Positions 1 through 64,000 are shown, counted from the stretch's first letter. The stretch is 64,000 bases of DNA from Nitrospira sp. (GCA_035968315.1 JAVYIN010000007.1:156996-220995); one strand, 5' to 3'. Notes: a model not told the origin generated them from the sequence alone. Program-made: numbers and translations.

Positions 1-1
1 C

Positions 2-3000
2 ATCGAAACCCGGTCGGCGAGCTCGGTAGCCACAGAGTCTCCGTTCTTTGCTTTGTCGGATGCCGTTCAAGCCGAGCCGCAGGCGGGGAGTCTGTCAGCC
101 TGGACCGCTCCCGATACGGCCTCGGCCAGGCCTGAGGCGGCAAGCCCGGATTTGCCCCCGGAAGCATCTTTCCCATCGCATTCTGTGGAAGAGCCTGTTT
201 CGACAGGTGAGGCAGCTCCAGCTGCTTTAGCCTCACCGGCAGACGCGCCGCTGTCTGCGGCCGTTGAGCCGATGGACGCTTCAACTACATGGGAGCAGGC
301 TCAGGAACTTTCGGCCGGTCCTGCAGATTCTCCGCAGGAGCCAGTCAGCGGTGAGGCCCCGATCTCAGGGCCGCCGCCGGCCGACTCGATATCACCGTCT
401 GAGAATCCGCCTCTTCCGGAGAAAACGGAGACGCCTAAGAATACAGGATTCTCCTGGGAGTCGATTTTCAGCACCTGGAAATATGGCCCCTCATCGTCGT
501 CCTCAAAAAAGCCAGTTCATCTTGCTCCAGTTGATGCGCCGCGCGAAACGGGAGTCTTGCTTCCGCCTGCGGAATCAGTGGCGCCAGCTGCTGCGGTTCA
601 CGAGGCCCCAGCCGCAGATCCCACGCCGGTGATGGAGACTCCGCCGGAGCCGGTGGCCCAGGCCATAATCAGTGAGCAGGCGCAAGAGGTTCCTATCACC
701 ATTCCACTGGTGGAGCCGGTTGAACATCGCCCAGCGGATTCCGCTGTGGACATGGCTGTGGCGCCCGCGGAAGCTATTGCGGAGATTCCTCAGGAGGTCG
801 CACCGGCAGTCGATCAGCCAGAGGCTCTGGTTCTTCCGACCCCGACGATGGCCGATACGATTGAGCCGGTTTTGGTTCCTCCCTCGCCGGAAATCGGGAC
901 TGCCGCGTCGTGGGGTGATTCATCGATGGAAATGGCGGCAGAGCCTGCACCGGTTGCCGAGCCGGCAATGGAGGCTGCGCCGCCGGTTGAGCCGTTGCCG
1001 CAGGAGGTCTCGAGTCCTGCCGCAGTACATTCCGAACCGCCGGTGCAGCCGGACGAATTCCGGTTTGTCGCTTCAGGCGGGCCCGCTTCCTTAGATTCGG
1101 CACCAGAGGCTGCATTGCGGGAGGTCTTCAGTCCTGCCGTAGCCAGTCCTGACCCGTTGGTGCAGCCCGACGAATTCCGGACGATTTCAGCACGTGAGGC
1201 GATCTCCTCGGTGGCCGATGAGGAGAGAGAGGAGCTTCTGAGCCCCGCTTCGCTTGGCGTAACGCCATTGATTCCGCCGGAGGCCTGTCAGGTGGTTTCC
1301 GCGGGAGAGCCGGCGGCGGTCAGCGAACCGGTATTGAACAAGGAGGAGCAACTGGTTGCTCCTCAGGTCTTGAGTCATGATGCCATTCCGATGGTGGAGT
1401 CTCCCGTTTACGAGCGTTCGGAAGGGACGAAGGAAAGTCCTGGGGTATCCCACAGCGCGGCGGCCGTCGAGCCGGCACACCACGCGGTAGACCTTGCCGG
1501 CCCCTCTGCGGTATCGCCTGTCAGTGTTCCGGCAGTGGAGGACTCGGTCCCCGCCGTGCCCCAGCCTCCGCCTGTGCCGGAACAAGAGGCGTGGGTGAGA
1601 ACTGGCGAGTCTGTTCGGTTGGTTGATTCTCGGCGCATTCAATCGGCCAGGCCGGCCGCTCGAGATTCCGGGGAGCCGGCGTCTGCCCCTGTGGCGTCAG
1701 CCGTCGATGCGCTGTTTCAATCGTCCGGGCGCATGGCGCGAACACACACGAGCGAACAGGCGACGGCCGCCAAACCTCGTCCACGAATCGGTGCAAAGCT
1801 GGCCCGTGTCGGGCTGGCCCTGTCCGCGTTCATTGGCTCCTGTTTCTCCACCTCGCAGGCACTGATCATGTCGCTCGTCGGGCTGGTGGCCGTGGTGGGC
1901 GCCTTGGCGGCGATCGCGATCGGAGCGGTGGGGGTGGCGTGGGTCATCATGGAAGAGAAACCGAGTCCGGCCTTCCAAAGCTTAACCGCGGCGCCGCAAC
2001 ATTCGCCGATGGATTCACGGAAGAACGGGTATGTGCTGCTGCTTGGATTCGATGCGGAGGCGGGGGCCGATCCGATTCAAGCAGGGTATGAGCGCAAGCC
2101 TGGTGTGAACGAGGAGGAAGCCTTGTCGGCCTGTTTGGGCGGGCCCGATGGCCATTCCGGTGGGGGGCCGCTCAATGCCACGGCGAGTGTGGCAGACGGG
2201 TGGTTCCGCTCGTCCAATCCGGTGGCGCAGTTCAAGACGAAAGCGGACGGGTTGAAAGATTGGATCGGTCAAGCCCAATCATCGATCGGGCGTTATCGGC
2301 AATGGCTCAAAATGCCGTTTGAGGATTGGGGCTACGGTCAGGCGGTGGCGCCGCCCTGCGCCGCCATTCTCTTTGCGCATCGCTTGTATATTGCGGAAGG
2401 ATTTGCATCTGGACAGCCGGCGGATTCGGGGATTCATCGGCTGCAGGAGGATATGGAGGCCTGGCGCACGGCATTGGGGCAGGCGAAGACCCTGCCGGTG
2501 AAGATGCTGGCGGTGCACGCGCTGCAGGATGATCTTGCGGTGGCCTCCGGACTGCTGGTTCAAGCGGACTTCGACAACAAAGACCTTCCTGCTCTGGCCA
2601 CGATGCTGCGCCCGCTCGATCAGGTGGAGTCGTCGATGCGCTGGCCGATGCAAAGTGAACTGGCCGCCGCAAGCCAGGCGGCCGACGCGCAGCTCAAAGG
2701 CGATCATGGCGACGATGTTCCGTGGCATGTCATGGTGGCCAAGTGGCTGCCGCTGCCCAAACAGCGGCGCTTGAACGAGTATGCGGCGTATTATGACGCC
2801 TCTTCCAAAGCGGCCGGCGAGGGACGGCACGGCGCGATGCCCAAGCGCGCCGCCTATATCAAGAATCCGCCGGCGACGGCCATGGATTATCTGACCAACC
2901 CAATCGAAAACATCGTGGGGATCAAGCCCTTGTCGTCCTGGGAGCAGTATAACGGGATGGTGATCGATACCGATGCGCGGTTGCGTCTCGCGAGTGTACA

Positions 3001-3253
3001 GGCCTGGCTCCGCCGTGGCTCGCAAGAGGGCGATCTGGTGACGCGCATCGCCAAGGCCGGTCAGCGATTCTACGACCCTTATACAGGAATGCCCATGCTG
3101 GTGAATCCCAAGCGCGGCGTGATCTACAGCGTCGGGCATGACGGAAAAGACCAGGATGCGGATTCCCAGCAGGACGTGGTGGTGTCCGTTCCTCCCAGTC
3201 CCTCTTCGTCCGGAAGCGCCAAAGGGTCTGTGAACTCCGGGAAGCCCAAATAA
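2..3253 (+). CDS. Large Pro/Ala-rich single-pass membrane protein, 5' end open at window edge
   Basis: Unknown function. The frame has no stop codon between the window edge and the first possible start (TTG at 53), so the true start may lie outside; numbering here is from that TTG. About 600 residues are low-complexity and rich in Pro, Ala and Glu, including a three-fold repeat of about 39 residues. One membrane helix follows (about residues 603-635), then roughly 400 residues of ordinary globular composition ending in a YSVGHDGKDQD-like stretch that resembles the end of pseudopilin-like and similar exported proteins. Inference: a cytoplasmic disordered tail and an extracytoplasmic C-terminal domain. 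A 539-residue open frame on the other strand (2279-3898) is a GC-rich shadow. I do not recognise the family. Confidence 0.8.
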   Translation: METRSASSVATESPFFALSDAVQAEPQAGSLSAWTAPDTASARPEAASPDLPPEASFPSHSVEEPVSTGEAAPAALASPADAPLSAAVEPMDASTTWEQAQELSAGPADSPQEPVSGEAPISGPPPADSISPSENPPLPEKTETPKNTGFSWESIFSTWKYGPSSSSSKKPVHLAPVDAPRETGVLLPPAESVAPAAAVHEAPAADPTPVMETPPEPVAQAIISEQAQEVPITIPLVEPVEHRPADSAVDMAVAPAEAIAEIPQEVAPAVDQPEALVLPTPTMADTIEPVLVPPSPEIGTAASWGDSSMEMAAEPAPVAEPAMEAAPPVEPLPQEVSSPAAVHSEPPVQPDEFRFVASGGPASLDSAPEAALREVFSPAVASPDPLVQPDEFRTISAREAISSVADEEREELLSPASLGVTPLIPPEACQVVSAGEPAAVSEPVLNKEEQLVAPQVLSHDAIPMVESPVYERSEGTKESPGVSHSAAAVEPAHHAVDLAGPSAVSPVSVPAVEDSVPAVPQPPPVPEQEAWVRTGESVRLVDSRRIQSARPAARDSGEPASAPVASAVDALFQSSGRMARTHTSEQATAAKPRPRIGAKLARVGLALSAFIGSCFSTSQALIMSLVGLVAVVGALAAIAIGAVGVAWVIMEEKPSPAFQSLTAAPQHSPMDSRKNGYVLLLGFDAEAGADPIQAGYERKPGVNEEEALSACLGGPDGHSGGGPLNATASVADGWFRSSNPVAQFKTKADGLKDWIGQAQSSIGRYRQWLKMPFEDWGYGQAVAPPCAAILFAHRLYIAEGFASGQPADSGIHRLQEDMEAWRTALGQAKTLPVKMLAVHALQDDLAVASGLLVQADFDNKDLPALATMLRPLDQVESSMRWPMQSELAAASQAADAQLKGDHGDDVPWHVMVAKWLPLPKQRRLNEYAAYYDASSKAAGEGRHGAMPKRAAYIKNPPATAMDYLTNPIENIVGIKPLSSWEQYNGMVIDTDARLRLASVQAWLRRGSQEGDLVTRIAKAGQRFYDPYTGMPMLVNPKRGVIYSVGHDGKDQDADSQQDVVVSVPPSPSSSGSAKGSVNSGKPK
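1004..1330 (+). repeat. Three in-frame tandem repeats of about 39 codons
   Basis: Within the Pro/Ala-rich part of the first gene. Copies begin near 1004, 1121 and 1229. Copies 1 and 2 are 117 bases apart and share EV-SPA...VQPDEFR at protein level and long stretches at DNA level. The third is diverged (EELLSPA...IPPEACQ). Consistent with expansion by duplication inside the disordered region. Confidence 0.7.
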
Positions 3254-3484
3254 CCACATTTCATCGCGCTGCGATCCTCTTGCCGCCCATCTGCTCCGGG
3301 ATCGCCGTTCCCCCCGGTCAACCAGCCGTGGGGCATGACGTTCATTAGAACGAGTGGCAGGGGCTCTGCGTGCGCCAGCGCCGCGGGACGGAAGACCGGC
3401 GACTTGATCCCGGGCGCGGATTGCACGACAATCGTGTGCAGCGCCGCAGTGCCTTGCCGTCAGCACCGAGATGAGGAGCGGCGA

Positions 3485-4096
3485 ATGTTCGTATCCGAAG
3501 GCATGACACAGGCTGAGACCGGTCGATACTGTCTGAGTGGGAGGATCTCGACCCTGGAGGAGACGCGGGCTCTCGATCGGTTTCTGGCCGGAGTAGAACG
3601 CCGTGCGTTCCGGATGGCGCAGATTGCCCTGGGGCATGACGATGACGCGCTCGACCTCGTGCAGGAGGCGATGCTGAAGCTGGTTGAGCACTATGGAGCG
3701 AGACCGGAAGCCGAGTGGGGACCGCTCTTTCATCGTATTCTCCAGTCCAAGATTCGCGATTGGTATCGGCGTACGAGGGTGCGGAATCGGTGGCGGCTCT
3801 GGCTGGGGCGGGACGAGGATGGTGACGAGGCCGACGATCCTCTCGAGGCGATTGCCGATACGACGGTCCCGACCGCGGAGCACCAGCTGAAGACCCAAAA
3901 AGCTGCGGCTGCCCTCGAGGAGGCCTTGCGGACGCTGCCGTTACGACAACAGCAGGCGTTTCTGTTGCGGGCTTGGGAAGAGCTGGATGTCGCGCAGACG
4001 GCGGCGGCCATGGGGTGTTCGGAGGGAAGCGTGAAGACGCATTACTTTCGGGCGATCCATACGCTGCGCAAACAGTTAGGGAATCATTGGCCATGA
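3485..4096 (+). CDS. RNA polymerase sigma factor, ECF (sigma-70) family
   Basis: Directs RNA polymerase to a small regulon. The start at 3485 (MFVSEGMTQ) is chosen because GAGGAG lies 6 bases upstream; the open frame reaches back to 3335 but that part has no sigma-like sequence. 203 residues. Region 2 is visible around residues 35-110 (DALDLVQEAMLKLVEHYG, then a KIRDWYRR helix), and region 4 around 135-198 (TLPLRQQQAFLLRAWEEL followed by a MGCSEGSVKTHYFRA helix-turn-helix). It heads a four-gene cassette with overlapping start/stop codons: anti-sigma-like membrane protein, small exported protein, DUF3106 protein. The signal it answers is unknown. Confidence 0.93.
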   Translation: MFVSEGMTQAETGRYCLSGRISTLEETRALDRFLAGVERRAFRMAQIALGHDDDALDLVQEAMLKLVEHYGARPEAEWGPLFHRILQSKIRDWYRRTRVRNRWRLWLGRDEDGDEADDPLEAIADTTVPTAEHQLKTQKAAAALEEALRTLPLRQQQAFLLRAWEELDVAQTAAAMGCSEGSVKTHYFRAIHTLRKQLGNHWP

Positions 4097-4446
4097 GCCA
4101 GGACCTTCAGTCAGACGAGCGCGAATGGATCAGCCGGGCCAAGGCGGCGCTGGATCGCACGGTTAGTGATCTGGATCAGCCGACCGTCTTGCGGCTGCAG
4201 CGGGGGCGCCTTGCGGCCCTCGCGGCCAGTTCCGGGAGGCCGGCCTGGATCCCCTGGGCCTCGGGGTTTGCCGTGGTCTCGGTGGCGGCGTTGGCGGTGT
4301 TCCTGTGGATGCGGCAGCCCGCACCCCAGCCGCATGCGGCGGTTTCGTTGGACGATGTCGAGCTCGTCACCTCGGTGGAGAATGTCGAGCTAGCCGAAGA
4401 CCTCGAATTTTTTCATTGGCTGGCCGACGATGATACGACGGGTTAG
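4093..4446 (+). CDS. Small membrane protein, probable anti-sigma factor (DUF3619-like)
   Basis: 118 residues; the start ATG overlaps the stop codon of the sigma factor gene (ATGA), so the two are translationally coupled. The N-terminal 50 residues are charged and would be cytoplasmic, one membrane helix spans about residues 55-73 (PWASGFAVVSVAALAVFLW), and the acidic C-terminal part (ELVTSVENVELAEDLEFF) would be periplasmic. Position directly after an ECF sigma gene and this topology suggest an anti-sigma factor, resembling DUF3619 proteins found next to DUF3106. No zinc-binding HxxxCxxC motif is present. Function is inferred from context. Confidence 0.8.
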   Translation: MSQDLQSDEREWISRAKAALDRTVSDLDQPTVLRLQRGRLAALAASSGRPAWIPWASGFAVVSVAALAVFLWMRQPAPQPHAAVSLDDVELVTSVENVELAEDLEFFHWLADDDTTG

Positions 4447-4747
4447 TTGGGCGCTGTCGGTGCTGTTGTGGGGTGTGGCAACGGCCTCTGCGGCGCCGCC
4501 CGACGCCGCTCCGGTTCCGGATGCGGAGTTCTTGGAGTTTTTGGGTTCCTGGCAGACCGGTGATGACCGCTGGGTTGATCCCTTTCATGCGGCCGATCTG
4601 TCGGGAAAGGAGTCCGTGGATCCTCAGAGAGACATCCGGCCATCTGAATCCCAAGCGCGGCCACAAACGAAACGGCGAGAGAGCCGTGGGGAATCGGATG
4701 CAAAGGGCAGCCGGCCAGTCGAGCCTCAGCGAGAGATGACGCCATGA
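4430..4747 (+). CDS. Small exported protein of unknown function
   Basis: 105 residues, starting inside the end of the anti-sigma-like gene and ending in an ATGA overlap with the next gene, so it sits in the middle of the ECF cassette. Residues 1-21 form a signal peptide (cleavage after ATASA). The mature part holds EFLEFLGSW followed by an Asp/Trp-rich stretch, then a charged Arg/Glu/Ser-rich, probably disordered tail. Known sigma/DUF3106 cassettes often carry a similarly small exported protein at this place; no function is established. Confidence 0.75.
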   Translation: MIRRVSWALSVLLWGVATASAAPPDAAPVPDAEFLEFLGSWQTGDDRWVDPFHAADLSGKESVDPQRDIRPSESQARPQTKRRESRGESDAKGSRPVEPQREMTP

Positions 4748-5286
4748 TGGTCCTGGTGCTCACTATCATCGTGTTCTGCGGAGGGAGCCTGTCGGCCTGG
4801 GCCCAGGCCGATTCTCACGGTGTGCCGTGGAACCAGCTGAGCCAGCCGGAGCAGCAGCTCTTGCAGAAATTCAATCAGGACTGGGATCAGCTTCCCGCGG
4901 ATCGTCAGGAGCGCTTGCGCAACGGCGCGCGGCAGTGGGCGAACATGAATCCCGACGAGCGGTCCGAAGCGCGCCAGCGGTTCCAAGAGTGGCGCCAGAT
5001 GTCGCCGGACGAGCAGCAGCGGTTGCGCGAGCGATTCCAGCGCTTTCGGGAATTGCCCCCGGAAAAGCGTGAGGCCATTCGCAATGCCCGCCAATGGTAC
5101 CGATCCCTGCCGCAGGAAGAGCGGCACGAGATGCGCCAGCAGTGGAAGAATATGTCGCCCGAAGAGCGGCAGGCCTACCGGCGCCAGCTCCGCCAGCGGT
5201 TTGGCGAGGGACAGGGAGTGCCGCCCAACCAGCCGCGCCCGCACGACCGTCCGTTTCAGAACCATCCCCCCCGTCACGGCCGTTGA
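4744..5286 (+). CDS. DUF3106 domain protein, periplasmic helical-repeat protein
   Basis: 180 residues. A signal peptide covers about residues 1-20 (cleavage after SAWA). The rest is a run of about five charged helical repeats of 20-22 residues, each entering with a turn such as LSQPEQQ, MNPDERS, MSPDEQQ, LPPEKRE or MSPEERQ and continuing with Arg/Gln-rich helix. This is the DUF3106 pattern. It is the last gene of the ECF sigma cassette, so it is probably a target or sensor component for that sigma factor in the periplasm. The repeats recall Spy/CpxP-type chaperones in general composition, but that comparison is only suggestive. Confidence 0.85.
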   Translation: MMVLVLTIIVFCGGSLSAWAQADSHGVPWNQLSQPEQQLLQKFNQDWDQLPADRQERLRNGARQWANMNPDERSEARQRFQEWRQMSPDEQQRLRERFQRFRELPPEKREAIRNARQWYRSLPQEERHEMRQQWKNMSPEERQAYRRQLRQRFGEGQGVPPNQPRPHDRPFQNHPPRHGR

Positions 5287-5313
5287 TTCGGCGGGCCGGT
5301 TTTCCGCCGCAGC

Positions 5314-5342
5314 TTGACAGCGCCGGAGGTATTCCACAGAAT
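5314..5342 (+). promoter_or_regulatory. Candidate sigma-70 promoter of the AIM24-like gene
   Basis: TTGACA at 5314-5319, 17-base spacer, CAGAAT at 5337-5342. It lies about 65 bases before the ATG at 5406 and separates this gene from the upstream cassette. Confidence 0.55.
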
Positions 5343-5405
5343 CACCGCTCGCGATAGGCCGCCAGATTGTCTGCTGGCCGCGCGCGTATCTCAGGAGATG
5401 AATCG

Positions 5406-6089
5406 ATGAAAAGCGAGATCTTATATCCGGGTGCGTTTCCGATGGTGCGAATCGAATTGGCCTCCGGCGAGCACATCAAAGCCGAGTCCGGTGCCATGGT
5501 GGGCTCCTCGCCGACGGTGGATGTCGAAAGCAAGATGGAAGGCGGGTTTCTCGGCGCCCTCTCCCGCAAATTGCTGACCGGGGAAAAATTCTTCTTCCAG
5601 ACCTTGCGGGCGAGCCGCGGGGCCGGCGAAGTGTTGCTGGCGCCGACCGTGCCGGGTGAAATCGTCATTTTGGAACTCGACGGGGTGAATGAATATATGG
5701 TTCAGAAGGATGGATTCCTGGCCGGGGCCGACTCCATCACGATCGAGAGCAAGATGCAGAGCCTCAGCCGGGGACTGCTGGGCGGCGAAGGATTTTTCAT
5801 CCTGAAGATCGGCGGGAAGGGCACGCTGGTCCTGAACAGTTTCGGGGCCATTCACAAGATCGAGCTGAAACCGGACCAGGAATACATCGTGGACAACAGC
5901 CACCTTGTCGCCTGGTCTGCCACGACGTCCTACAATATCGAAAAAGCCGCGTCCGGCTGGGTGGCCAGTTTTACCTCCGGCGAAGGTCTCGTGTGCCGGT
6001 TCCGCGGGCCTGGTGTGGTCTATATTCAAAGCCGCAATCCAGGCAGCTTTGGCGCGTGGATCAGACAGTTCATCCCGGTATCCGAGTAG
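5406..6089 (+). CDS. AIM24 family protein (TIGR00266-like)
   Basis: 227 residues from ATG 5406, which has AGGAG about 9 bases upstream; an in-frame upstream start (5367) lacks a ribosome site. The sequence shows the family's Gly-rich beta structure: MKSEILYPGAFPMVRIEL at the start, then GEHIKAESGAMVG, GEGFFILKIGGKGTLVLNS and VDNSHLVAWSATTSYNIEK. AIM24-like proteins form a beta-rich, trimer-forming fold; the bacterial members have no settled function. It has its own promoter-like sequence and stands between the DUF3106 cassette and an M48 protease gene. Confidence 0.92.
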   Translation: MKSEILYPGAFPMVRIELASGEHIKAESGAMVGSSPTVDVESKMEGGFLGALSRKLLTGEKFFFQTLRASRGAGEVLLAPTVPGEIVILELDGVNEYMVQKDGFLAGADSITIESKMQSLSRGLLGGEGFFILKIGGKGTLVLNSFGAIHKIELKPDQEYIVDNSHLVAWSATTSYNIEKAASGWVASFTSGEGLVCRFRGPGVVYIQSRNPGSFGAWIRQFIPVSE

Positions 6090-6197
6090 CGGATGCTGAA
6101 CACGGCAACCGGCTTACCCACCCATTCCCCGCGCGCCAGGACACGCTGGTTCCCGAGCTTCGTTCTCTGCCGTGTTGAGCGGCCGGATCATCTCTAA

Positions 6198-7343
6198 ATG
6201 GCCACCACGATTTCCCCCAACGCCCTCTGTTTCGGTGAGGAGTTGCCAGCCAGCGGCGTGCCCTGCTTTGTGCAAATCGAGGGGCACGGACTGGCCATCA
6301 CGTTTGACCGGGATGGTGGAGAGGGTGTGCAGGAAACGGTGCCGTTTGCGGCCTTCGCGGTGTCCGCCGGCGGACTGGATCACGATCATCTCGTGCTGAA
6401 ATGGGGTGAGGCGCAGCAGGCGCGCACCCTGTACCTCAAGAATCCGCATCTCATCCGGGCCTTTCGCGATGCGGCGCCGGATCATCTGAGCCAGCCGTTC
6501 GAGCAAGCGGCCGAGCGGGTGCGCCAGATACGCCACCGGCATCGTGTCATGTGGGGGACTGCCGCCGGCTCGATCCTGGCTGTGGTGGTAGGACTCTGGT
6601 TCGGGGCCGATCTGCTGGTTGAAATGGCGGTCAGCCGGATTCCGGTTGAGTGGGAGCAGAAGCTCGGCGAAGCGGCCTATCGTGATTTTCTCAGCCATCA
6701 AGAAGTGATGAAAGAGGGGCCCGCCGTCAAAGCGGTGGAGGAGATGACGCAGCGGCTGGCGGACCAGATCCCGAACAACCCCTACAAGTTTCAAGTGACG
6801 GTGGTGAAGAGCGACGTCGTCAATGCCTTCGCCCTGCCCGGCGGTTACGTGGTCGTGTTCACCGGCTTGATGAAAAAAGCCGACAGCGGCGAGGAAGTGG
6901 CGGGTGTCTTAGGGCACGAGCTGAACCATGTGCTCCAGCGCCACGGGCTCGAACGGATTGTGAAGAACATGGGCGTGATGGCGGTGGTCGCGATCATCGC
7001 CGGGGATCAGCAGGGGCTTATCGGATTGATGCGGCAAGTGGGCGTCGAGCTGCTGACGCTGAAGTTCGACCGGGCGCAGGAAACGGAAGCCGACCTCACC
7101 GGGTTGCAATTGGTCTATCGGGCCAAGATCGACCCGTCCGGCATGATTACCTTTTTCCAGAAGCTGTCGGAGAAAGACGAGGGGCGCTTGGAGTGGCTCT
7201 CCACCCACCCGATGAGCCGCGCCCGAGCGGAGCGCCTGAAGGCCGAGCTGGCCGCGCTTCCGAAACGCTCCTCCGAGCCGTTCACCTTCGAGTGGAAGAC
7301 CGTGCAGGAGGCGCTCGGTGTGCAGCCGGTCGCGGTTCCGTAA
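6198..7343 (+). CDS. M48 family zinc metalloprotease, membrane-anchored
   Basis: 381 residues. The N-terminal ~110 residues form a small beta-rich domain of the kind found ahead of some M48 peptidases, followed by one membrane helix (about 118-142) and a peptidase domain. Zinc site: GHELNHVLQRH with His240, Glu241 and His244, and the third ligand in RAQETEADLTG around residues 295-299. The late STHPMSRARAERL motif is also typical of M48. The active site faces the periplasm by this topology. M48 enzymes such as HtpX, Oma1 and BepA-like proteins act in envelope protein quality control; the exact substrate is unknown. Confidence 0.93.
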   Translation: MATTISPNALCFGEELPASGVPCFVQIEGHGLAITFDRDGGEGVQETVPFAAFAVSAGGLDHDHLVLKWGEAQQARTLYLKNPHLIRAFRDAAPDHLSQPFEQAAERVRQIRHRHRVMWGTAAGSILAVVVGLWFGADLLVEMAVSRIPVEWEQKLGEAAYRDFLSHQEVMKEGPAVKAVEEMTQRLADQIPNNPYKFQVTVVKSDVVNAFALPGGYVVVFTGLMKKADSGEEVAGVLGHELNHVLQRHGLERIVKNMGVMAVVAIIAGDQQGLIGLMRQVGVELLTLKFDRAQETEADLTGLQLVYRAKIDPSGMITFFQKLSEKDEGRLEWLSTHPMSRARAERLKAELAALPKRSSEPFTFEWKTVQEALGVQPVAVP

Positions 7344-7534
7344 ACCCGCAGGGGCTCACTCGTATCGGCGTGATGGCTGATACCCATGGGTTGTTCGATC
7401 CGGCGCTCATCGAGCAGGTTGCCAGCGTGGCGGCCATTCTCCTTGCCAACGGGAAAGCGAACGCACGCGTGATTTCATTGGTGGGCCGCGCTATGCCAGA
7501 GGTGAAGGGAGCGGCCCATAAACTATTTGAGTAG
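7344..7534 (+). pseudogene. Short chimeric coding remnant (phosphoesterase start, GatB/YqeY-like end)
   Basis: Directly after the protease stop, one frame reads RIGVMADTHGLFDPA, which is the typical opening of a YfcE/MJ0936-type metallophosphoesterase (IGVISDTHG). After this it breaks into a stretch ending VISLVGRAMPEVKGAA, which resembles the C-terminal helical part of GatB/YqeY proteins, and stops at 7534. The metal-binding DTHG survives but everything else of a phosphoesterase is missing. I read it as debris left by deletion that joined two gene ends. It could also be an unrelated small expressed ORF from ATG 7373; no clear ribosome site supports that. Confidence 0.35.
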
Positions 7535-7616
7535 GTGAAAACAGTTGGTTCGGTTATATGTAGTTCAGGTGGCCGGGGGGCGGTCTGTGCTGTTAGTTTC
7601 TAAGGAGGTGTTCCTA

Positions 7617-8132
7617 ATGAAGGTGTTGCGGAGCGTACTCGTTATGGTTCTCATTGGGCTGAGTCAGGTGGGGATCGCGGCGGCAGCCGGGAATCCTGAC
7701 ACGGGTCCCGGCTGCGGGCTGGGCAAGCTGGCCTGGTCAGATTTCAAACGTCAAAAAGATATAGCGCCACAGATACTCATGGCTACCACGAACGGGACTT
7801 TTTGGAGTCAGACGTTCGGGATCAGTTTTGGAACGTCCGGCTGCACCAATGATGGAAAGGTGTGGGCCGAGCACAAAACGGAGTTTTTTGTAGCGGCTAC
7901 GTTTGACAATTTAGCGGGGGATATGGCCCGTGGCCAGGGGGAACATCTGAGTGCGTTGGCGGTGCTATTGGGAGTGCCTGGCGATCACCAAGCGGAGTTT
8001 TTTGCGTTCGTTCAGGAGCGCTATCGCGAGCTGGAAAGCCAAGGCGGGAACTCGTCGGGTGCGTTGATCAAGGCGCTTGATGAGGCGATGTCGCGGCATC
8101 CTGTGTTCGCGAAGATGTCGCAAGCCGATTAG
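7617..8132 (+). CDS. DUF3015 family exported protein, copy 1
   Basis: 171 residues from ATG 7617, chosen for the AAGGAGGTG just upstream. Signal peptide about 1-23, then GNPDTGPGCGLGKLAW, a Cys-containing family hallmark, KDIAPQILMATTNGTFWSQTFG and GTSGCTNDGK; these two Cys could form a disulfide. The second half is helical and ends with TRHP-like SRHPVFAKM. The next gene is a close paralogue in the same orientation, so the pair arose by tandem duplication; this copy is the more diverged. DUF3015 proteins are exported and of unknown function. Confidence 0.92.
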   Translation: MKVLRSVLVMVLIGLSQVGIAAAAGNPDTGPGCGLGKLAWSDFKRQKDIAPQILMATTNGTFWSQTFGISFGTSGCTNDGKVWAEHKTEFFVAATFDNLAGDMARGQGEHLSALAVLLGVPGDHQAEFFAFVQERYRELESQGGNSSGALIKALDEAMSRHPVFAKMSQAD

Positions 8133-8155
8133 GATAGTGGGCGAGAAAATAGTTC

Positions 8156-8184
8156 TTAACGAGATTGACGGAGTAGGGTATAAT
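8156..8184 (+). promoter_or_regulatory. Candidate sigma-70 promoter of the second DUF3015 gene
   Basis: TATAAT at 8179-8184 (perfect -10) with TTAACG 17 bases upstream (8156-8161). A small hairpin (CCGGT/ACCGG) follows in the leader, and a strong GGAGGAGG ribosome site precedes the ATG at 8247. Confidence 0.55.
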
Positions 8185-8246
8185 CCCACCCGGTTGATGA
8201 CCGGTAGGATTGGTATTTTATTAATACTACTAACGGAGGAGGACCT

Positions 8247-8753
8247 ATGAAGAAAATGCTTTTGTTGTCTGTAGCAGTGCTGTTTGGCATGCAGGCAGGC
8301 CTTGCTATGGCGGCCAATCCCGACACTGGCCCAGGCTGTGGCCTCGGCAAGTTGGCGTGGGGCGATTATAAGAACCAGAAGGACATCGCGCCGCAGGTTT
8401 TGATGGCCACGACAAACGGCACATTCTGGAGCCAGACATTTGGAATCAGCTCGGGTACCTCCGGCTGCACCAATGACGGCAAGATCATGAGCGAACATAA
8501 GGCGACGATGTTTGCGGAGTTGAATTTCGAGAACCTGTCTCAGGAGATGGCTCAGGGGCAGGGTGAGCACCTGGCGTCGATGGCGACGCTGATGGGGGTG
8601 CCGGCTCAGCACCAGGGTGAATTTTTCGCCCTCGCGCAGGAACATTACACCTCCTTGGTGAAAGCGGGCGAGGCTTCACCCGTGGCCATGGTGAAGGCGC
8701 TGAATGCCACGATCGCGACCCATCCGGTGCTGGCTCAAGCCATTGTAAAGTAA
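8247..8753 (+). CDS. DUF3015 family exported protein, copy 2
   Basis: 168 residues, strong ribosome site GGAGGAGG, signal peptide 1-22 (cleavage after LAMA). It has the same blocks as copy 1 in the same order: NPDTGPGCGLGKLAW, KDIAPQVLMATTNGTFWSQ, GTSGCTNDGK, then a helical half ending ATHPVLAQ. It has its own perfect -10 element and is followed at once by a strong terminator, so it is probably the more highly expressed copy and transcribed alone. Function unknown. Confidence 0.93.
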   Translation: MKKMLLLSVAVLFGMQAGLAMAANPDTGPGCGLGKLAWGDYKNQKDIAPQVLMATTNGTFWSQTFGISSGTSGCTNDGKIMSEHKATMFAELNFENLSQEMAQGQGEHLASMATLMGVPAQHQGEFFALAQEHYTSLVKAGEASPVAMVKALNATIATHPVLAQAIVK

Positions 8754-8766
8754 TCCAAGAAGCGGA

Positions 8767-8801
8767 GGGGTCCGGCTGATGGCCGGACCCCTTTTATTTT
8801 T
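8767..8801 (+). terminator. Rho-independent terminator after DUF3015 copy 2
   Basis: Perfect 10-bp stem (8767-8776 with 8782-8791, GGGGTCCGGC arm), 5-base loop, then a T-rich tail. The apparent ATG (8779) of the next gene is inside the loop and its GGAGG ribosome site overlaps the left arm. Confidence 0.9.
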
Positions 8802-10764
8802 ACCTCTACGTTGCTCCTTGTTCCCCTTCCTGACCACTGCCTTGATCATTCTCAGCCTCGCGGGGCCTGTTTGGGCGACCGAGGATGTTTCGCGCGCCTA
8901 TCTTGACGAGTTAGTCACCCGGGCGAATGGCCTGCGTTTGGCGGAGACTCGTGAATGGCAGGTCTTGCTTCATTACCGGAGGAATTTGTGGGGCGGGTAT
9001 ACGAGCGAGCAGGATGCCCCAGGATTTTTCCTGGCGCCGGACGGGAAAGTGAATCCACAGGCGGAATTGGCGGCCACATTGACGCAGTTTTTCTCCGACG
9101 AGTTTGTCGGGCGATCGAAGCAGCCGGCCCAATGCGCATTCGTGGCGCGGTATTCTTTTCTGAAAGAGCGGCTCGCATTTGATCCGGAACGATTACGGCC
9201 TCTCGTGTGCGAGCGATTCAATAATTGGCTGGCCGATTTCGATGTGGAGGGAATCAGTCTCATATTCCCAACCGGGTTCATGAACAATCCCTCGTCCATG
9301 TTTGGGCACACGTTTCTCAGGATCGATCAAAAGGGCCAAACTCCGCACACGCGCATACTGGCGTCCACGATCAACTTCGCCGCGGAATTACCGCCGGACG
9401 CCGGAATCGAATATCCGATCAAAGGCATTTTCGGAATGTACCCGGGGTATTTTTCAACGATTCCGTACTATCTCAAGGTGCAGGAGTATCGGGATATCGA
9501 GAACCGGGATATTTGGGAGTACCGGCTCAATCTGACGCCTGACCAAGTCCGCCGTCTGCTCATGCATGCCTGGGAAATGGGGAATGCGACCTTCGACTAC
9601 TATTTCTTCGGCGAGAATTGCTCATATCACATCCTGGCCCTCTTGGATGCCGCCGACACGGCCTTCCGGCTGGCCGACCAGTTCCCGTACTACACGATTC
9701 CCGCCGATAGTATGCGCGCCGTGTTGGCGCAGCAGGGGCTTGTCGGCGCGGTCGTGTACCGCCCGTCACGATTGACGCTGGTCAAACGCAAACGGGAGCT
9801 GCTTGACCAGGAAGAAGATCGCTGGTTGCGGCGACTTTTAGAGAAGCCAGATGAGGCGCGGAGCGAGTCGTTTTCTGCGGTCCCGCAGGCTCGCAGGGTT
9901 CTTCTTCTGGACACTGCGTCAGATTATCTGCTGTTGAGGAGCGAAGGGGCCGGTGAGAAGGAGAATCCTTGGCGGGATCGCAATAAAATTATACTGTCCG
10001 CTCGCGCGGAGCTAAAGACGCCATCTCCAGACATGGAGGTGCAACCTTTTGTCGATCGTCCTGATGCTGGGCATGAGACCAGGCGTATTGGGGTAGGTGC
10101 TGGCTGGAGGAATAATCGGCCTTTCGAGGAGGTAGCGTTCCGCGGGGCGTATCACGACATTCTTGACCCAGAGCGGGGCTATACGCCGGATGCGCAAATT
10201 GAAATCGTCTCATTGGCCATCAGAAAGTATGCGCCGGCTAATTGGTACAACATGAGCATGGGCCGGAGCCTGAATGAATCGCAGGTCCGTCTGGAGCGGT
10301 TTTCGTTATTCAACATGGTGTCCTTAGCTCCCATGGACAGCCTGTTCCATGCGCCCTCCTGGAAGCTTGGAATCGGGATGAACACGATCCATCACAATAC
10401 CTGCCAATTGTGCAGCAACGGGGTGTTCAATGCGGGCATGGGCGGTTCGACGGAAAGTCACTGGCTGAGGCGTGAATTGTGGTTTGCCTTCGCGGAAGCA
10501 GAAGCCAACTACAGCAAAGCGTACGAGGAGCGCCATCGCATTGGCGGTGGCGGCACGGTCGGGTTGTTGGCGGACCTTACGGATCGCTGGAAGCTGCTGA
10601 TTTCAGGGACGTACCTTCGCTATGCGCTCGGAGAACACGGTGACGACGTGCGCTGGACTGTGGGCCAACGCGTGACGATTCTGCAGAACTTTTCGCTCCG
10701 ACTTGATTACAACCACAGAGACCGTGATGACGATGTGGTCTTTTCAGGACTGTTCTATTTCTAG
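8779..10764 (+). CDS. DUF4105 (Lnb N-terminal periplasmic domain) protein
   Basis: 661 residues if read from ATG 8779; that start lies in the loop of a terminator hairpin, so TTG 8818, which begins a cleaner signal peptide (LTTALIILSLAGPVWA), is an alternative. The N-terminal half holds the DUF4105 signature: a conserved His in SSMFGHTFLRID and a conserved Cys in FFGENCSYHILALL, a permuted NlpC/P60-like pair of catalytic residues. The C-terminal ~300 residues are rich in alternating beta strands and end in an aromatic residue (FSGLFYF), which suggests an outer-membrane barrel part. Likely a cell-envelope hydrolase; substrate unknown. Confidence 0.88.
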   Translation: MAGPLLFLPLRCSLFPFLTTALIILSLAGPVWATEDVSRAYLDELVTRANGLRLAETREWQVLLHYRRNLWGGYTSEQDAPGFFLAPDGKVNPQAELAATLTQFFSDEFVGRSKQPAQCAFVARYSFLKERLAFDPERLRPLVCERFNNWLADFDVEGISLIFPTGFMNNPSSMFGHTFLRIDQKGQTPHTRILASTINFAAELPPDAGIEYPIKGIFGMYPGYFSTIPYYLKVQEYRDIENRDIWEYRLNLTPDQVRRLLMHAWEMGNATFDYYFFGENCSYHILALLDAADTAFRLADQFPYYTIPADSMRAVLAQQGLVGAVVYRPSRLTLVKRKRELLDQEEDRWLRRLLEKPDEARSESFSAVPQARRVLLLDTASDYLLLRSEGAGEKENPWRDRNKIILSARAELKTPSPDMEVQPFVDRPDAGHETRRIGVGAGWRNNRPFEEVAFRGAYHDILDPERGYTPDAQIEIVSLAIRKYAPANWYNMSMGRSLNESQVRLERFSLFNMVSLAPMDSLFHAPSWKLGIGMNTIHHNTCQLCSNGVFNAGMGGSTESHWLRRELWFAFAEAEANYSKAYEERHRIGGGGTVGLLADLTDRWKLLISGTYLRYALGEHGDDVRWTVGQRVTILQNFSLRLDYNHRDRDDDVVFSGLFYF

Positions 10765-10787
10765 ACTCGAGTATTCTTACCCTGTCG

Positions 10788-11300
10788 TTATGGTTGAGGG
10801 GGAGTAGAGGGTCCCGTCTGGCGTTCGGTCGAGGGTTTGGGCCGCTTCCGCACATGTTCTTCTTGGGCGGCTCGTGCTGCTTTCTCTGTTTCAGAGAGAG
10901 CAGGGGGGATATAGCCAGATATTTCGATGGCACGGTTCTGAGCATCATAAATGACGCGTGTTTCTTCGTCGTGCCCTTGGGACAGTTCAATCAAGTCATA
11001 GATGGGCTCTCCGAGGATTCCGATAATGGTCAACCAGGCATAACCCCAGACCGCCGCTCGCCCTGCATTGACGGTGTTCCCCATCTCATACTTGTACACG
11101 GATTCTTTTTTGCCATCAGTGAGAACTTGTTCAGAGATGGGCTTGCCAAGTTCAAATTCCAGCTCTTCCCGACTCGCTCCTACCGTAATGTAGTCGAAAT
11201 CGGGCTCTGGATGGCCTGAGAGCGCCATGCCGATGGAACAGCCCGACAGAATCGCAGTGGCATACAAGGCACCAAGGATAGTCATCAGAGTCTTTTTCAT
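10788..11300 (-). CDS. Small lipoprotein with BamE/SmpA-like region
   Basis: 170 residues from the ATG at 11300, preceded by AGGGAG. Lipoprotein signal: MKKTLMTILGALYATAILSG then Cys (lipobox ILSGC). The mature part includes FDYITVGASREELEFELGKP, the pattern (VGxxRxEVExxLGxP) seen in SmpA/OmlA/BamE-like small lipoproteins, then a hydrophobic stretch WGYAWLTIIGILGEPIYDL and a charged tail rich in Lys, Pro and Gln. It converges on the DUF4105 gene with a 23-base gap. Role unknown; probably in the envelope. Confidence 0.85.
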   Translation of the reverse strand: MKKTLMTILGALYATAILSGCSIGMALSGHPEPDFDYITVGASREELEFELGKPISEQVLTDGKKESVYKYEMGNTVNAGRAAVWGYAWLTIIGILGEPIYDLIELSQGHDEETRVIYDAQNRAIEISGYIPPALSETEKAARAAQEEHVRKRPKPSTERQTGPSTPPQP

Positions 11301-11417
11301 GGCAGTCTCCCTTAGTCGGTGTGACACTCAAAAAGATAGGAAGGATTACCGTATAACGCAACGAATGATTTCTGACAACCGCTTTCCTGCATCAGCGAGT
11401 TCGTTTATTCTTGGGCC

Positions 11418-12182
11418 GTGAGCCTTCTCGACCAAATCTTCGTCTATCATCCGGAGCCCTGGCAGGAGCGGGACTGGGCCGGCCTCAGCGGATTGCCGCT
11501 GGAGGAGGTCTGGTTTCAGTCCGGCGACGGGGCGAAGCTCTTTGGCTGGTATGTCGAGGCGCAGGCGGACCGTCCGGTGATTCTCTGGTGCCATGGGAAC
11601 GCCGGCAATATCATTCACCGCCTTGAGAATCTGACGCTCCTCTACCAATTGGGAATATCGGTCTTCCTGTTCGATTACCGGGGGTACGGGAGAAGCCTGA
11701 ACCTCCGGCCCAGCGAAGCGGGGCTCTATCAGGATGCATTGGGCGCGTATGAGTATCTGACGCGCACGAGGCGGATTCGTCCCGATCGGCTCGTCCTGTT
11801 TGGCCGCTCGCTTGGTGCGGCCGTGGCGGGAGAGCTGGCTGCGCAACAACCGGCGGCCGGATTGATTCTCGAATCGTCCTTCCCCTCCATCGAAGCCGTC
11901 GCGAAATACCATTACGGCGGTGCGCCGGTGCATTGGCTGCTGGGAGCGGAATTCCGGTTGATCGACCGGCTTCCGCAGCTCTCTCTGCCCAAGCTCATCC
12001 TTCACGGCGATCGAGACGACATTATTCCGATCGAACTGGGGCGCCAGGTGTTTGAGGCGGCCACACCTCCGAAAGAGTGGTATGTGATCCGGGGCGCCGA
12101 TCACAACAACACCTATCAGGCCGGAGGGGCGCCGTACTTCCGCCGGTGGGCCGAGTTCATCCAGCGGGCCACTCGGATGTGA
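11418..12182 (+). CDS. Alpha/beta hydrolase (BEM46/ABHD13-like)
   Basis: 254 residues from GTG 11418. The oxyanion-hole region reads WCHGNAGNIIHR, the nucleophile elbow is FGRSLGAAVAG with Ser131, the acid is in LILHGDRDDIIP, and the His is in IRGADHNNTY. This set and order match the BEM46/YqkD-type hydrolases, whose natural substrates are mostly unknown. There is no Shine-Dalgarno sequence before the GTG; a promoter-like TTTCCT-17-TATTCT ends 6 bases before it, so the mRNA may be leaderless. Cytoplasmic, since no signal peptide is seen. Confidence 0.92.
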   Translation: MSLLDQIFVYHPEPWQERDWAGLSGLPLEEVWFQSGDGAKLFGWYVEAQADRPVILWCHGNAGNIIHRLENLTLLYQLGISVFLFDYRGYGRSLNLRPSEAGLYQDALGAYEYLTRTRRIRPDRLVLFGRSLGAAVAGELAAQQPAAGLILESSFPSIEAVAKYHYGGAPVHWLLGAEFRLIDRLPQLSLPKLILHGDRDDIIPIELGRQVFEAATPPKEWYVIRGADHNNTYQAGGAPYFRRWAEFIQRATRM

Positions 12183-12229
12183 GATCGCAAGTCTCGATGA
12201 TCAACGCCTCACGGGGATTGCGATTGGCG

Positions 12230-12258
12230 TTGGCGAAGCCGGGAACTTTTGATACAGT
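12230..12258 (+). promoter_or_regulatory. Candidate promoter of the mlaA-like gene
   Basis: TTGGCG at 12230-12235, 17-base spacer, TACAGT at 12253-12258, about 70 bases before the GTG start at 12329. Confidence 0.45.
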
Positions 12259-12328
12259 GCGCCGCATGCCCATTCGGGGAAATGCGGCGGATGGGAGACG
12301 GTGTTGAATCGTGTGCAAGGAGGCCGGA

Positions 12329-13237
12329 GTGAGGATTGATCGGACGCGAGTGTTTCGGGGCGTTGGAATAGTGGTGGCGACGTTGTGGCTTTCTGCCTGT
12401 GCCAGTGGGCCAGGATCGACGTCGCAGGGGCCTGGGGCGTCGATGGGGGTGCGCGACGGGCAAGCGCCGGGGCTGCTGGCGGCGAATGATGTTCCAGTCA
12501 GGCCAGAGGGAAACGGCCAAGCCGCGCCGCCGGATGATCTGTTCGATCCCTTCGCCAAAGGCGGGGAGGAGACCGTTGAAGAATATGATCCCTGGGAGCC
12601 CTTCAATACGAAGATCTTCGAGTTCAACCGGCAGGTCGATCGCTGGGTGTTGAAGCCGGTCGCGAAGGGGTATGATTTCATCATGCCGAATGCCGCGCAG
12701 GTCGGCATCAGCAACTTCTTCTATAATCTCCGCTTCCCGCCCCGGTTCTTGAACAATGTGTTTCAGGGCAAGGCCAAGGGAGCCGGGATCGAGATGGGCC
12801 GTTTTCTCGTCAACTCGACAGCCGGGATCGGCGGATTTTTCGACGTTGCGCAACACCTCGATTTGAAGACGCCCGAGGAAGACACGGGTCAGACTCTGGG
12901 TTTTTATGGGGTGCCGCCAGGCCCCTATCTGGTGCTGCCGTTGCTGCCGCCGTTCAACGTCCGAGACTTTGCCGGGTTCCTCGGCGATATTGCGCTCAAT
13001 CCGATCAACTGGCTGGTGGCGCCGATTATCGAAGTGAACGGTGTGCCCTCGGTGATCGCACATAAGAATCGCATGACGTCGTCCACGATCCAGTTGGGAG
13101 GGCGCGTGTTTGAAATCGTCAATGAGCGCTCGCTGAATCTGGAAAAGTATCAAGGCGTCGAAGAAGCGACGCTGGATCTCTATACCGCCGTCCGTAATGC
13201 CTATCAGCAGAAGCGGATCAGGGCGATTCAGGAATAG
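12329..13237 (+). CDS. mlaA: MlaA/VacJ family outer-membrane lipoprotein
   Basis: 302 residues from GTG 12329, placed by AAGGAGG 5 bases upstream (an earlier GTG at 12311 lacks one). Lipobox LSAC near residue 23. The conserved core begins DPWEPFNTKIFEFNRQVDRW and continues with SNFFYNLRFPPRFLNNVFQG and the GQTLGFYGVPPGPYLVLPLL motif, all diagnostic for MlaA. MlaA sits in the outer membrane and removes misplaced phospholipids from its outer leaflet, passing them to MlaC and the MlaFEDB transporter. No other mla genes lie in this window, so the partner genes must be elsewhere. Confidence 0.95.
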   Translation: MRIDRTRVFRGVGIVVATLWLSACASGPGSTSQGPGASMGVRDGQAPGLLAANDVPVRPEGNGQAAPPDDLFDPFAKGGEETVEEYDPWEPFNTKIFEFNRQVDRWVLKPVAKGYDFIMPNAAQVGISNFFYNLRFPPRFLNNVFQGKAKGAGIEMGRFLVNSTAGIGGFFDVAQHLDLKTPEEDTGQTLGFYGVPPGPYLVLPLLPPFNVRDFAGFLGDIALNPINWLVAPIIEVNGVPSVIAHKNRMTSSTIQLGGRVFEIVNERSLNLEKYQGVEEATLDLYTAVRNAYQQKRIRAIQE

Positions 13238-13240
13238 ATT

Positions 13241-13318
13241 GCAAGGCGAGGGGTGTGAGGCAAGGGGCTAGAGGGAGAACGATGACGGTTCGCCTCTCAC
13301 CTCGTGCCTCTTGCCCGC
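13241..13318. repeat. Intergenic GC-rich repeat, copy A
   Basis: Purine-rich left part (GAGGCAAGGGGCTAGAGG) and pyrimidine-rich right part (CCTCTCACCTCGTGCCTCTTGCC) form an imperfect inverted repeat between the convergent mlaA and kbl genes. Similar sequence occurs at 14520-14606 and 32338-32404. Confidence 0.6.
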
Positions 13319-13319
13319 T

Positions 13320-14510
13320 TCAGGGAATGAGGCCTAAGTCTCTTCCGACGGTGGCAAAGGCCGCAACAGCCTTCTCCAACTGGGCTCTGGTGTGCGCCGC
13401 CGACATCTGCACGCGAATGCGGGCTTGCCCTTTCGGTACCACGGGATAGCTGAACCCCACCACATAGATCCCTTCTTGCAACAGGCGATCGGCCATTTGT
13501 GTGGCGAGCGCGGCTTCCCCTAACATGACCGGAATGATCGGGTGGGTGCCGGGTACCAGACGGAACCCCAGGGCATTCAACTGCGCACGGAAGAAGGCGG
13601 CGTTGTCCTGCAGCTGCGCGCGGAGCGTATCGCCTTGTGCGGCCAGCTGCACGGCTTTGAGCGCGGCCGAGGCAATGACCGGCGGCAAGGCATTGGAAAA
13701 CAGATAGGGCCGGGATCGCTGGCGCAGCAGTTCGATGATCTCCGCCCGTCCCGAGGTGAATCCCCCCGCCGCGCCCCCGAGACTCTTGCCCAATGTGCTC
13801 GTGACGATGTCCACGCGCTCCGTGACGCCGAAGTGCCCCGGCGTGCCCCGGCCGTTGGGCCCCAGGACGCCGGTCGCATGGCTGTCGTCCACCATCACCA
13901 CGGCGTCGTAACGGTCGGCCAGGTTCACGATCTGGTCCAGCTTGGCCAGATCCCCGTCCATCGAGAACACGCCGTCGGTGGCGATCAGGCGCAACCGGCA
14001 GGCGCGGGCGTCTTGCAGCCGTGCTTCCAGGTCGGCCATGTCGCCATGGGCATAGCGGAACCGTTGGGCCTTGCAGAGGCGAATGCCGTCGATCACGCTG
14101 GCATGATTCAACGCGTCGCTGATGACCGCATCCTGCTCATCGAGCAACACTTCGAAGAGCCCGCCGTTCGCATCGAAGCAGGAGCCATAGAGGATGGTCT
14201 CCTCGGTTCCCAGAAAATCGCTGATGGTCCGTTCAAGGCGTGTGTGCAGGTCTTGGGTGCCGCAGATGAAGCGCACGGAGGCCATGCCGTATCCGTGCCG
14301 GTTCAATCCCTCGGTGGCGGCTTGCCGGATGTCCGGATGGTTGGCGAGCCCCAGATAATTATTCGCACAGAGGTTCACGACCGATCCCTGAGCCACGCGA
14401 ATATCGGTCCCTTGCGGGCTGAGCAGGTGCCGCTCGTGTTTATACAATCCGGCGGCACGGATGTCGGCGAGGGACTGGACGAGGATCTTTTTGAGAGAGG
14501 TGTAGGCCAT
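13320..14510 (-). CDS. kbl: Glycine C-acetyltransferase (2-amino-3-ketobutyrate CoA ligase)
   Basis: 396 residues, the usual family length. A PLP enzyme that splits 2-amino-3-oxobutyrate with CoA into glycine and acetyl-CoA, the second step of threonine degradation. Visible marks: [14 protein letters not shown] near the start, [21 protein letters not shown], the cofactor Asp/His in [14 protein letters not shown], and the Schiff-base lysine at about residue 242 in [13 protein letters not shown]. It follows tdh (first step) on the same strand across 98 bases that contain an intergenic repeat, so the two are a functional pair. Confidence 0.97.
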
Positions 14511-14519
14511 TGTCTGTCT

Positions 14520-14606
14520 CAGGCAAGAGGCGCGGGGTTAGGGGTTAGAGGGTCATCCGATTTGATTTTCAGCCCTCTTGCCTCTCGCCACGTACCCCGT
14601 GCCCAT
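14520..14606. repeat. Intergenic GC-rich repeat, copy B
   Basis: Lies between tdh and kbl. Contains GGTTAGGGGTTAGAGGGTCA, an ATCCGAT core, and CCCTCTTGCCTCTCGCC, the last being the reverse complement of the GGCAAGAGG end of the element. Related to copies at 13241 and 32338. Confidence 0.6.
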
Positions 14607-14608
14607 CT

Positions 14609-15643
14609 TTAAGGAAACAACACCACTTTGCCGCACTGGCCTGAATTGATCAACTCGAACCCTTTGGCATAGTCGCTCATCGGGAAGGTGTGGGTGATGA
14701 CCGGCTTGATGTTCAGACCGGCTTTGAAGAGACCGGCCAAGCGATACCAGGTGCTGAAGAGGTGCCGGCCGGTAATGCCGTGTACGCGAATGCCCTTGAA
14801 GATGATTTCGTTGGCCAGGTCGAACGCAATGGGACCGGTCGGAATGCCGAACAGCGTGACGCGCCCGCCGTTCTTCACAGCGCCGAAGGCTACGTGCAAG
14901 GCGCTGGGGTTGCCGGACATTTCCAGCGCCGCGTCCACGCCCTCTCCGGCGGTGATGTCGCGAATGGCGGCGGCGATCTGCGCGGGCGTCTCGGTCTTGG
15001 CATTCAGTACGTAGTCCGCGCCCACCTGTTTGGCCAGATTGAGACGATAGTCGCTCACGTCGGAGGCGATGATGGTGGCGGCACCCGCGGTGCGCGCGAC
15101 GGCGGTTGAAAAGAGCCCGGTCGGACCGCAGCCGGTGATCAAGACCGTGTGGCCGGTGAGATCTTCCGCCAGCGCCGCATCCACCGCATTCCCGAGCGGT
15201 TCCTGGACGGACGCCCATTCCGGTGGCAGCGCCGCCGCGGTGTGCCAGAGCACCTTTTCGGGCAAGGCGACGTATTCGGCAAATGATCCGTCTCGATCGA
15301 CCCCTAGGATGCGATAGTTCCGGCAGACATGCGCCTGGCCGGTGCGGCATTGGAAGCATTGGCCGCAGGTGATATGTGATTCAGCCGCCACGTAGTCGCC
15401 GACCTTGACGAGCGTCACATCGGAACCGACGGCCACGACCTCGCCGCACATTTCATGGCCGATGATGCGCGGGGGGTGAATCCGGCTGTGGGCCCAGGGG
15501 TCCCAATTATAAATATGGGCATCGGTTCCGCAGAGCGAGGTGGCTTTCACCTGCACGAGGGCATCGTAGGGACCCGGGGCCGGGTCCGGACAGGTCATCG
15601 CCGTCAGGCCCGGGGCGGAAGCGGTTTTCACGAGCGCACGCAT
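14609..15643 (-). CDS. tdh: L-threonine 3-dehydrogenase
   Basis: 344 residues from the ATG at 15643 (MRALVKTASAPGL); the frame is open further upstream but without family sequence. A zinc medium-chain dehydrogenase that oxidises threonine to 2-amino-3-oxobutyrate with NAD. Catalytic zinc: CGTDAHIYNWD and the following GHEMCGEVVAVG; structural zinc: CGQCFQCRTGQAHVC; Rossmann loop: GCGPTGLFSTAVA. The pair with kbl just downstream gives the complete threonine to glycine plus acetyl-CoA route. The length and the HIYNWD motif favour threonine dehydrogenase over sorbitol-type enzymes. Confidence 0.96.
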   Translation of the reverse strand: MRALVKTASAPGLTAMTCPDPAPGPYDALVQVKATSLCGTDAHIYNWDPWAHSRIHPPRIIGHEMCGEVVAVGSDVTLVKVGDYVAAESHITCGQCFQCRTGQAHVCRNYRILGVDRDGSFAEYVALPEKVLWHTAAALPPEWASVQEPLGNAVDAALAEDLTGHTVLITGCGPTGLFSTAVARTAGAATIIASDVSDYRLNLAKQVGADYVLNAKTETPAQIAAAIRDITAGEGVDAALEMSGNPSALHVAFGAVKNGGRVTLFGIPTGPIAFDLANEIIFKGIRVHGITGRHLFSTWYRLAGLFKAGLNIKPVITHTFPMSDYAKGFELINSGQCGKVVLFP

Positions 15644-15700
15644 GGCCGCATTGTACGCCAAGTTGAGGGGGGAGGCACGTGCGATTCGAGAAAAATCGGG

Positions 15701-15729
15701 TTGCACTCGATCGTGAGCCTGAGTAGGAT
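15701..15729 (+). promoter_or_regulatory. Candidate promoter, possibly leaderless start
   Basis: TTGCAC at 15701-15706, 17-base spacer, TAGGAT at 15724-15729. The ATG of the TonB-like gene starts only 6 bases after the -10 element and has no Shine-Dalgarno sequence. Confidence 0.45.
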
Positions 15730-15735
15730 GGTTAC

Positions 15736-16728
15736 ATGCGCTCTTCCGCGCCAAGTTTTCTTGTTCTGGCAGCCGGTGCGCTGGGGGTGTGCGCGCTTCA
15801 GTTGACCTTCTTTCCCGAGCCCGCCTCGGCCGTTTCCACAACCAACTCTGCTTCGGCAATGACCGGGACGCGATGGGCGACGATTGACCTGACGACGGCC
15901 GATGCTTCGGGGGAGATTCAGCTCGGGAAGCCGCTTGAGCTCGCCGTCACGATTGGCGGGGTGGCGCAGGGGAGCGCGCCTCTGGTGGCCATCTGCGAAT
16001 CGGTGTTGTTTGAGCGGCAGGTGGTGACGCTGGAGCCGGGTGAGGCGCCCATGGTGATGACTGGTTCGGCGGCGCTGGAACCGATTCCTGCCGGAAAATT
16101 ATCGATCCCTCCCAAGGCGGCGCGAGTGCAAGTCACCTTTGCCCGTCTGCGAGAGGGCAAGTTCGAGCGGGTGCTCAGCCGTGTGGTCTACATCACGTTG
16201 GGGGCCGCCGAGGTGCCGGACGCGGCGGAGCCGTCCACGCCCATTCGCGAGAAGACCGTCGGTGGTGACCTGGCTCCGGACGAGGAACAGCCGGATGTGG
16301 TGCCGGTATCCGGGGGGCATGTGGCCGAAGAAGATTTGCTGCCGTTGCCGACGCCGGATCAGAGCCGGGCCTATTGGCAGCAGATCAGCACCCTGGTCAG
16401 CCGCAGTTGGAGCCGCGCCGTGCGGCATGTTCGCCATGCGCCGACGAGCGAAACGGTGCGGGTGCGGTTCCGGCTCTATCCGAGCGGGCGGGCACAGCTC
16501 ATCCAGATTGAAAAAGGATCGGGAGCGCGGGAAGTCGACGAGGCGGGGATTTATACGATCGTGCAGGCCCAGCCGTTTCCGCCGTTCCCCAGCGATGCCG
16601 GATCGGAGGCGGTGGATGTGCATGTGCGGATGCGGACCGGGGCGAAAGCCTCCTCGCGGGAGGTGCAGTCGGTGACGATTCACTCGTCGAGCCCGTCCGA
16701 GGCCGGCTCCGGCAATGCCAAAAAATGA
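15736..16728 (+). CDS. Exported protein with TonB-like C-terminal domain
   Basis: 330 residues. An N-terminal hydrophobic segment (FLVLAAGALGVCALQL) serves as signal or anchor; residues 40-190 are a beta-rich region of unknown type; an acidic Pro-rich linker follows. From about residue 210 the sequence matches the energy-transducer TonB C-terminal fold: YWQQISTLVSRSWSR, VRVRFRLYPSGRAQLIQIEKGSG, then AGIYTIVQAQPFPPFP. No ExbB/ExbD genes are adjacent, so it may act as a stand-alone TonB-type domain protein rather than a classical energiser. Confidence 0.82.
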   Translation: MRSSAPSFLVLAAGALGVCALQLTFFPEPASAVSTTNSASAMTGTRWATIDLTTADASGEIQLGKPLELAVTIGGVAQGSAPLVAICESVLFERQVVTLEPGEAPMVMTGSAALEPIPAGKLSIPPKAARVQVTFARLREGKFERVLSRVVYITLGAAEVPDAAEPSTPIREKTVGGDLAPDEEQPDVVPVSGGHVAEEDLLPLPTPDQSRAYWQQISTLVSRSWSRAVRHVRHAPTSETVRVRFRLYPSGRAQLIQIEKGSGAREVDEAGIYTIVQAQPFPPFPSDAGSEAVDVHVRMRTGAKASSREVQSVTIHSSSPSEAGSGNAKK

Positions 16729-16783
16729 GGATGTGCGCGAAACCGCTGGGCTGTCAATGGATCACGGGTGTGGAGGAGGCTGT

Positions 16784-17395
16784 ATGCGTCGAAGAATGAG
16801 CTGGGGAGCAAGTCTATTTATCGGAGTGTTGGCGGCGAGTCTGCCAGCTATGGCTGGGGCGGAAATGGCGCAGTGGAATCTGGACCCCGACCATTCCATT
16901 ATCGAGTTCCGCGTGTCCCACATGGTCGTCTCGAAGACGGCGGGCCGGTTTATGCGCTACACCGGCGTGGTGGAAATGGATGCGGAGGCGCACCAGTTCA
17001 AGACGATCGAAGCCACGATCGATACGGCGTCGATCAATACCAACCATGAGAAGCGCGATGCCCATCTCCGTGCCGCCGATTTCTTCGATGTCGAGAAATA
17101 TCCGGCCATGACCTATAAAATGAAGAGTTATGCGAAGACCGGCGAAGGCTATACGGCGCTGGGTGATTTGACACTGCATGGCGTTACCAAGGAGATCGCG
17201 CTCGTTGGGACCTTTAATGGAGTGAGCAAGGATCCCTGGGGCAATACGCGCGCGGGCTTCACCGGTGAAGGCAAGATAAACCGGAAGGATTTCGGCATGG
17301 TCTGGAACAAGACGCTCGATAGCGGCGGACTGGCGGTCGGCGATGACGTGCAGATCCGTCTCGACATCGAGTGCATTAAAGCGAAGAAGCCGTAG
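16784..17395 (+). CDS. YceI family periplasmic protein
   Basis: 203 residues from ATG 16784, set by GGAGGAGG just upstream. Signal peptide about 1-27. The mature protein reads WNLDPDHSIIEFRVSHMVV, RFMRYTGVVEMD, HEKRDAHLRAADFFDVEKYP, GDLTLHGVTKEI, GFTGEGKINRKDFG, the full sequence of YceI motifs. YceI proteins form lipocalin-like barrels that bind isoprenoid-type lipids in the periplasm. It follows the TonB-like gene by 55 bases on the same strand; whether they are co-transcribed is not clear. Confidence 0.95.
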   Translation: MRRRMSWGASLFIGVLAASLPAMAGAEMAQWNLDPDHSIIEFRVSHMVVSKTAGRFMRYTGVVEMDAEAHQFKTIEATIDTASINTNHEKRDAHLRAADFFDVEKYPAMTYKMKSYAKTGEGYTALGDLTLHGVTKEIALVGTFNGVSKDPWGNTRAGFTGEGKINRKDFGMVWNKTLDSGGLAVGDDVQIRLDIECIKAKKP

Positions 17396-17429
17396 TCTTC
17401 TCCTGCCGCACCCATCGTACTTTGCGGCA

Positions 17430-17458
17430 CCAGCAGCCCCGGCTCCCGAGGCTGCTGG
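17430..17458. terminator. Hairpin after the yceI-like gene, possible terminator
   Basis: A 9-bp inverted repeat (CCAGCAGCC with GGCTGCTGG) with an 11-base loop, between the yceI-like gene and the alcohol dehydrogenase gene. There is no T-run after it, so intrinsic termination is uncertain. Confidence 0.4.
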
Positions 17459-17491
17459 CCGATTCTCACCCCACGAGTCGTCGGAGTTTGT

Positions 17492-18490
17492 ATGAAGGCC
17501 ATGGTCCTCGACCGTGCCGGGGATGTTTCAACTGATCCGTTGCAGCTCAGAGACCTGCCGATGCCGGTCCCTGGAGCAGGTCAGGTGCTGGTGAAGGTGC
17601 AGGTCTGCGGTGTCTGCCGCACCGATCTGCATGTCATCGAGGGAGAATTGCCCGATGTGAAACGCCCGCTGGTGCCCGGCCATCAAGTGGTTGGGATCGT
17701 TACGCAGCTGGGCGCCGGAGTTGAGGGGCTGAAGGAAGGGGATCGGGTCGGCATCGCCTGGCTGCAAGGCACCTGCGGCACATGCGAATTCTGTACAAGC
17801 GGCCGGGAGAATCTCTGTCTGCAGGCGCGGTTCACCGGCTATCAGGTCGATGGCGGGTATGCGGAGTACGCAGTCGTGCCGGCGCGCTATGCCTATCCCA
17901 TCCCGCCGGTCTTTTCCGATGACGCCGCCGCGCCGCTGCTCTGCGCGGGCATCATCGGCTATCGCGCGTTGCGGTTGAGCGGGATCAAACCGGGCCAAAG
18001 GCTCGGGCTCTATGGCTTCGGGGCCTCCGCCCATATTGCGATTCAAATCGCCCGTCACTGGGGCTGTCAGGTCTATGTGAGCTCCCTGAAGGCCGAGCAT
18101 CAAGCCCTCGCGCGCACGCTTGGCGCGATCTGGGTCGGCGGCGCCCAGGATCTGCCGCCTGATACACTCCACGGGTCGATTCTCTTCGCTCCGGCGGGAG
18201 AGCTGGTTCCGCCTGCATTGCGTGCGTTGGAGCGAGGCGGCACCTTGGCGCTGGCGGGCATCCATATGTCGCCGATTCCCCTCATCGACTATGACCGTGA
18301 CTTGTTCGGGGAGCGAGTCCTGCGCAGCGTCACGGCCAACACGCGGCAGGATGGCCTCGATCTGCTGCGCGAGGCGGCCGCGATTCCGATCACCCCGCAC
18401 ACCGTTCGCTTTCCCTTGCACCACGCCAATCAGGCATTGCAAGCGCTCAAGGCCGGATCCTTCCAGGGGGCCGCAGTCCTCTCCCTCTGA
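17492..18490 (+). CDS. Zinc-dependent alcohol dehydrogenase family protein
   Basis: 332 residues, medium-chain dehydrogenase/reductase. Catalytic zinc ligands in [13 protein letters not shown] and PGHQVVGIV, structural zinc in [15 protein letters not shown], dinucleotide-binding region [16 protein letters not shown]. The GFGASAH form and the overall sequence place it with the AdhA-like zinc alcohol dehydrogenases that oxidise or reduce simple alcohols and aldehydes; the physiological substrate cannot be read from sequence. It starts 33 bases after the hairpin that follows the YceI gene and probably forms its own unit. Confidence 0.93.
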
Positions 18491-18539
18491 CGCGCGCCAT
18501 CTAGCAATCCTCCCCCCGGATTGGGTACAGTGGGCGGCT

Positions 18540-19130
18540 ATGCTTCGAACCGCTACAACGCTCATTCTTGCCTGTGTGCTCATGTCCAGCGTGCCCGCCT
18601 GGGCGCTGGAATTTACCGCCGATCGCATCACCAAGATCGACGGCCGCACCGGCAAAGCCAACATCTATTACCGTGACAACATGTGGCGCATCGAACACCA
18701 CACGATGGGGCCGGTGAACGTCAGCATCGTGCGCAAGGACAAGCAGGTGGTGTGGATGCTGCTGTCGCGGATGAAACGCTTCAAGACCCTTTCCTACAGC
18801 GCGGAGCAGGACTTGATGGTGACGGAGAAGTTGGACGGCGAAGTCTCGCGGGAGGAAATCGGCCAGGAAGTCCGTGAAGGGCATCCGACGGTTTTGTATG
18901 AAGTGGTGACGAAGCATGGGGATCGGACGGAGGTGTATTACCAGTGGCTGGCCACGGATATCCATTTCCCCATGAAGCTGGCGAAGAAAGACGGCAGCTG
19001 GATCGTGGAATACCAGCATGTGAAATTGCGGACGGTCACGGATTATCTCTTTCAGCTGCCGCTGAATTTTCAGCCGCTGGAAGAGTTCAATCAAGCGCCC
19101 GGTCCGGAACCGAAAGAGCAAGGCATGTAA
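18540..19130 (+). CDS. Exported protein, DUF4412/LolA-like
   Basis: 196 residues from ATG 18540. The same frame is open back into the dehydrogenase gene, but the signal peptide [20 protein letters not shown] marks the start. The mature part ([29 protein letters not shown], given here in part) resembles outer-membrane lipoprotein sorting (LolA/DUF4412-like) half-barrel proteins: alternating strands with [13 protein letters not shown] and [20 protein letters not shown] element ends 8 bases before the ATG and there is no clear ribosome site. The FGE-like gene follows after 19 bases, so the two are probably co-transcribed. Confidence 0.82.
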
Positions 19131-19149
19131 TCAGCAAGGAGGAGTTGTC

Positions 19150-20094
19150 GTGCGAATGACAAATATCTTGGCCGGTGCTGTCGTCGCAGGGTTGGTGGGA
19201 GTGGGCGGAACGGTGTGGGCGATGGATGTGGGCGATGTGAAGCAGGAATGGACGGCGGAAGGGCGCAAGCTTGCCGCTGAACGGGTGAAGCTGCCGGCCT
19301 ATGACGAGATGGTCCGCATTCCAGCGGGACCGTTTACGATGGGCAGCGAGAGGAAAACGGATAAGAATGCCTATCTGGTGGAGATGCCGCAGCGGTCGGT
19401 CTATCTCGACGCGTATGATATCGATAAGTACGAAGTCAGTACGGTGCAGTATTTGAAATTCGTGCTGGCGACGAACCGCGAGCCACAAGTGGATTGGAAG
19501 TTCGACGGCGGAAACTTTCAGGATACGATGGTGGCTCACCCCATCATGCATGTGACCTGGTACGAAGCCGACGAATATTGCAAATGGGCAGGGAAGCGCC
19601 TGCCGACCGAAGCCGAGTGGGAGAAGGCGGCGCGGGGCCATGCCGACACGCGCATCTACCCCTGGGGGAATGAAATGGCCGGCCTGTCGCGGGCGAACTT
19701 TGGCCGGACCGGCTTGTCCGGTCCCGTGCGCGATCGTCCGGAGCGGTTGCTGCTCTATCCGCCGATCATCTCCGTGTTCAAATACGACAATTCCGTGAGC
19801 CCCTACGGCCTCTTCCAGATGGCGGGCAATGTGGCCGAGTGGGTGTCCGACTGGTACGATAAGGACTATTACAAGAACGCGCCGGACAAGAATCCCAAGG
19901 GGCCTGAGACGGGCACGCAGAAAGCCTTCCGTGGCGGCGGCTGGATCGACAGCACACCGAGCGTGCGGGTCTCGCAGCGCAACGGCACGGATCCCAAGAC
20001 TTCGATGAACTGGATGGGTTTCCGTTGCGCCCGCGACGCGAAAGACGGCGACGCGCCGGCGGCCGCACCAGCGCAGATGCCCGTAACTCCCTAA
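19150..20094 (+). CDS. Exported FGE-sulfatase (SUMF1/EgtB/PvdO) family protein, copy 1
   Basis: 314 residues from GTG 19150, with AAGGAGGAG at optimal distance. Signal peptide about 1-24. Family motifs: [80 protein letters not shown] and [10 protein letters not shown]. The formylglycine-generating enzymes use a Cys pair just after the GGSW motif; here that segment is [14 protein letters not shown] without Cys, so sulfatase activation is unlikely. The fold may serve another periplasmic role. A similar gene stands at 41156. Confidence 0.92.
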
Positions 20095-20112
20095 GCGCCA
20101 ACCATTCCGTGG

Positions 20113-20141
20113 AGGCCGGTCCTCTTTTATCGGGCCGGCCT
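20113..20141. terminator. Hairpin between convergent FGE-like and polB genes
   Basis: A 7-bp stem (AGGCCGG with CCGGCCT) closes a T-rich loop, and T-rich sequence follows on the plus strand. It overlaps the last codons of the polymerase gene on the other strand and could end transcription of the FGE-like gene. Confidence 0.45.
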
Positions 20142-22448
20142 TCTCGATCTCTTTGTTTTCTTCAAGTGATCAAGCTCCATCGGTAGTTCTGGATTCACGC
20201 AGGCGGTTGGCCGACTTGCGTCTTGTTGTAGGTCTTTCGCCGTCACTCCCAGGGGGCTGAGCACAGCCAGCGCCGCTTTATAGAGCAGTGCGGCGTAGGC
20301 CGCTGCATCGTAGCTCCAGGTGCCGTCGAGCCCTGCCACCGCCCGTACGCGATCCGGCGGGCAGGCGGCGTGTGCATCCGTGATGATGTAGTGGATGGTG
20401 TCGCCGGCCTGGAGCGCGATGCCGCGCGCGAGCAATTCCTGAGCGGCAATCATCGAGAGGGTTTGGTGGCGATAGGCCTGCGGCTCTTTCGAGAGGGACT
20501 TTGTGATGGCCAGTTCCTCAATCGTCGCATGGCCCTCGCGGAGATAGCGGTGATAGGCGTGGACGATCTCCAAGGCCTGGGGGACCAGTTTGCGCAACTC
20601 GATTAGCGTGCAGGCCTGGCCCAAGCAGCGCAGCATCTCCGCCTGCGCCCGCTTGACGACCAGCGGCGCATCGCTTCGACGGAGTTCGATGCCCCGTATC
20701 TTCATCCCCCCATGCTCGAAGACGCCGACGAACTGATTCGGCACCGGCATCTTGGGATTCACCCGCGAGGGAAGAAAGCCGATCCAGCGATAGATCCCTT
20801 CCACATTGATGGGCAGTCCCGTTTCCTCCGTGATGACTTGCGCGAGGGCGTCGTACTCGGAGCGCCCCGCACCAGGTTTCACTAGCCAGAGCGAATCGAC
20901 GATGGCGTGGAGCATGCGGTAGCCCTGGCGCTCCGCGATCTCTTTCGCCTGCAGCAAGATATCTCGGCTGTAGGCCGTGACCGATTCGTGCGCTTCGATC
21001 CGGCCAAAGCGGGCATTCTTGTAGCCGAGATAGCCGAAGGACACGACCAACAGCCATTTGAGCGCGGACTGGCGCTGGTCGAGCAGCGCTCTTGCCGCGG
21101 CGTTCACGGTCGCCGCCATCAGGCGCTTGTAACGCGCACGTTTGTCGAGCAACGGTGCCAGGGTTCGAGGCACCAATCCCTGCCGATGGCGGCAGGTGTG
21201 GTGGCCGATTTCCGGCACCCGCGCCGCCGGCTCATCGCGGCAGCAGCGGCAATTCACCGTCTCGGGCGAGACGTTGAAGCGCACCATGATCGAGGGATAC
21301 ATCGAGGAGAAATCCAGCTCGCCGACCTGCTCGTGGTAGCCGATGATCGGCGCAAAGACCAACCCGCCCTGGTCCGTGTGCAGCAATTCGAGTGCAGATT
21401 TGAAGGCTTCCGGCTCCTGCTTGCGATAGGGAATCAGCACACCGTCCCGGCAGGCAGTCTCCAACTGCATCGAGGTGATGCCGGTGCCGGTGGTTGTGCG
21501 GGCCATCTGTTGCAGATCGACTTTCGCCACACGCGCCTGTTCGATCAGGCCGGCGAGTCCCGTTTCAGCGAGCGCAAAGGAGTTCCGTCGATCCAGATGG
21601 AGCCGTCCGGACAGGGTGCGGGCGCCGGCATGCGAGACGATGCGGCCATAGGAAAAATAGGAATGGGCTTTCCTCGATCCGATCGGCCGGCCGCCGTCGC
21701 GGTTGAGCGCGAGCGGGAGCCGCAACTGCTGGGCCATCGTGATGAGACGGGGGAGGAGATAGGAGTCACCCCAATCGGTGAGGAGCAGATCCGGATCATG
21801 CCGAGTGAGAAGCTGATGCAGGCGGCGCACGACGTCGGCGTTATCACCTTCCAGAATTCGTTCGTCGCCATCTATGCGGACGATGAGCGCGCCGCGTCCT
21901 CCGTGATTCGGATTCGGCGAGTCACTCTCCGGCGAGAGTTCCATGACCGTGAGCGGCGCGAGAAGGTAGTCGGTGTCCCAGGGCGACTCCAGCGACTGGA
22001 TCGCGAGAATCCCACCGTCCTTGGTGACGTCAGCCTCGCAAGAGGCCAGGGGAAAGAGCTGGCGGTCGTAGAAGTAGCGTTGCGGGAGGGAGATATCGAT
22101 GTGGAAGAATTGCGCCTCAGGGAAGGTCTCGATCAGCCGGCGAGTCAGAGGGACGAACTGCGCGGGCGAATGAATGGCAACTTCCAGCACGCGCAGAGGA
22201 CGGAGGGCGCCGAGTTCGTAGCGTTCGACGACGCGCTGGTCGATCCGGCAGGAGGCTCGGCAGAGCCAGCGCGTAATCTGATTGCGCAGCGTGGCTGGTG
22301 CAGCCAGATAGCAGGTCGGCACGAACGGGTCGAGGAGACGGTGACGAGTCCCATCCTCGCCGAGGAGCCAGACCACCATGCCGTCCTGTGCCGGGTAGAC
22401 GTCAAGAAGCCACCCCCGGAGTCTGGTTGTCGAGCAAGCGGGCTTCAA
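20127..22448 (-). CDS. Family B DNA polymerase with degraded proofreading motifs
   Basis: 773 residues. Polymerase motifs are present: motif A DFSSMYPSI (catalytic Asp379), motif B region KWLLVVSFGYLGYKNARFG, and motif C as HAIVDSLW, which keeps the second, catalytic Asp (Asp518) but has Ile in place of the first Asp of YxDTDS. The 3'-5' exonuclease is degraded: exo I DxE is SPE (172-174) and exo II lacks its Asn and Asp. Four Cys (400, 402, 403, 419) follow motif A, where eukaryotic Pol epsilon carries an iron-sulfur cluster in its catalytic core. This fits a bacterial PolB group closer to Pol epsilon than to E. coli Pol II. Last gene of a repressor-controlled cassette; probable translesion role. 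Confidence 0.9.
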   Translation of the reverse strand: MKPACSTTRLRGWLLDVYPAQDGMVVWLLGEDGTRHRLLDPFVPTCYLAAPATLRNQITRWLCRASCRIDQRVVERYELGALRPLRVLEVAIHSPAQFVPLTRRLIETFPEAQFFHIDISLPQRYFYDRQLFPLASCEADVTKDGGILAIQSLESPWDTDYLLAPLTVMELSPESDSPNPNHGGRGALIVRIDGDERILEGDNADVVRRLHQLLTRHDPDLLLTDWGDSYLLPRLITMAQQLRLPLALNRDGGRPIGSRKAHSYFSYGRIVSHAGARTLSGRLHLDRRNSFALAETGLAGLIEQARVAKVDLQQMARTTTGTGITSMQLETACRDGVLIPYRKQEPEAFKSALELLHTDQGGLVFAPIIGYHEQVGELDFSSMYPSIMVRFNVSPETVNCRCCRDEPAARVPEIGHHTCRHRQGLVPRTLAPLLDKRARYKRLMAATVNAAARALLDQRQSALKWLLVVSFGYLGYKNARFGRIEAHESVTAYSRDILLQAKEIAERQGYRMLHAIVDSLWLVKPGAGRSEYDALAQVITEETGLPINVEGIYRWIGFLPSRVNPKMPVPNQFVGVFEHGGMKIRGIELRRSDAPLVVKRAQAEMLRCLGQACTLIELRKLVPQALEIVHAYHRYLREGHATIEELAITKSLSKEPQAYRHQTLSMIAAQELLARGIALQAGDTIHYIITDAHAACPPDRVRAVAGLDGTWSYDAAAYAALLYKAALAVLSPLGVTAKDLQQDASRPTACVNPELPMELDHLKKTKRSRRPAR

Positions 22449-22692
22449 GCGTTGTCACTTTCTGTTGCAACGTCATCACGTCTTTGTGTTGTTCGATCAA
22501 CATCGAGAGCAGCATCACCTCAAACGGCGTCTCGCGTGCCAGATAGGCCCCCGCCGGGGCATAGTGGCGGGCGGCGGCAAACAAGGCGTCAAGCGCCTGC
22601 TGGTCTTCGCGTCGCAAGGCCCGCCGGTAGCGGCTCCAGGAGTCGATCTCCTGCTGGAGCAATTGCGTAAACGTGGCAAGAGTGCGGCCCAT
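22402..22692 (-). CDS. Small helical protein of the PolB cassette
   Basis: 96 residues, overlapping the start of the polymerase gene by 47 bases and beginning 3 bases after the RecA-like gene stop, so it is clearly part of the cassette. Predicted almost entirely helical: TLATFTQLLQQEIDSWSRYR, LDALFAAARHYAPAGAYL, then a likely coiled coil QKVTTLEARLLDNQ. I know no family for it. The position suggests a linker or accessory subunit between the RecA-fold protein and the polymerase, a place held by ImuB in imuA-imuB-dnaE2 cassettes; it has no Y-family polymerase sequence. Confidence 0.8.
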   Translation of the reverse strand: MGRTLATFTQLLQQEIDSWSRYRRALRREDQQALDALFAAARHYAPAGAYLARETPFEVMLLSMLIEQHKDVMTLQQKVTTLEARLLDNQTPGVAS

Positions 22693-22695
22693 CGT

Positions 22696-23406
22696 TCATA
22701 ACCTGGCCCATACCGCCCGGGGAATACCCCAGCGCCGTGCCCCGGCGCCACTCCGTTCATCCAGCCAGATCCCGTCTTCGCCCTCGTGTACGTCGATGGC
22801 CCGATGGGCCTGTGCGCGCAGCGTCGTCAAGAACCCGCGGCGCGATGCAGGCGCCGTCACCGGGAGAGGGCTCACGCAGACCAGTTGTACGCCGTCTTTC
22901 ACGAGGTCCCGGAGCGCCGACAGCATCGTGCGAAAGAGCCGCAGCGCTTCCTGTTCAGGCACCGATTGGTCGTAGAGCGTTTCGAGCGGGCCTGAGAGCA
23001 CGACGACCCGCGCATCGTAGGTGCGCAAGGCTGAGGGCAGGCAATCAGTCACGAGCCGGACCATCTGGTGGCAGGTGAAGGCGCGCGATACGTGGATTTG
23101 TTGCAGCACCCGCGCCGGTGCAACGCGGCCGGCCTTTGCCAAACGCCCAACCAGAAACGGATCGAAGACATTGGCTCCGGCCAGGTAGAGCACCGGCTCA
23201 CCGGCCAAGGCGCGATCGACCGCTGCGCAGATCCCCAGTCGATACACGGCGGAATGGCCGGATAGCACCACCAGCCCGTTCGGCGGATCGGCAGGCAGCG
23301 CACTCTTTCGCAGCGCCGCCAGCAGGTGCGACGACGTGCCGATGACGGGCGTGCCCTGGTGAGTCTGTGGCGGGAAATCGAGGAATGGTTGTGTCGCGGT
23401 GGCCAT
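22696..23406 (-). CDS. RecA-fold protein without Walker A motif (ImuA-like by position)
   Basis: 236 residues from the ATG at 23406, which has GAGGTG upstream overlapping the repressor stop codon. The order of elements is that of a RecA core: a strand then the P-loop position (VVLSGHSAVYRLGI, about residues 46-59), LYLAGANVFDPFLVGRLA, a helix-rich part with HVSRAFTCHQMVRLV, and a Walker B-like strand ARVVVLSGPLETLYD. The P-loop GxxxxGKS/T is not conserved, so ATP hydrolysis is unlikely. Resembles degenerate RecA/Rad51 paralogues such as ImuA/SulA-type proteins. Likely links the polymerase to RecA filaments or to the repressor; this is inference. Confidence 0.8.
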   Translation of the reverse strand: MATATQPFLDFPPQTHQGTPVIGTSSHLLAALRKSALPADPPNGLVVLSGHSAVYRLGICAAVDRALAGEPVLYLAGANVFDPFLVGRLAKAGRVAPARVLQQIHVSRAFTCHQMVRLVTDCLPSALRTYDARVVVLSGPLETLYDQSVPEQEALRLFRTMLSALRDLVKDGVQLVCVSPLPVTAPASRRGFLTTLRAQAHRAIDVHEGEDGIWLDERSGAGARRWGIPRAVWARL

Positions 23407-23414
23407 CAATCACC

Positions 23415-23957
23415 TCACGATTCAAAGTGGCGGATCACGCCCGCCACGATGCCTTGAATGCGAAACTCATCGGTGGGCGACACGAGAATCGGTGTCATCG
23501 CCTCATTCGCCGGATGCAATTCGATCCGGCCCTCCGTGCGGTAATATTTCTTGATCGTCGCCTCGTTGTTCACCAGGGCCACCACCGTCTGGCCGTTCCG
23601 CGCGGTGCTCTGCTTCCGCACGACCACCAGATCGCCGGGGAGAATGCCGTCGTCTTTCATCGACTCGCCCTTCACCCGTAGCGCGAAGGTTTCTCCCTGG
23701 CGCAGCAGCGGGGGCAGCACCGACACCAGTTCGGCCTGCGTGATCGGTTCGATCGGCGAACCGGCCGCCACCATCCCGAGCATCGGCAGTTGCGCCGTGC
23801 CCAGTTGATCCAGCGCCATCTCCACCGCCAGCGGCACCTCCCAGGTGCCCGCCTCATAGCGGCTGATCGTCATGCGGCTGAGCTGCAGCGCCTCCGCCAG
23901 CTTTGCCTGCGTGTAGCCCAACCGAACCCGCGCCTGTCTGAACTGTTTGGCTGTCAT
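23415..23957 (-). CDS. LexA-like S24 repressor with XRE (Cro/CI) DNA-binding domain
   Basis: 180 residues. Residues 1-55 form a Cro/CI-type helix-turn-helix (RVRLGYTQAKLAEAL, SRMTISRYEAGTWEVP), unlike the winged helix of standard LexA. The rest is a self-cleaving S24 domain: Ala65-Gly66 cleavage site in MVAAGSPIEP, nucleophile Ser99 in KGESMKDDGI, and general base Lys136 in NEATIKKYY. So it should cleave itself with activated RecA during DNA damage. It heads the cassette and probably represses it. There is no Shine-Dalgarno sequence and the predicted transcription start is at or next to the ATG, as for lambda CI. Confidence 0.93.
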   Translation of the reverse strand: MTAKQFRQARVRLGYTQAKLAEALQLSRMTISRYEAGTWEVPLAVEMALDQLGTAQLPMLGMVAAGSPIEPITQAELVSVLPPLLRQGETFALRVKGESMKDDGILPGDLVVVRKQSTARNGQTVVALVNNEATIKKYYRTEGRIELHPANEAMTPILVSPTDEFRIQGIVAGVIRHFES

Positions 23958-23965
23958 GCCACAAA

Positions 23966-23994
23966 ATGTTACATGCTGAAGCGAAGGCTGTCAA
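23966..23994 (-). promoter_or_regulatory. Promoter and candidate operator of the repressor-PolB cassette
   Basis: On the minus strand TTGACA (23989-23994), 17-base spacer, TAACAT (23966-23971). A dyad ATGTAACAT (23966-23974) overlaps the -10 element and could be an operator for the S24 repressor. The start codon at 23957 lies about where transcription would begin. Confidence 0.6.
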
Positions 23995-24174
23995 GGAGGA
24001 AGGGACGATTCTCGAATACCGTGCAAGCGTAGTGGGGATATAGATTGGTTGGGGGCTAGCAGAAACGGGAGGCGCAGGTCTAATCGGCAACGGATCAGAA
24101 AAACTTGTCACCGCGTCTTCTGGTTGAGAAGATCTTGCTGATTAAGCGTGGTTCCATCCGTGAAGCGTTGTATC

Positions 24175-24327
24175 CTATTTAATCTTCAGCTTTCTAATCT
24201 GTGTCAACAGTACTTTTTTGTGATCATCACAAATGCCGTGGGATGTCATGCCCCGGCCGTATAGCCCGACTTCGCCAATGAGCGTTTCCTTCCCTTCTTG
24301 TTCACACCATGCGCAGATGACTTTCAT
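24175..24327 (-). CDS. 50-residue CxxC zinc-finger-like protein
   Basis: Too short for usual ORF lists. Reads MKVICAWCEQEGKETL..., with CAWC near the start, a central GMTSHGICDDHKKVLL and a basic end (IRKLKIK). The pattern C-x2-C ... H-x2-C-x2-H suggests a single zinc site. I recall small proteins of this form (KVICAWC...TSHGIC..H) as frequent in Nitrospirota and related genomes, often near regulators; function unknown. AAGG lies 8 bases before the ATG. It is separated from the PolB cassette by about 220 bases and the next minus-strand gene upstream is a PilZ protein. Confidence 0.75.
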   Translation of the reverse strand: MKVICAWCEQEGKETLIGEVGLYGRGMTSHGICDDHKKVLLTQIRKLKIK

Positions 24328-24627
24328 GATGACCTTGTGTTGAGCAAGGTTAATGCCGAAGATCCATCATGCGAAGTTACGCAAATATTGGGCAATATGG
24401 CGTGGCTGACATGGTGACAATAAGGCTCTTGTAGGGAAACGGATGCACCCTACAATCCGGAATCAACGGATCGTCCTGAAATATCACGCGAAAGCCAACC
24501 GGAGTGGAATGTATACAGAAATAAGGTACGCGAACGATACGGTGTCTTATCTCCGGCGACCTCTCCGGACATCAGCAGGCGAGGTCACGCGTGGGTGTTG
24601 CCGGTCTCGTGCTTGGGCGCGGCGCGG
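24328..24627. other. 300-base intergenic stretch
   Basis: No convincing gene. It holds a 7-bp inverted repeat TGTAGGG...CCCTACA (24433-24457 region) with an 11-base loop and no T tail, and presumably the promoter of the CxxC protein gene. An 80-codon plus-strand frame beginning in it at 24443 overlaps the PilZ gene and has no protein-like composition. Confidence 0.5.
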
Positions 24628-24951
24628 TCAGTTGCAGGCCGCAATGATGAGCTGGCGGAGGAAGGTGTCGAGCCGTTCCTGATGGGGAAAGGCGAGGCGT
24701 TGAAATTCGATGCCGATGCCGGGTTGGCCGGACCAGCGAACCGTAGCCTGTTGAATGAGAAGAGGGATCTCCTCTCCGGGGACATACAAGAAAAGATCCA
24801 CGTTCATGCCGGTGAAGACAGGGGCGTTGCTTTTGAGACGGCAGCCTGTGCGCGAGATATCCACTGATCGCGTGATGGCATGCGACCGGTTCTGATAGAC
24901 CAGTGTCCCTGAAAACGTTGCGGGAAACCGGGGATATTGCCGTACCACCAT
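24628..24951 (-). CDS. PilZ domain protein (cyclic di-GMP receptor)
   Basis: 107 residues forming a single PilZ domain. The ligand motifs are intact: RQYPR near residues 4-8 (RxxxR) and DISRTG around residues 31-36 (DxSxxG). The rest follows the family: GCRLKSNAPVFTGMNVDLF, a strand ending with VRWSGQPGIGIEF, and a helical tail. It should bind cyclic di-GMP and pass the signal to an unknown partner. ACGAGG lies about 8 bases before the ATG. It stands alone, separated from both neighbours by more than 200 bases. Confidence 0.9.
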   Translation of the reverse strand: MVVRQYPRFPATFSGTLVYQNRSHAITRSVDISRTGCRLKSNAPVFTGMNVDLFLYVPGEEIPLLIQQATVRWSGQPGIGIEFQRLAFPHQERLDTFLRQLIIAACN

Positions 24952-25163
24952 CTAGGGGCCTCGTTGCACGGATGGATGTCTCTGTGCACATCAGTGCAGG
25001 TGTGATGCCCAAATAAATGGTCATGGATAGCTATATTTTTCAGGCTTTTTCTCCGTCCATGCCTTAGGAACAGGTCCATGGTTGTTCGACAGTGAAGGGA
25101 TTCTCAGACGGTTGCCACAAGGAGATCATGAAACCGGCTATCCGTTGATATGAGTTAGTGGCG

Positions 25164-25421
25164 TTACTTCTTAAAGATCAGTCTCGGCTCCGTCATATTG
25201 CCCATCGAGACCGCCACCAATTCCCATCCATTCGCCCCGAACTCATTCAGCTTCGTTTGCATATTGTGGGTGTCGGGAAGCACCTCGATGATTCGATACT
25301 GAAACTGTTTCTGTTCTTGGGCCTTTGCCGTGAATGGCTGCCCCACGAGCAGCAGGAATCCCAACGCGCTGAGACTCAGGCCTGCGATCAACCACGCGAA
25401 TGACAGACGTGCGTTCTGCAT
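25164..25421 (-). CDS. Small membrane-anchored protein, DUF4177-like
   Basis: 85 residues with AGGGAGGTG before the start. Residues 8-30 form a hydrophobic signal or anchor (FAWLIAGLSLSALGFLLLVG). The rest reads FQYRIIEVLPDTHNMQTKLNEFGANGWELVAVSMG, the pattern of DUF4177 proteins (xYKVxxxxxxLNxLGxxGWELV). Function unknown. It lies 23 bases downstream of... and on the same strand as polA's end, reading away from it, so co-transcription is not possible with polA ahead of it without read-through from 25445. Confidence 0.82.
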   Translation of the reverse strand: MQNARLSFAWLIAGLSLSALGFLLLVGQPFTAKAQEQKQFQYRIIEVLPDTHNMQTKLNEFGANGWELVAVSMGNMTEPRLIFKK

Positions 25422-25444
25422 GGGTCACCTCCCTCAGGTTTCGG

Positions 25445-28105
25445 TTATGGATGCGCCACTCGCCAATTGTGTCCGGTGCCCAGGTCCACTTTGAGCGGGA
25501 CGGAGAGCCCGAGTTGCTTCCCCACATGTTCCATTTCGTGTTTCACCAGCCGCTTCGCGTCGTCCAAGTCCTTCTCCTGCACTTCAAAGATCAATTCGTC
25601 GTGGACCTGGAGGATCATTTTCGTATGCGGCATCTCATGATGCAGGGTCTTATTCACATTGATCATCGCGACCTTGATCAGGTCTGCGGCTGAGCCTTGG
25701 ATGGGGCTGTTCACCGCCATGCGTTCGCCGAAGCCGCGCTGCACGGGATCGCCGCTTTGGAGTTCGGGAATCGGCCGCCGCCGGCCCAGGATGGTGGTGG
25801 TATAGCCCTTGGTTTTGCCCTCTTCGATATTCCGGTCCATCAGAGCCCGCACGCCCGCGTATTTTTCAAAATAGGTTTCGATGTACTTCTTGGCCTCCGC
25901 CTGCGGCACGCCGATGTTCTGCGAGAGGCCGAAGGGGCTGATGCCGTAGACGATGCCGAAGACCACGCTCTTGGCCGCCCGCCGCATCTCGCGGGTGATC
26001 TGCGAAGCGGGGAGATGGAAAATGTCCATGGCGGTCGCCATGTGAATATCTTCGCCTTTCTCGAAGACTTCGAGCAAGCGGGGATCCTGCGACAAATGCG
26101 CGAGGATGCGCGGCTCGATCTGGCTATAGTCGGCGCAGAGGAGAGTGTGGCCCTTCGGCGCGATGAAGGCTTCGCGGATGCGCAGGCCGTAGTCGCCTTT
26201 GACCGGGATGTTTTGCAGATTCGGCTCCGTCGAAGAGAGCCGGCCGGTGGCGGCGACGGTTTGGTTCAGCGACGTGTGCAGCCGCTTGGTCTCCGGATTC
26301 ACCAATTCGGGCAAGGCGTCGACGTAGGTCGATTTGAGTTTGCTCAGGCTGCGATAGTTCAAAATCTGCGCGGGCAGGTCGTGCTGCGTCGCAAGCTGTG
26401 TGAGCGTGTCTTCGTCGGTCGAGTAGCCGGTCTTCGTTTTGCGGCCGGGTTTGAGGCCGAGCTTCTCGAAGAGCACGACGGCTAGCTGTTTGGGTGAATT
26501 GATGTTGAACTCGCCGCCCGCGAGGCCGGCGATAGTCTCCATCATCTTGTCGAGTTCGTGTTCCAGTTCCTTGCTCAGGCCCTGCAAGGCCGGGACATCG
26601 AGCAGGAATCCGTTGCGCTCGATTTCCGCCAGCACTGGGACGAGCGGCATTTCGACATCCTGAAAGAGTGTCAGGCTGCCTTGGCCCATCAGGCGTTCGG
26701 TCATGGCAGGAGCCAGTTTGGCCAGGACGGCGGCCTGCTCCGTGGCCTCTTCGCGTGAGCCGGTGTCTTCGTCGAACAGCGATTGCGGGGCCTTGGCGCC
26801 AGCTTGGTGGGTGCCCAATCGATGGCCGATGGCTTCCATCGCGATGGTATCGAGGCTGTGGTCGCGGCGGTTGGGGTTGAGCAGATAGTCCGCCACCATG
26901 GTATCGAGATAGGGGCCTGCGAGCGTGATGCCGATGCGATGAAAGGCCAGCATGGTGGCTTTCAGATCGTGCACGACTTTGATGTGGGCCCGATCGTGCA
27001 GCACCGCAATGATCGGCCGCATGTAGGCATGGACATCGATTGGGATGTAGGCGGTCTTTCCGCCTGCCGAGAGGGCGATGCCCTTGACGTCTGCCTGAAC
27101 GCTGGGACCGCCGGAGAGCAGGCAGCAGACGCCGAGGGGGCCGTCTTTTGGCAGCGCTGCCACGAAGCGCTGGGCTGAAGGTTCGTCCTGAAGCAATGCC
27201 GATTCGTCGGCCTTGGGATCGGCCGGTGTGGCGCTGGCTTGGAACGTCTTGAGGAGGGTGGTGAATTCCAGTTCGCGCAGCAGGTCGATGAGCTGGTCCT
27301 GATGCGGCGGCTTCACATGAAAGGCTTCCGCATCGAAGGCGATGGGGCTGTGGATGTCGATGGTGGCCAGCTTGCGGCTGAGCCGGGCGTTGTCGGCCTG
27401 TTCGACCAGCAGCGCTTTGATGCGTGGCGGCGTGACGTCGTCGGTGCGCCGGAGCAATTCGTCGATGGTGCCGAACTGGGCGATGAGCTTCATGGCCGTC
27501 TTCTCGCCGATGCCCTTCACGCCGGGAATGTTATCCGTCGCGTCGCCCATCAACCCCATGATCTCGATCACGCGCGCCGGCTCGACGCCGAACTTGGCGA
27601 CACATTCCGCTTCGCCGGACCATTTGTCTTTCACCGGGTCATAGATGCGCACATGCGGCGTGACGAGTTGGAGCATGTCCTTGTCGCCGGTCACGATCAC
27701 GACGTCGTAGCCGGCCTGTTCAGCCTGGTGCGCCAGCGTGCCGATGAGATCATCCGCCTCATAGCCGGCCTGCTTCACCGCCGGAATGTTCAGCGCTTCC
27801 ACCACGCGATGGATATAGGGGATCTGCGCGCTCATGCCTTTCGGCATCGGAGGGCGCTGGGCTTTGTAGTCTTTGAACTCCTGATGGCGGAGGGTCGGCC
27901 CCTTTTCGTCGAAGGCCACGACGATCCCGTCCGGCTGCCGCTCCCTCAGGATCTTCAACAGGGTGGTGGTGAACCCATAGACGGCGTTGGTGTGCAGGCC
28001 CTTGGAATTGTTCAGGGGCGGGAGGGCGAAGAAGGCGCGATAGATATAGGCGCTCCCGTCGATCAGGTAGAGCGTCTTGCGGTTGGAGTCAGGCATAGGC
28101 GTCAC
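25445..28105 (-). CDS. polA: DNA polymerase I
   Basis: 886 residues from GTG 28105 (ATG 28096 is an alternative). The 5' nuclease domain occupies about 1-290 (LYLIDGSAYIYRAFFALPP, VVAFDEKGPTLR, IPGVKGIGEKTA). A 3'-5' exonuclease-like domain follows to about 490 but its metal ligands are gone: the DxE motif position reads GVCCLLSGG and the NxxxD motif reads HDLKAT. The polymerase domain has motif A DYSQIEPRILAHLSQD, the O-helix RRAAKSVVFGIVYG and motif C QVHDELIFE. So nick translation and gap filling are expected without proofreading. Starts 3 bases after the PGPGW protein gene. Confidence 0.97.
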   Translation of the reverse strand: MTPMPDSNRKTLYLIDGSAYIYRAFFALPPLNNSKGLHTNAVYGFTTTLLKILRERQPDGIVVAFDEKGPTLRHQEFKDYKAQRPPMPKGMSAQIPYIHRVVEALNIPAVKQAGYEADDLIGTLAHQAEQAGYDVVIVTGDKDMLQLVTPHVRIYDPVKDKWSGEAECVAKFGVEPARVIEIMGLMGDATDNIPGVKGIGEKTAMKLIAQFGTIDELLRRTDDVTPPRIKALLVEQADNARLSRKLATIDIHSPIAFDAEAFHVKPPHQDQLIDLLRELEFTTLLKTFQASATPADPKADESALLQDEPSAQRFVAALPKDGPLGVCCLLSGGPSVQADVKGIALSAGGKTAYIPIDVHAYMRPIIAVLHDRAHIKVVHDLKATMLAFHRIGITLAGPYLDTMVADYLLNPNRRDHSLDTIAMEAIGHRLGTHQAGAKAPQSLFDEDTGSREEATEQAAVLAKLAPAMTERLMGQGSLTLFQDVEMPLVPVLAEIERNGFLLDVPALQGLSKELEHELDKMMETIAGLAGGEFNINSPKQLAVVLFEKLGLKPGRKTKTGYSTDEDTLTQLATQHDLPAQILNYRSLSKLKSTYVDALPELVNPETKRLHTSLNQTVAATGRLSSTEPNLQNIPVKGDYGLRIREAFIAPKGHTLLCADYSQIEPRILAHLSQDPRLLEVFEKGEDIHMATAMDIFHLPASQITREMRRAAKSVVFGIVYGISPFGLSQNIGVPQAEAKKYIETYFEKYAGVRALMDRNIEEGKTKGYTTTILGRRRPIPELQSGDPVQRGFGERMAVNSPIQGSAADLIKVAMINVNKTLHHEMPHTKMILQVHDELIFEVQEKDLDDAKRLVKHEMEHVGKQLGLSVPLKVDLGTGHNWRVAHP

Positions 28106-28108
28106 GGC

Positions 28109-28540
28109 TCAGGGGTCGGGCGCGAGGGTGAGCGGCGGTTTCTCGAACTTGGCGCGCATCGCGTTCAGGGCCTGCAGGACAGTGGGCTGGCCGACGATCT
28201 TCGCCTCCAGCTCGCGTTTGCGGGGGAAATCCATCAAGGAAATGCCGATGAGCATGGTCAGAATGCCCTGGCCCGGGAGGAACAACATGGCGAAGCCCGC
28301 CAGCAGAAACACGAGGCCGACCACATTTTTGACAATCAATCCGATCAGCCGGAGCACCGGGTGATGGTCCTTCATCCAATGGCGCGGGACGCGGGTATCG
28401 AAGTAGTCAGAGGGGAGCCGTACCATGATGAATGGGATGGCGATCAACGTGCCGATAAAACCGATCAGCGAACCGACCGTCAACCAGACGAGGACCTGAA
28501 CAGGAACGTACTGTGTCACCGCCGCGAGAATGGCATCCAT
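28109..28540 (-). CDS. PGPGW-type transmembrane protein
   Basis: 143 residues with three hydrophobic segments: about 15-40 (VLVWLTVGSLIGFIGTLIAI), 66-85 and 85-105. The motif FLPGQGILTMLIGISLMDFP matches the putative transmembrane PGPGW family, and a short cytoplasmic tail with FPRKRELE follows. It ends 3 bases before polA begins on the same strand, so both are probably transcribed together, though no functional link to DNA repair is known. Role unknown. Confidence 0.87.
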   Translation of the reverse strand: MDAILAAVTQYVPVQVLVWLTVGSLIGFIGTLIAIPFIMVRLPSDYFDTRVPRHWMKDHHPVLRLIGLIVKNVVGLVFLLAGFAMLFLPGQGILTMLIGISLMDFPRKRELEAKIVGQPTVLQALNAMRAKFEKPPLTLAPDP

Positions 28541-28597
28541 GCAGGGGGAATCCTAGCATGCGGGTTGCTCGGACCGGAAGGGCCAAGGTCAGCCTGG

Positions 28598-28626
28598 TTT
28601 ACCTGCGGCGGCGGGCGTCATATAAT
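28598..28626 (+). promoter_or_regulatory. Candidate promoter of the exported protein / DsrE gene pair
   Basis: TTTACC (28598-28603), 17-base spacer and a perfect TATAAT (28621-28626), about 30 bases before the ATG at 28659. Confidence 0.6.
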
Positions 28627-28658
28627 GGCGCACTATTTCCGAAGCGTGTGAATCCTTT

Positions 28659-29027
28659 ATGGCGTTGCGGACTCTTATGACCAGCCGAGGGCTCCTTCTC
28701 TGGCTCCTTCTGGTGTGCGGCCTGTGTGCGGCGGTGATCGGCGTGACTCCCCATCCTGCTCTCGCCGCGGAGACGGACGAGCTCCAGATCGAGGTGGCGA
28801 AAAAAGGGCTGGGGAAAGAAGTCGTGATCACGCAGGGGGCGCGCGAATGGTTTTTGATGATCGAAGTGACTCCGGAGAATACCGTCATTGTCCGGCAGGA
28901 AAAGGATCACGACAAGTATCTGGTCGATGAGAGTGAAACCCACGACCGGCCATTGGCTGCCGTCGAAGTGGACGCGGCGATTGCCGATTACATTAACAGC
29001 GTGAAGGCCCGCGCAAAGAAGAAATAA
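28659..29027 (+). CDS. Exported small protein of unknown function
   Basis: 122 residues. A long N-terminal hydrophobic region (about 10-36, ending HPALAAE) serves as signal peptide. The mature part is acidic and basic in alternation: LQIEVAKKGLGKEVVITQGA, EWFLMIEVTPENTVIVRQEK, then a helix VDAAIADYINSVKARAKKK. I recognise no family. It is followed after 8 bases by a DsrE-family gene in the same direction and has a near-consensus promoter ahead, so the two form a small operon. Confidence 0.78.
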   Translation: MALRTLMTSRGLLLWLLLVCGLCAAVIGVTPHPALAAETDELQIEVAKKGLGKEVVITQGAREWFLMIEVTPENTVIVRQEKDHDKYLVDESETHDRPLAAVEVDAAIADYINSVKARAKKK

Positions 29028-29035
29028 CGATCCTC

Positions 29036-29455
29036 ATGTCACGCAAGCCCAAATTCGTCATCTTCGCCCATAATGCCACCTACGATAAGCTGCATCAGGT
29101 GGCGACGCTTGGCCTGACCGCCGCGGCCATGGGCAAGGATGTCATCGTTATCTTGCTGTTCTGGACGATCAAGAAACTGGCCGAAGGAAAGATCGACCAG
29201 ATCGATTTCCCGCCGGAATATGCCTCGTCCGCCGAAGAGGTTGCCCGGCTCTTGAAGGAAAAGAAGGTGCCGAAGATTTCGGAGATGTTGCAGGACGCCA
29301 GGCAGGTTGGACAGTTTCGGCTGATCGCCTGCAGCGCCGGCCTGGAATACATGGGCGTGGAGAGTGGGGCGGTGGAAAAGAATGTCGATGAAGTGCTGGG
29401 CCTGCCCGCGATCCTGAGCCTCACGGCTGAAGCGGAGACGAAGCTCTTCATTTGA
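29036..29455 (+). CDS. DsrE/DsrF-like family protein
   Basis: 139 residues, cytoplasmic. The sequence follows the DsrE/PA2652-type fold: KFVIFAHNATYDKLHQVATLG with a Rossmann-like first strand, AAAMGKDVIVILLFWTIKKL, KVPKISEMLQDARQVGQFRLIACSAG, and a C-terminal end with LSLTAEAETKLFI. A Cys in LIACSAG sits where DsrE2-like proteins carry a Cys or other residue near the active site. Members bind or transfer sulfane sulfur. A second, longer DsrE-like gene is at 32412 next to a TusA gene, so this organism holds several such carriers. Confidence 0.88.
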   Translation: MSRKPKFVIFAHNATYDKLHQVATLGLTAAAMGKDVIVILLFWTIKKLAEGKIDQIDFPPEYASSAEEVARLLKEKKVPKISEMLQDARQVGQFRLIACSAGLEYMGVESGAVEKNVDEVLGLPAILSLTAEAETKLFI

Positions 29456-29472
29456 ATACGTGAAAAGTGAAA

Positions 29473-29547
29473 GGTAAAACGTGAAACGTCAGAAGCGTCC
29501 AGTCAATCTGGCTCACGTCGTTTCTCGTGTTACGTCTCACGTTTAAC
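29473..29547. repeat. Intergenic inverted repeat of ACGTTTCACG type
   Basis: Arms about 29473-29488 (GTAAAACGTGAAACGT) and 29532-29547 (ACGTCTCACGTTTAAC) are imperfect reverse complements flanking 43 bases. It lies between the convergent DsrE and nth genes, and the right arm supplies the nth stop codon. Confidence 0.6.
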
Positions 29548-30202
29548 GTGATTTTGTGACTCCCACCCGATCGCAATAGTCCGTCAATTTGCACTTGCTA
29601 CACCAGGGGGAGACAGGCTGGCAGAGGTTCTGCCCGTAGGGCACGAGCAAGTCGTTGAAGGTGATCCAATATTGTTTCGGCAGTTTGCGCCGGAGGGCTT
29701 CTTCGCTCTCGTCCGGCGTCTTCGTCTTGATGTAGCCCCAGCGATTGCTGATCCGATGCACGTGAATATCCACGCAGATGCCGGGTTTGCCGTAGCCGAC
29801 CGTCACGACCAGGTTGGCCGTCTTTCTGCCGACGCCTGACAGGGTGACGAGTTCCTCGATGGAATCGGGCACGGTTCCGCCATAGACGTCGAGCAGGCGT
29901 CGGCAGATCGCGTGTATCGACTTCGCTTTGGTCCGGTAGAAACAGACCGGGTAAATGGCCTGTTCAATGTGCGTGAGCGGCAGCGCCAGCATCGCGGCGG
30001 GTTCATGTGCCAGGGCAAAGAGTCGCGCGCTCGCTTCTGCGGTGGTTTTGTCTTTGGTGCGGAGGCTCAGGAGGCAGGAGATGAGGATGCGGAAGGGATC
30101 GCGGTCGGATTCACGCGCCACGACCCCAACGACCGGTTCCTGCCACTGGCGGATCTCCCGCGTGACGATCCTGATCGCGGGGTGGATCTCGTCCTGACGC
30201 AT
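29543..30202 (-). CDS. nth: Endonuclease III (DNA glycosylase / AP lyase)
   Basis: 219 residues from the ATG at 30202; a TTG at 30262 would add 20 residues of low similarity. Removes oxidised pyrimidines and cuts the abasic site. The helix-hairpin-helix reads LVTLSGVGRKTANLVV with the catalytic Lys, the catalytic Asp is in CVDIHVHRISNR, and the iron-sulfur cluster Cys pattern CQPVSPWCSKCKLTDYC has the canonical 6-2-5 spacing. The last few residues come from an intergenic repeat. Part of base-excision repair, on the same strand as polA but separated by plus-strand genes. Confidence 0.95.
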   Translation of the reverse strand: MRQDEIHPAIRIVTREIRQWQEPVVGVVARESDRDPFRILISCLLSLRTKDKTTAEASARLFALAHEPAAMLALPLTHIEQAIYPVCFYRTKAKSIHAICRRLLDVYGGTVPDSIEELVTLSGVGRKTANLVVTVGYGKPGICVDIHVHRISNRWGYIKTKTPDESEEALRRKLPKQYWITFNDLLVPYGQNLCQPVSPWCSKCKLTDYCDRVGVTKSR

Positions 30203-30279
30203 CGGGTACGACGTGCGTGGCCTGGGAGAACGTTGATCGAGGAGAAGAGGACGAGCGGACAACAGCCCGAGGCTGTCAG

Positions 30280-30474
30280 CTACTCAGGCTTCCGCTTCGA
30301 CAACCACTTCTGACGGCGCCGTTGAGCTTCGCGCAGCTTGGCTTTCTTTCTCACGCTCGGCTTTTCATAGTACCGGCGGCGCTTCAGTTCACGAAACAAC
30401 CCTTCGCCTGCCAATTTCTTCTTGGCAACCTTGAGGGCCTTCTCGACATTGTTATTGAAGACTTTGATTTCCAT
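30280..30474 (-). CDS. rpsU: 30S ribosomal protein S21
   Basis: 64 residues, the normal size. Starts MEIKVFNNNVEKALKVAKKK and continues with LFRELKRRRYYEKPS and a basic tail KWLSKRKPE, all typical of bS21. It is part of the 30S platform and helps start-site recognition on mRNA. Lies 51 bases after ftcD and ahead of nth on the same strand. No strong Shine-Dalgarno sequence is seen, which is common for this gene. Confidence 0.97.
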   Translation of the reverse strand: MEIKVFNNNVEKALKVAKKKLAGEGLFRELKRRRYYEKPSVRKKAKLREAQRRRQKWLSKRKPE

Positions 30475-30525
30475 CTCGTGCCGACTTTCTACTTTCTCAG
30501 GCCGTGCCTGTCTGCCTCTGTGAAA

Positions 30526-32016
30526 CTACGCAACAAAGGGCGGAGTGTAGCACAGCCTTTTGAGTTCCTCAAGACAGTTGCTGATCTTTGAGGATCTTTG
30601 CGTATAAGAGTCTTTAATATTATGATTTTGTTGGACATTTATGTTCGTGTTGGCTGTGTGACGTCCTGCCTCGGCCGCGGCGATGGCCATCAGAAGCCCT
30701 ACGGTCAGGTCTGACTGAACGGGGACGGGAAGATGTGTTCGAATGGTGACGAGGACTTGCCCCGCCTCACAGGCCAATTCGGCAATCTCTAGCGGCACTT
30801 CTGTGATCCGTTGCAGCGCCGCTGGCAATCGTGTGGACCGATCCGCGTGATCGACGGGAAGCGCGCGCGCCTGTGCGAATATCTTGTAGGCGTCACAATC
30901 TTCTTGTACGAGCCGCTGCAGCCGCCGGCTCATGCCGATGAGCCGTTGTTCTGCCGCAGGCTCCTTGCCCAAGCGCGCACCCATGACGCCCAGCGAGGCA
31001 GCCAAAGCTCCCACCAACGCGGCCACGCTTCCGCCAGCCGGTGTTGGGATGGGGGCGGCGACGGCTTGGAGGTAACCCTCTATCTGGCCGGTTTCTGCAT
31101 GCGATGAAATGGACAAGGCGGCACGCAATTTCGTTTCAAGGATGGATGAGGGATCGAATCGGTCAAGCTGAAGGAGCGCCGCTGCGGCCTGATCCAGCGC
31201 GGCTTGCGGAACGAGGCCGATCAGTTCACTGCCGGCGATGGCCACGCCGAGCTTGGCGGCTTCCCTGTTCACTGCACGAAAGGCCGTGGCCATTGATGTG
31301 ACGCGATAATCCGTCAGGTTCATCGAAACCTGCACAATCCCGCGGCTGGTGAGCGGGACGCCGAGGGCTTTGATACAGGGGAATCCGCCGCTCGATTGTC
31401 GGACGGTCTTGGCGATGGCCTTGGCGATCGCGAGATCGGCCGTGTTGAGGTTCACGTTGAAGGCGATGAGTGGCGGTCGCGCGCCGATCACGATGGCTCC
31501 CGCGGTCTCATGAAGCCGGGAGGGGCCGAAATCGGGCCGCCAGTTTGGATCCGCGGCCATTCGTGCGCGCAGGCCTGGTAATCCTCCCCGGCGGACGGAT
31601 TCCAGTCGCACGCGATCGGGATGACTGGCGGTCTGTTCATACAGAAAGACCGGGATCTGAAGTTCTTGTCCCACACGTTCGCCAAGCAGACGGGCCAGCC
31701 GGATGCAATCCTCTATGGTCGCGTCTTGGAGGGGCACAAACGGCACCACATCCGTCGCGCCGATGCGGGGATGGACTCCTTCATGGCGGCGCAGATCAAT
31801 CCGTTCCGTGGCCACACGAATCGCCTGGAGCGCCGCATCGCAGACGGCCTCAGGTTCGCCCGCGAACGTCAGCACGGAGCGATGATGATCGGGATCGCTG
31901 GTATGATCCAGCAGCCAGACGCCCGGCACCGATCGCACGGCTGCCCTCAGCGCTTCAAGGGTGGCGGAGTCTCGCCCCTCACTGAAATTGGGGATGCATT
32001 CAATAATCGTCGGCAT
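30526..32016 (-). CDS. ftcD: Glutamate formimidoyltransferase fused to formimidoyltetrahydrofolate cyclodeaminase
   Basis: 496 residues from the ATG at 32016 (MPTIIECIPNFSEGRD). Residues 1-300 are the formiminotransferase: CIPNFSEGRD, DHTSDPDHHRSVLTFAGEP, RHEGVHPRIGATDVVPFVP, FNVNLNTADLAIAKAIA. From about 305 a cyclodeaminase domain follows (IEGYLQAVAAPIPTPAGGSVAALVGALAASLG, given in part). Together they move the formimino group from formiminoglutamate to tetrahydrofolate and release ammonia to give methenyl-THF. No histidine-degradation genes are adjacent. The last ~25 residues (SYTQRSSKISNCLEEL onward) do not look like the family and may be a read-through extension. Confidence 0.93.
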   Translation of the reverse strand: MPTIIECIPNFSEGRDSATLEALRAAVRSVPGVWLLDHTSDPDHHRSVLTFAGEPEAVCDAALQAIRVATERIDLRRHEGVHPRIGATDVVPFVPLQDATIEDCIRLARLLGERVGQELQIPVFLYEQTASHPDRVRLESVRRGGLPGLRARMAADPNWRPDFGPSRLHETAGAIVIGARPPLIAFNVNLNTADLAIAKAIAKTVRQSSGGFPCIKALGVPLTSRGIVQVSMNLTDYRVTSMATAFRAVNREAAKLGVAIAGSELIGLVPQAALDQAAAALLQLDRFDPSSILETKLRAALSISSHAETGQIEGYLQAVAAPIPTPAGGSVAALVGALAASLGVMGARLGKEPAAEQRLIGMSRRLQRLVQEDCDAYKIFAQARALPVDHADRSTRLPAALQRITEVPLEIAELACEAGQVLVTIRTHLPVPVQSDLTVGLLMAIAAAEAGRHTANTNINVQQNHNIKDSYTQRSSKISNCLEELKRLCYTPPFVA

Positions 32017-32072
32017 CGGCGTGTATGCGAGAAACGGCAAAGCTGGACGGGGTGCGCGAGGCGGTCGAACGC

Positions 32073-32318
32073 TTACTTGGTTTTTTTGACAAACGCCTTG
32101 TAGATCCGGCCCGCGGTCGCCTGTTCTTCTTCCATGCCGACCATCTGATGCCCTGTGGTGTCGCACCAGGCTGGCATGTCTTTCTTGATGCCTTCGTCGT
32201 CGGATACGACTTCCAGCACTTGGCCGACGGCGAGTTCCTTGATTTTCTTCGAGGTGAGAATGATGGGCATCGGGCAAAAGTACCCGAGGGTATCGAGCTT
32301 CACATCGGCCTGCATCAT
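32073..32318 (-). CDS. TusA/SirA-like sulfur carrier protein
   Basis: 81 residues; ATG at 32318 or 32315 after AGGAGC. The sulfurtransferase signature is intact: LDTLGYFCPMPIILTSKKIKEL (given in part: FCPMPI) with the active Cys near residue 15. The family's usual second half is present (VLEVVSDDEGIKKDMPAWCDTTGH). TusA-like proteins hand on persulfide sulfur. The gene follows a DsrE-like gene across an intergenic repeat of about 90 bases on the same strand; tusA plus dsrE2 pairs are known from sulfur-trafficking clusters, though no Hdr or rhodanese genes are here. Confidence 0.92.
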   Translation of the reverse strand: MMQADVKLDTLGYFCPMPIILTSKKIKELAVGQVLEVVSDDEGIKKDMPAWCDTTGHQMVGMEEEQATAGRIYKAFVKKTK

Positions 32319-32337
32319 CAATAACGCTCCTGGCTAG

Positions 32338-32404
32338 CGGCGAGAGGCAAGGGGCTAGGGGAAGAATCCGATGACCCCTCGCCTCTGGCCTCGTACCTCT
32401 TGCC
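32338..32404. repeat. Intergenic GC-rich repeat, copy C
   Basis: Between the DsrE-like and tusA-like genes. GAGAGGCAAGGGGCTAGGGG, an ATCCGATGA core, then CCCTCGCCTCTGGCCTCGTACCTCTTGCC in part. Shares order and sequence with copies A and B. Confidence 0.6.
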
Positions 32405-32411
32405 TTTTATA

Positions 32412-32942
32412 TTAAATGAACAAATTGACGCTGCCCTGCTTGGCTTCGGCGAGATAGGTCGTCACCCCTGCGAATTGATCGATGCCGTCGATCAACGTGT
32501 CCTTGGTGATGCCCATAAGCCCCATGGTCGTGGTGCAAGCGATGAATCGCACGCCCAGATCAAGGGCCGTTTCCATCAACTCGGGCACGCCGGGCATCCG
32601 GTTCTGTTTCATGACTTTTTGCATCATCCTGGTGCCGAGCCCGCCAAAATGGAAGCGGGACAACGGAAGGTTCTCTGCTCCTCCCTTGTTGAGGACGCCG
32701 AACATCCGGCGGAGCCAGTCTTTGGCCGAGCTGGTGGCGCCTTTCCGGCGGATCGTATTCAGGCCCCAAAAGGTAAAGAATACGGTGACCTGCATCCCCA
32801 TCGCGGCCGCGCCGGTGGCGATGATAAAGGCGGCCATGGCTTTATCCATATCCCCGCTCAGCAGCACGATCGTCACCTTATCGGGTTTCGACTCTTGCAG
32901 CTGCGCCAAGGTTGCGGACGGCTCTATCTGAGTGGTCTGCAT
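32412..32942 (-). CDS. DsrE/DsrF/DrsH-like family protein (DsrE2 type)
   Basis: 176 residues from the ATG at 32942, with GAGGAG four bases upstream. Matches the DsrE2A-like proteins: KVTIVLLSGDMDKAMAAFIIATGAAAMGMQVTVFFTFWGL in part, then a loop NTIRRKG, GGLGTRMMQKVMKQNRMPGVPELMETA in part, and VRFIACTTTMGLMGI with a conserved Cys. Hydrophobic stretches are part of the fold rather than clear membrane helices. Thought to take part in persulfide transfer together with TusA, whose gene follows. It has a near-perfect promoter (TTGACA-18-TATAGT) upstream. Confidence 0.9.
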   Translation of the reverse strand: MQTTQIEPSATLAQLQESKPDKVTIVLLSGDMDKAMAAFIIATGAAAMGMQVTVFFTFWGLNTIRRKGATSSAKDWLRRMFGVLNKGGAENLPLSRFHFGGLGTRMMQKVMKQNRMPGVPELMETALDLGVRFIACTTTMGLMGITKDTLIDGIDQFAGVTTYLAEAKQGSVNLFI

Positions 32943-32997
32943 GGGGCTCCTCATTCGCGTGCATCACGCGCGATACCGCTATTTGTAAGGTGTTTTG

Positions 32998-33027
32998 ACT
33001 ATAGTCTCCGTATCTTTTTCTTGTCAA
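32998..33027 (-). promoter_or_regulatory. Promoter of the dsrE2-tusA pair
   Basis: Minus strand TTGACA (33022-33027), 18-base spacer, TATAGT (32998-33003). The -10 lies in a perfect palindrome GACTATAGTC (32997-33006). Back to back with the promoter of the Rieske oxygenase gene. Confidence 0.7.
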
Positions 33028-33037
33028 GGCAGCGAGC

Positions 33038-33066
33038 TTGACCGCACTCGTGCGGCTGGTTATAGT
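33038..33066 (+). promoter_or_regulatory. Promoter of the Rieske oxygenase gene
   Basis: TTGACC (33038-33043), 17-base spacer, TATAGT (33061-33066), about 40 bases before the ATG at 33107. Rules out the longer frame starting at 33038. Confidence 0.7.
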
Positions 33067-33106
33067 CCCCACTTCACACGCACGATCCTCAGAACCGTCT
33101 CAAGGC

Positions 33107-34195
33107 ATGACAATGCACGTGGAACAGGATACCACTCCCGTACGCAGCCCGCCGCTCTTGGGGTTTTGGTATGCGGCGGCGGCCAGCGCCGATCTCGCTC
33201 CAGGGACGTTGAAGGGCGTTGTGCTGTTGAGCACGCCGATACTCCTCTGCCGGACGGCGGATGGCCGGGTGTCGGCGATGCTCGATCTGTGCCCGCATCG
33301 GGGGATGCCGCTGTCGTTTGGGCGGATGGATGGAAACCGGGTCGAGTGCCCCTATCACGGCTGGCAGTTTGAGACGGACGGGCGCTGCGCGGCGATTCCA
33401 TCTCTGGTCAGCGATTCGCCGATCGATCCCAAGAAAATCTGTGTCACGTCGTTTCCCTGCCAGGATCAGGACGGCTATATTTGGGTCTACATGGCGGACA
33501 GCCGCTATCCCGACCGGCCGATTCCTCCCCTCATGCGGCATCCGCTTCCCTCCAGCCCCTATCTGATGTTCCAGCATTCACAGATGCTCTCCAGCACGCT
33601 CGATGACGGGGTGGTGGGACTTATGGACCCGGCGCACGGACCCTACGTGCATCAGAGCCGATTTTGGCGAAAGCCGGCCGGCCAGCACGACAAGGCGAAA
33701 ACATTCGAGCCGATCCCTAACGGGTTTCGGATGATCGGCCATGCGCCGTCGAAGAACAGCCCCCCCTATCAATTATTAAAGTGGTTTTCAGGCGGGGAGC
33801 TCACCACCACCATCGATTTCGTGCTGCCGAACCAGCGGTATGAGTTCATCCAGTGCGGGTCGCTGTGGGTCTCGATTCGGGTTCTGATGACGCCGATTAC
33901 GGAACACGAAACGCGCATGGATTTCTGTGCGGCCTGGAACGCGCTGCGGTGGCTGCCGTTCGGCACCTCGATCTTCAAGTATTTTGCCAAAGGGTTTCTG
34001 GCGCAGGACAAGGTCGCGATGGACCGCCAGTCGATCGGGCTCAAGTACAAGCCGCCGTTCCGCCTCGTGGGCGATGCCGATCAGCAGGCGAAGTGGTATC
34101 ACAAGTTGAAAGCGGCCCATGTTGCGTCGCTTCAGACCGGACAACCGTTCGACCATCCGCTCAAAGGGCCGGTGACGTTGCGCTGGAGGAGCTAG
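33107..34195 (+). CDS. Rieske-type aromatic ring-hydroxylating oxygenase, alpha-subunit-like
   Basis: 362 residues from ATG 33107 (33113 is also possible). The Rieske [2Fe-2S] centre is complete: Cys62-Pro-His64 and Cys81-Pro-Tyr-His84 (CPHRG ... CPYHGW). The mononuclear iron site follows as DPAHGPYVH with Asp174, His177 and His182. This is a stand-alone oxygenase of the kind related to Pheophorbide a oxygenase/vanillate O-demethylase type enzymes; substrate unknown. No reductase is adjacent, but a small Rieske ferredoxin is encoded at 58941. It is transcribed divergently from the dsrE2-tusA pair. Confidence 0.92.
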   Translation: MTMHVEQDTTPVRSPPLLGFWYAAAASADLAPGTLKGVVLLSTPILLCRTADGRVSAMLDLCPHRGMPLSFGRMDGNRVECPYHGWQFETDGRCAAIPSLVSDSPIDPKKICVTSFPCQDQDGYIWVYMADSRYPDRPIPPLMRHPLPSSPYLMFQHSQMLSSTLDDGVVGLMDPAHGPYVHQSRFWRKPAGQHDKAKTFEPIPNGFRMIGHAPSKNSPPYQLLKWFSGGELTTTIDFVLPNQRYEFIQCGSLWVSIRVLMTPITEHETRMDFCAAWNALRWLPFGTSIFKYFAKGFLAQDKVAMDRQSIGLKYKPPFRLVGDADQQAKWYHKLKAAHVASLQTGQPFDHPLKGPVTLRWRS

Positions 34196-34293
34196 TGCAG
34201 GCTGCGGCCTTGCTCGCGGAGCAGCGCGTTTCGGCGCGCTGGGGTTGGGCGGGTGAGCATGGAAGGCCTTTCCGAACAGCCTGTATCTGAAGG

Positions 34294-36300
34294 CTAGTGT
34301 GTGTTGGCAGGCACGACGAGCGCGATGGCCCGGCGAATCTGATCGCGCGAGCCGAGCAGCACGATGATATCCCCGGCCAGGAGTTTGGTTTTCTCGGACG
34401 GATTCGACTCGGTCACGCCGCTTCTCGTCCAGGCAATCACCGAGGCGCCGGTTCGCGGGCGGAGGGAAATCTGCGCCAGCGTCTTCCCCGCGGCGGGAGA
34501 GTCCTCATCGATCCGGCAGGTTTCCACTTCGGCATCGTTCAAGGTGCCGCCGCGCAGATGGTGGGCCAATTCCGGCAATTCGCTCCGCCGCAATAGGGCA
34601 TACCCTTCCCGCCGCACTTGTTCGGCCTTCTTCATCACGTAGTCCGGAGGCATGTGATAGGTCCGCAGGACGAGGGCAAAAATTTCAATCGAGGTCTCGA
34701 ACTCTTCCGGCACGACATCATCGGCTCCCAGTTGGTGGAGCTCTTCCAGCTCGCGCAGATACCGGGTGCGGACGACGATGTGCAGTTTGGCGTTGAGGCT
34801 TCGCGCCACTTGCACCGTGCGACGCACCATGAAGGGATCGGAAATGGCGACGACCATGACCCGGGCCTCTTCGATTTTCATGTGCCGGAGCACATGGGGA
34901 TTCGTGGCGTCACCGTAATAGAGCGGCACGCCATGCTGGGATTCCCGCTTGACCGTGTCGCCGTCCAGATCCAGCGCGACATAGGGCACTTCCGTTTCCC
35001 CGAGCACGCGCGCCAGGTTGCGGCCGTTCAGGCCGTACCCCACGATGATCACGTGATCTTTGATCCGCAGATGCCGCCCTTCCGTTTCGAGCACATGCGC
35101 GGTCGTTCGTCCCGGGAACCAGTGACGGAGCCGCTGCACGGCTTCGGCCCGGCGGGCGAGATGCGGCGACCACTGCATCAGAAAGGGCGTTATGATCATC
35201 GAGCAGACGGAGACCGCGAGAAAGATTTGATAGGGCGCGCCGGAGAGCAGCCCGTTCTCCTGGCCGACTTGCGCCAGAATGAAGCTGAATTCGCCGACTT
35301 GCGCGAGGGCCACGCCGGTCATGACGGCGGATCGCGGGGGCACGGCCACGGCCAGGACGGCACCGGCGCCTGCGACGAACTTGACCGTCAAAATGACCGC
35401 CAGCAGGCCGGTCACCACCGCCGGGTATTCGAGCAGCACGCGCCAATCCATCAAAATGCCGATGGAGACGAAAAAGAGGCTGTTGAAACTGTCGCGAAAG
35501 GGCAGGACTTCCGCGATGGCCTGATGGCTGTATTCCGATTCCGAAATCACTAGCCCGGCGATGAAGGCGCCCAACGCCAGCGAGAGCCCGCCGAGCGAGG
35601 TCAGCCAGGCGATCCCCAGGCACAACATGATGATGGTGAGGAGAAAGAGTTCGCGGCTGCGGCTGCGGACGATGTGCTCCAGGAGTTTCGGGACGATGTA
35701 CCAGGCCGCCGCCACCACCAAGCCCACGACCACCACCGATTTGCCAAGCGTCAGGAGGATGGAGAGCGCGGCGCCTTCGCTGGGGCTGGCGAGGATGGGG
35801 GCCAATAGGATCATGGGGACGACGGCGAGGTCTTGAAAAATCAGGATCCCGATCGTCGCGCGCCCGTGGAGCGAGTCGCTTTCGCCATTGGCGGCCATCG
35901 CTTTCAGCACGATGGCCGTGCTGCTAAGCGAGAGGAGGAACCCCCAGAAGAGGCCTTGCTGCCACGGCAATCCTGTGAACAGGCTCCCGGCCCAGATAAT
36001 GCCGATCACGCCGCCGACTTGGAGGGGGGCGCCGATGAAGAGGAGCCGTTTCAGCGAGGCCAATCGGCCCAAGGAAAACTCGATGCCGATGGTGAACAGC
36101 AGCAGGACGACGCCGATTTCCGCGAGGATTTGCACTGTGCTGGTATTGGAGATGAGGTTGAACCCGTGCGGGCCGATGAGCGCTCCGGCGACGAGAAAGC
36201 CGGCGATCGAGGGCAGCCGAAACTGATGGAACACGAAGACGACCGCGATCGACACCGCGAAGATGATGAGCAAATTGCTGAGCACGCCGTAGTCGGTCAT
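34294..36300 (-). CDS. Monovalent cation:proton antiporter-2 (KefB/RosB-like) with TrkA domains
   Basis: 668 residues from the ATG at 36300 (MTDYGVLSNLL). The first ~390 residues hold about twelve membrane helices of the Na+/H+ exchanger type, with GALIGPHGFNLI, LLLFTIGIEFSLGRL and SLGGLSLALGAFIAGLVIS. A TrkA-N (RCK) domain follows around 405-525 with DHVIIVGYGLNGRNLARVLG, where NAD(H) binds, and a TrkA-C domain around 580-660. Such proteins move K+ or Na+ against H+ under nucleotide control. No ancillary KefF/KefG-like gene is present. Start further upstream in the frame lacks family sequence. Confidence 0.93.
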   Translation of the reverse strand: MTDYGVLSNLLIIFAVSIAVVFVFHQFRLPSIAGFLVAGALIGPHGFNLISNTSTVQILAEIGVVLLLFTIGIEFSLGRLASLKRLLFIGAPLQVGGVIGIIWAGSLFTGLPWQQGLFWGFLLSLSSTAIVLKAMAANGESDSLHGRATIGILIFQDLAVVPMILLAPILASPSEGAALSILLTLGKSVVVVGLVVAAAWYIVPKLLEHIVRSRSRELFLLTIIMLCLGIAWLTSLGGLSLALGAFIAGLVISESEYSHQAIAEVLPFRDSFNSLFFVSIGILMDWRVLLEYPAVVTGLLAVILTVKFVAGAGAVLAVAVPPRSAVMTGVALAQVGEFSFILAQVGQENGLLSGAPYQIFLAVSVCSMIITPFLMQWSPHLARRAEAVQRLRHWFPGRTTAHVLETEGRHLRIKDHVIIVGYGLNGRNLARVLGETEVPYVALDLDGDTVKRESQHGVPLYYGDATNPHVLRHMKIEEARVMVVAISDPFMVRRTVQVARSLNAKLHIVVRTRYLRELEELHQLGADDVVPEEFETSIEIFALVLRTYHMPPDYVMKKAEQVRREGYALLRRSELPELAHHLRGGTLNDAEVETCRIDEDSPAAGKTLAQISLRPRTGASVIAWTRSGVTESNPSEKTKLLAGDIIVLLGSRDQIRRAIALVVPANTH

Positions 36301-36435
36301 AGTCAATAAGTACGTAGAAGCCTGGGTCGGAGAATACCCCAGCTGCCGGGTGTGAACAAGGTAAAGCTGCTTGTCGGGCAGAGGGCCATTGAGTACAGTA
36401 GGCGCGCACCAGGATGCTGGGAGGTCAGAGGTCTG

Positions 36436-37134
36436 ATGCTGCGAGCCATCATATTCGACTTCAACGGGGTCATCGCCGATGACGAGACCCCGCATGTGCA
36501 CTGCTTTTGCCAGGCGCTCAAGGAGTTCGGCCTGCGGCTGACGACCGAAGAGTATTACGGCACGTACCTCGGGATGGACGAGCGGACCTGCACGGCCCTG
36601 TTGCTGACGGCCCGCGATGGGCACAGTGATGAGCGGCTATTGCGGCAGATTCAGGAGCGGAAGGCAGAGCTGTTCAGGCGCTATACCGCCGCGCACAAGC
36701 CGGAACTGTTTCCCGGCGTGGTGGAGTGCGTGAAAGCGGCCAAGCCACGGTATCGGCTGGCCATTGCCTCCGGCGGCCGGCGGGAGCAAATCGATCGGGC
36801 GCTCGATCGTACCCCTATCCAGTATGATTTTGAACTCATCGTCTCGGCGGAAGACTGTCCCATCGGCAAACCCGATCCGGCCATCTATCGCCTGGCCCTG
36901 GCGCGGCTGAACGGTGTTGGGACGAACCTTCCGCTTGTGCAGCCGCAGGAATGCCTGGTCATTGAAGATTCCTTGGCTGGTATTCGTTCAGCGCGTGCCG
37001 CCGGCATGTTTGTGTTGGGGTTGGCGACGACCTATTCTGCGGATCACTTGCATGAAGCCGATCTGGTTCTGCCCTCACTGGCGGGGGTGGATCCCGAAGA
37101 CCTTTTCACGCGCCTCAGCTCACGGCTAACCTAG
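36436..37134 (+). CDS. HAD superfamily hydrolase, beta-phosphoglucomutase-like
   Basis: 232 residues from ATG 36436 (MLRAIIFDFNGVIADDE). HAD motif I is DFNGV, with Asn in place of the second Asp, a variant seen in some plant and bacterial members; motif II is in LAIASGGRREQ, motif III Lys in CPIGKPDPAIY, motif IV in CLVIEDSLAGIRSARAAGM. The cap between 20 and 90 is helical. Likely acts on a small phosphorylated sugar; with Asn at the acid/base position it may be a poor phosphatase or prefer phosphoryl transfer. Divergent from the antiporter gene with 135 bases between. Confidence 0.9.
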   Translation: MLRAIIFDFNGVIADDETPHVHCFCQALKEFGLRLTTEEYYGTYLGMDERTCTALLLTARDGHSDERLLRQIQERKAELFRRYTAAHKPELFPGVVECVKAAKPRYRLAIASGGRREQIDRALDRTPIQYDFELIVSAEDCPIGKPDPAIYRLALARLNGVGTNLPLVQPQECLVIEDSLAGIRSARAAGMFVLGLATTYSADHLHEADLVLPSLAGVDPEDLFTRLSSRLT

Positions 37135-37304
37135 TTCAAACTTGTACAGCCCAATCTCGGCAACCCGGCCACAGGTGTCAGTTTCCCCCTCCAAAGCAGC
37201 ATAGACTCACCCAACTTCCGTTACGTAAGGTGGGAATGTCACGCCAACTCGATCGGCTGCTACACGATGTTCGATATGCGGGTGTATTTTTTAGGAGGTG
37301 CTGT

Positions 37305-37856
37305 ATGGGCCTGAGACACATGTATGGAATAGCGGCCGTGTTGGCGCTGGTCGCTGCGAGTTCGGTATGGGCCGATACCCCGCCGCCGGTGGAGCCGTCG
37401 GAAACGTGGGAATGTCCGCAAGCCGACGGGACGTCGGTTTATACGAATAAAGAGAAGCCGGGGTGCCGGGCGATGACTCTCAAGCCTCTGTCCATCGTTC
37501 CCTCCCTGGATCATATGCCGTTGATTCCTCGCACGATCGGGAATCCACCCTACCAGCTCCCGGCGGTTCCTGACCATGGGCCGGTCAGTGGAACGCAGAA
37601 TGTGCCGGATTGGGCCAAGGACTGGTATGCCTCGACGACAGGAAGCCGCGGCGAAATCTGCGGGATGTATTGGGAATGGATCAGGCTGAACGAGAAAACG
37701 CGAGGCGGGTTCTTTTTCGGTTCGGATCCTTCCTACGGCGGCGATCCGACCGGGCAAAATCAGCGCGGACCCAGTTACTCGTTCTACGACAATGCGCGGT
37801 ATCAAACGCTGAACCGGATCTTCGGGAGAGGGTTTATTCCGGTCGGATGCCAGTAG
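37305..37856 (+). CDS. Exported protein of unknown function, DUF4124-like start
   Basis: 183 residues from ATG 37305, with AGGAGGTG upstream. Signal peptide about 1-24 (cleavage after SVWA). Mature sequence opens ETWECPQADGTSVYTNKEKPGC, which recalls the DUF4124 motif (CxxxDGxxxYTDxPCxxC), then PDWAKDWYASTTGSRGEICGMYWEWIRLNEKTRGGFFFG in part. Four Cys may form disulfides. It converges with the epimerase gene (15-base gap). Function unknown. Confidence 0.8.
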   Translation: MGLRHMYGIAAVLALVAASSVWADTPPPVEPSETWECPQADGTSVYTNKEKPGCRAMTLKPLSIVPSLDHMPLIPRTIGNPPYQLPAVPDHGPVSGTQNVPDWAKDWYASTTGSRGEICGMYWEWIRLNEKTRGGFFFGSDPSYGGDPTGQNQRGPSYSFYDNARYQTLNRIFGRGFIPVGCQ

Positions 37857-37871
37857 AAGGCACCCGATCTT

Positions 37872-38894
37872 TCATGCGTTGTAGAACTCCCGGTACCACT
37901 TCACAAAACGCGGGATGCCTTCCTCAATCGGCGTGGCGGGCTTGAAGCCGACGTCGCGGGCCAGGTCATCGATATCGGCGTAGGTGGCGGGCACATCCCC
38001 AGGCTGTAACGGCATTAGTTTCTTCTCGGCCTTCTTGCCCAGCGCGTTTTCCAGCACTTCGATAAAGTGCAGCAGTTCCACCGGCTGGTGATTCCCGATG
38101 TTATAGACCCGGGCCGGGGCCGAACTGGTTCCCGGATCCGGCTTGTCGCCGGACCATGAGGGATTCGCCGTGGCCGGGCGGTCCAGCGTGCGGATGATGC
38201 CCTCGACGATGTCGTCCACATAGGTGAAGTCCCGCTTCATCTTGCCGTGATTGAAGACCTCAATCGGCTTGCCTTCCAGAATCGCTTTCGTAAAGATAAA
38301 CAGCGCCATGTCGGGCCGTCCCCAGGGCCCATAGACCGTAAAAAACCGCAGGCCGGTGCAGGGCAGGCGGTAGAGATGGGCATAGCAATGGGCCATCAAC
38401 TCATTGGCTTTCTTGCTGGCGGCGTAGAGCGAGACCGGATGATCCACATTGTCGTGAATAGAGAAGGGCATATGGGTATTGCCGCCATAGACGGAACTCG
38501 ACGACGCGTAGACGAGGTGTTCTACCTTCGCGTGCCGGCATCCCTCCAGGATGTTCATGAACCCTTCAATGTTGCTCTCGGTATAGGCATGCGGATTGAT
38601 CAGGGAGTAGCGCACACCGGCTTGGGCGGCCAGGTGGACGACCCGCTTGATGCCATGGTCGGCAAACAGCGCCTTCATCCCCGCTCGGTCGGCCAGTTCC
38701 ATCTTCAGAAACTGATAGCCCTCGGCGTTTGCCAGTTTCGCCAGTCGCGCCTCTTTCAGGCGGACGTCATAGTAGTCGTTGACATTATCCAGGCCGATGA
38801 CCTGGTCTCCGCGCTCCAGCAAGCGCTGGGCGACGTGGAAACCGATGAAGCCGGCGACGCCGGTGATCAGAATCGGGGAAGATGTTCCACTCAT
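37872..38894 (-). CDS. NAD-dependent UDP-glucuronate 4-epimerase-like protein
   Basis: 340 residues, extended short-chain dehydrogenase. NAD-binding [18 protein letters not shown], the [10 protein letters not shown] strand with catalytic Ser, and the active YxxxK in [11 protein letters not shown]. The segment [18 protein letters not shown] and [19 protein letters not shown] match UDP-glucuronate 4-epimerases (CapI/LspL/GAE), which make UDP-galacturonate from UDP-glucuronate. The UDP-glucose dehydrogenase gene that would supply the substrate lies at 52916 in this window. Used for capsule or LPS sugar supply. Confidence 0.93.
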
Positions 38895-38930
38895 GCGGGC
38901 GCACTCCTTCGCGGCAAGAAAAAGATCGTG

Positions 38931-40562
38931 TTACGCCCGTCCGCCCGGCTTCATGAAGGGAGGATCGCCGTGGTCCAGACGGTGCAACGCGAGCGGTGTG
39001 AGCGACTCGCCGGTGGAAACAACATCAACGCGGCCTGATGCCGTGGTCCGGTAGATATCGAGCGCTCGGGCGCCATGATACTCGCAATGCTGTGGCTGGA
39101 GAAGGCCTTTCAACGATTCCGGTCGTTCCCAATGGGCCGTCAGTAATGCCGTCCTGGCCGGATTGCGCTGGCTGAACATGAAGGACAGGTGGTCCGGATA
39201 CCAGTCCGCCCCGCCGGTGGCATAGGACACGAAGAGTCTGGCCTTGGCCGTCGCGCAGAGTTCCGCCAGGTAGGCGTTGGTCAGGTAGCCGTTTTCGCCG
39301 ACATCCAGCCACTTCCCTGGGTGTGAGAGGGAGGCATGCGCGGCATAGCTGCGGAGTTCGAGCAGCTGTTGCTGTGAGGCCAGGACGAGGGTGATCGGTC
39401 CGTATTGCTCGACGAGTTGCTGAATAGCATTGTCCTTGAGCGCAGAGCGGCCGGAATTAGTCGGGCCGCTATCGGCGTGCACCAGCACGTTTTGGCCGCG
39501 GTCGTGGATTAGGTAGCAGTTTCGTGGCATCTCCAGATCACAGGGGTCTTCGCCGTAAAAGGGGACGGAGATCACCGCGCCACCTTCGAAATCCCAGCGT
39601 TCGCCGTGCGCCAGTTCGATCACCCGCCCGAAGCCCATCTCTCGCAACAGCCCGAGATAGTCATAGTGCAGCTTTTTGCGATTGCGGCGGCTCGGCACGA
39701 TGATCGGCGTGTCTTTGGGAAGGTGCAGAAGCGTTCGGGGATCCACGTGGTCGTCGTGGTCGTGCGTGAGAAACACCGCGGCCGGTTTGGGCAAGAGCGC
39801 GCCCCACAACGACGGGATCGACGATTCCGCAAACCAGGGGAGCAGCCAGGGATCGAACAGCAACGCATTGTTCTGCTGGCGATAGAGCAGCGCCGCATGG
39901 CCCAGATGGACCATGTCGCGGTCTTGTACCACGTCGAACCAGCGCTGGCGGACCGATGGGGCTGCCGTGCTCAGCAGGCACTCATATTGATGCAGCGATT
40001 CAATCAGCCTGGTCAGGACCGGTTGTGCCTCGCGCGGCGCGGTCATGATGACGGTTTTGATGGCCTCGGTTTGATGGGTGCCGTCCAGCATGCCGAGCAC
40101 TTTCCCCACGACCGGCCCGAGCGGGCGCTGATCGAAGCCGATCGGAATGGCCTGCCGTTTCACCGAGTGAAAAATCCGGAGGCCGCCGTTGGTCACGGTT
40201 GCCGATTTGGTCGGGTCGGTCGGAAATTCCCATTGGAAGGTCCCGTCCGGCCTGCGTCCGCATCGGATGTGCTGTTTCAAGTAGGGGCGGGAATTCACCA
40301 GCTCGGCGTAGGCATCTTCCAGCCGCCGCTGCCGGTCGGGATCGTCCAGCGGCGCCCGCTTTGAAAACACGTCGCTGATCGCGGTGTCGATCGAACTGGA
40401 CAACAAACTATGGGCTTCGTGCAGGCCGGCGACGACTTCAGGTGCGATGCCAGCCACGAAGGGAAAGGGCCCGGGCGCTTCCCCGCTTTCCAGTTGCACC
40501 CAGCACCAGGGGGCGAGGCTCAGGTATTGCTGGCGAGGCAGGTTGTCCCAAATCCGACTCAT
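38931..40562 (-). CDS. MBL-fold metallo-hydrolase (UlaG-like) with N-terminal extension
   Basis: 543 residues. The metallo-beta-lactamase domain occupies about residues 215-420: AALLYRQQNNALLFDPWLLP, then the zinc motif THDHDDHVDPRTLLHLP, NCYLIHDRGQNVLVHADSG, as in UlaG-like enzymes. About 210 N-terminal residues of largely helical sequence and ~120 C-terminal residues are extra and unassigned. The start overlaps the stop of the VOC gene (ATGA), so the two are translationally coupled. Substrate unknown; it is larger than usual UlaG proteins. Confidence 0.88.
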   Translation of the reverse strand: MSRIWDNLPRQQYLSLAPWCWVQLESGEAPGPFPFVAGIAPEVVAGLHEAHSLLSSSIDTAISDVFSKRAPLDDPDRQRRLEDAYAELVNSRPYLKQHIRCGRRPDGTFQWEFPTDPTKSATVTNGGLRIFHSVKRQAIPIGFDQRPLGPVVGKVLGMLDGTHQTEAIKTVIMTAPREAQPVLTRLIESLHQYECLLSTAAPSVRQRWFDVVQDRDMVHLGHAALLYRQQNNALLFDPWLLPWFAESSIPSLWGALLPKPAAVFLTHDHDDHVDPRTLLHLPKDTPIIVPSRRNRKKLHYDYLGLLREMGFGRVIELAHGERWDFEGGAVISVPFYGEDPCDLEMPRNCYLIHDRGQNVLVHADSGPTNSGRSALKDNAIQQLVEQYGPITLVLASQQQLLELRSYAAHASLSHPGKWLDVGENGYLTNAYLAELCATAKARLFVSYATGGADWYPDHLSFMFSQRNPARTALLTAHWERPESLKGLLQPQHCEYHGARALDIYRTTASGRVDVVSTGESLTPLALHRLDHGDPPFMKPGGRA

Positions 40563-41011
40563 GTATTCCGTTCACTTTGCCAGCGGAGTGTGCTGATCGT
40601 CGGTTCGTAGAGAGCTTGAATCACATTGCCATCGGGATCCGAAAAATAAAAGGAGTAGCTGCCGTCCCGATGCAGCTTCGGCTGTTTCACAATCGCTCCG
40701 CCAAGTCCGGTGATCTTCGGTGACAGGTCGGCAAACATCCGGTCGACGGCTTGGGGATCGTCGAGAATCACTCCGACATGGTCGAGGAGCTGGCCCTTGG
40801 ACGGCTGATACGCGGCCAGTTCGTCAGCGGGAATTTGGTGGAGTGCCAGGTTATCGCTCCCTGAACTGAAATAGACATTGTCGGCATCCGGCTCCCACAC
40901 CACGCGCATGCCGAGCAGATCCTCGTAGAATCGGCGTGATCGGGGAAGATGGGTCACGCGCAGTGCCAAATGGCGGAGTCCTCGGTGTTGCGGAAGTGCC
41001 ACGGAAACCAT
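40559..41011 (-). CDS. VOC family protein (glyoxalase/dioxygenase fold)
   Basis: 150 residues with two beta-alpha-beta3 modules: LRHLALRVTHLPRSRRFYED, FSSGSDNLALHQIP, then LLDHVGVILDDPQAVDRMF and YSFYFSDPDGNVIQALYEP. Metal ligands fit His in HLAL, His in DHVG and Glu in ALYEP. These folds serve glyoxalases, extradiol dioxygenases and resistance proteins; which applies here is open. Coupled by an ATGA overlap to the MBL-fold gene downstream. Confidence 0.92.
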   Translation of the reverse strand: MVSVALPQHRGLRHLALRVTHLPRSRRFYEDLLGMRVVWEPDADNVYFSSGSDNLALHQIPADELAAYQPSKGQLLDHVGVILDDPQAVDRMFADLSPKITGLGGAIVKQPKLHRDGSYSFYFSDPDGNVIQALYEPTISTLRWQSERNT

Positions 41012-41155
41012 CCTCTTCTTACTCAGCGCCGGACGTGATCGTCGTATAGTAGGGAGGCAGCCTGCCAGCCGTCAACGGAAATTCAGCCCCTGCGGAATGA
41101 GGGACGGCTGTGGTACCATGGCCCATCCGTTCGCTGAACAAAGGAGTAGCCTGTC

Positions 41156-41986
41156 ATGAATGTCCCTTTTCGCATTGTGATGGCCGTGGCGTCCCTGTTG
41201 GCAATTCCCGCCCTGTCGCTCGCCGACGGGCTTGAGAAAGACGTGAAAGGGAACGATGGCGCCCCGATGGTGCTGATTCCTGAAGGCTCGTTCCCCATGG
41301 GCGTGCCCCACGGCGACCGGGACGGTGGACGAGATGAATATCCGCGCCACGATGTATTCGTGAGCAGCTTCTATATCGATAAGTTCGAGCTGACCAACGG
41401 GCGGTATCTCGAGTTCGTCAAAGCGACGGGCCATCGGATCCCGCAGAATCCCAAGAACCCCACCCGCAACCTCTGGCAGGGCGAGACGATTACCGAGTCG
41501 CTGGCCGACCGGCCTGTGATCAATGTGGATTGGGCGGATGCGGAGGCCTATTGCAAATGGGCGGGCAAACGGCTGCCGACCGAAGCCGAGTGGGAGAAGG
41601 CGGCCAAGGGCACAGCCGATCGGCGTTTCCCCTGGGGGAATGTCGAGCCGACCAACAAGCATCTTAATTTTAACCAGCAGTGGGTCGGTGAAAAGACCTT
41701 GATGCCGGTCGGCAGTTACGAGGCCGGCAAGAGCCCGTTCGGCGTCTATGACATGGCCGGCAACGTCTGGGAATGGGTGAACGATTGGTACGACGCCAAG
41801 TATTACGAGAAGAGTCCGGCGAAGAATCCGAAAGGCCCCGAGTCCGGCACGAAGCGGGTCTTGCGCGGCTCCGGTTGGCAGAACGAGACTCCGACTGTCC
41901 GCATCTTCACCCGCGTCGACAGCGACCCGACGATCCGGAACGAGTCGACCGGCTTCCGTTGCGCGATGGACGTGCCGGCGAAATAG
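41156..41986 (+). CDS. Exported FGE-sulfatase (SUMF1/EgtB/PvdO) family protein, copy 2
   Basis: 276 residues, AAAGGAG before the ATG, signal peptide 1-23 (cleavage after LSLA). Family motifs in order: [97 protein letters not shown]. The segment after GSGW carries no Cys, so the copper/thiol chemistry of formylglycine-generating enzyme is not expected. A paralogue lies at 19150. hemD follows 9 bases later in the same direction, so they may be co-transcribed. Confidence 0.92.
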   Translation: MNVPFRIVMAVASLLAIPALSLADGLEKDVKGNDGAPMVLIPEGSFPMGVPHGDRDGGRDEYPRHDVFVSSFYIDKFELTNGRYLEFVKATGHRIPQNPKNPTRNLWQGETITESLADRPVINVDWADAEAYCKWAGKRLPTEAEWEKAAKGTADRRFPWGNVEPTNKHLNFNQQWVGEKTLMPVGSYEAGKSPFGVYDMAGNVWEWVNDWYDAKYYEKSPAKNPKGPESGTKRVLRGSGWQNETPTVRIFTRVDSDPTIRNESTGFRCAMDVPAK

Positions 41987-41995
41987 AGTCCATCC

Positions 41996-42835
41996 ATGAG
42001 TGAGAAGGGCTTCTCCGGAATCACAGTTGTCGCATTCGAGAGCCGGATGGCACCCGAGATGGCCCGGCTCATCGAACGCTACGGGGGGCGCCCCCTGGTG
42101 ACCCCCGCGCTCCGCGAATTGCCCATCGAGGACAATCCCACCGCCCTGCGCTTCGGCATCCGTTTCATTGAAGGCCAAGTCGATATTCTCATTCTGATGA
42201 CCGGCATCGGAACGACGGCGCTCTTTGAGATCCTCCGGTCGCGCCATCCGATGTCGTCAATCATGGTGGGGGTGAAGCGCACCGCCATTGTCGCGCGAGG
42301 CCCTAAACCGGTGGCGGCCCTCAAGGCTCTTGGCATCACGCCCACGCTGGTCGTCCCGGAGCCCAATACCTGGGTGGATGTCGTGTCAACGCTGGATGAA
42401 TACCGGCCGGTCAAAGGCCTGCGCGTGGCCGTGCAGGAATATGGCGTCTCCAATCCTGACCTCCTGGAATCCCTCCGTACGCGCGGAGCGGATGTGTTCC
42501 CTGTGCCGGTCTATAAGTGGGGGTTGCCGGAGGATCTGACCGCGCTTCGCCAGACCCTTGATCACGTGATGGCAGGGAAGGTTCAGGTGCTGCTGCTGAC
42601 GAATGCCATGCAGATCGACCATGTCATGCAGGTGCTGGAACAGGATGGCACGGTTGAGTCATTTCGAGCAGCGCTGAAGCGGGTGGTGGTCGCGTCTATC
42701 GGCCCGACGGCCAGCGAGCGGCTCCGCCATTATGATTGGTCCGTCGATTTCGAGCCGTCTCACTCCAAGATGGGGATTCTGGTGAAAGAAGCCAGCGAAC
42801 AGCTTCAGACTCTGTTGCAGTCCAAAGCGCGCTAA
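41996..42835 (+). CDS. hemD: Uroporphyrinogen-III synthase
   Basis: 279 residues, HEM4 fold of two lobes: TVVAFESRMAPEMARLIERYGG, RELPIEDNPTALRF, DILILMTGIGTTALFEILRS in part, VARGPKPVAALKALGI, GLRVAVQEYGVSNPDLLESL and VPVYKWGLPEDL. Cyclises hydroxymethylbilane with inversion of ring D to uroporphyrinogen III, the precursor of heme and siroheme. The GPK(P)V-A-LK-LG motif is the most constant part and is present. No other heme genes are adjacent; the upstream FGE-like gene is 9 bases away. Confidence 0.92.
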   Translation: MSEKGFSGITVVAFESRMAPEMARLIERYGGRPLVTPALRELPIEDNPTALRFGIRFIEGQVDILILMTGIGTTALFEILRSRHPMSSIMVGVKRTAIVARGPKPVAALKALGITPTLVVPEPNTWVDVVSTLDEYRPVKGLRVAVQEYGVSNPDLLESLRTRGADVFPVPVYKWGLPEDLTALRQTLDHVMAGKVQVLLLTNAMQIDHVMQVLEQDGTVESFRAALKRVVVASIGPTASERLRHYDWSVDFEPSHSKMGILVKEASEQLQTLLQSKAR

Positions 42836-42906
42836 TCCCCCCTTCTCGTTCACAAGATAGCCCGTAACCCTGATGGCTTTGGGTGTTTGGTGACACGAAC
42901 GCAGAG

Positions 42907-44178
42907 CTATTGGGTGGAATAGAGCGCGCGGACGATCTCGGCCGTGTTGAACAGCATGGCGTTGAGGCGGGTGTAGGCTGCGTGGCCGTAGTAATGGTCG
43001 CGGATGGTCGTGGAGTTCGTGCAGTCTTTGTAGTCCGCCAGGAGGCACTGGCCGTCGGTTGGAAACCGCACGGCCCGGCGGGCGCATTCCAGCCAGCGCT
43101 CGAAACCATCGTAGGGTTCGACGAGCTCCCAAATGGCTTTGTTGGCGGCCTTGGCCGCCTCATTCGCTGGCAGGGCATCGCTTCCGGCCACCGCGAGTTC
43201 CTGGACATAGTCTCCGCCCCAGGCAATCGGCATTTCCATCGTGACTTGGGGCAGCTCCATTTTCGAGAGCCAGGTTTTTCCGTCGGTGCGCAAATTCCGG
43301 TGGTTGACGATGTGCAGCAACCGGCCGGTTCCCGACAGATCCCATCCGTAGCGGACGGGTGTGCCAAGCGTAACGATGTCCAGCTGCGCGCCCTTCAAGA
43401 GCGACCCGGAGGCCAAGAGCGGCTCGATGCGTTGAATCGCCGACACGATGTCGGCATGGCCTGCGTGCGGCGTCGTGGTGGCCAGCAGATGCAAGAGTTT
43501 GGGCCGGTTGGTAATCGGGCTGGGGCACAGCAGATTCGAGGCCAGCGCCACGACGAGTCCCGCTTGCCCATGCGCGAGCAGGAGGATGCGCTGTCCCGCC
43601 GCGAGCTGATGTTGTTCGCAGAGCGTCCGCAGGTCGTTCAACAGTTGGACGGCGGCAAGAGCCCGTCCCAGATGGTGATGCGCGGAAGACCACAGCAGGC
43701 GCACGCAGGGAATGGGTGTCGGGAGATGCTTGCTCAGGGCCTGCTGCAACAAGCCGGTATAGGACGCCGTAAAATTGCCGGCCTCGCCGACTTGGGCGTC
43801 GAGCGCTTTCTTGGTGGCTTCATCGTTGGCAAGCGGCACGGTCAGCCCGCCGGACAAGGGCGGGATCCCATTGCCCCCTTCGCGCATGGCGGCGAGCAGG
43901 GCATCGACGCCTGAGACTCCGCGCGAGTAGCCCCGCTTGAGTCCCCCGACTTCGTCCAGCCGCTGCATGCCGAACACATCGGTGCCGACGATGGACCCAT
44001 GGAGCAGGACGATCGCCCGGACTCCGGCTTGGGCGAGCTGGGTGCCCTGTTGCGCCATGGCCTCGAACCAGGCGGGCGACTCCGGGAGCGCCCCTGGCGT
44101 CAGTTCGGCGGTCCGCAGCCGGTCTCCCGGGCTCTTTCTGGACAGTTCGTCGTGCTGAAAATTATTTTCGTGCGGCAT
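42907..44178 (-). CDS. Alpha/beta-hydrolase-fold protein without nucleophile
   Basis: 423 residues. An AIVLLHGSIVGTD strand-loop near residue 55 and a LLLLAHGQAGLVVALASNLL stretch (in part) near residue 195 give the pattern of a large alpha/beta hydrolase (esterase/lipase-like), and the C-terminal part holds VTLGTPVRYGWDLSGTGRLLHIVNH in part, a form common to lipases. The nucleophile elbow GHSxG reads AHGQAG, so the serine is replaced by glycine. Probably non-catalytic, or using a different residue. No signal peptide. Neighbours are hemD (convergent) and an LPP20-like gene. Confidence 0.72.
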   Translation of the reverse strand: MPHENNFQHDELSRKSPGDRLRTAELTPGALPESPAWFEAMAQQGTQLAQAGVRAIVLLHGSIVGTDVFGMQRLDEVGGLKRGYSRGVSGVDALLAAMREGGNGIPPLSGGLTVPLANDEATKKALDAQVGEAGNFTASYTGLLQQALSKHLPTPIPCVRLLWSSAHHHLGRALAAVQLLNDLRTLCEQHQLAAGQRILLLAHGQAGLVVALASNLLCPSPITNRPKLLHLLATTTPHAGHADIVSAIQRIEPLLASGSLLKGAQLDIVTLGTPVRYGWDLSGTGRLLHIVNHRNLRTDGKTWLSKMELPQVTMEMPIAWGGDYVQELAVAGSDALPANEAAKAANKAIWELVEPYDGFERWLECARRAVRFPTDGQCLLADYKDCTNSTTIRDHYYGHAAYTRLNAMLFNTAEIVRALYSTQ

Positions 44179-44225
44179 GGCGACGTACTTACCGCATGTC
44201 AGGATAGAAGTGCAATCATACGAAG

Positions 44226-44268
44226 GCTGAAGGGTTAGGGGCGAGGGGCGAGAGGAGTAGGGAGAGCG
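44226..44268. repeat. Intergenic GC-rich repeat, partial copy D
   Basis: Reads GAAGGGTTAGGGGCGAGGGG and GAGAGGAGTAGGGAG, similar to the purine-rich half of copies A to C. It lies just past the end of the LPP20-like gene and overlaps its last codons. Confidence 0.4.
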
Positions 44269-44816
44269 TTGCCAGAATCTGTTACGGGCTTTGGCTGTAG
44301 CGTGATTTTGGGCATGACGGCGGTGGCGGAGCAGATTTTCTTGTCTTCGTCGATCCGGCGATCGACGATCTTCACGTCCTGCAGGTATTCCTGCACGAGC
44401 TCCTCTCTGGTCAATTCAATATCCTGCTCAGGCTCGCGGCCGCTCCGGTCCCGGACACGGTCCACCATATGTTCCTTGACCATGACACGGATTTGTTTGG
44501 CGAGGTCGGTTCGTGCCGAGAGTTCCGAGACCCGCTGGCAGATGATGGGCCCCTTGGTCAGATCCCCCTGGCCCGTGCCGATCCAATATTTGTCAGCCGC
44601 ATACCCACTGGCGCGTTCGCTGTCCGATGCGGGGAGGCCCGGAGCCGCTGTGCCGTTGCCGTTGGGCAGGAGTTGTGGCGAAAGGCGGTTGAAGGATTGG
44701 TCGGCCCGCTGTTTCACGTCATCTGGGCCAGCGGCATGGGCCGGGAGTGCAGGCACGCCGGCCAGGAGTCCGCAGAGCGAAGCGATGATGGCAGGGCTGG
44801 AAAGGGGTGCTGTCAT
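44235..44816 (-). CDS. Exported LPP20-like protein
   Basis: 193 residues; signal peptide about 1-28 (cleavage after PAHA). The core YWIGTGQGDLTKGPIICQRV and SARTDLAKQIRVMVKEHMVD resembles LPP20-type proteins, which open with a YxxGxGxG motif and then list ARxxAxxxAxxxLA helices. The later part has VKIVDRRIDEDKKICSATAV. It overlaps the end of the next upstream gene (44813) by 4 bases on the same strand, so both form an operon. Probably periplasmic or outer-membrane attached. Confidence 0.8.
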   Translation of the reverse strand: MTAPLSSPAIIASLCGLLAGVPALPAHAAGPDDVKQRADQSFNRLSPQLLPNGNGTAAPGLPASDSERASGYAADKYWIGTGQGDLTKGPIICQRVSELSARTDLAKQIRVMVKEHMVDRVRDRSGREPEQDIELTREELVQEYLQDVKIVDRRIDEDKKICSATAVMPKITLQPKPVTDSGNALPTPLAPRP

Positions 44817-46027
44817 GGCCGGCCTCGTCGTCCTCCGCTATTGCCGTTATGTCCTCCCCCTCCCCCATGGGAGCCGCCGCCTCCGGAGGATCGGGGTGCG
44901 ACGTGATAGGGGACGCGCGGGACCTGGTGCGGAAGGGGCGGATGAATCTGGTTGATGGTCGGCGGCAAACGGTGTGTGCCAGGAGGATACGAGCCTGGCT
45001 GGGGGGGCTGGTATCCGTAGATCCCAGGCTGTTCACGGGAATAGTTTTGCCGCGGAGAGGGTTGCGTCCGAGATGCGATATGGCCAGAGGATTGTTGGCC
45101 GGTCTGTGGCGGAACAGTGGGAACGGTTTGGACGATTTCATTGAGGGTGCGCGGGCCTCCCGGTGAGCCGGGAGGCGGCACGATCTGGTGACTGGGCATG
45201 GCCGGTTGGCTGAGGCCGGGAGCCGGGGGCACCGGTGGCTGCGGGGGCATCGGAGGCTGTTTGCTGGTGAACACCTGTTGGGCGATGGTGACATGGGGGC
45301 TTGCAGGATAGAGCCCGCGGGCCACGTTCAGCAGCGCATGGGTTTGGGCGAGGCCGATCCAGGGATAGGGAGAGACGACGGGCGAGACGAGGACCCAGTC
45401 GGTCCAGGCCTGGGAGACCATCGCGTTGGATTGCACCCGGTTCAGAATCTCCTGCCGTTGCTGGGTGGCCTGTTGGGCTTGATCGGCGGTTGAGGCGGTG
45501 GCCAGCGCGCGATTGGCGGCGTCGAGTTCTTGCTGGAGTTGTTCATTCTCCTGTTTGAGCGCGACGAGCTGATGGCGCGCATCCTCGTTGTCCCGCAAGG
45601 CCGCGATGGCCTGGCTGACTTCTTCGGTGTCGATCTGTGCGACCAGATCGGTTTTGACGACGACGTTGTCGTCCAGCGTCGTCATGGTCTGCTGATCGAG
45701 GACCAGCACCAGCCCTGCGGTGTAGGTCCGGATTTCGTCTTTGGTGATATCCAGCCCGTCCACGACGGTGATGCTTTCCAGATAGGTGGCGACTTGCTCC
45801 AGGGCGTTCCGCTTGGCCTGTTCGGTGGCGAGCCGGATGGCATCTTCGCGGGTATCCCGGTTTCCCATCCGGTATTCGCCTTGGGCGGTCACGATTCGAA
45901 TTTCGGCCTGTCCCGTCTGGGCGGAGAGCAGGATTGCCGCAAGCCAGAAGAATCCGAGGAAGAGGGAGCCGGTGTGATGGAGAAGCGGCGGCGAGATGGC
46001 TGTCTGCGGGATAATCGGACCGGGCAT
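44813..46027 (-). CDS. Exported LPP20/FlgT-N-like protein with Pro/Gly-rich tail
   Basis: 404 residues from the ATG at 46027; the frame is open further but without a signal. Hydrophobic segment about 18-36 (LFLGFFWLAAILLSAQTGQA) is the signal peptide. Then comes a domain GEYRMGNRDTREDAIRLATEQAKRNALEQVATYLES in part, the DxxxxxxxAxxxAxRxAxEQ pattern of FlgT N-terminal/LPP20-like proteins, with TDLVAQIDTEEV. A Gln/Glu-rich coiled coil follows (about 170-220), and the last ~130 residues are Pro-, Gln- and Gly-rich and disordered. Coupled to the LPP20-like gene downstream. Confidence 0.8.
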   Translation of the reverse strand: MPGPIIPQTAISPPLLHHTGSLFLGFFWLAAILLSAQTGQAEIRIVTAQGEYRMGNRDTREDAIRLATEQAKRNALEQVATYLESITVVDGLDITKDEIRTYTAGLVLVLDQQTMTTLDDNVVVKTDLVAQIDTEEVSQAIAALRDNEDARHQLVALKQENEQLQQELDAANRALATASTADQAQQATQQRQEILNRVQSNAMVSQAWTDWVLVSPVVSPYPWIGLAQTHALLNVARGLYPASPHVTIAQQVFTSKQPPMPPQPPVPPAPGLSQPAMPSHQIVPPPGSPGGPRTLNEIVQTVPTVPPQTGQQSSGHIASRTQPSPRQNYSREQPGIYGYQPPQPGSYPPGTHRLPPTINQIHPPLPHQVPRVPYHVAPRSSGGGGSHGGGGGHNGNSGGRRGRP

Positions 46028-46161
46028 CGTTGTGACCCTCTCTGAGAGGAATGACGCACCAGAACCCTGCTGGATGACAGCGATCTCCCGCCTGTCGATG
46101 CAGATTAGCATAACACCGGCGGCGCTCATTTCGCCAGCGTAGAGCCTGTGCCTGGACTGGC

Positions 46162-46191
46162 TTGCCTTCCAGAAAATTCGCGTGCTAAGGT
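46162..46191 (+). promoter_or_regulatory. Candidate promoter of the HEAT-repeat block
   Basis: TTGCCT (46162-46167), 18-base spacer, TAAGGT (46186-46191), 42 bases before the ATG at 46233. The same -10 form TAAGGT precedes rimP. Confidence 0.45.
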
Positions 46192-46232
46192 ACTTATCCC
46201 CTCACGGGTGAAAGGATTACAGCGTAACAGTC

Positions 46233-47252
46233 ATGCGCCATCCATCTCATATGTTCCGCACATTTCTCGTCGGTCTCTTCCTCATCGGGGTTGAGTGGTT
46301 TGCGGGGTTTGGCTTCCACGCCGAAGCGGCCACGGCCAAAACGATTGAGGCGCCAGCCGCGGCGCCCGAGCATGTGATTCTGTTCGTGCTGGAAGGATTT
46401 GGACAGGATTCGCTGAAGGGCGGAGCGATGCCGGTCCTCAGCAAGCTCGTGAAGGACGGCGCCGCCACCTGGTCGGCGACGGGGATCACTCCGGCGTTGC
46501 GTTTGCCTGCGATGGCGTCGCTCGTCACCGGAATGCCGGTGGAGAAACACGGGATTACCTGGAACGCGTTTGAATTCAGCCGGGGCTACTCGCGCTCGCC
46601 CAGCCTGTTCGATTATCTGGATCTGAGCGGCGGACGGGACAGCGCCATTTTCTACATGGATGAGTCGCTCTATCAGCTCGCGCGTCCGGAGCCCTATACC
46701 GATTATCAATTGTGCGGCGCGCTTCGCCCCGAGTGCCATCCGGACAAGATCGTGTCCTACATCCGCCAATATTTTCAGAAAGCCACAAGCGGTCATGGCT
46801 ACGGGCACGCGATTCTTTCGCTGCCGCATCTGTTGGTCGTCCATCTTCCGGAGCCCGGCCGCGCCGGCGTGGCGCATGGGTGGAACTCGAAAGAATACCG
46901 CCAGGCCCTGCAGGCGGTGGATGCGGCCATGAAATCCGTCCTGGACATCTTCAAGGAGCATGGCCTTTCGAATCGGACCACGGTGGTGGTGACGGCCCTG
47001 AGCGCTCCCGGCACAGACCTCAACGGGGAGGAGCCCACGACGACGGCCACCCCGGTGGTGCCGTGGATTATCTCCGGCGCCGGGATTTCGCACGGACAAG
47101 TCATTCGCCAACCGGTATCTATCATTGACACCGGGGCGACGGTGATGCGCCTCCTCGGCCTGGAGACGCATACGGAGTGGGAAAGCAAGGCCATCGAGGA
47201 AATCTTCCACGCGGCAGCCATGGCGCCAGCTGCGGCTTCTTCCAAGAGATAG
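46233..47252 (+). CDS. Exported alkaline-phosphatase-fold protein with degraded active site
   Basis: 339 residues; signal peptide about 1-32. The fold of type I phosphodiesterases/phosphopentomutase-like enzymes is readable: VILFVLEGFGQDSL (metal-site strand), MASLVTGMPVEKHGI, a central insertion YIRQYFQKATSGHGYGHA and VVPWIISGAGISHGQ near the end. Catalytic residues are changed: the first strand has LEGF instead of xDGx, the nucleophile position before PA-MASL is Arg or Leu instead of Thr/Ser, and the SDHG strand is TALSAPG. It may be a binding protein. First gene of a seven-gene block leading to the HEAT proteins. Confidence 0.78.
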   Translation: MRHPSHMFRTFLVGLFLIGVEWFAGFGFHAEAATAKTIEAPAAAPEHVILFVLEGFGQDSLKGGAMPVLSKLVKDGAATWSATGITPALRLPAMASLVTGMPVEKHGITWNAFEFSRGYSRSPSLFDYLDLSGGRDSAIFYMDESLYQLARPEPYTDYQLCGALRPECHPDKIVSYIRQYFQKATSGHGYGHAILSLPHLLVVHLPEPGRAGVAHGWNSKEYRQALQAVDAAMKSVLDIFKEHGLSNRTTVVVTALSAPGTDLNGEEPTTTATPVVPWIISGAGISHGQVIRQPVSIIDTGATVMRLLGLETHTEWESKAIEEIFHAAAMAPAAASSKR

Positions 47253-47256
47253 CCCT

Positions 47257-47715
47257 ATGATGACAATGAGATTGTTTCGCCGCCCGATGGCGGCTCTCGC
47301 GGGTGTATTGGTACTGGGTTTTACGGTAGGGGGCTGGACGTCCGAAGGGCAGGCGGGGCCTCCCCCGGCTCATCTTAAAGAACATACGATTACGATTGAT
47401 GCCACGAAGCTGGTGCCGCAGTCGTGGTGGCAGGTGCCGGGCATTACGCCGACGATTTGGACCCTGGATCCTGAAACGTCGGACGCCTACAAAACGTCCG
47501 AGCGGCGGGAGCTGCTGCTGAAGCCGGGCAAGTACAAGTTCATCAGTTTCACGTTCGATTTTCCATTCATGGTCAATCTGGATGGGACGATCGAGTTTGC
47601 GAAGTCGCTCGATCAGTGCATCGAGGGCCGCGGGACCCAGACTTTGGTGGTGCGCTGCAAGCGAATGTACCCCCACGGGGGCCAACGGGATCAGTATTAC
47701 GAACAGAAACCCTAA
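47257..47715 (+). CDS. Exported small protein of unknown function
   Basis: 152 residues. Signal peptide about 1-34 (hydrophobic MAALAGVLVLGFTVGGW). The mature part is beta-like: HLKEHTITIDATKLVPQSWW, then YKTSERRELLLKPGKYKFIS, FPFMVNLDGTIEFAKSLDQC and LVVRCKRMYPHGGQ. Two Cys could pair. It begins 4 bases after the phosphatase-fold gene and ends 2 bases before the first HEAT gene, so all are one transcription unit. I recognise no family. Confidence 0.78.
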   Translation: MMTMRLFRRPMAALAGVLVLGFTVGGWTSEGQAGPPPAHLKEHTITIDATKLVPQSWWQVPGITPTIWTLDPETSDAYKTSERRELLLKPGKYKFISFTFDFPFMVNLDGTIEFAKSLDQCIEGRGTQTLVVRCKRMYPHGGQRDQYYEQKP

Positions 47716-47717
47716 CT

Positions 47718-49082
47718 ATGACACACACCCTGGACGATCTCTTAGAAGCCCTGGAAGATGTTGACGACGCGACGCGGGAAGAAGCGGCGAAGGCGCTGGC
47801 CGATCTTGCCGATCCGAAGTCCATCGACGCGCTGGTGAGCGCGTGCGGGGACGATTTTTGGTCGGTGCGGGCCTATGCCGGCTGCGCGGTCGCCAAGATC
47901 GGCGGCCCTAAGGCGGTGGAGGCCCTGATCGGGCTGTTTAACGATGCCATCATGGAAGTGCGCAACCAGGTGGTGGAGGCCGCGGCCAAGATGGGGCCGG
48001 TCGTGCTGGACCGCATGCTGGCGGCGCTGAAGGACGAACGGTGGCGGGTGCGCGAGCACGCGGCGAAGACCTGCGGCGAGTTGCGCGACAAGAAGGCCGT
48101 CGATGCGCTGATGGTCGCCTGCCGCGATCGTGATGGGGCCGTGAAGAGCGCGGCGGCCGAGGCGCTGGGTAAAATCGGCGATGCCAAAGCTGTTCCGGCC
48201 TTGATCAAGCTGTTTCGTGATACTTCCAAGATCGTACGGGAGACTTCCGGCACGGCGTTGATTGCGATCGGCCAGCCCTCCGTCGATCCGTTGATCGAGA
48301 GCTTGAAAGATAAGGATTTTGTCGTGCGCTGCCACGCGGCCCGGGCGCTGGGCGGGATGACAACCGACTACCAGATTGGCCGGACCTGGGTGCGCGACGC
48401 CAAGGTCGTCGACGCCTTGATCGCCACGCTGAAGGATCCGGATCGCGCGGTGCGTGAAGATGCGACGATTGCGCTCGGGATGATCGGCGATTCCCGTGCG
48501 ATCGACGCGCTGCTGGAAGCCATGAAAGACGGGGTGGTCAAACGCCACGCGATCGCGTCCCTCGGGATGATCGGCGATCCGCGCGCGCTGCCCGCCGTGC
48601 TTGATGCCTTGAAGGGAAAGGGAATCAAGCAGGAGGGCACTCCAACGCCCGGCTGCATCGTGAGCGAAGATGCCTTTATCAAGGAAGCGGCCGCCACGGC
48701 GCTCGGGCAGTTCCGCGATCCGCGCGTCATTCCCGATCTCATCATGTTGCTCAAGGACGGGGTGTTGCGGGAGAAAGCGGCGGCGGCCTTGACCATCATC
48801 GGCGACACGGCCATTGAGCCGCTGATCGCGTTCCTCTACGATCCCAAGGCCTCCGAAGTGGAAGCCGAGGGAGAGCGAGTCCTTTCCTATGCCTCCGTGC
48901 GGTTGACGGCCAAAGACGCCCTCCGGCTGATCGTCCTGGAAACGCTGGAAAAGCTCGGGTGGTCGCCGCCCGCTGAAGAAGTGGATATCAATTCCAGTCA
49001 TGCGGACAATCTCCGCGTCGATCGGCCCCTCGGCGAGACGGGCCGCTTTGGTCCCTCCGGCGACGTGGCAAGGTCCAGCTAG
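47718..49082 (+). CDS. HEAT-repeat protein 1
   Basis: 454 residues from ATG 47718, 2 bases after the preceding stop. Built of about twelve HEAT (PBS lyase-like) repeats of 31 residues, for example DPKSIDALVSACGDDFWSVR, AALKDERWRVREHAAKTCGE and LKDPDRAVREDATIALGMIG. Two insertions break the series, at about 215-225 (GMTTDYQIGRTW) and 300-315 (KGIKQEGTPTPG). No signal peptide or enzyme motif, so a cytoplasmic scaffold is likely. It is the longest of five consecutive HEAT genes. Function unknown; E-Z type repeats also occur in phycobilin lyases, which are not expected here. Confidence 0.92.
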   Translation: MTHTLDDLLEALEDVDDATREEAAKALADLADPKSIDALVSACGDDFWSVRAYAGCAVAKIGGPKAVEALIGLFNDAIMEVRNQVVEAAAKMGPVVLDRMLAALKDERWRVREHAAKTCGELRDKKAVDALMVACRDRDGAVKSAAAEALGKIGDAKAVPALIKLFRDTSKIVRETSGTALIAIGQPSVDPLIESLKDKDFVVRCHAARALGGMTTDYQIGRTWVRDAKVVDALIATLKDPDRAVREDATIALGMIGDSRAIDALLEAMKDGVVKRHAIASLGMIGDPRALPAVLDALKGKGIKQEGTPTPGCIVSEDAFIKEAAATALGQFRDPRVIPDLIMLLKDGVLREKAAAALTIIGDTAIEPLIAFLYDPKASEVEAEGERVLSYASVRLTAKDALRLIVLETLEKLGWSPPAEEVDINSSHADNLRVDRPLGETGRFGPSGDVARSS

Positions 49083-49192
49083 CATTTTGGCCTGTTGTTC
49101 AATCCTCTCTCATCTTCCGGCCCGTGCGGCGCCGCTCCGTTGACCCTGTAAAAAACCGTGTGTTAGGGTTATCGGCTCGATCCGGGAGGTCC

Positions 49193-50278
49193 ATGGTGGG
49201 GGATTCGGTAGCGGAGCAGATTGCAGCCCTCAAGGATGAGGACTGGGCCATTCGCGAAGAGGCGGCCGGCCTCCTTGGCACCCTGAAAGATCCAAGAGCG
49301 GTCCTCCCGCTGGTGTCGCTCTTGCGCGATCGCGACCGGTCTGTCCGTGAGGCCGCGATCGGCGCCTTGACGGCGATCGGCGAACCGTCGGTCCCGGCGC
49401 TGGGAGCCTGTCTCTCCGATCCGGAGTTGACGGTGCAGGAGGCGGCTTCCGCCATTTTGGCTTCCATTGCGGACCTACGGGTGCTCGATCCGCTGAAGCA
49501 CGCGCTGCGCAGCCACGATTGGATTGTGCGCATGCACGCGGCCAAGGCGCTGGGGCGGGTGCAAGAGGTGTCGGCGATCGAGCCGCTCCTGCCGCTGCTG
49601 CAAGATAAAGTCAAAGCGGTGCGGGAGGAAGTGGCGGCGGCGCTGGCGGCGATCGGGGAAGCGGCGATTCCGGCGCTGCTGGAGACCCTGCAGCATGCGG
49701 AGTGGCTGGTCCGTCTCCATGCCGTGGAATCGCTCGGGAAAATGAAGTCGCAGAAGGCGGTGGAACCCCTGTTGTCGGTCTTGTTCAACGATCAGGATTC
49801 GGCCATTCGCGAGGATGCGGTGCGGGCGCTCGGCGAGATCGGCGATCCCCAGGCGGTGGAGTTTTTGTTCACGGCAATGAAAGAGCCGGGATTGCGGACC
49901 TTGGCGGTTGAAGCGCTGGGGCGCATCGGCGATCGCCGCGCGGTTCCGGTCTTGATCGAAGTGGTGGAGGGGAAGCGTCCGCTCGACGCGCCGCGCGCCG
50001 TCGCGGGGTGCGGCGATCAATGGAATGAAGAAGTCATCACGCAGGGCGTGGCGGTGCGGGCCCTCGGCATTATCGGTGATGACTCCTCGATTCCATCCCT
50101 GGTGGCCGCCTTGGAACCGACGTTTACCAGGGCTGAGGCGGCGGCGGCATTGGCGAAGTTCGGCTCCAAAGCGGTGCCGTTTTTGCTCCCCTTGCTGACC
50201 GGCCCGCGGGATGAAAATATCCGGTATCACGTCAAAGAAGCGCTGGCGCTGGCTGGCTGGAGACCGGGACGGGTGTAG
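49193..50278 (+). CDS. HEAT-repeat protein 2
   Basis: 361 residues from ATG 49193, placed by GGGAGGT upstream. Ten or so 31-residue HEAT repeats such as EQIAALKDEDWAIREEAAGL, LKHALRSHDWIVRMHAAKAL and LLSVLFNDQDSAIREDAVRA. A short insertion (about residues 263-280, around VEGKRPLDAPRAVAGCGDQW) matches in position the TPTPGC insertion of protein 1. Separated from protein 1 by 110 bases, which contain a weak TTGACC-17-TTAGGG promoter-like sequence, so it may also be transcribed on its own. Confidence 0.92.
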   Translation: MVGDSVAEQIAALKDEDWAIREEAAGLLGTLKDPRAVLPLVSLLRDRDRSVREAAIGALTAIGEPSVPALGACLSDPELTVQEAASAILASIADLRVLDPLKHALRSHDWIVRMHAAKALGRVQEVSAIEPLLPLLQDKVKAVREEVAAALAAIGEAAIPALLETLQHAEWLVRLHAVESLGKMKSQKAVEPLLSVLFNDQDSAIREDAVRALGEIGDPQAVEFLFTAMKEPGLRTLAVEALGRIGDRRAVPVLIEVVEGKRPLDAPRAVAGCGDQWNEEVITQGVAVRALGIIGDDSSIPSLVAALEPTFTRAEAAAALAKFGSKAVPFLLPLLTGPRDENIRYHVKEALALAGWRPGRV

Positions 50279-50298
50279 CGTCTCAGCGACTGGAATCT

Positions 50299-51399
50299 AT
50301 GTCCAAGGAAACCATTGAAACATTAGTTTCTGAGCTGGTCCATGAAGAGGACTGGCGCCGGATGCGGGCGACGGCCGCCTGTGTGGCGGGCGGGCCGCGG
50401 GCCGTGCAGGCGCTGAGCGAGGTGTTGCGAACTGGCACGACGGAGCTGAAAAAAGAAGCGGCGGCGATGCTGGCCCGCATCAAGGATCCGCAAGCGGGGG
50501 TGGCGCTCGTCGGTCTGCTCGAAGATAGCGATGAGGTGGCGCGCAAGGCCGGGGCGACCGCTTTGGAGCATATGGCCGGTGTCCTCGATACGGATACCGC
50601 CGCGGCGCTGGTCGCGTTGCTGCTGAAGACGCCGGAAGGCGAAGCCCGGCAGGTGATGACGCATCTCGTCGGCGCGATTCCGACAGCGGTGATTCCTCTG
50701 TGCGAGATGCTCAAACATGTGGATCCTGAGGTGCAAATCACGGCTGCGCTGATGCTGGATCAGCTTTTGGACCCCCGTTCCATCGATGCCTTTATCGACG
50801 CGATGGGGCAGCCGGCGGTGCGGGACATCGCGGTCGGCACGTTGAAAAAACTGAGCGCCATCCGCGAGCGGATCGATGACATGTTCAACGCGCTTCGGGA
50901 TGTGGAAGGGGCCAGTGAGCGGGAAGAAGCGCGGATGTCCACGGTCATCAATCTGTTAGGCATCGGCCGGCCCAGCGTTGAAATCCTGATCGAATATCTT
51001 GAAGATGAGGATTGGCTCGTGCGTGAGGCGGCAGCCGATCTGTTGGGGAAGATTGCCGATGTGCGGGCGGTCGAGCCCTTGATGAAGCGGCTGGCGCACG
51101 ACAAGGACACGGGGGTGAAGGAGCTGGCGATCAAGGCGCTGGGCCTGATCGGCGACGCCCGCCCGATGCAACTGTATTTGGAAGCGATTCCGATCCGTCC
51201 GTTGCGGGTCTATGCGATGGAAGCGCTGGCGAAGATCAAGGACGTGGAGGCCTTGCGTCCCCACAAGGAGCTGTTCGACCGGCTGAGGACGGATCGCGAC
51301 GGACTGGTGGCCTATAATGCCGGCTTGATTGCCGACAAACTGGAAGCCTTGGCCGGCACGCCGGTCACGGGAGAGGAAGGACAGGACGAGGATGAGTAA
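50299..51399 (+). CDS. HEAT-repeat protein 3
   Basis: 366 residues, 20 bases after protein 2. Repeats are more diverged in the first half (LARIKDPQAGVALVGLLEDS, AALMLDQLLDPRSIDAFIDA) and clear in the second (LIEYLEDEDWLVREAAADLL, LAHDKDTGVKELAIKALGLI). A charged helical stretch RIDDMFNALRDVEGASEREE divides the two halves. The acidic tail (GEEGQDEDE) is coded by the bases that overlap the start of protein 4. No signal peptide. Confidence 0.9.
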   Translation: MSKETIETLVSELVHEEDWRRMRATAACVAGGPRAVQALSEVLRTGTTELKKEAAAMLARIKDPQAGVALVGLLEDSDEVARKAGATALEHMAGVLDTDTAAALVALLLKTPEGEARQVMTHLVGAIPTAVIPLCEMLKHVDPEVQITAALMLDQLLDPRSIDAFIDAMGQPAVRDIAVGTLKKLSAIRERIDDMFNALRDVEGASEREEARMSTVINLLGIGRPSVEILIEYLEDEDWLVREAAADLLGKIADVRAVEPLMKRLAHDKDTGVKELAIKALGLIGDARPMQLYLEAIPIRPLRVYAMEALAKIKDVEALRPHKELFDRLRTDRDGLVAYNAGLIADKLEALAGTPVTGEEGQDEDE

Positions 51400-52156
51400 C
51401 GAGACGGAATCGGATCGGATCGATCTTCTCATTTCCGCGCTGCGCGACGAGAACGAAGCCTTGCGCGACCATGCCATTGCGAGTTTGGGGCAGATGGGGC
51501 CCGATGCGGTGCCCCGATTGATCGGGTTGATGGCCGACGAAGATGTGGTGATTCGTGAAGCCGCCACGACGGCGGTGGTTAGGATCGGGCCGACGGTGGT
51601 CGAGGCGTTGCTCGAGGCGCTGCAGGACGACGAGTGGGCGATTCGCGAGCAAGCGGCATCCGGACTTGGCAAGCTGAAAGATCCTCGCGGCGTGGAACCG
51701 CTGGTGAAGGCGCTCAAGGATAAGGATGGGGCGGTGCGGACGGCGGCGGTGTGGGCGCTGGAGCGGATCGGCGATCCCCGAGCGGTCCCCGGCTTGATTG
51801 ACGCGCTGACAGACAGTACTCTGCGGGAAGATGTCGCGCGGGTGCTGAAGAAGATCGGCGATGTGCGGGCGGTCGAGGCCTTGATCGACGGCCTCTTGGG
51901 CAACAACTGGATGGTGCGCCGTCACGCGGCTGAAGCCCTCGGGAAAATCGGGGACGCCCGCGCGGCCGGACCGTTGATCGAATCCTTGAAGGATGAAGAC
52001 TGGCTGGTGCGCCGGAATGCGGCGGAGTCCCTGGCTAGGCTGGGGGCGAAAGAGGCGATTCAACCGCTGTTGCCGCTGCTTGAAGATGAAAATACGATGG
52101 TGCAGGAAACGGTGGAAGGGGTGTTGGCGAGTCTTGGTTGGAAGTCGGGTCAATAA
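51392..52156 (+). CDS. HEAT-repeat protein 4
   Basis: 254 residues; the ATG at 51392 overlaps the last codons of protein 3 by 8 bases, so translation is coupled. About seven regular HEAT repeats: LLISALRDENEALRDHAIAS, LLEALQDDEWAIREQAASGL, LVKALKDKDGAVRTAAVWAL, LIESLKDEDWLVRRNAAESL. This is the most regular of the five and could represent the ancestral form from which others were duplicated. No catalytic motif is seen. Confidence 0.92.
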   Translation: MSNETESDRIDLLISALRDENEALRDHAIASLGQMGPDAVPRLIGLMADEDVVIREAATTAVVRIGPTVVEALLEALQDDEWAIREQAASGLGKLKDPRGVEPLVKALKDKDGAVRTAAVWALERIGDPRAVPGLIDALTDSTLREDVARVLKKIGDVRAVEALIDGLLGNNWMVRRHAAEALGKIGDARAAGPLIESLKDEDWLVRRNAAESLARLGAKEAIQPLLPLLEDENTMVQETVEGVLASLGWKSGQ

Positions 52157-52189
52157 CCGCTCACTACATACAGAAGAAGGACACACGTT

Positions 52190-52897
52190 ATGGCAGATGA
52201 AGCTCCAGTGAAATTGATTCAGATCGGTCCGAAGGGCGGCGAGAAAAAAGACGGATTCAATCTCGTGACCGAGCGGGTCGTCGCAGTCAATCCAGAAGCG
52301 AAGCAGATCGAAGTCGAGCTGCTGGCCTATGACGGCAAGACCGTCGTGCTGGACGTCGCCGAGGAAGCGCTTGAGGACCTCAAGAAGCTCAAGGTCGGGG
52401 ACGGCGCGACGATTCGTGTGGTCGAAGAAGGCGGGAAGCGGGTCGCCAAGAGCTTCCGGATTCGCGCGAAAGACCCGAATGCGGCGAAAGCCGACGCGAT
52501 GCTGCTGGATCTCAAGGACCCGCATTGGCTGAACCGGAAATACGCGGCGGAAGTGCTGGGTGAACTCAAGGATCAGCGGGCGGTCATGCCGCTCGTGAAT
52601 GCCCTCACCGATGAAGTCGGCGATGTCCGGCAGCGGGCCTATGATTCGTTGATCAAGCTGGGCGGAGTGTCCGTGTCATCGCTGGTGCCGTTGCTGGTCT
52701 CGGAAGAGGATGAAATCAGGCAGTCGGCCACGGAGATTATCCGGAAAATCGGCAAGCCCGCCGTGGAGCCCTTGGCGACGGCGTTGACCGATGCCGATGA
52801 CCGCTTGAAGACCAGGATCATGAAGGTGCTGGACCGGATGGGCTACAAGCCGAAGACGAAGCCGGAGGCTGCGGTCGAGCTGCCCAGGCTGACATAG
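52190..52897 (+). CDS. HEAT-repeat protein 5 with N-terminal beta domain
   Basis: 235 residues, 33 bases after protein 4. Unlike its neighbours, the first ~95 residues form a separate beta-rich domain (VKLIQIGPKGGEKKDGF, VVAVNPEAKQIEVELLAYDG, KVGDGATIRVVEEGGKRVAK) that looks OB- or SH3-like. Four HEAT repeats follow (LLDLKDPHWLNRKYAAEVLG, LVNALTDEVGDVRQRAYDSL, LVPLLVSEEDEIRQSATEII). The N-terminal domain could be the part that binds a ligand or partner for the whole set. Last gene of the block; ugd converges on it. Confidence 0.9.
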   Translation: MADEAPVKLIQIGPKGGEKKDGFNLVTERVVAVNPEAKQIEVELLAYDGKTVVLDVAEEALEDLKKLKVGDGATIRVVEEGGKRVAKSFRIRAKDPNAAKADAMLLDLKDPHWLNRKYAAEVLGELKDQRAVMPLVNALTDEVGDVRQRAYDSLIKLGGVSVSSLVPLLVSEEDEIRQSATEIIRKIGKPAVEPLATALTDADDRLKTRIMKVLDRMGYKPKTKPEAAVELPRLT

Positions 52898-52915
52898 GCG
52901 AACTGCGAGCCCCGC

Positions 52916-54238
52916 TTACGCCGAGCGGGGCTCTTGGGTCGGCCGGCCGACGGAGACGTGGCGGAAGCCGTAGCCGGTGACCTTCTCGGAGTCGTAGACG
53001 TTCCGCAGATCGAGCAAGAGCGGCTGCCGCATGGTCTGCTTCAATCGCTCGAAGTCCAGGTTCCTGAACTGATTCCATTCGGTCATGATGATGAGCCCGT
53101 CCGCCTGGTCGGCCACGTCATACATGTCCTGGCAGGGAATCATCCCAGAAATCAGCTTGGCCGCTTCCTCCATGGCCACGGGGTCGTATCCTCGCACTGC
53201 GGCCCCTTCCTTCATCAAGGCATTCAGGATCGTCAACGATGGGGCTTCCCGCATGTCGTTGGTATTGGGCTTAAACGAGAGGCCCAGCACGCCCAGCGTT
53301 TTGCCTTGCAGACCGCCACAGGCCTCGCGAATCTTCGTCACCATGCGCAGATGCTGTTCATAGTTCACCTTGGCTGCGGCTCCCGCGATCTGGAATGGAT
53401 AGCCCACTCGTTCTCCCGTCTGGACCAGCGCTGCGAGATCTTTCGGGAAGCAGGAACCGCCGAACCCTGGACCCGCGTGGAGAAATTTGCTGCCGATCCG
53501 ATGGTCGAGCCCCATGCCTTTGGCCACCATTTGCACGTTGGCTCCCACCCGTTCGCAGACAGTGGCCATCTCATTGATGAACGAAATCTTGACGGCCAGG
53601 AAGGCGTTCGAGGCGTATTTGATCATTTCCGCCGTCGGCACGTCGGTGGTGACGAACGGCGTTTCGATGAGATAGAGGGGCCGATACAGGTCTTTCATGA
53701 TGGCGACGGCCTGCTCGCTGTCCGCGCCGATGACCACCCGATTGGGCCGCATGAAGTCTTCGATCGCCGATCCCTCGCGGAGAAATTCAGGATTCGACAC
53801 GATATCGAATCGGAACCGGTCCGATTGATGCGCCTTGATGACCTCGCGGAGCTTCTCGCCGGTCCCGACCGGCACCGTCGATTTGGTGACGATCACTTTA
53901 TAGCCGGTCATGTGCTTGGCGATACCCCGGCCCACTTCTTCGACGTAGGACAAATCCGCAGATCCGTCCGATTTGGGGGGCGTCCCGACGGCGATAAAGA
54001 TGACCAGCGCTTTGTCGACGGCCCGCGCAATGTCCGTGGTGAAGGTGAGACGGTTTTCCTTGATTCCCTTGGCGACCAGCTCGGTGATGCCTGGTTCGAA
54101 GAACGGGACGTCGCCTTTTTCAAGCTGCGCAATTCGTTTGGCGTCGGTGTCCATGCAGGTGACGTGGACGCCGAATTCCGCGAAGCAGGCTCCTGTAACA
54201 AGCCCGACATAGCCGGTTCCGATGACGCTGATGTGCAT
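52916..54238 (-). CDS. ugd: UDP-glucose 6-dehydrogenase
   Basis: 440 residues from the ATG at 54238, with GAGGAG about 10 bases upstream. Oxidises UDP-glucose twice to UDP-glucuronate with NAD. N-terminal Rossmann domain ISVIGTGYVGLVTGACFAEF, SNPEFLREGSAIEDF, the central SFINEMATVCERVGA helix, and the catalytic Cys in GPGFGGSCFPKDL. The C-terminal domain has LGLSFKPNTNDMREAPS and EWNQFRNLD. Its product is the likely substrate of the epimerase at 37872. A GDP-mannose dehydrogenase is the alternative, but the FREGSA and FKPNTND forms favour UDP-glucose. Confidence 0.95.
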   Translation of the reverse strand: MHISVIGTGYVGLVTGACFAEFGVHVTCMDTDAKRIAQLEKGDVPFFEPGITELVAKGIKENRLTFTTDIARAVDKALVIFIAVGTPPKSDGSADLSYVEEVGRGIAKHMTGYKVIVTKSTVPVGTGEKLREVIKAHQSDRFRFDIVSNPEFLREGSAIEDFMRPNRVVIGADSEQAVAIMKDLYRPLYLIETPFVTTDVPTAEMIKYASNAFLAVKISFINEMATVCERVGANVQMVAKGMGLDHRIGSKFLHAGPGFGGSCFPKDLAALVQTGERVGYPFQIAGAAAKVNYEQHLRMVTKIREACGGLQGKTLGVLGLSFKPNTNDMREAPSLTILNALMKEGAAVRGYDPVAMEEAAKLISGMIPCQDMYDVADQADGLIIMTEWNQFRNLDFERLKQTMRQPLLLDLRNVYDSEKVTGYGFRHVSVGRPTQEPRSA

Positions 54239-54413
54239 GGGCGCGGATCTCCTCAGTGAAAATTCGTAAATTTGTCGAAGTATAGCAACGAGGAGAAGCG
54301 TGGGCAATGAAATGTGTATGCGGCGTCATGGTTCCCCTTCGGAGGGTTGTTTCGTTGACTCTTTGAAAATCGGGTGAGTAGAATCGCCTTCCGATTTGGC
54401 AGGAGAGAGGCGC

Positions 54414-54824
54414 ATGACGGGGTCGAGCGGAATCCAGCGGCCGCTGGCGGTGATGATGCAGCCGGTCGTCCATACGATCCGTCCGGAGGCCTTGGTGGTT
54501 GAGGCCGCCCAACAGATGCGTCAGGGGAAGGTTGGCGCGCTCCTGGTTCGGGACGGCCGGCGCGATCTGGGGATCGTCAGTGAAACGGATCTTGCGAGAA
54601 AGGTGCTCGCTGAATCACTGGACCCGGCGCAGACGACGGTTCGTTCGGTTATGAGCGCTCCGTTGGTGACGATTGACATTGCGGCGTCTCCTCACGAGGC
54701 CAGCGACTTGATGGCTGAAGCCGGGATCCGGCATCTTGTGGTTGTTGAGGGCGGAGAGGTCGTGGGCATGTTGTCGGTAAGAGATCTGTTGCGCTATTTC
54801 AAAAATTGGGGGAGCCAGTTGTGA
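54414..54824 (+). CDS. Two-CBS-domain protein
   Basis: 136 residues from ATG 54414, with AGGAGAG upstream. Two CBS motifs: MMQPVVHTIRPEALVVEAAQ with VGALLVRDGRRDLGIVSETD, and MSAPLVTIDIAASPHEASDL with IRHLVVVEGGEVVGMLSVRD. Pairs of CBS domains bind adenine nucleotides and sense energy state. No other domain is attached, so it is a free-standing regulator. The next gene follows after 55 bases in the same direction. Between it and ugd the two are divergent, and the promoter lies in 54239-54413. Confidence 0.92.
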   Translation: MTGSSGIQRPLAVMMQPVVHTIRPEALVVEAAQQMRQGKVGALLVRDGRRDLGIVSETDLARKVLAESLDPAQTTVRSVMSAPLVTIDIAASPHEASDLMAEAGIRHLVVVEGGEVVGMLSVRDLLRYFKNWGSQL

Positions 54825-54879
54825 TGCCTGCGCGTGATGTGCCGCCCATCGTTCAAATCCATCCGGTCGTGTCTGTTTC

Positions 54880-56427
54880 ATGACATCGGAACGTCCCGCT
54901 CCCATCTCCCGCAGTGTGCTGCTGTCGACGGCCCTTATTACGGGCGCGGTCGTGATGGCGCTGGAAATTGTGGGGAGCCGTCTGCTGGCTCCGGTCTTCG
55001 GGAATTCCCTGTTTGTCTGGGGCGCCTTGATCGGGGTGATTCTCGCCGCGATGAGCAGCGGGTATGCTTTTGGGGGATGGGCGTCGGATCGGTATCCCGG
55101 GGGCGCGGTACTGGCCGGGCTGTTGCTCTTTTCCGGATCATGGACTTTTTTGGTGGCCTGGGCAAGCCAGCCGATCTTGTTCCAGGTGGAAGCCTGGATT
55201 CAGGACCCGCGCTGGGGCCCCTGTTTGGCTGCGACCGTGCTCTTGGCTCCACCGGCCTTTGGGCTGAGCGGAGTGTTGCCGGCGATGTTGCGATTGGCCG
55301 TGTCCGATATGGGCCATCTTGGCCGCCATACCGGCCGTCTGATTGCGCTGTCGACGGTCGGCAGTTTGATTGGAACCTGGGGGACCGCGTTTTTCCTCCT
55401 CTCCTGGATCGGAAGCCAGGCGCTTGTGGCTTGGTTGGGCACTATTCAAGTCGTGCTGGGAGCGCTCTGGCTGTGGAAGGGATCCGGGGTTGGGCGCCTT
55501 GTGCAAATTCTTATCTTGGTCGTCCCGGCGGTGTCAGCCGTGGGTGCGAGTCATCCCATCCAGAAATTGAATCCGCCGGTGTATCAGGAAGATAGCCCCT
55601 ATCAGCAGGTGCGAGTCCGCGACGACCAACTGTTTCGTTATCTGGTGCTGGATCGGACCTTTCACGCCGTCATGTGGAAAGCCGATCCGCTGCCGCTATT
55701 TCTCCCCTATAGCCAGTTGATGGTGTCGTCGCTGGCGCTGGTCGAGCATCCGCAGCGAGGACTGATTCTTGGACATGGCGGCGGATCGCTGGCCAAGTGG
55801 CTGGCCCATTACTGGCCCGATCTTGAGATGGACATCGTCGAGTTTGACCCTACGGTTGTGCGCATGGCCGAGGAATATTTCGGGTATCATCCGCCGGCCA
55901 ATCACCATGTGCATGTCAAGGATGGACGGGCCTTTCTGAACACGACGGAATACGCCTACGATCTGATTTGGATCGATGCCTTTGCCCGGCATATGATCCC
56001 GTTTCATCTCACGACCACCGAGTTTTTCTCGGCGGTGCGGGCGCATTTGAAGCCGGATGGTGTGGTGGCAGTGAATCTGGCGTCGTCGGGAGAAGAGGTG
56101 GACAATGTTCGAGCGGCCGCGGTGGTGCAGACGATGAAGCGGGCCTTTCCGACGGTCGAAACGTTTGCCGTGAAGGGGCCGTGGAAACAGAATCAGACCA
56201 AAGCGGAGAATTTGATCTTTTTTGCCGGAGGGCCAGTTGATCGAGGAGCGCAGAGTGAATTTGTCTCGAAAGTGACGGAGATGGCGCTCAATCGGCAGTT
56301 GCCCTCAGAAGCGATCGCCTTGCTGGGCACCCATCGAGATAGGCCTTGGCCGAGAGGGTTTGAGTTAAGCGACGATTTTGCCCCCTATGATGTTCTGATT
56401 GGGAAAGAGGTCTCAGTGAACCAATAA
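54880..56427 (+). CDS. Fused membrane / spermidine-synthase-like protein
   Basis: 515 residues. About six membrane helices in the first 215 residues (ALEIVGSRLLAPVFGNSLFV is a hallmark of this group: the GxxxLAPxFG loop), then a Rossmann methyltransferase-like domain: RGLILGHGGGSLAKWLAHYW, DIVEFDPTVVRMAEEYFGYH, IWIDAFARHMIPFHLTTTEF. The GGGxG binding loop and the Glu/Asp of strand 2 fit polyamine aminopropyltransferases, and such fused proteins are annotated as spermidine synthase-like. The GGDG active motif of true spermidine synthases is changed, so activity is uncertain. Confidence 0.9.
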   Translation: MTSERPAPISRSVLLSTALITGAVVMALEIVGSRLLAPVFGNSLFVWGALIGVILAAMSSGYAFGGWASDRYPGGAVLAGLLLFSGSWTFLVAWASQPILFQVEAWIQDPRWGPCLAATVLLAPPAFGLSGVLPAMLRLAVSDMGHLGRHTGRLIALSTVGSLIGTWGTAFFLLSWIGSQALVAWLGTIQVVLGALWLWKGSGVGRLVQILILVVPAVSAVGASHPIQKLNPPVYQEDSPYQQVRVRDDQLFRYLVLDRTFHAVMWKADPLPLFLPYSQLMVSSLALVEHPQRGLILGHGGGSLAKWLAHYWPDLEMDIVEFDPTVVRMAEEYFGYHPPANHHVHVKDGRAFLNTTEYAYDLIWIDAFARHMIPFHLTTTEFFSAVRAHLKPDGVVAVNLASSGEEVDNVRAAAVVQTMKRAFPTVETFAVKGPWKQNQTKAENLIFFAGGPVDRGAQSEFVSKVTEMALNRQLPSEAIALLGTHRDRPWPRGFELSDDFAPYDVLIGKEVSVNQ

Positions 56428-56531
56428 TTGACGGCATTGGTCGCTAAGTGGCTGAAAAGGTGTTGATCTCTGTTGGTTTAATCTGAGGATGGGCAAGATT
56501 GCCTTTCTTTTCATGGGTGGGTAGAAGCTGC

Positions 56532-56561
56532 TTGCTTCCATTTTGGCCCCTATGCTATAAG
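56532..56561 (+). promoter_or_regulatory. Candidate promoter of the cupredoxin gene
   Basis: TTGCTT (56532-56537), 18-base spacer, TATAAG (56556-56561). A leader of about 135 bases follows, holding T-rich sequence and AAGGAGGT just before the ATG at 56705. Confidence 0.5.
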
Positions 56562-56704
56562 ACTCGCCTCGTGATGGAGTAGATGTTGGCAAACGGTGTT
56601 GACGTGAAAGTCGGAAGTCATCGAAGCAGTCAAGGCTATCAGAGCTTGGCGGTAGTTTTTTACCAACCTAATCACATCTCTTCTTCTTTTTAAGGAGGTA
56701 GGTC

Positions 56705-57181
56705 ATGGGTAAGACGATGTTATCGGTCCTTTTTGGCCTCGGGATGATCGTCGCCGGAGCCTCGGCTGCACATGCACTTCAGGCTGGCGGCGTCGAAGTC
56801 GGCGATCTGGAAACCGGATCCGTGGTGGGCCAGCCATTCAAGGATCTCGAAGTGGATGCCCAGTTTTACGCGGTGGAAATCGGCAACATGAAGACCTGGT
56901 ATCCGCCGACCACGGTGATCGATTTCAAGACTCGTCCTGGCGCGCCGGTGCTGTTGAAGGTGACGAATAACTCGTCCGCCGAGCATGGCTTCCAACTTAC
57001 GGCTGCCGTGAATCAGTCCGCCCCGACCGTGTTGAACACCCAGGTTGTTCTGAAGCCAGGTGAGACCAAGTATATCGGTGTGCCCACCAGCGATCTGTTC
57101 TATGCCGCGGGCAACGTGTTGACGTACCGCTGCCATTTGCATCCGGCGCATGTCGGCGGCAAGCTGGTGATGCTGAAGTAG
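56705..57181 (+). CDS. Exported cupredoxin-like copper protein
   Basis: 158 residues with a strong AAGGAGGT ribosome site. Signal peptide about 1-24 (cleavage after AHA). A beta-sandwich follows with type 1 copper ligands that fit His94 (SSAEHGF), Cys143 and His146 or His149 in YRCHLHPAH. The spacing between Cys and the next His is shorter than in plastocyanin, as in several nitrosocyanin/CopC-like proteins. It likely carries electrons or copper in the periplasm. A strong terminator follows, so it is transcribed alone. Confidence 0.88.
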   Translation: MGKTMLSVLFGLGMIVAGASAAHALQAGGVEVGDLETGSVVGQPFKDLEVDAQFYAVEIGNMKTWYPPTTVIDFKTRPGAPVLLKVTNNSSAEHGFQLTAAVNQSAPTVLNTQVVLKPGETKYIGVPTSDLFYAAGNVLTYRCHLHPAHVGGKLVMLK

Positions 57182-57206
57182 TTTGACTCACTCTCGTGAG
57201 CAGTAG

Positions 57207-57239
57207 AAAGGCCCCAGTGGATCCTCCACTGGGGCCTTT
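57207..57239 (+). terminator. Rho-independent terminator after the cupredoxin gene
   Basis: Perfect 15-bp stem (57207-57221 with 57225-57239) with a 3-base loop; a moderately T-rich tail follows. It also stands at the end of the convergent minus-strand gene. Confidence 0.92.
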
Positions 57240-57265
57240 CTCATTCTTTGGCAGCGGGTTGCTCG

Positions 57266-57595
57266 CTAGGCTTCGTCGGGTTGGCAGTCTGAGCCATCTT
57301 CCAAGGGAACACGCTGGACTGCGGTGAGCTTCCCTTCCTTAATGAGCAGCAGGTACCGGTTTTCAATCGGTGCGGGCAGCTGCCGCTCCACGACGATTGT
57401 GCGGACATCGACCACCATTTCATCTCCGTCCCATTGTGTGCCGTTAACGATCCACACATGGCTGGTGGCATCGGGGAAATGGTGCGTGACAAAGCTCTCG
57501 ATGATGGTGCCGAGTTCTCCGGTGCTGGCCTGAGCTAAGCCGGGGCTTGCGAGTGTGCACAACAACACTGCGAGGAGACTCCATCGGTTGCGCAT
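57266..57595 (-). CDS. Exported small protein of unknown function
   Basis: 109 residues with GGAGGTG before the ATG at 57595. Signal peptide about 1-23 (cleavage after AQA). Mature part: TGELGTIIESFVTHHFPDAT, VWIVNGTQWDGDEMVVDVRT and RYLLLIKEGKLTAVQRVPLE, a beta-rich pattern with a helical start. The helix-then-VxxV strand opening slightly recalls flagellar P-ring chaperone FlgA N-terminal regions, but no flagellar genes are near. It converges on the cupredoxin gene. Confidence 0.78.
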   Translation of the reverse strand: MRNRWSLLAVLLCTLASPGLAQASTGELGTIIESFVTHHFPDATSHVWIVNGTQWDGDEMVVDVRTIVVERQLPAPIENRYLLLIKEGKLTAVQRVPLEDGSDCQPDEA

Positions 57596-57756
57596 GACTG
57601 CACCTCCAAAGCGGGAGTGAACGTCTCACTTGCTATGAGGGCACCGGAAGAAGGAGCTGGATCGAAAACGCCGTATTCTGTCTCCAGTCTATAGCTCAAA
57701 CGGGTTCAAATCCAGTAGCGGGTGCATTTTTACAAGCGAGTAAAGGGGGCGCGGCG

Positions 57757-57798
57757 AGAAAAAGCCGAGGCCCCCTCTCCTGGCGGAAAGGGGGCCTC
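57757..57798 (-). terminator. Rho-independent terminator after the ferredoxin gene
   Basis: 10-bp stem (57789-57798 with 57767-57776) and, on the minus strand, a run of five T after it. Confidence 0.88.
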
Positions 57799-57826
57799 AA
57801 GGTAATCCAATATTGTAGCGTGCTGA

Positions 57827-58174
57827 TTAGTTCCGAACGCCGCTCCAGATTTTGGCTGGATCAATGGCTTTATCGGGGTTCAAAGTTTTCGCCTTTTCCA
57901 ACAGCACTTCGGTGGTTTCTGGATAGGCCGGGTCGGCGATGCAGCAGTTGTCGACGGGGCAGACCGCCGCGCACTGCGGCTCGTCGAAGTGCCCGACGCA
58001 TTCGGTGCAGCGATCGTGCGTAATGACGTAAATATTATCGCCGACGCCTTGTCCGTCGCCGACATGATTTCCTTTGCCCTCGGCATCGCTCCGGGTTTCG
58101 AAAATTGCCTCGTTCGGACATTCAGGCAGGCAAGCTCCACAGGAGATGCATTCATCGGTAATCAGCAGTGCCAT
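57827..58174 (-). CDS. 2[4Fe-4S] ferredoxin (YfhL/FdhB-like)
   Basis: 115 residues from the ATG at 58174, with AAGGAGG upstream. First cluster: CISCGACLPECPNEAIFE, canonical CxxCxxCxxxCP. Second cluster: CTECVGHFDEPQCAAVCP, with the eight-residue loop between the second and third Cys that marks Alvin-type ferredoxins, and an additional C-terminal helix. A low-potential electron carrier. In Nitrospira such ferredoxins are expected to feed the reductive TCA cycle enzymes; that link is inference. Own promoter and own terminator, so probably monocistronic and well expressed. Confidence 0.95.
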   Translation of the reverse strand: MALLITDECISCGACLPECPNEAIFETRSDAEGKGNHVGDGQGVGDNIYVITHDRCTECVGHFDEPQCAAVCPVDNCCIADPAYPETTEVLLEKAKTLNPDKAIDPAKIWSGVRN

Positions 58175-58267
58175 GACCCACGCCTCCTTCTCACTACAAA
58201 AGACAGATAAACAATGTTGACAAGATCGCGCCGCCCTGATCATAGTGCGTGCGCAATGTAGGGGGCC

Positions 58268-58297
58268 ATTCTATTCTGTGGTTCTTTTCCAAGTCAA
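58268..58297 (-). promoter_or_regulatory. Candidate promoter of the ferredoxin gene
   Basis: Minus strand TTGACT (58292-58297), 18-base spacer, TAGAAT (58268-58273), about 90 bases before the ATG at 58174. Confidence 0.6.
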
Positions 58298-58388
58298 CAG
58301 AACCGCGTCGGTCAGAAGGCCTAGAATGCCCGGGAATATGGGCCCATGGGCCCAGCAGGCATACGCATAGTTGCTGAAGGAAACGATC

Positions 58389-58883
58389 ATGGCCATGGCA
58401 CAGGAGAGCGATCGGGAGCAAAAGAAAAAGCGGATCATCATGATGCTCCTGCTGGCGGTGTTGCTCATGAGCGTCTCGATGTTTCTGGTTCCGCAAAAAG
58501 ACACTGACGTGATTGTGGTAACGTTTCCGAGCGGCATCGCTGTGGAAGCGGAAGTGGCGCAGACCCCTGAAAAACTGCTTTTCGGGCTGGCGTTTCGTGA
58601 CGGGTTGCCACCCAATACCGGGATGCTTTATATCTTCGAAGAGAACGGCCTGCACCGCGTCCGAACGAAAGAGTACCGGTTTCCCATCGACATGATTTGG
58701 GTGGATGAAAGCCATCATGTGGTGCATATGGTCGAGCATGCCGATCCCTGCGCGAAAGATCCTTGCCCGCTCTTTGGGCCTCCGCCGGAACTGGCCCGGT
58801 ATGTGCTGCAAACTGAAGCCGGGTTTATCCAGCGATCGGGCGTGGCCAAGGGGGATGAGCTGAAATACGTGCTGCGCATGTAG
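58389..58883 (+). CDS. DUF192 family membrane-anchored protein
   Basis: 164 residues from ATG 58389, with AAGGA upstream. One N-terminal membrane helix (about 16-34, MMLLLAVLLMSVSMFLV) after a basic stretch. Then VEVAQTPEKLLFGLAFRDGL-like family sequence: AEVAQTPEKLLFGLAFRDGL, NTGMLYIFEENGLH, YRFPIDMIWVD and ARYVLQTEAGFIQRSGV. DUF192 proteins are exported or anchored and of unknown function. One odd insertion is DPCAKDPCPLFGP with two Cys. The Rieske ferredoxin gene starts 57 bases later. Confidence 0.9.
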   Translation: MAMAQESDREQKKKRIIMMLLLAVLLMSVSMFLVPQKDTDVIVVTFPSGIAVEAEVAQTPEKLLFGLAFRDGLPPNTGMLYIFEENGLHRVRTKEYRFPIDMIWVDESHHVVHMVEHADPCAKDPCPLFGPPPELARYVLQTEAGFIQRSGVAKGDELKYVLRM

Positions 58884-58940
58884 GAGGAGTGACGGGGCAG
58901 CAGGAAGATGGGAGCCTGGAGAGGATTAAGGGAGTTGGGG

Positions 58941-59261
58941 ATGGAAGGGTTTCAGCGAGTCGCACTGGTGAACGAGGTGCTGCCTGGACAATCGAAGGTG
59001 GTCACGGTCAATGATCGGGCTATTGCGCTCTTCAATGTCGATGGCAAGTTCTACGCGGTGCATAACCTCTGCCCCCATGAGGGTGGTCCCTTGAATGAAG
59101 GGCGAGTGAAGGGGTTTGTCGTGGCTTGTCCCTGGCACGATCTGGCGTTTGATATCCGTAATGGACAGGGGACTGACGGCGGCGGGTACTGCGTCGGAAG
59201 TTATGAGGTTCGCACGGAAAACGCGGAGATTTTTGTCGGTCCTCGGCGGAAAGCCTCGTGA
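58941..59261 (+). CDS. Rieske [2Fe-2S] ferredoxin
   Basis: 106 residues from ATG 58941, with AAGGGAG upstream. Cluster ligands are complete: LCPHEGGPL and ACPWHDLAFD. It is a small soluble Rieske protein of the type that feeds electrons to oxygenases or sits as a NirD-like subunit. The family form GKFYAVHNLCPHEGGPL and FDIRNGQGT fits the oxygenase-ferredoxin group. No oxygenase is adjacent, but one is encoded at 33107. A chagasin-like gene follows after 57 bases. Confidence 0.93.
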   Translation: MEGFQRVALVNEVLPGQSKVVTVNDRAIALFNVDGKFYAVHNLCPHEGGPLNEGRVKGFVVACPWHDLAFDIRNGQGTDGGGYCVGSYEVRTENAEIFVGPRRKAS

Positions 59262-59318
59262 GCGTCCGGGGCGCGTCGAGTTGGCCATCGTAAACAGTTT
59301 AGATGCAGCGAGTATTTT

Positions 59319-59663
59319 ATGAATAGTGCGGGGCAGGACCAGCACAATTCCTCGAATGTCGGAGGCCCTCGGGTGATCGAATCGGCGATCGGCCGCTCCT
59401 TTACCCTCCATCTTTGGGAAGATCGAACCAGAGGGGAGCAATGGGTCCCGAGTTATAATACCAAAGGACTGGCGCTGGTGAACGATGAGTATTTGCGTAT
59501 TGCCGGCAACAACGCCGTCGATAATGGCCGACGGACCTTTGAGTTTGCGAGCATGCTTCCAGGAACGCACGAGATTGTGTTTGAAAAGCGCATGGGATGG
59601 AAGTGCACCGCCGAAGACCGCCGGGTATTCCAGATTCATGTGACCGAGAACGGAAAAGGCTGA
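59319..59663 (+). CDS. Chagasin-like (I42 family) protease inhibitor
   Basis: 114 residues, no signal peptide. The beta-sandwich pattern of chagasins is seen: GRSFTLHLWEDRTRGEQWVP (loop corresponding to NPTTGYxW), NNAVDNGRRTFEFASMLPG, GTHEIVFEKRMGWKC and a final strand VFQIHVTENG. The second inhibitory loop (GxGG) reads NNAVDNG, so the interface is altered. Chagasins block papain-type cysteine proteases. The missing signal peptide suggests a cytoplasmic target or a loss of function. The aminotransferase gene begins 6 bases after its stop. Confidence 0.7.
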   Translation: MNSAGQDQHNSSNVGGPRVIESAIGRSFTLHLWEDRTRGEQWVPSYNTKGLALVNDEYLRIAGNNAVDNGRRTFEFASMLPGTHEIVFEKRMGWKCTAEDRRVFQIHVTENGKG

Positions 59664-59668
59664 CCGCC

Positions 59669-60508
59669 GTGCCCGCTATTGCATTTCTCAACGGCCGATT
59701 TCTTCCCTGGCAAGAGGCCACGGTCTCGATCGAGGACCGTGGGTTCCAATTTGGCGATGGGGTCTACGAGGTGGTCCGGACGTACCATGGCCGGCCCTTC
59801 GAGCTGGAGGCCCATCTCAATCGGCTTGACCGGAGCGCCGGGGAGTTAAGCCTGTCTCAGCCCTATTCAAGAGCGCAGTGGCGGGAATGGATTCAGCAAG
59901 GGATTGAAGAAGCTGGATTTGCCGAAGCGAAAGTCTATATCCAGATAACCCGCGGGGCGGCTCCGAGGGACCATGCCTTTCCCGTCAATGTGCCGCCGAC
60001 GGTGGTGATGACGATCCGTGAGTTGCTGCCGTTCCCGGATCAGACCCGCGCCACCGGAGTGGCCGCTAAGACCTGCGAAGACTTACGCTGGGCACGGTGC
60101 GATATCAAGAGCCTGAATTTATTGGCGAATGTGCTGGCGCGAGAGGAGGCGAAGCGGGCCGGCGTGTTCGAAGCGATTCTTGTCAAAGATGGCCTGGTCA
60201 CGGAAGGGTCGGTCAGCAACGTGATGGCGGTGCAAGCGGGAACGGTGGTCACCGCTCCGGAAGGTCCGCGGATCTTGTCGGGCGTGACACGAACCGTCGT
60301 GTTGGACCTCGCCAGAAAAGAGGGCCTGCCGGTGCGCGAGCAATTCCTGCCAGTCGAGTCGCTCTATGCGGCTGACGAAGTATTTCTCACGGGGACGACC
60401 GTGGAGGTGCTCGGTGTGATTCGGGTCGATGGACGGAGCATCGGGGCCGGTTTTCCCGGTCCGATCACCAGAGCCCTGGCGGCTCGGATGACGGCCCTGA
60501 CGGGGTAG
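59669..60508 (+). CDS. dat: D-amino-acid aminotransferase (PLP fold class IV)
   Basis: 279 residues from GTG 59669, 6 bases after the preceding stop codon. Class IV features: VSIEDRGFQFGDGVYEVVRT, HLNRLDRSAGEL, QITRGAAPRDHAFP, the PLP lysine in CDIKSLNLLANVLA and the late EVFLTGTTVEVLGV. The D-amino-acid type is favoured over branched-chain enzymes by GDGVYEVVR and TRGAAPRDHAFP. Makes D-glutamate or D-alanine for the cell wall. Reading upstream in the frame to 59597 has no family sequence. Confidence 0.95.
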   Translation: MPAIAFLNGRFLPWQEATVSIEDRGFQFGDGVYEVVRTYHGRPFELEAHLNRLDRSAGELSLSQPYSRAQWREWIQQGIEEAGFAEAKVYIQITRGAAPRDHAFPVNVPPTVVMTIRELLPFPDQTRATGVAAKTCEDLRWARCDIKSLNLLANVLAREEAKRAGVFEAILVKDGLVTEGSVSNVMAVQAGTVVTAPEGPRILSGVTRTVVLDLARKEGLPVREQFLPVESLYAADEVFLTGTTVEVLGVIRVDGRSIGAGFPGPITRALAARMTALTG

Positions 60509-60514
60509 TCCCCC

Positions 60515-60543
60515 TTGCTTTGGACAGGGGGGCATGCTAAGGT
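60515..60543 (+). promoter_or_regulatory. Candidate promoter of rimP-nusA-infB
   Basis: TTGCTT (60515-60520), 17-base spacer, TAAGGT (60538-60543). Transcription would begin about 60550, only a few bases before the hairpin at 60555. Confidence 0.5.
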
Positions 60544-60554
60544 TGCGCTGCTGG

Positions 60555-60578
60555 AAGTGGGCTCAGGCCCACTTTTTT
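60555..60578 (+). terminator. Leader hairpin / attenuator before rimP
   Basis: AAGTGGGC (60555-60562), loop TCAG, GCCCACTT (60567-60574), then T-run. It fits an intrinsic terminator either ending the upstream dat unit or, since a promoter lies just upstream, acting in the leader of rimP-nusA-infB; a rimP-leader RNA of similar form is known from gammaproteobacteria. Confidence 0.8.
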
Positions 60579-60618
60579 GTTTGGGCGCTTATTTGGGTGA
60601 CTATTCAGAGGATACGCG

Positions 60619-61110
60619 TTGACTACTCCGGAGCATGGATCCCGGTCGGTCAGTGACCGGCTTCAGGACATCATTTCTCCGATTCTTTGGACGCTGGGGT
60701 TGGAATTAGTGGAAGTGTCGTGTGTCGGGCAGGGGCCGCGCACCATCATCCGCGTATTCATCGATAAGCCGGGCGGCGTCACCGTGAAGGATTGTGAACG
60801 GGCCCATGTCGCTGTGGGGCCCGCATTGGATGTGGCAGATCCGTTTCCCCACACCTATACGCTTGAAGTGTCGTCACCAGGGCTCGATCGCCCCTTCAAA
60901 CGGTTCCAAGATTATCAGCGTGCGGTTGGGAAGCGTGTGAGCCTTAAGCTGAAGGAGCCGCTGCATGGCCAGTGGCGTGTGGTCGGAGAATTGATGCAGG
61001 CGGACGAGGAGTCGATCGTGCTGGCGGTTTCGGCGAAAAAGGCGGCACCGGAACTGGTGACGCTGAACCGGCAGATCATTGCAGAGGCCCGGATCGCCAT
61101 CGAAATATAG
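60619..61110 (+). CDS. rimP: Ribosome maturation factor RimP
   Basis: 163 residues from TTG 60619. Two-domain RimP: N-terminal LQDIISPILWTLGLELVEVS, FIDKPGGVTVKDCERAHVAV in part, VADPFPHTYTLEVSSPGLDR, and a C-terminal SH3-like part with GKRVSLKLKEPLHGQWRVVG. It helps maturation of the 30S subunit. First gene of the rimP-nusA-infB order conserved in most bacteria. The unusual TTG start has only a weak AGAGGA element upstream. Confidence 0.95.
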   Translation: MTTPEHGSRSVSDRLQDIISPILWTLGLELVEVSCVGQGPRTIIRVFIDKPGGVTVKDCERAHVAVGPALDVADPFPHTYTLEVSSPGLDRPFKRFQDYQRAVGKRVSLKLKEPLHGQWRVVGELMQADEESIVLAVSAKKAAPELVTLNRQIIAEARIAIEI

Positions 61111-61165
61111 TGTGCAAGCCGGGGCCGAGACGGTTCCGCTGATGGATCGAGCAGGAGCGTGATGT

Positions 61166-62323
61166 ATGAATCGAGAATTGATCGCAGTCATTGATGAGAT
61201 CGGGCGCCAGAAAGGCATCGACAAGTCCCGCGTGATCGGCGCGATTGAGTCGGCCCTTCAAACGGCGGCCAAAAAGCGATTCGGCCAGGCGGAGAACATT
61301 CAGGTCGAAATTGATCCCAAGACGGGCGAGATCTCCGTCGTGTCGAAGAAAGTCATCGTCGATCAAGTCAGTAATCCCAAAGCCGAAATCTCTCTCCAGG
61401 AAGCGCGGCAATTCGACAGCGAAGCCGAAGTGGGCGATGAAATCGGCTCCTTGATCGAGATGGACGAACTCGGCCGCATCGCCGCCCAGACGGCCAAGCA
61501 AGTCATCTTTCAAAAGGTGCGCGAAGCCGAATGGGAAGCCGTGCAGAAAGAGTACTCGACCCGCCAGGGCGATCTGGTCAACGGCATCATTCTCGGCATG
61601 GAACGGCGCAATTACCTCGTCGATCTCGGAAAGACCGAGGCCGTGCTGCCCATTCAGGAGCAAATTCCCCGGGAGACCTATCGGCGCGGCGATCGGGTGA
61701 AGGCCATGCTGCTGGAGGTTCGCCGGACGCCGAAAGATGTGCAGGTCATTCTGACGCGGAGCCATCCGCAGTTCGTCTCCAAGCTGTTTGAGCTGGAAGT
61801 GCCGGAGGTCATGGAGAAGATCGTCGAGATCAAGTCGGTGGTGCGGGAACCGGGTGACCGGACCAAGATCGCCGTCACCTCGCGGGAAAAAGCCGTCGAT
61901 CCGGTCGGCGCCTGTGTCGGCATCAAGGGGTCCCGGGTGCAAGCGGTCGTGCGCGAGCTGCGGGGCGAGAAGATCGACATCATTACCTGGACGCAGGACC
62001 CGCGTGTGTTCATCGCCGAAGCCCTCAATCCGGCGACGATCGAGAAGGTCGGCATCGATGACGAAAAGAAATCGGCGCTGGTGGTCGTGGCCGATTCGCA
62101 GCTGTCGCTGGCGATCGGCAAGAACGGCCAGAATGTCCGCCTGGCGGCTCGATTGACCGGCTGGAAGATCGATATTATCAGCGCGACCGAGTACGAGAAG
62201 GAAAAAGTCGAGAGAGATAAAGAGATCAAAGCGGCCCTGGCTGAAGAGGCCGAAGCGCAGCGACTCCAGGAAGAAGCGCGGCAGGCTGCCAAGGCAGAAG
62301 AAACCGAAACGACGACAAACTAG
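61166..62323 (+). CDS. nusA: Transcription termination/antitermination protein NusA
   Basis: 385 residues. N-terminal RNA-polymerase-binding domain (MNRELIAVIDEIGRQKGIDK, ALQTAAKKRFGQAENI), S1 domain around 135-200 (DLVNGIILGMERRNYLVDLG), and two KH domains with GACVGIKGSRVQAVVRELRG and LAIGKNGQNVRLAARLTGW. The acidic C-terminal tail is short and there are no C-terminal acidic-repeat domains as in E. coli. Binds RNA polymerase and modulates pausing and termination. Start codon preceded by a GGAGCG element. Between rimP and infB. Confidence 0.97.
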   Translation: MNRELIAVIDEIGRQKGIDKSRVIGAIESALQTAAKKRFGQAENIQVEIDPKTGEISVVSKKVIVDQVSNPKAEISLQEARQFDSEAEVGDEIGSLIEMDELGRIAAQTAKQVIFQKVREAEWEAVQKEYSTRQGDLVNGIILGMERRNYLVDLGKTEAVLPIQEQIPRETYRRGDRVKAMLLEVRRTPKDVQVILTRSHPQFVSKLFELEVPEVMEKIVEIKSVVREPGDRTKIAVTSREKAVDPVGACVGIKGSRVQAVVRELRGEKIDIITWTQDPRVFIAEALNPATIEKVGIDDEKKSALVVVADSQLSLAIGKNGQNVRLAARLTGWKIDIISATEYEKEKVERDKEIKAALAEEAEAQRLQEEARQAAKAEETETTTN

Positions 62324-62347
62324 AATCGAGCACAACCAGTGACAGCT

Positions 62348-64000
62348 ATGCGCGTCTACGAACTTGCCAAGAAGCTGGGGATGGAGAACAAGGATCTCAT
62401 CCCCGAACTGAAGAAAATGGGTGTGTCCGTCGCCTCCCATAGCAGCGCTCTTGACGAGGATACGGTTCACAAGGCGCTGGAAAAGCTCGGTGCGAAAGCG
62501 AAGGGCATGGTCAAGTCAGGCAAGGCGGGGAGTGACGAGGCATCTGCAGCGGATCACCACGATGTGAGCCATGCTTCCAAGGGAGCTGGCGCCAAAGCGG
62601 CGCATGTCGAGGAGGCGGCGAAGCCCGACAAGCGGCGCATCCTCATTAAGAAAAAGAAAGAGGATGAGCCGAGCGAGGGCGCGGTTGTGCCTGCTCCGAT
62701 GAGCGAGGTGGAGAGCCATGCGGCTGCCGCAAGCAGCGTGTCTCCCGCTCAGGCCGAGCCTGCCGCGCATCCGGTCGTGAGCGAGCCGCCGCCGAGTCCG
62801 GTGGCCGAGTTGCCGGAGTTGCCTGAGATCGGGACGATTCTCGCAGAGCCCCCCACGCCTCCCGTGGCGCCGGTGGCTGCCGCGGTGAAGCCGGCTGCCG
62901 GTGCGCCTGGACCAATGACGGCATTGGAGGCGGCCGCTGCCAAGAAAAAGAGCCTGGCGCTTGAGGCCATCGAGGCTGAAGGGCTCAAAGAGAAGCTCAA
63001 GAAGGCGAAGAAGACTGGCCGGCCGAAAGACGAGCAGGATGTGAAGTTCCGCGAGGATGCCGCGCGTTGGGAAGACCTGCGGGCCATTCCTGCGGTGCAG
63101 CGCCGGGACGATCGGTCCAAGCATCTGCATCACGCTCAGCCGGGAGAGGTGACCAAGCCTCGCCGGAAGAGCGTCAAGGTGGCGCCGGGGACGACCGTCA
63201 AGGAATTTGCCGAGCTGATCGGTCAGCGCCCTGCCGACATCGTCAGAAAGCTGATGGAGATGGGGCAGATGCTCACCTTCAATCAGCCGATGAATATGGA
63301 TGCCGCGTCGATGATCGCCGATGAAGCCGGCGTCAAGATCGAAGTTTCCGTCGAAAAGGCCGGCGATGAGCTGTTGGAGCAAGTCGTGCAGGCGGGCAGT
63401 GGCGACGAGCTGTTGGTGCATCGTCCTCCGGTCGTCACGATCATGGGGCATGTGGACCACGGCAAGACCTCCCTGTTGGACGCGATCCGGCAAACCAACG
63501 TCGCGGAAGGCGAAGCGGGCGGCATCACGCAACACATCGGTGCCTATACCGTTTCCGTCAACGGGAAGCAGGTCACGTTCCTGGATACGCCGGGCCACGA
63601 AGCGTTCACGGCCATGCGGGCGCGCGGCGCGAAGGTGACGGATATCGTCATTCTGGTGGTGGCCGCCGACGATGGCGTCATGCCGCAGACGATCGAAGCC
63701 ATCCATCACGCCAAGGCCGCAGGCGTGCCGCTAATCGTAGCCATCAATAAAATCGACAAGCCGGGCGCCAATTCCGATCGCGTCAAGAATGCGTTGTCCG
63801 AGCACGGGCTGGTTTCCGAAGCCTGGGGCGGCGACACGATCATGGTGGAAGTGTCGGCCAAGCAGAAGACCGGGCTCGACAACCTTCTTGAAATGATTCT
63901 TTTGCAGTCCGAAGTGCTGGAGTTGAAGGCTGACCCCAATCGCCAAGCCAAGGGCACGGTGGTCGAGGCCAAGCTCGAACGGGGCCGCGGTCCCGTGGCG
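62348..64000 (+). CDS. infB: Translation initiation factor IF-2, 3' end outside window
   Basis: 551 codons from ATG 62348, still open at the right edge. N-terminal IF2_N domain [20 protein letters not shown], then a long Ala/Pro/Lys-rich linker, a second IF2_N-like part ([20 protein letters not shown]), and the G domain: [14 protein letters not shown] (about residue 367), the GGITQHIG switch, DTPGHEAF and NKIDKP. Recruits initiator tRNA to the 30S subunit. Third gene of the conserved operon, 24 bases after nusA. Confidence 0.97.

Follow-up and report, generated by a model that had tools for sequence, protein, structure and literature searches.

A predicted lexA-iRadA-arCOG07300-PolB2 operon, for which a function in the damage response was proposed, has been described in Leptospirillum ferriphilum (LFML04_0990-0993), alongside a three-gene operon of archaea and bacteria (Makarova et al. 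2014, PMC4104785). In 2025, the PolB2 mutasome was modelled as a heteropentamer, with a PPB2 trimer beside PolB2 and iRadA (Timinskas et al., PMC11791011). In that study, high-confidence models of the PolB2–PPB2–iRadA complex were obtained for 40 species, with PPB2 as a trimer whose N-terminal arm enters the PolB2–iRadA cleft, while the bacterial genes follow the order iRadA-PPB2-PolB2, with lexA enriched nearby. The bacterial group is listed as G2/PolB2 in a 2026 survey (PMC12926913). Experiments on Sulfolobus showed that Dpo2 is a damage-inducible extender that is solely responsible for targeted mutagenesis (PMC7390963, PMC8764526). In the open-licence literature, we found no expression, mutagenesis, binding or damage-induction study of any bacterial PolB2.

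Here we analysed a window of 64,000 nucleotides from Nitrospira sp. (GCA_035968315.1 JAVYIN010000007.1:156996-220995). The original prediction made on this DNA was put forward in the belief that no system of the composition of its four-gene cassette had been described. That belief is contradicted by the 2014 report on Leptospirillum (PMC4104785) and by the 2025 work on the PolB2 mutasome (PMC11791011).

Organisation of the operon

The cassette lies in a Nitrospira-type genome of 3.1 Mb, which is 99.97% complete. It is made up of four minus-strand genes coding, in this order, for a repressor, iRadA, PPB2 and PolB2. The features are listed below from the promoter onwards, with positions in the window.

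23989..23994, minus strand: -35 box TTGACA, conserved in every close relative and throughout the repressor family of the genus
23966..23971, minus strand: likely -10 element TAACAT, inferred, inside the operator, 17 bases from the -35 box and conserved in position
23957..23973, minus strand: putative operator TGTAACATTTTGTGGCA, overlapping the -10 element and reaching the start codon (TGTAAC-N5-GTNACA in relatives)
23415..23957, minus strand: XRE-HTH and S24 self-cleaving repressor (non-canonical LexA), 180 aa; Pfam/NCBIfam matches and PDB match to LexA
22696..23406, minus strand: iRadA, RadA/Rad51 fold without P-loop, 236 aa, ATG at 23406; profile and AlphaFold/Foldseek matches
22402..22692, minus strand: PPB2 (arCOG07300), 96 aa, MGRT start; profile–profile match
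20127..22448, minus strand: PolB2 DNA polymerase (bacterial G2 group), 773 aa, TTG start; domain models and motif alignment

The coordinates agree with the close spacing originally noted for these genes: a gap of 8 bases separates the repressor stop from the iRadA start, 3 bases lie between iRadA and PPB2, and the PolB2 start, a TTG that is kept in close relatives, overlaps PPB2 by 47 bases. The interval first outlined for the cassette ended at 23994, which is the outer edge of the conserved -35 box. Just upstream of the cassette, as likewise in some relatives, lies polA, coding for DNA polymerase I (window 25445-28105).

A gene order not conserved outside this genome had been named as one of the outcomes that would refute the original prediction. 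When checked, the order repressor-iRadA-PPB2-PolB2 was found to be kept in at least 10 other Nitrospirota genomes, and the arrangement is therefore not due to chance.

The polymerase and its two partner proteins

The fourth gene had been read as coding for a family-B polymerase whose exonuclease motifs are lost, and both parts of this reading hold. Its product matches the DNA_pol_B domain (4.5e-38) and the archaeal type B polymerase model NF004416 (3e-118), and, aligned over about 94% of its length, has 30-32% identity to haloarchaeal PolB2. In an alignment with archaeal, phage and bacterial relatives, the motif A Asp (D379), the motif B Lys (K464) and, in motif C, the second Asp (D518) are invariant. 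Motif C reads AIVDS (515-519), the first Asp of the DxD being replaced, and the exonuclease motifs are unrecognisable in the same alignment. The Asp of the D(K/R) loop is conserved (D286-R287). The AlphaFold model of PolB2, with a pLDDT of 44, was discarded.

Evidence of several kinds agrees with the RecA fold without P-loop that had been proposed for the second gene. The iRadA profile, built with 18 relatives, matches RadA/Rad51/DMC1 structures in the PDB (E = 6.7e-9), the same proteins are the top PDB matches in Foldseek for its AlphaFold model (pLDDT 79), and the Walker A motif GxxxxGK[ST] is absent from its sequence. The RAFTxxQ motif of iRadA is common to archaeal and phage iRadA, and profile–profile comparison with the haloarchaeal operon protein gave a homology probability of 94%. 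The third gene product, originally taken for an unknown and new small protein, turned out to be PPB2/arCOG07300, since its profile matches that of haloarchaeal PPB2 with 99.6% probability in hhalign (E = 3.2e-24). Its 96 aa compare with an expected length of about 90, it starts with MGRT and it is predicted to be helical. Single PPB2 or iRadA sequences met no usable family in Pfam or NCBIfam, and the matches were obtained with profiles built from relatives. Inspected by eye, the C-termini of iRadA and PolB2 show no clear QLxLF-like beta-clamp motif, a feature that is optional and present in a fraction of members.

The iRadA, PPB2 and PolB2 genes occur together on haloarchaeal plasmids too. The full three-gene cassette is also carried by Leptospira phages and related viral contigs (L062 3219-6979, L063 3189-7701, L070/L071 2198-5972), in which a SRAP-like gene follows directly or shortly after. 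PPB2 is annotated in these cassettes as a stub of 43-55 aa, and its open frame starts with MGRT. On another viral contig (L067 2690-5385), PPB2 and PolB2 adjoin phage-like genes. The 2025 PolB2 study kept only bacterial and archaeal sequences (PMC11791011).

The repressor, its promoter and its putative operator

The product of the first gene matches Peptidase_S24 (6e-30) and HTH_3 (2e-8), and a PDB search aligned the C-terminal half of the protein with the C-terminal domain of E. coli LexA (E = 2.6e-22). In this alignment the self-cleavage residues Ala65-Gly66, Ser99 and Lys136 are all in place, in line with the self-cleaving S24 repressor that had been predicted, and the S24 domain passes the score cut-off of the LexA model. 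The DNA-binding domain is an XRE HTH and not the winged-helix PF01726, and LexA_DNA_bind (PF01726) has no match in the whole genome to which the window belongs. In two deeper relatives (L020 and L032), a LexA with a winged-helix-like N-terminus stands at the same place, with a PF01726 match in the genome of L020. As far as our searches show, it is new that the Nitrospira operon is headed by a CI-like (XRE) S24 repressor and not by a winged-helix LexA; we found nothing specific on the SOS response of Nitrospira in the open-licence literature, and earlier work on the repressor may exist.

When relatives were compared, the block TTGACA-N14-TGTAAC-N5-GTNACA, up to the repressor start codon, proved to be nearly invariant, with about 15 invariant bases at the operator, while the remaining upstream region has diverged. 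The window's own copy of the operator, TGTAACATTTTGTGGCA, is imperfect. Exact matches to the palindrome in 10 genomes fall almost only at repressor promoters. In the window's genome, allowing at most one mismatch, the operator pattern has 4 forward and 5 reverse matches, whereas the reversed control pattern has 13 and 17, and matches in promoter position occur only at the two repressor genes. The site is absent from the recA stretch examined, and a global regulon, sought with the operator pattern in this genome and in the 10-genome search, was not found. Since the matches are nearly confined to repressor promoters and stay below the control count, the repressor seems dedicated to its own operon. 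A plain count of palindromes upstream of the start codon (at least 5 of 6 pairs) gave 30/42 real and 35/126 control windows; the two are separated only modestly, so that the operator argument rests on position and shared sequence. To the extent of our searches, this conserved promoter, with a TGTAAC-N5-GTNACA palindrome that would lie over the -10 element up to the start codon, is likewise new.

Distribution and relation to ImuB-DnaE2 cassettes

Counted by domain matches and their distance, and not by full annotation of each locus, in a sample of relatives of which many are incomplete, the cassette is patchy in the genus, being present in 6 of 35 genomes (one copy is split over two contigs). 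Two further genomes, G025 and G026, carry decayed PolB2 cassettes in which the repressor is still intact. The cassette is therefore dispensable. The decayed copies (L021 6824-8471 and L022 7051-8180), each beside an intact repressor gene, show frame breaks in one case and a lost PPB2 start with a truncated PolB2 in the other.

Across the genus, 15 Y-family/DnaE2 cassettes and 8 PolB2 cassettes, 2 of the latter decayed, have an S24 gene at their head, and the repressors compared from both cassette kinds belong to one XRE-S24 family. Many repressors of DnaE2 cassettes have TGTAACATTTTGTTACA at the place where the window has TGTAACATTTTGTGGCA. That nearly the same promoter heads the ImuB-DnaE2 cassettes of sister species is also new as far as our searches show. 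In an unrooted tree, nine PolB2-heading repressors, including that of the window, form a clade grouping with DnaE2-heading ones (99/94), and four other PolB2-adjacent repressors (two with decayed cassettes) fall inside an orphan group; PolB2 cassettes are thus found under two repressor lineages. Strict exclusivity of PolB2 and DnaE2 was considered and is ruled out by genome G030, which carries both.

In G030, a DUF72-like gene (assigned by eye) follows the repressor-ImuB-DnaE2 cassette (L044 9034-9987); DUF72 is reported as enriched near polB2 in the 2025 study (PMC11791011). Besides the repressor of the cassette, the window's genome contains an orphan one of that repressor family (L042 6045-6590; G000:C5:804044-804589), which has a perfect TGTAACCATTGGTTACA promoter site and lies near molybdate-type ABC transporter genes, and similar orphan repressors occur across the genus. 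A search for PolB2 cassette remnants beside three orphan repressors (G000, G014 and G022) found none.

As regards the polymerase content of the host, neither the Pfam search nor a DinB protein search detected a Y-family polymerase in the window's genome; there is a single DnaE, no DnaE2 and no B-family polymerase besides PolB2. One clear RecA is present. Among the Y, DnaE2 and B types, which the search covered, the PolB2 cassette is the only lesion-bypass polymerase set found in the host genome, and this polymerase content is a further point that is new as far as our searches show.

Proposed mechanism and alternative explanations

Considered as a whole, the cassette is very probably a bacterial PolB2 translesion-synthesis operon, derepressed by damage and assembling a proofreading-free extender complex. 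In undamaged cells, the XRE-S24 repressor would occupy the palindrome over the -10 element and the start codon and keep its own four-gene transcript off. From what is known of the family, RecA filaments formed on damaged DNA would then lead the repressor to cut itself at Ala65-Gly66, switching the operon on. By analogy with the Sulfolobus experiments and the published models, PolB2 would assemble with one iRadA and a PPB2 trimer, docking on iRadA as a RadA protomer does on its neighbour, with the MGRT arm of one PPB2 entering the cleft near the DNA. Such a complex could extend mismatched or lesion-blocked primer ends without proofreading, resulting in damage tolerance and induced mutations.

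The original prediction had described an analogue of the ImuA-ImuB-DnaE2 mutasome. Its claim to novelty has to be dropped, while the idea of a mutasome built on an exonuclease-dead PolB with a RecA-fold and a small partner is supported. Direct support for the analogy comes from sister species, whose ImuB-DnaE2 cassettes are led by repressors of this family with almost the same operator. The notion that PPB2 stands in the place of ImuB holds only loosely: PPB2 has been modelled as a trimer with an arm and is not a polymerase relative.

The loss of the first DxD Asp and of the exonuclease motifs might alternatively mean that PolB2 is catalytically dead and that the iRadA–PPB2–PolB2 complex is structural or regulatory, with a task such as the clearing of stalled forks or the control of when replication starts; inactivation or replication-related roles were put forward in papers from 2008 and 2014, first for archaeal PolB2. 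This is quite improbable, given that three motif residues (the Asp of motif A, the Lys of motif B and the second Asp of motif C) do not vary between haloarchaea and the window's genome, and that Sulfolobus Dpo2, in which the DxD has undergone the same change, works as an extender to which targeted mutagenesis is solely due (PMC7390963, PMC8764526). It also seems unlikely that the repressor is a general SOS regulator, with the polymerase operon as one of many targets and one output of a normal global SOS response. An S24 domain above the LexA model cut-off, in a genome without a LexA DNA-binding domain, would suit such a role, but operator matches fewer than those of the reversed control, promoter-position matches at two repressor genes only, a recA stretch without a site and the presence of a second, orphan repressor of the family all speak against it.

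Leptospira phages and viral contigs bearing iRadA-PPB2-PolB2, haloarchaeal copies on plasmids, and flanking genes that differ between most Nitrospira species raise the question of whether the cassette travels with mobile DNA, either phage or plasmid, and serves the replication or repair of that element and not host mutagenesis. In the window, however, the cassette is flanked by ordinary genes of the chromosome (polA, PilZ, FGE-like), the closest relative retains the entire neighbourhood, and promoter and operator are conserved across species, which makes a mobile passenger very unlikely.

We tentatively propose, with slightly less than even confidence, that mutasomes in Nitrospira are interchangeable under a single autoregulated XRE-S24 promoter module, which carries PolB2-iRadA-PPB2 or ImuB-DnaE2 depending on the species, and that here an archaeal-derived PolB2 complex may have become the sole damage-induced translesion machine. 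If this is true, the bacterium may rely wholly on a B-family mutasome. The shared promoter predicts that the same repressor family would release PolB2 or DnaE2 after damage, and a host without Y-family, DnaE2 or other B-family polymerases offers a clean place to ask whether an archaeal-type complex alone carries damage-induced mutagenesis.

Comparison with known systems

The Leptospirillum ferriphilum operon is composed of the same four gene families as the window; its repressor, compared by the name lexA given in the paper, differs from the XRE/CI-type domain found in the window and in the genus. With the PolB2 mutasome (PMC11791011), the window has in common the gene order, the MGRT start, the dead RadA fold, the changed DxD, the lost exonuclease and the adjacent repressor, whereas the window proteins show, by eye, no clear C-terminal clamp motif. 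Sulfolobus islandicus Dpo2 is a member of the same polymerase group with associated iRadA and PPB2 genes, but it is archaeal, is without a LexA-type repressor and has a different clamp.

On the side of the regulator, canonical LexA has the S24 domain, the Ala-Gly site and the Ser/Lys dyad in common with the Nitrospira repressor, and differs in its winged-helix PF01726, in place of which the latter has an XRE HTH. Non-canonical LexA/HdiR-type S24 repressors likewise combine a CI-like HTH with S24 and control error-prone polymerases (PMC8565304). The Bacteroidetes non-canonical LexA family was reported to be exclusive to that phylum (PMC8565304), and the Nitrospira family and its palindrome are distinct from it.

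Finally, lexA-imuA-imuB-dnaE2 works in a similar way: a repressor leads an operon in which an error-prone polymerase is joined by a RecA-fold partner and an accessory protein. Its polymerase is of the C-family and its bridge is an inactive Y-family protein, whereas the window has a PolB; PPB2 is not homologous to ImuB, nor PolB2 to DnaE2. Within the genus, the ImuB-DnaE2 cassette is led by a repressor of the family that heads the PolB2 operon, with an operator almost identical to the one found there.
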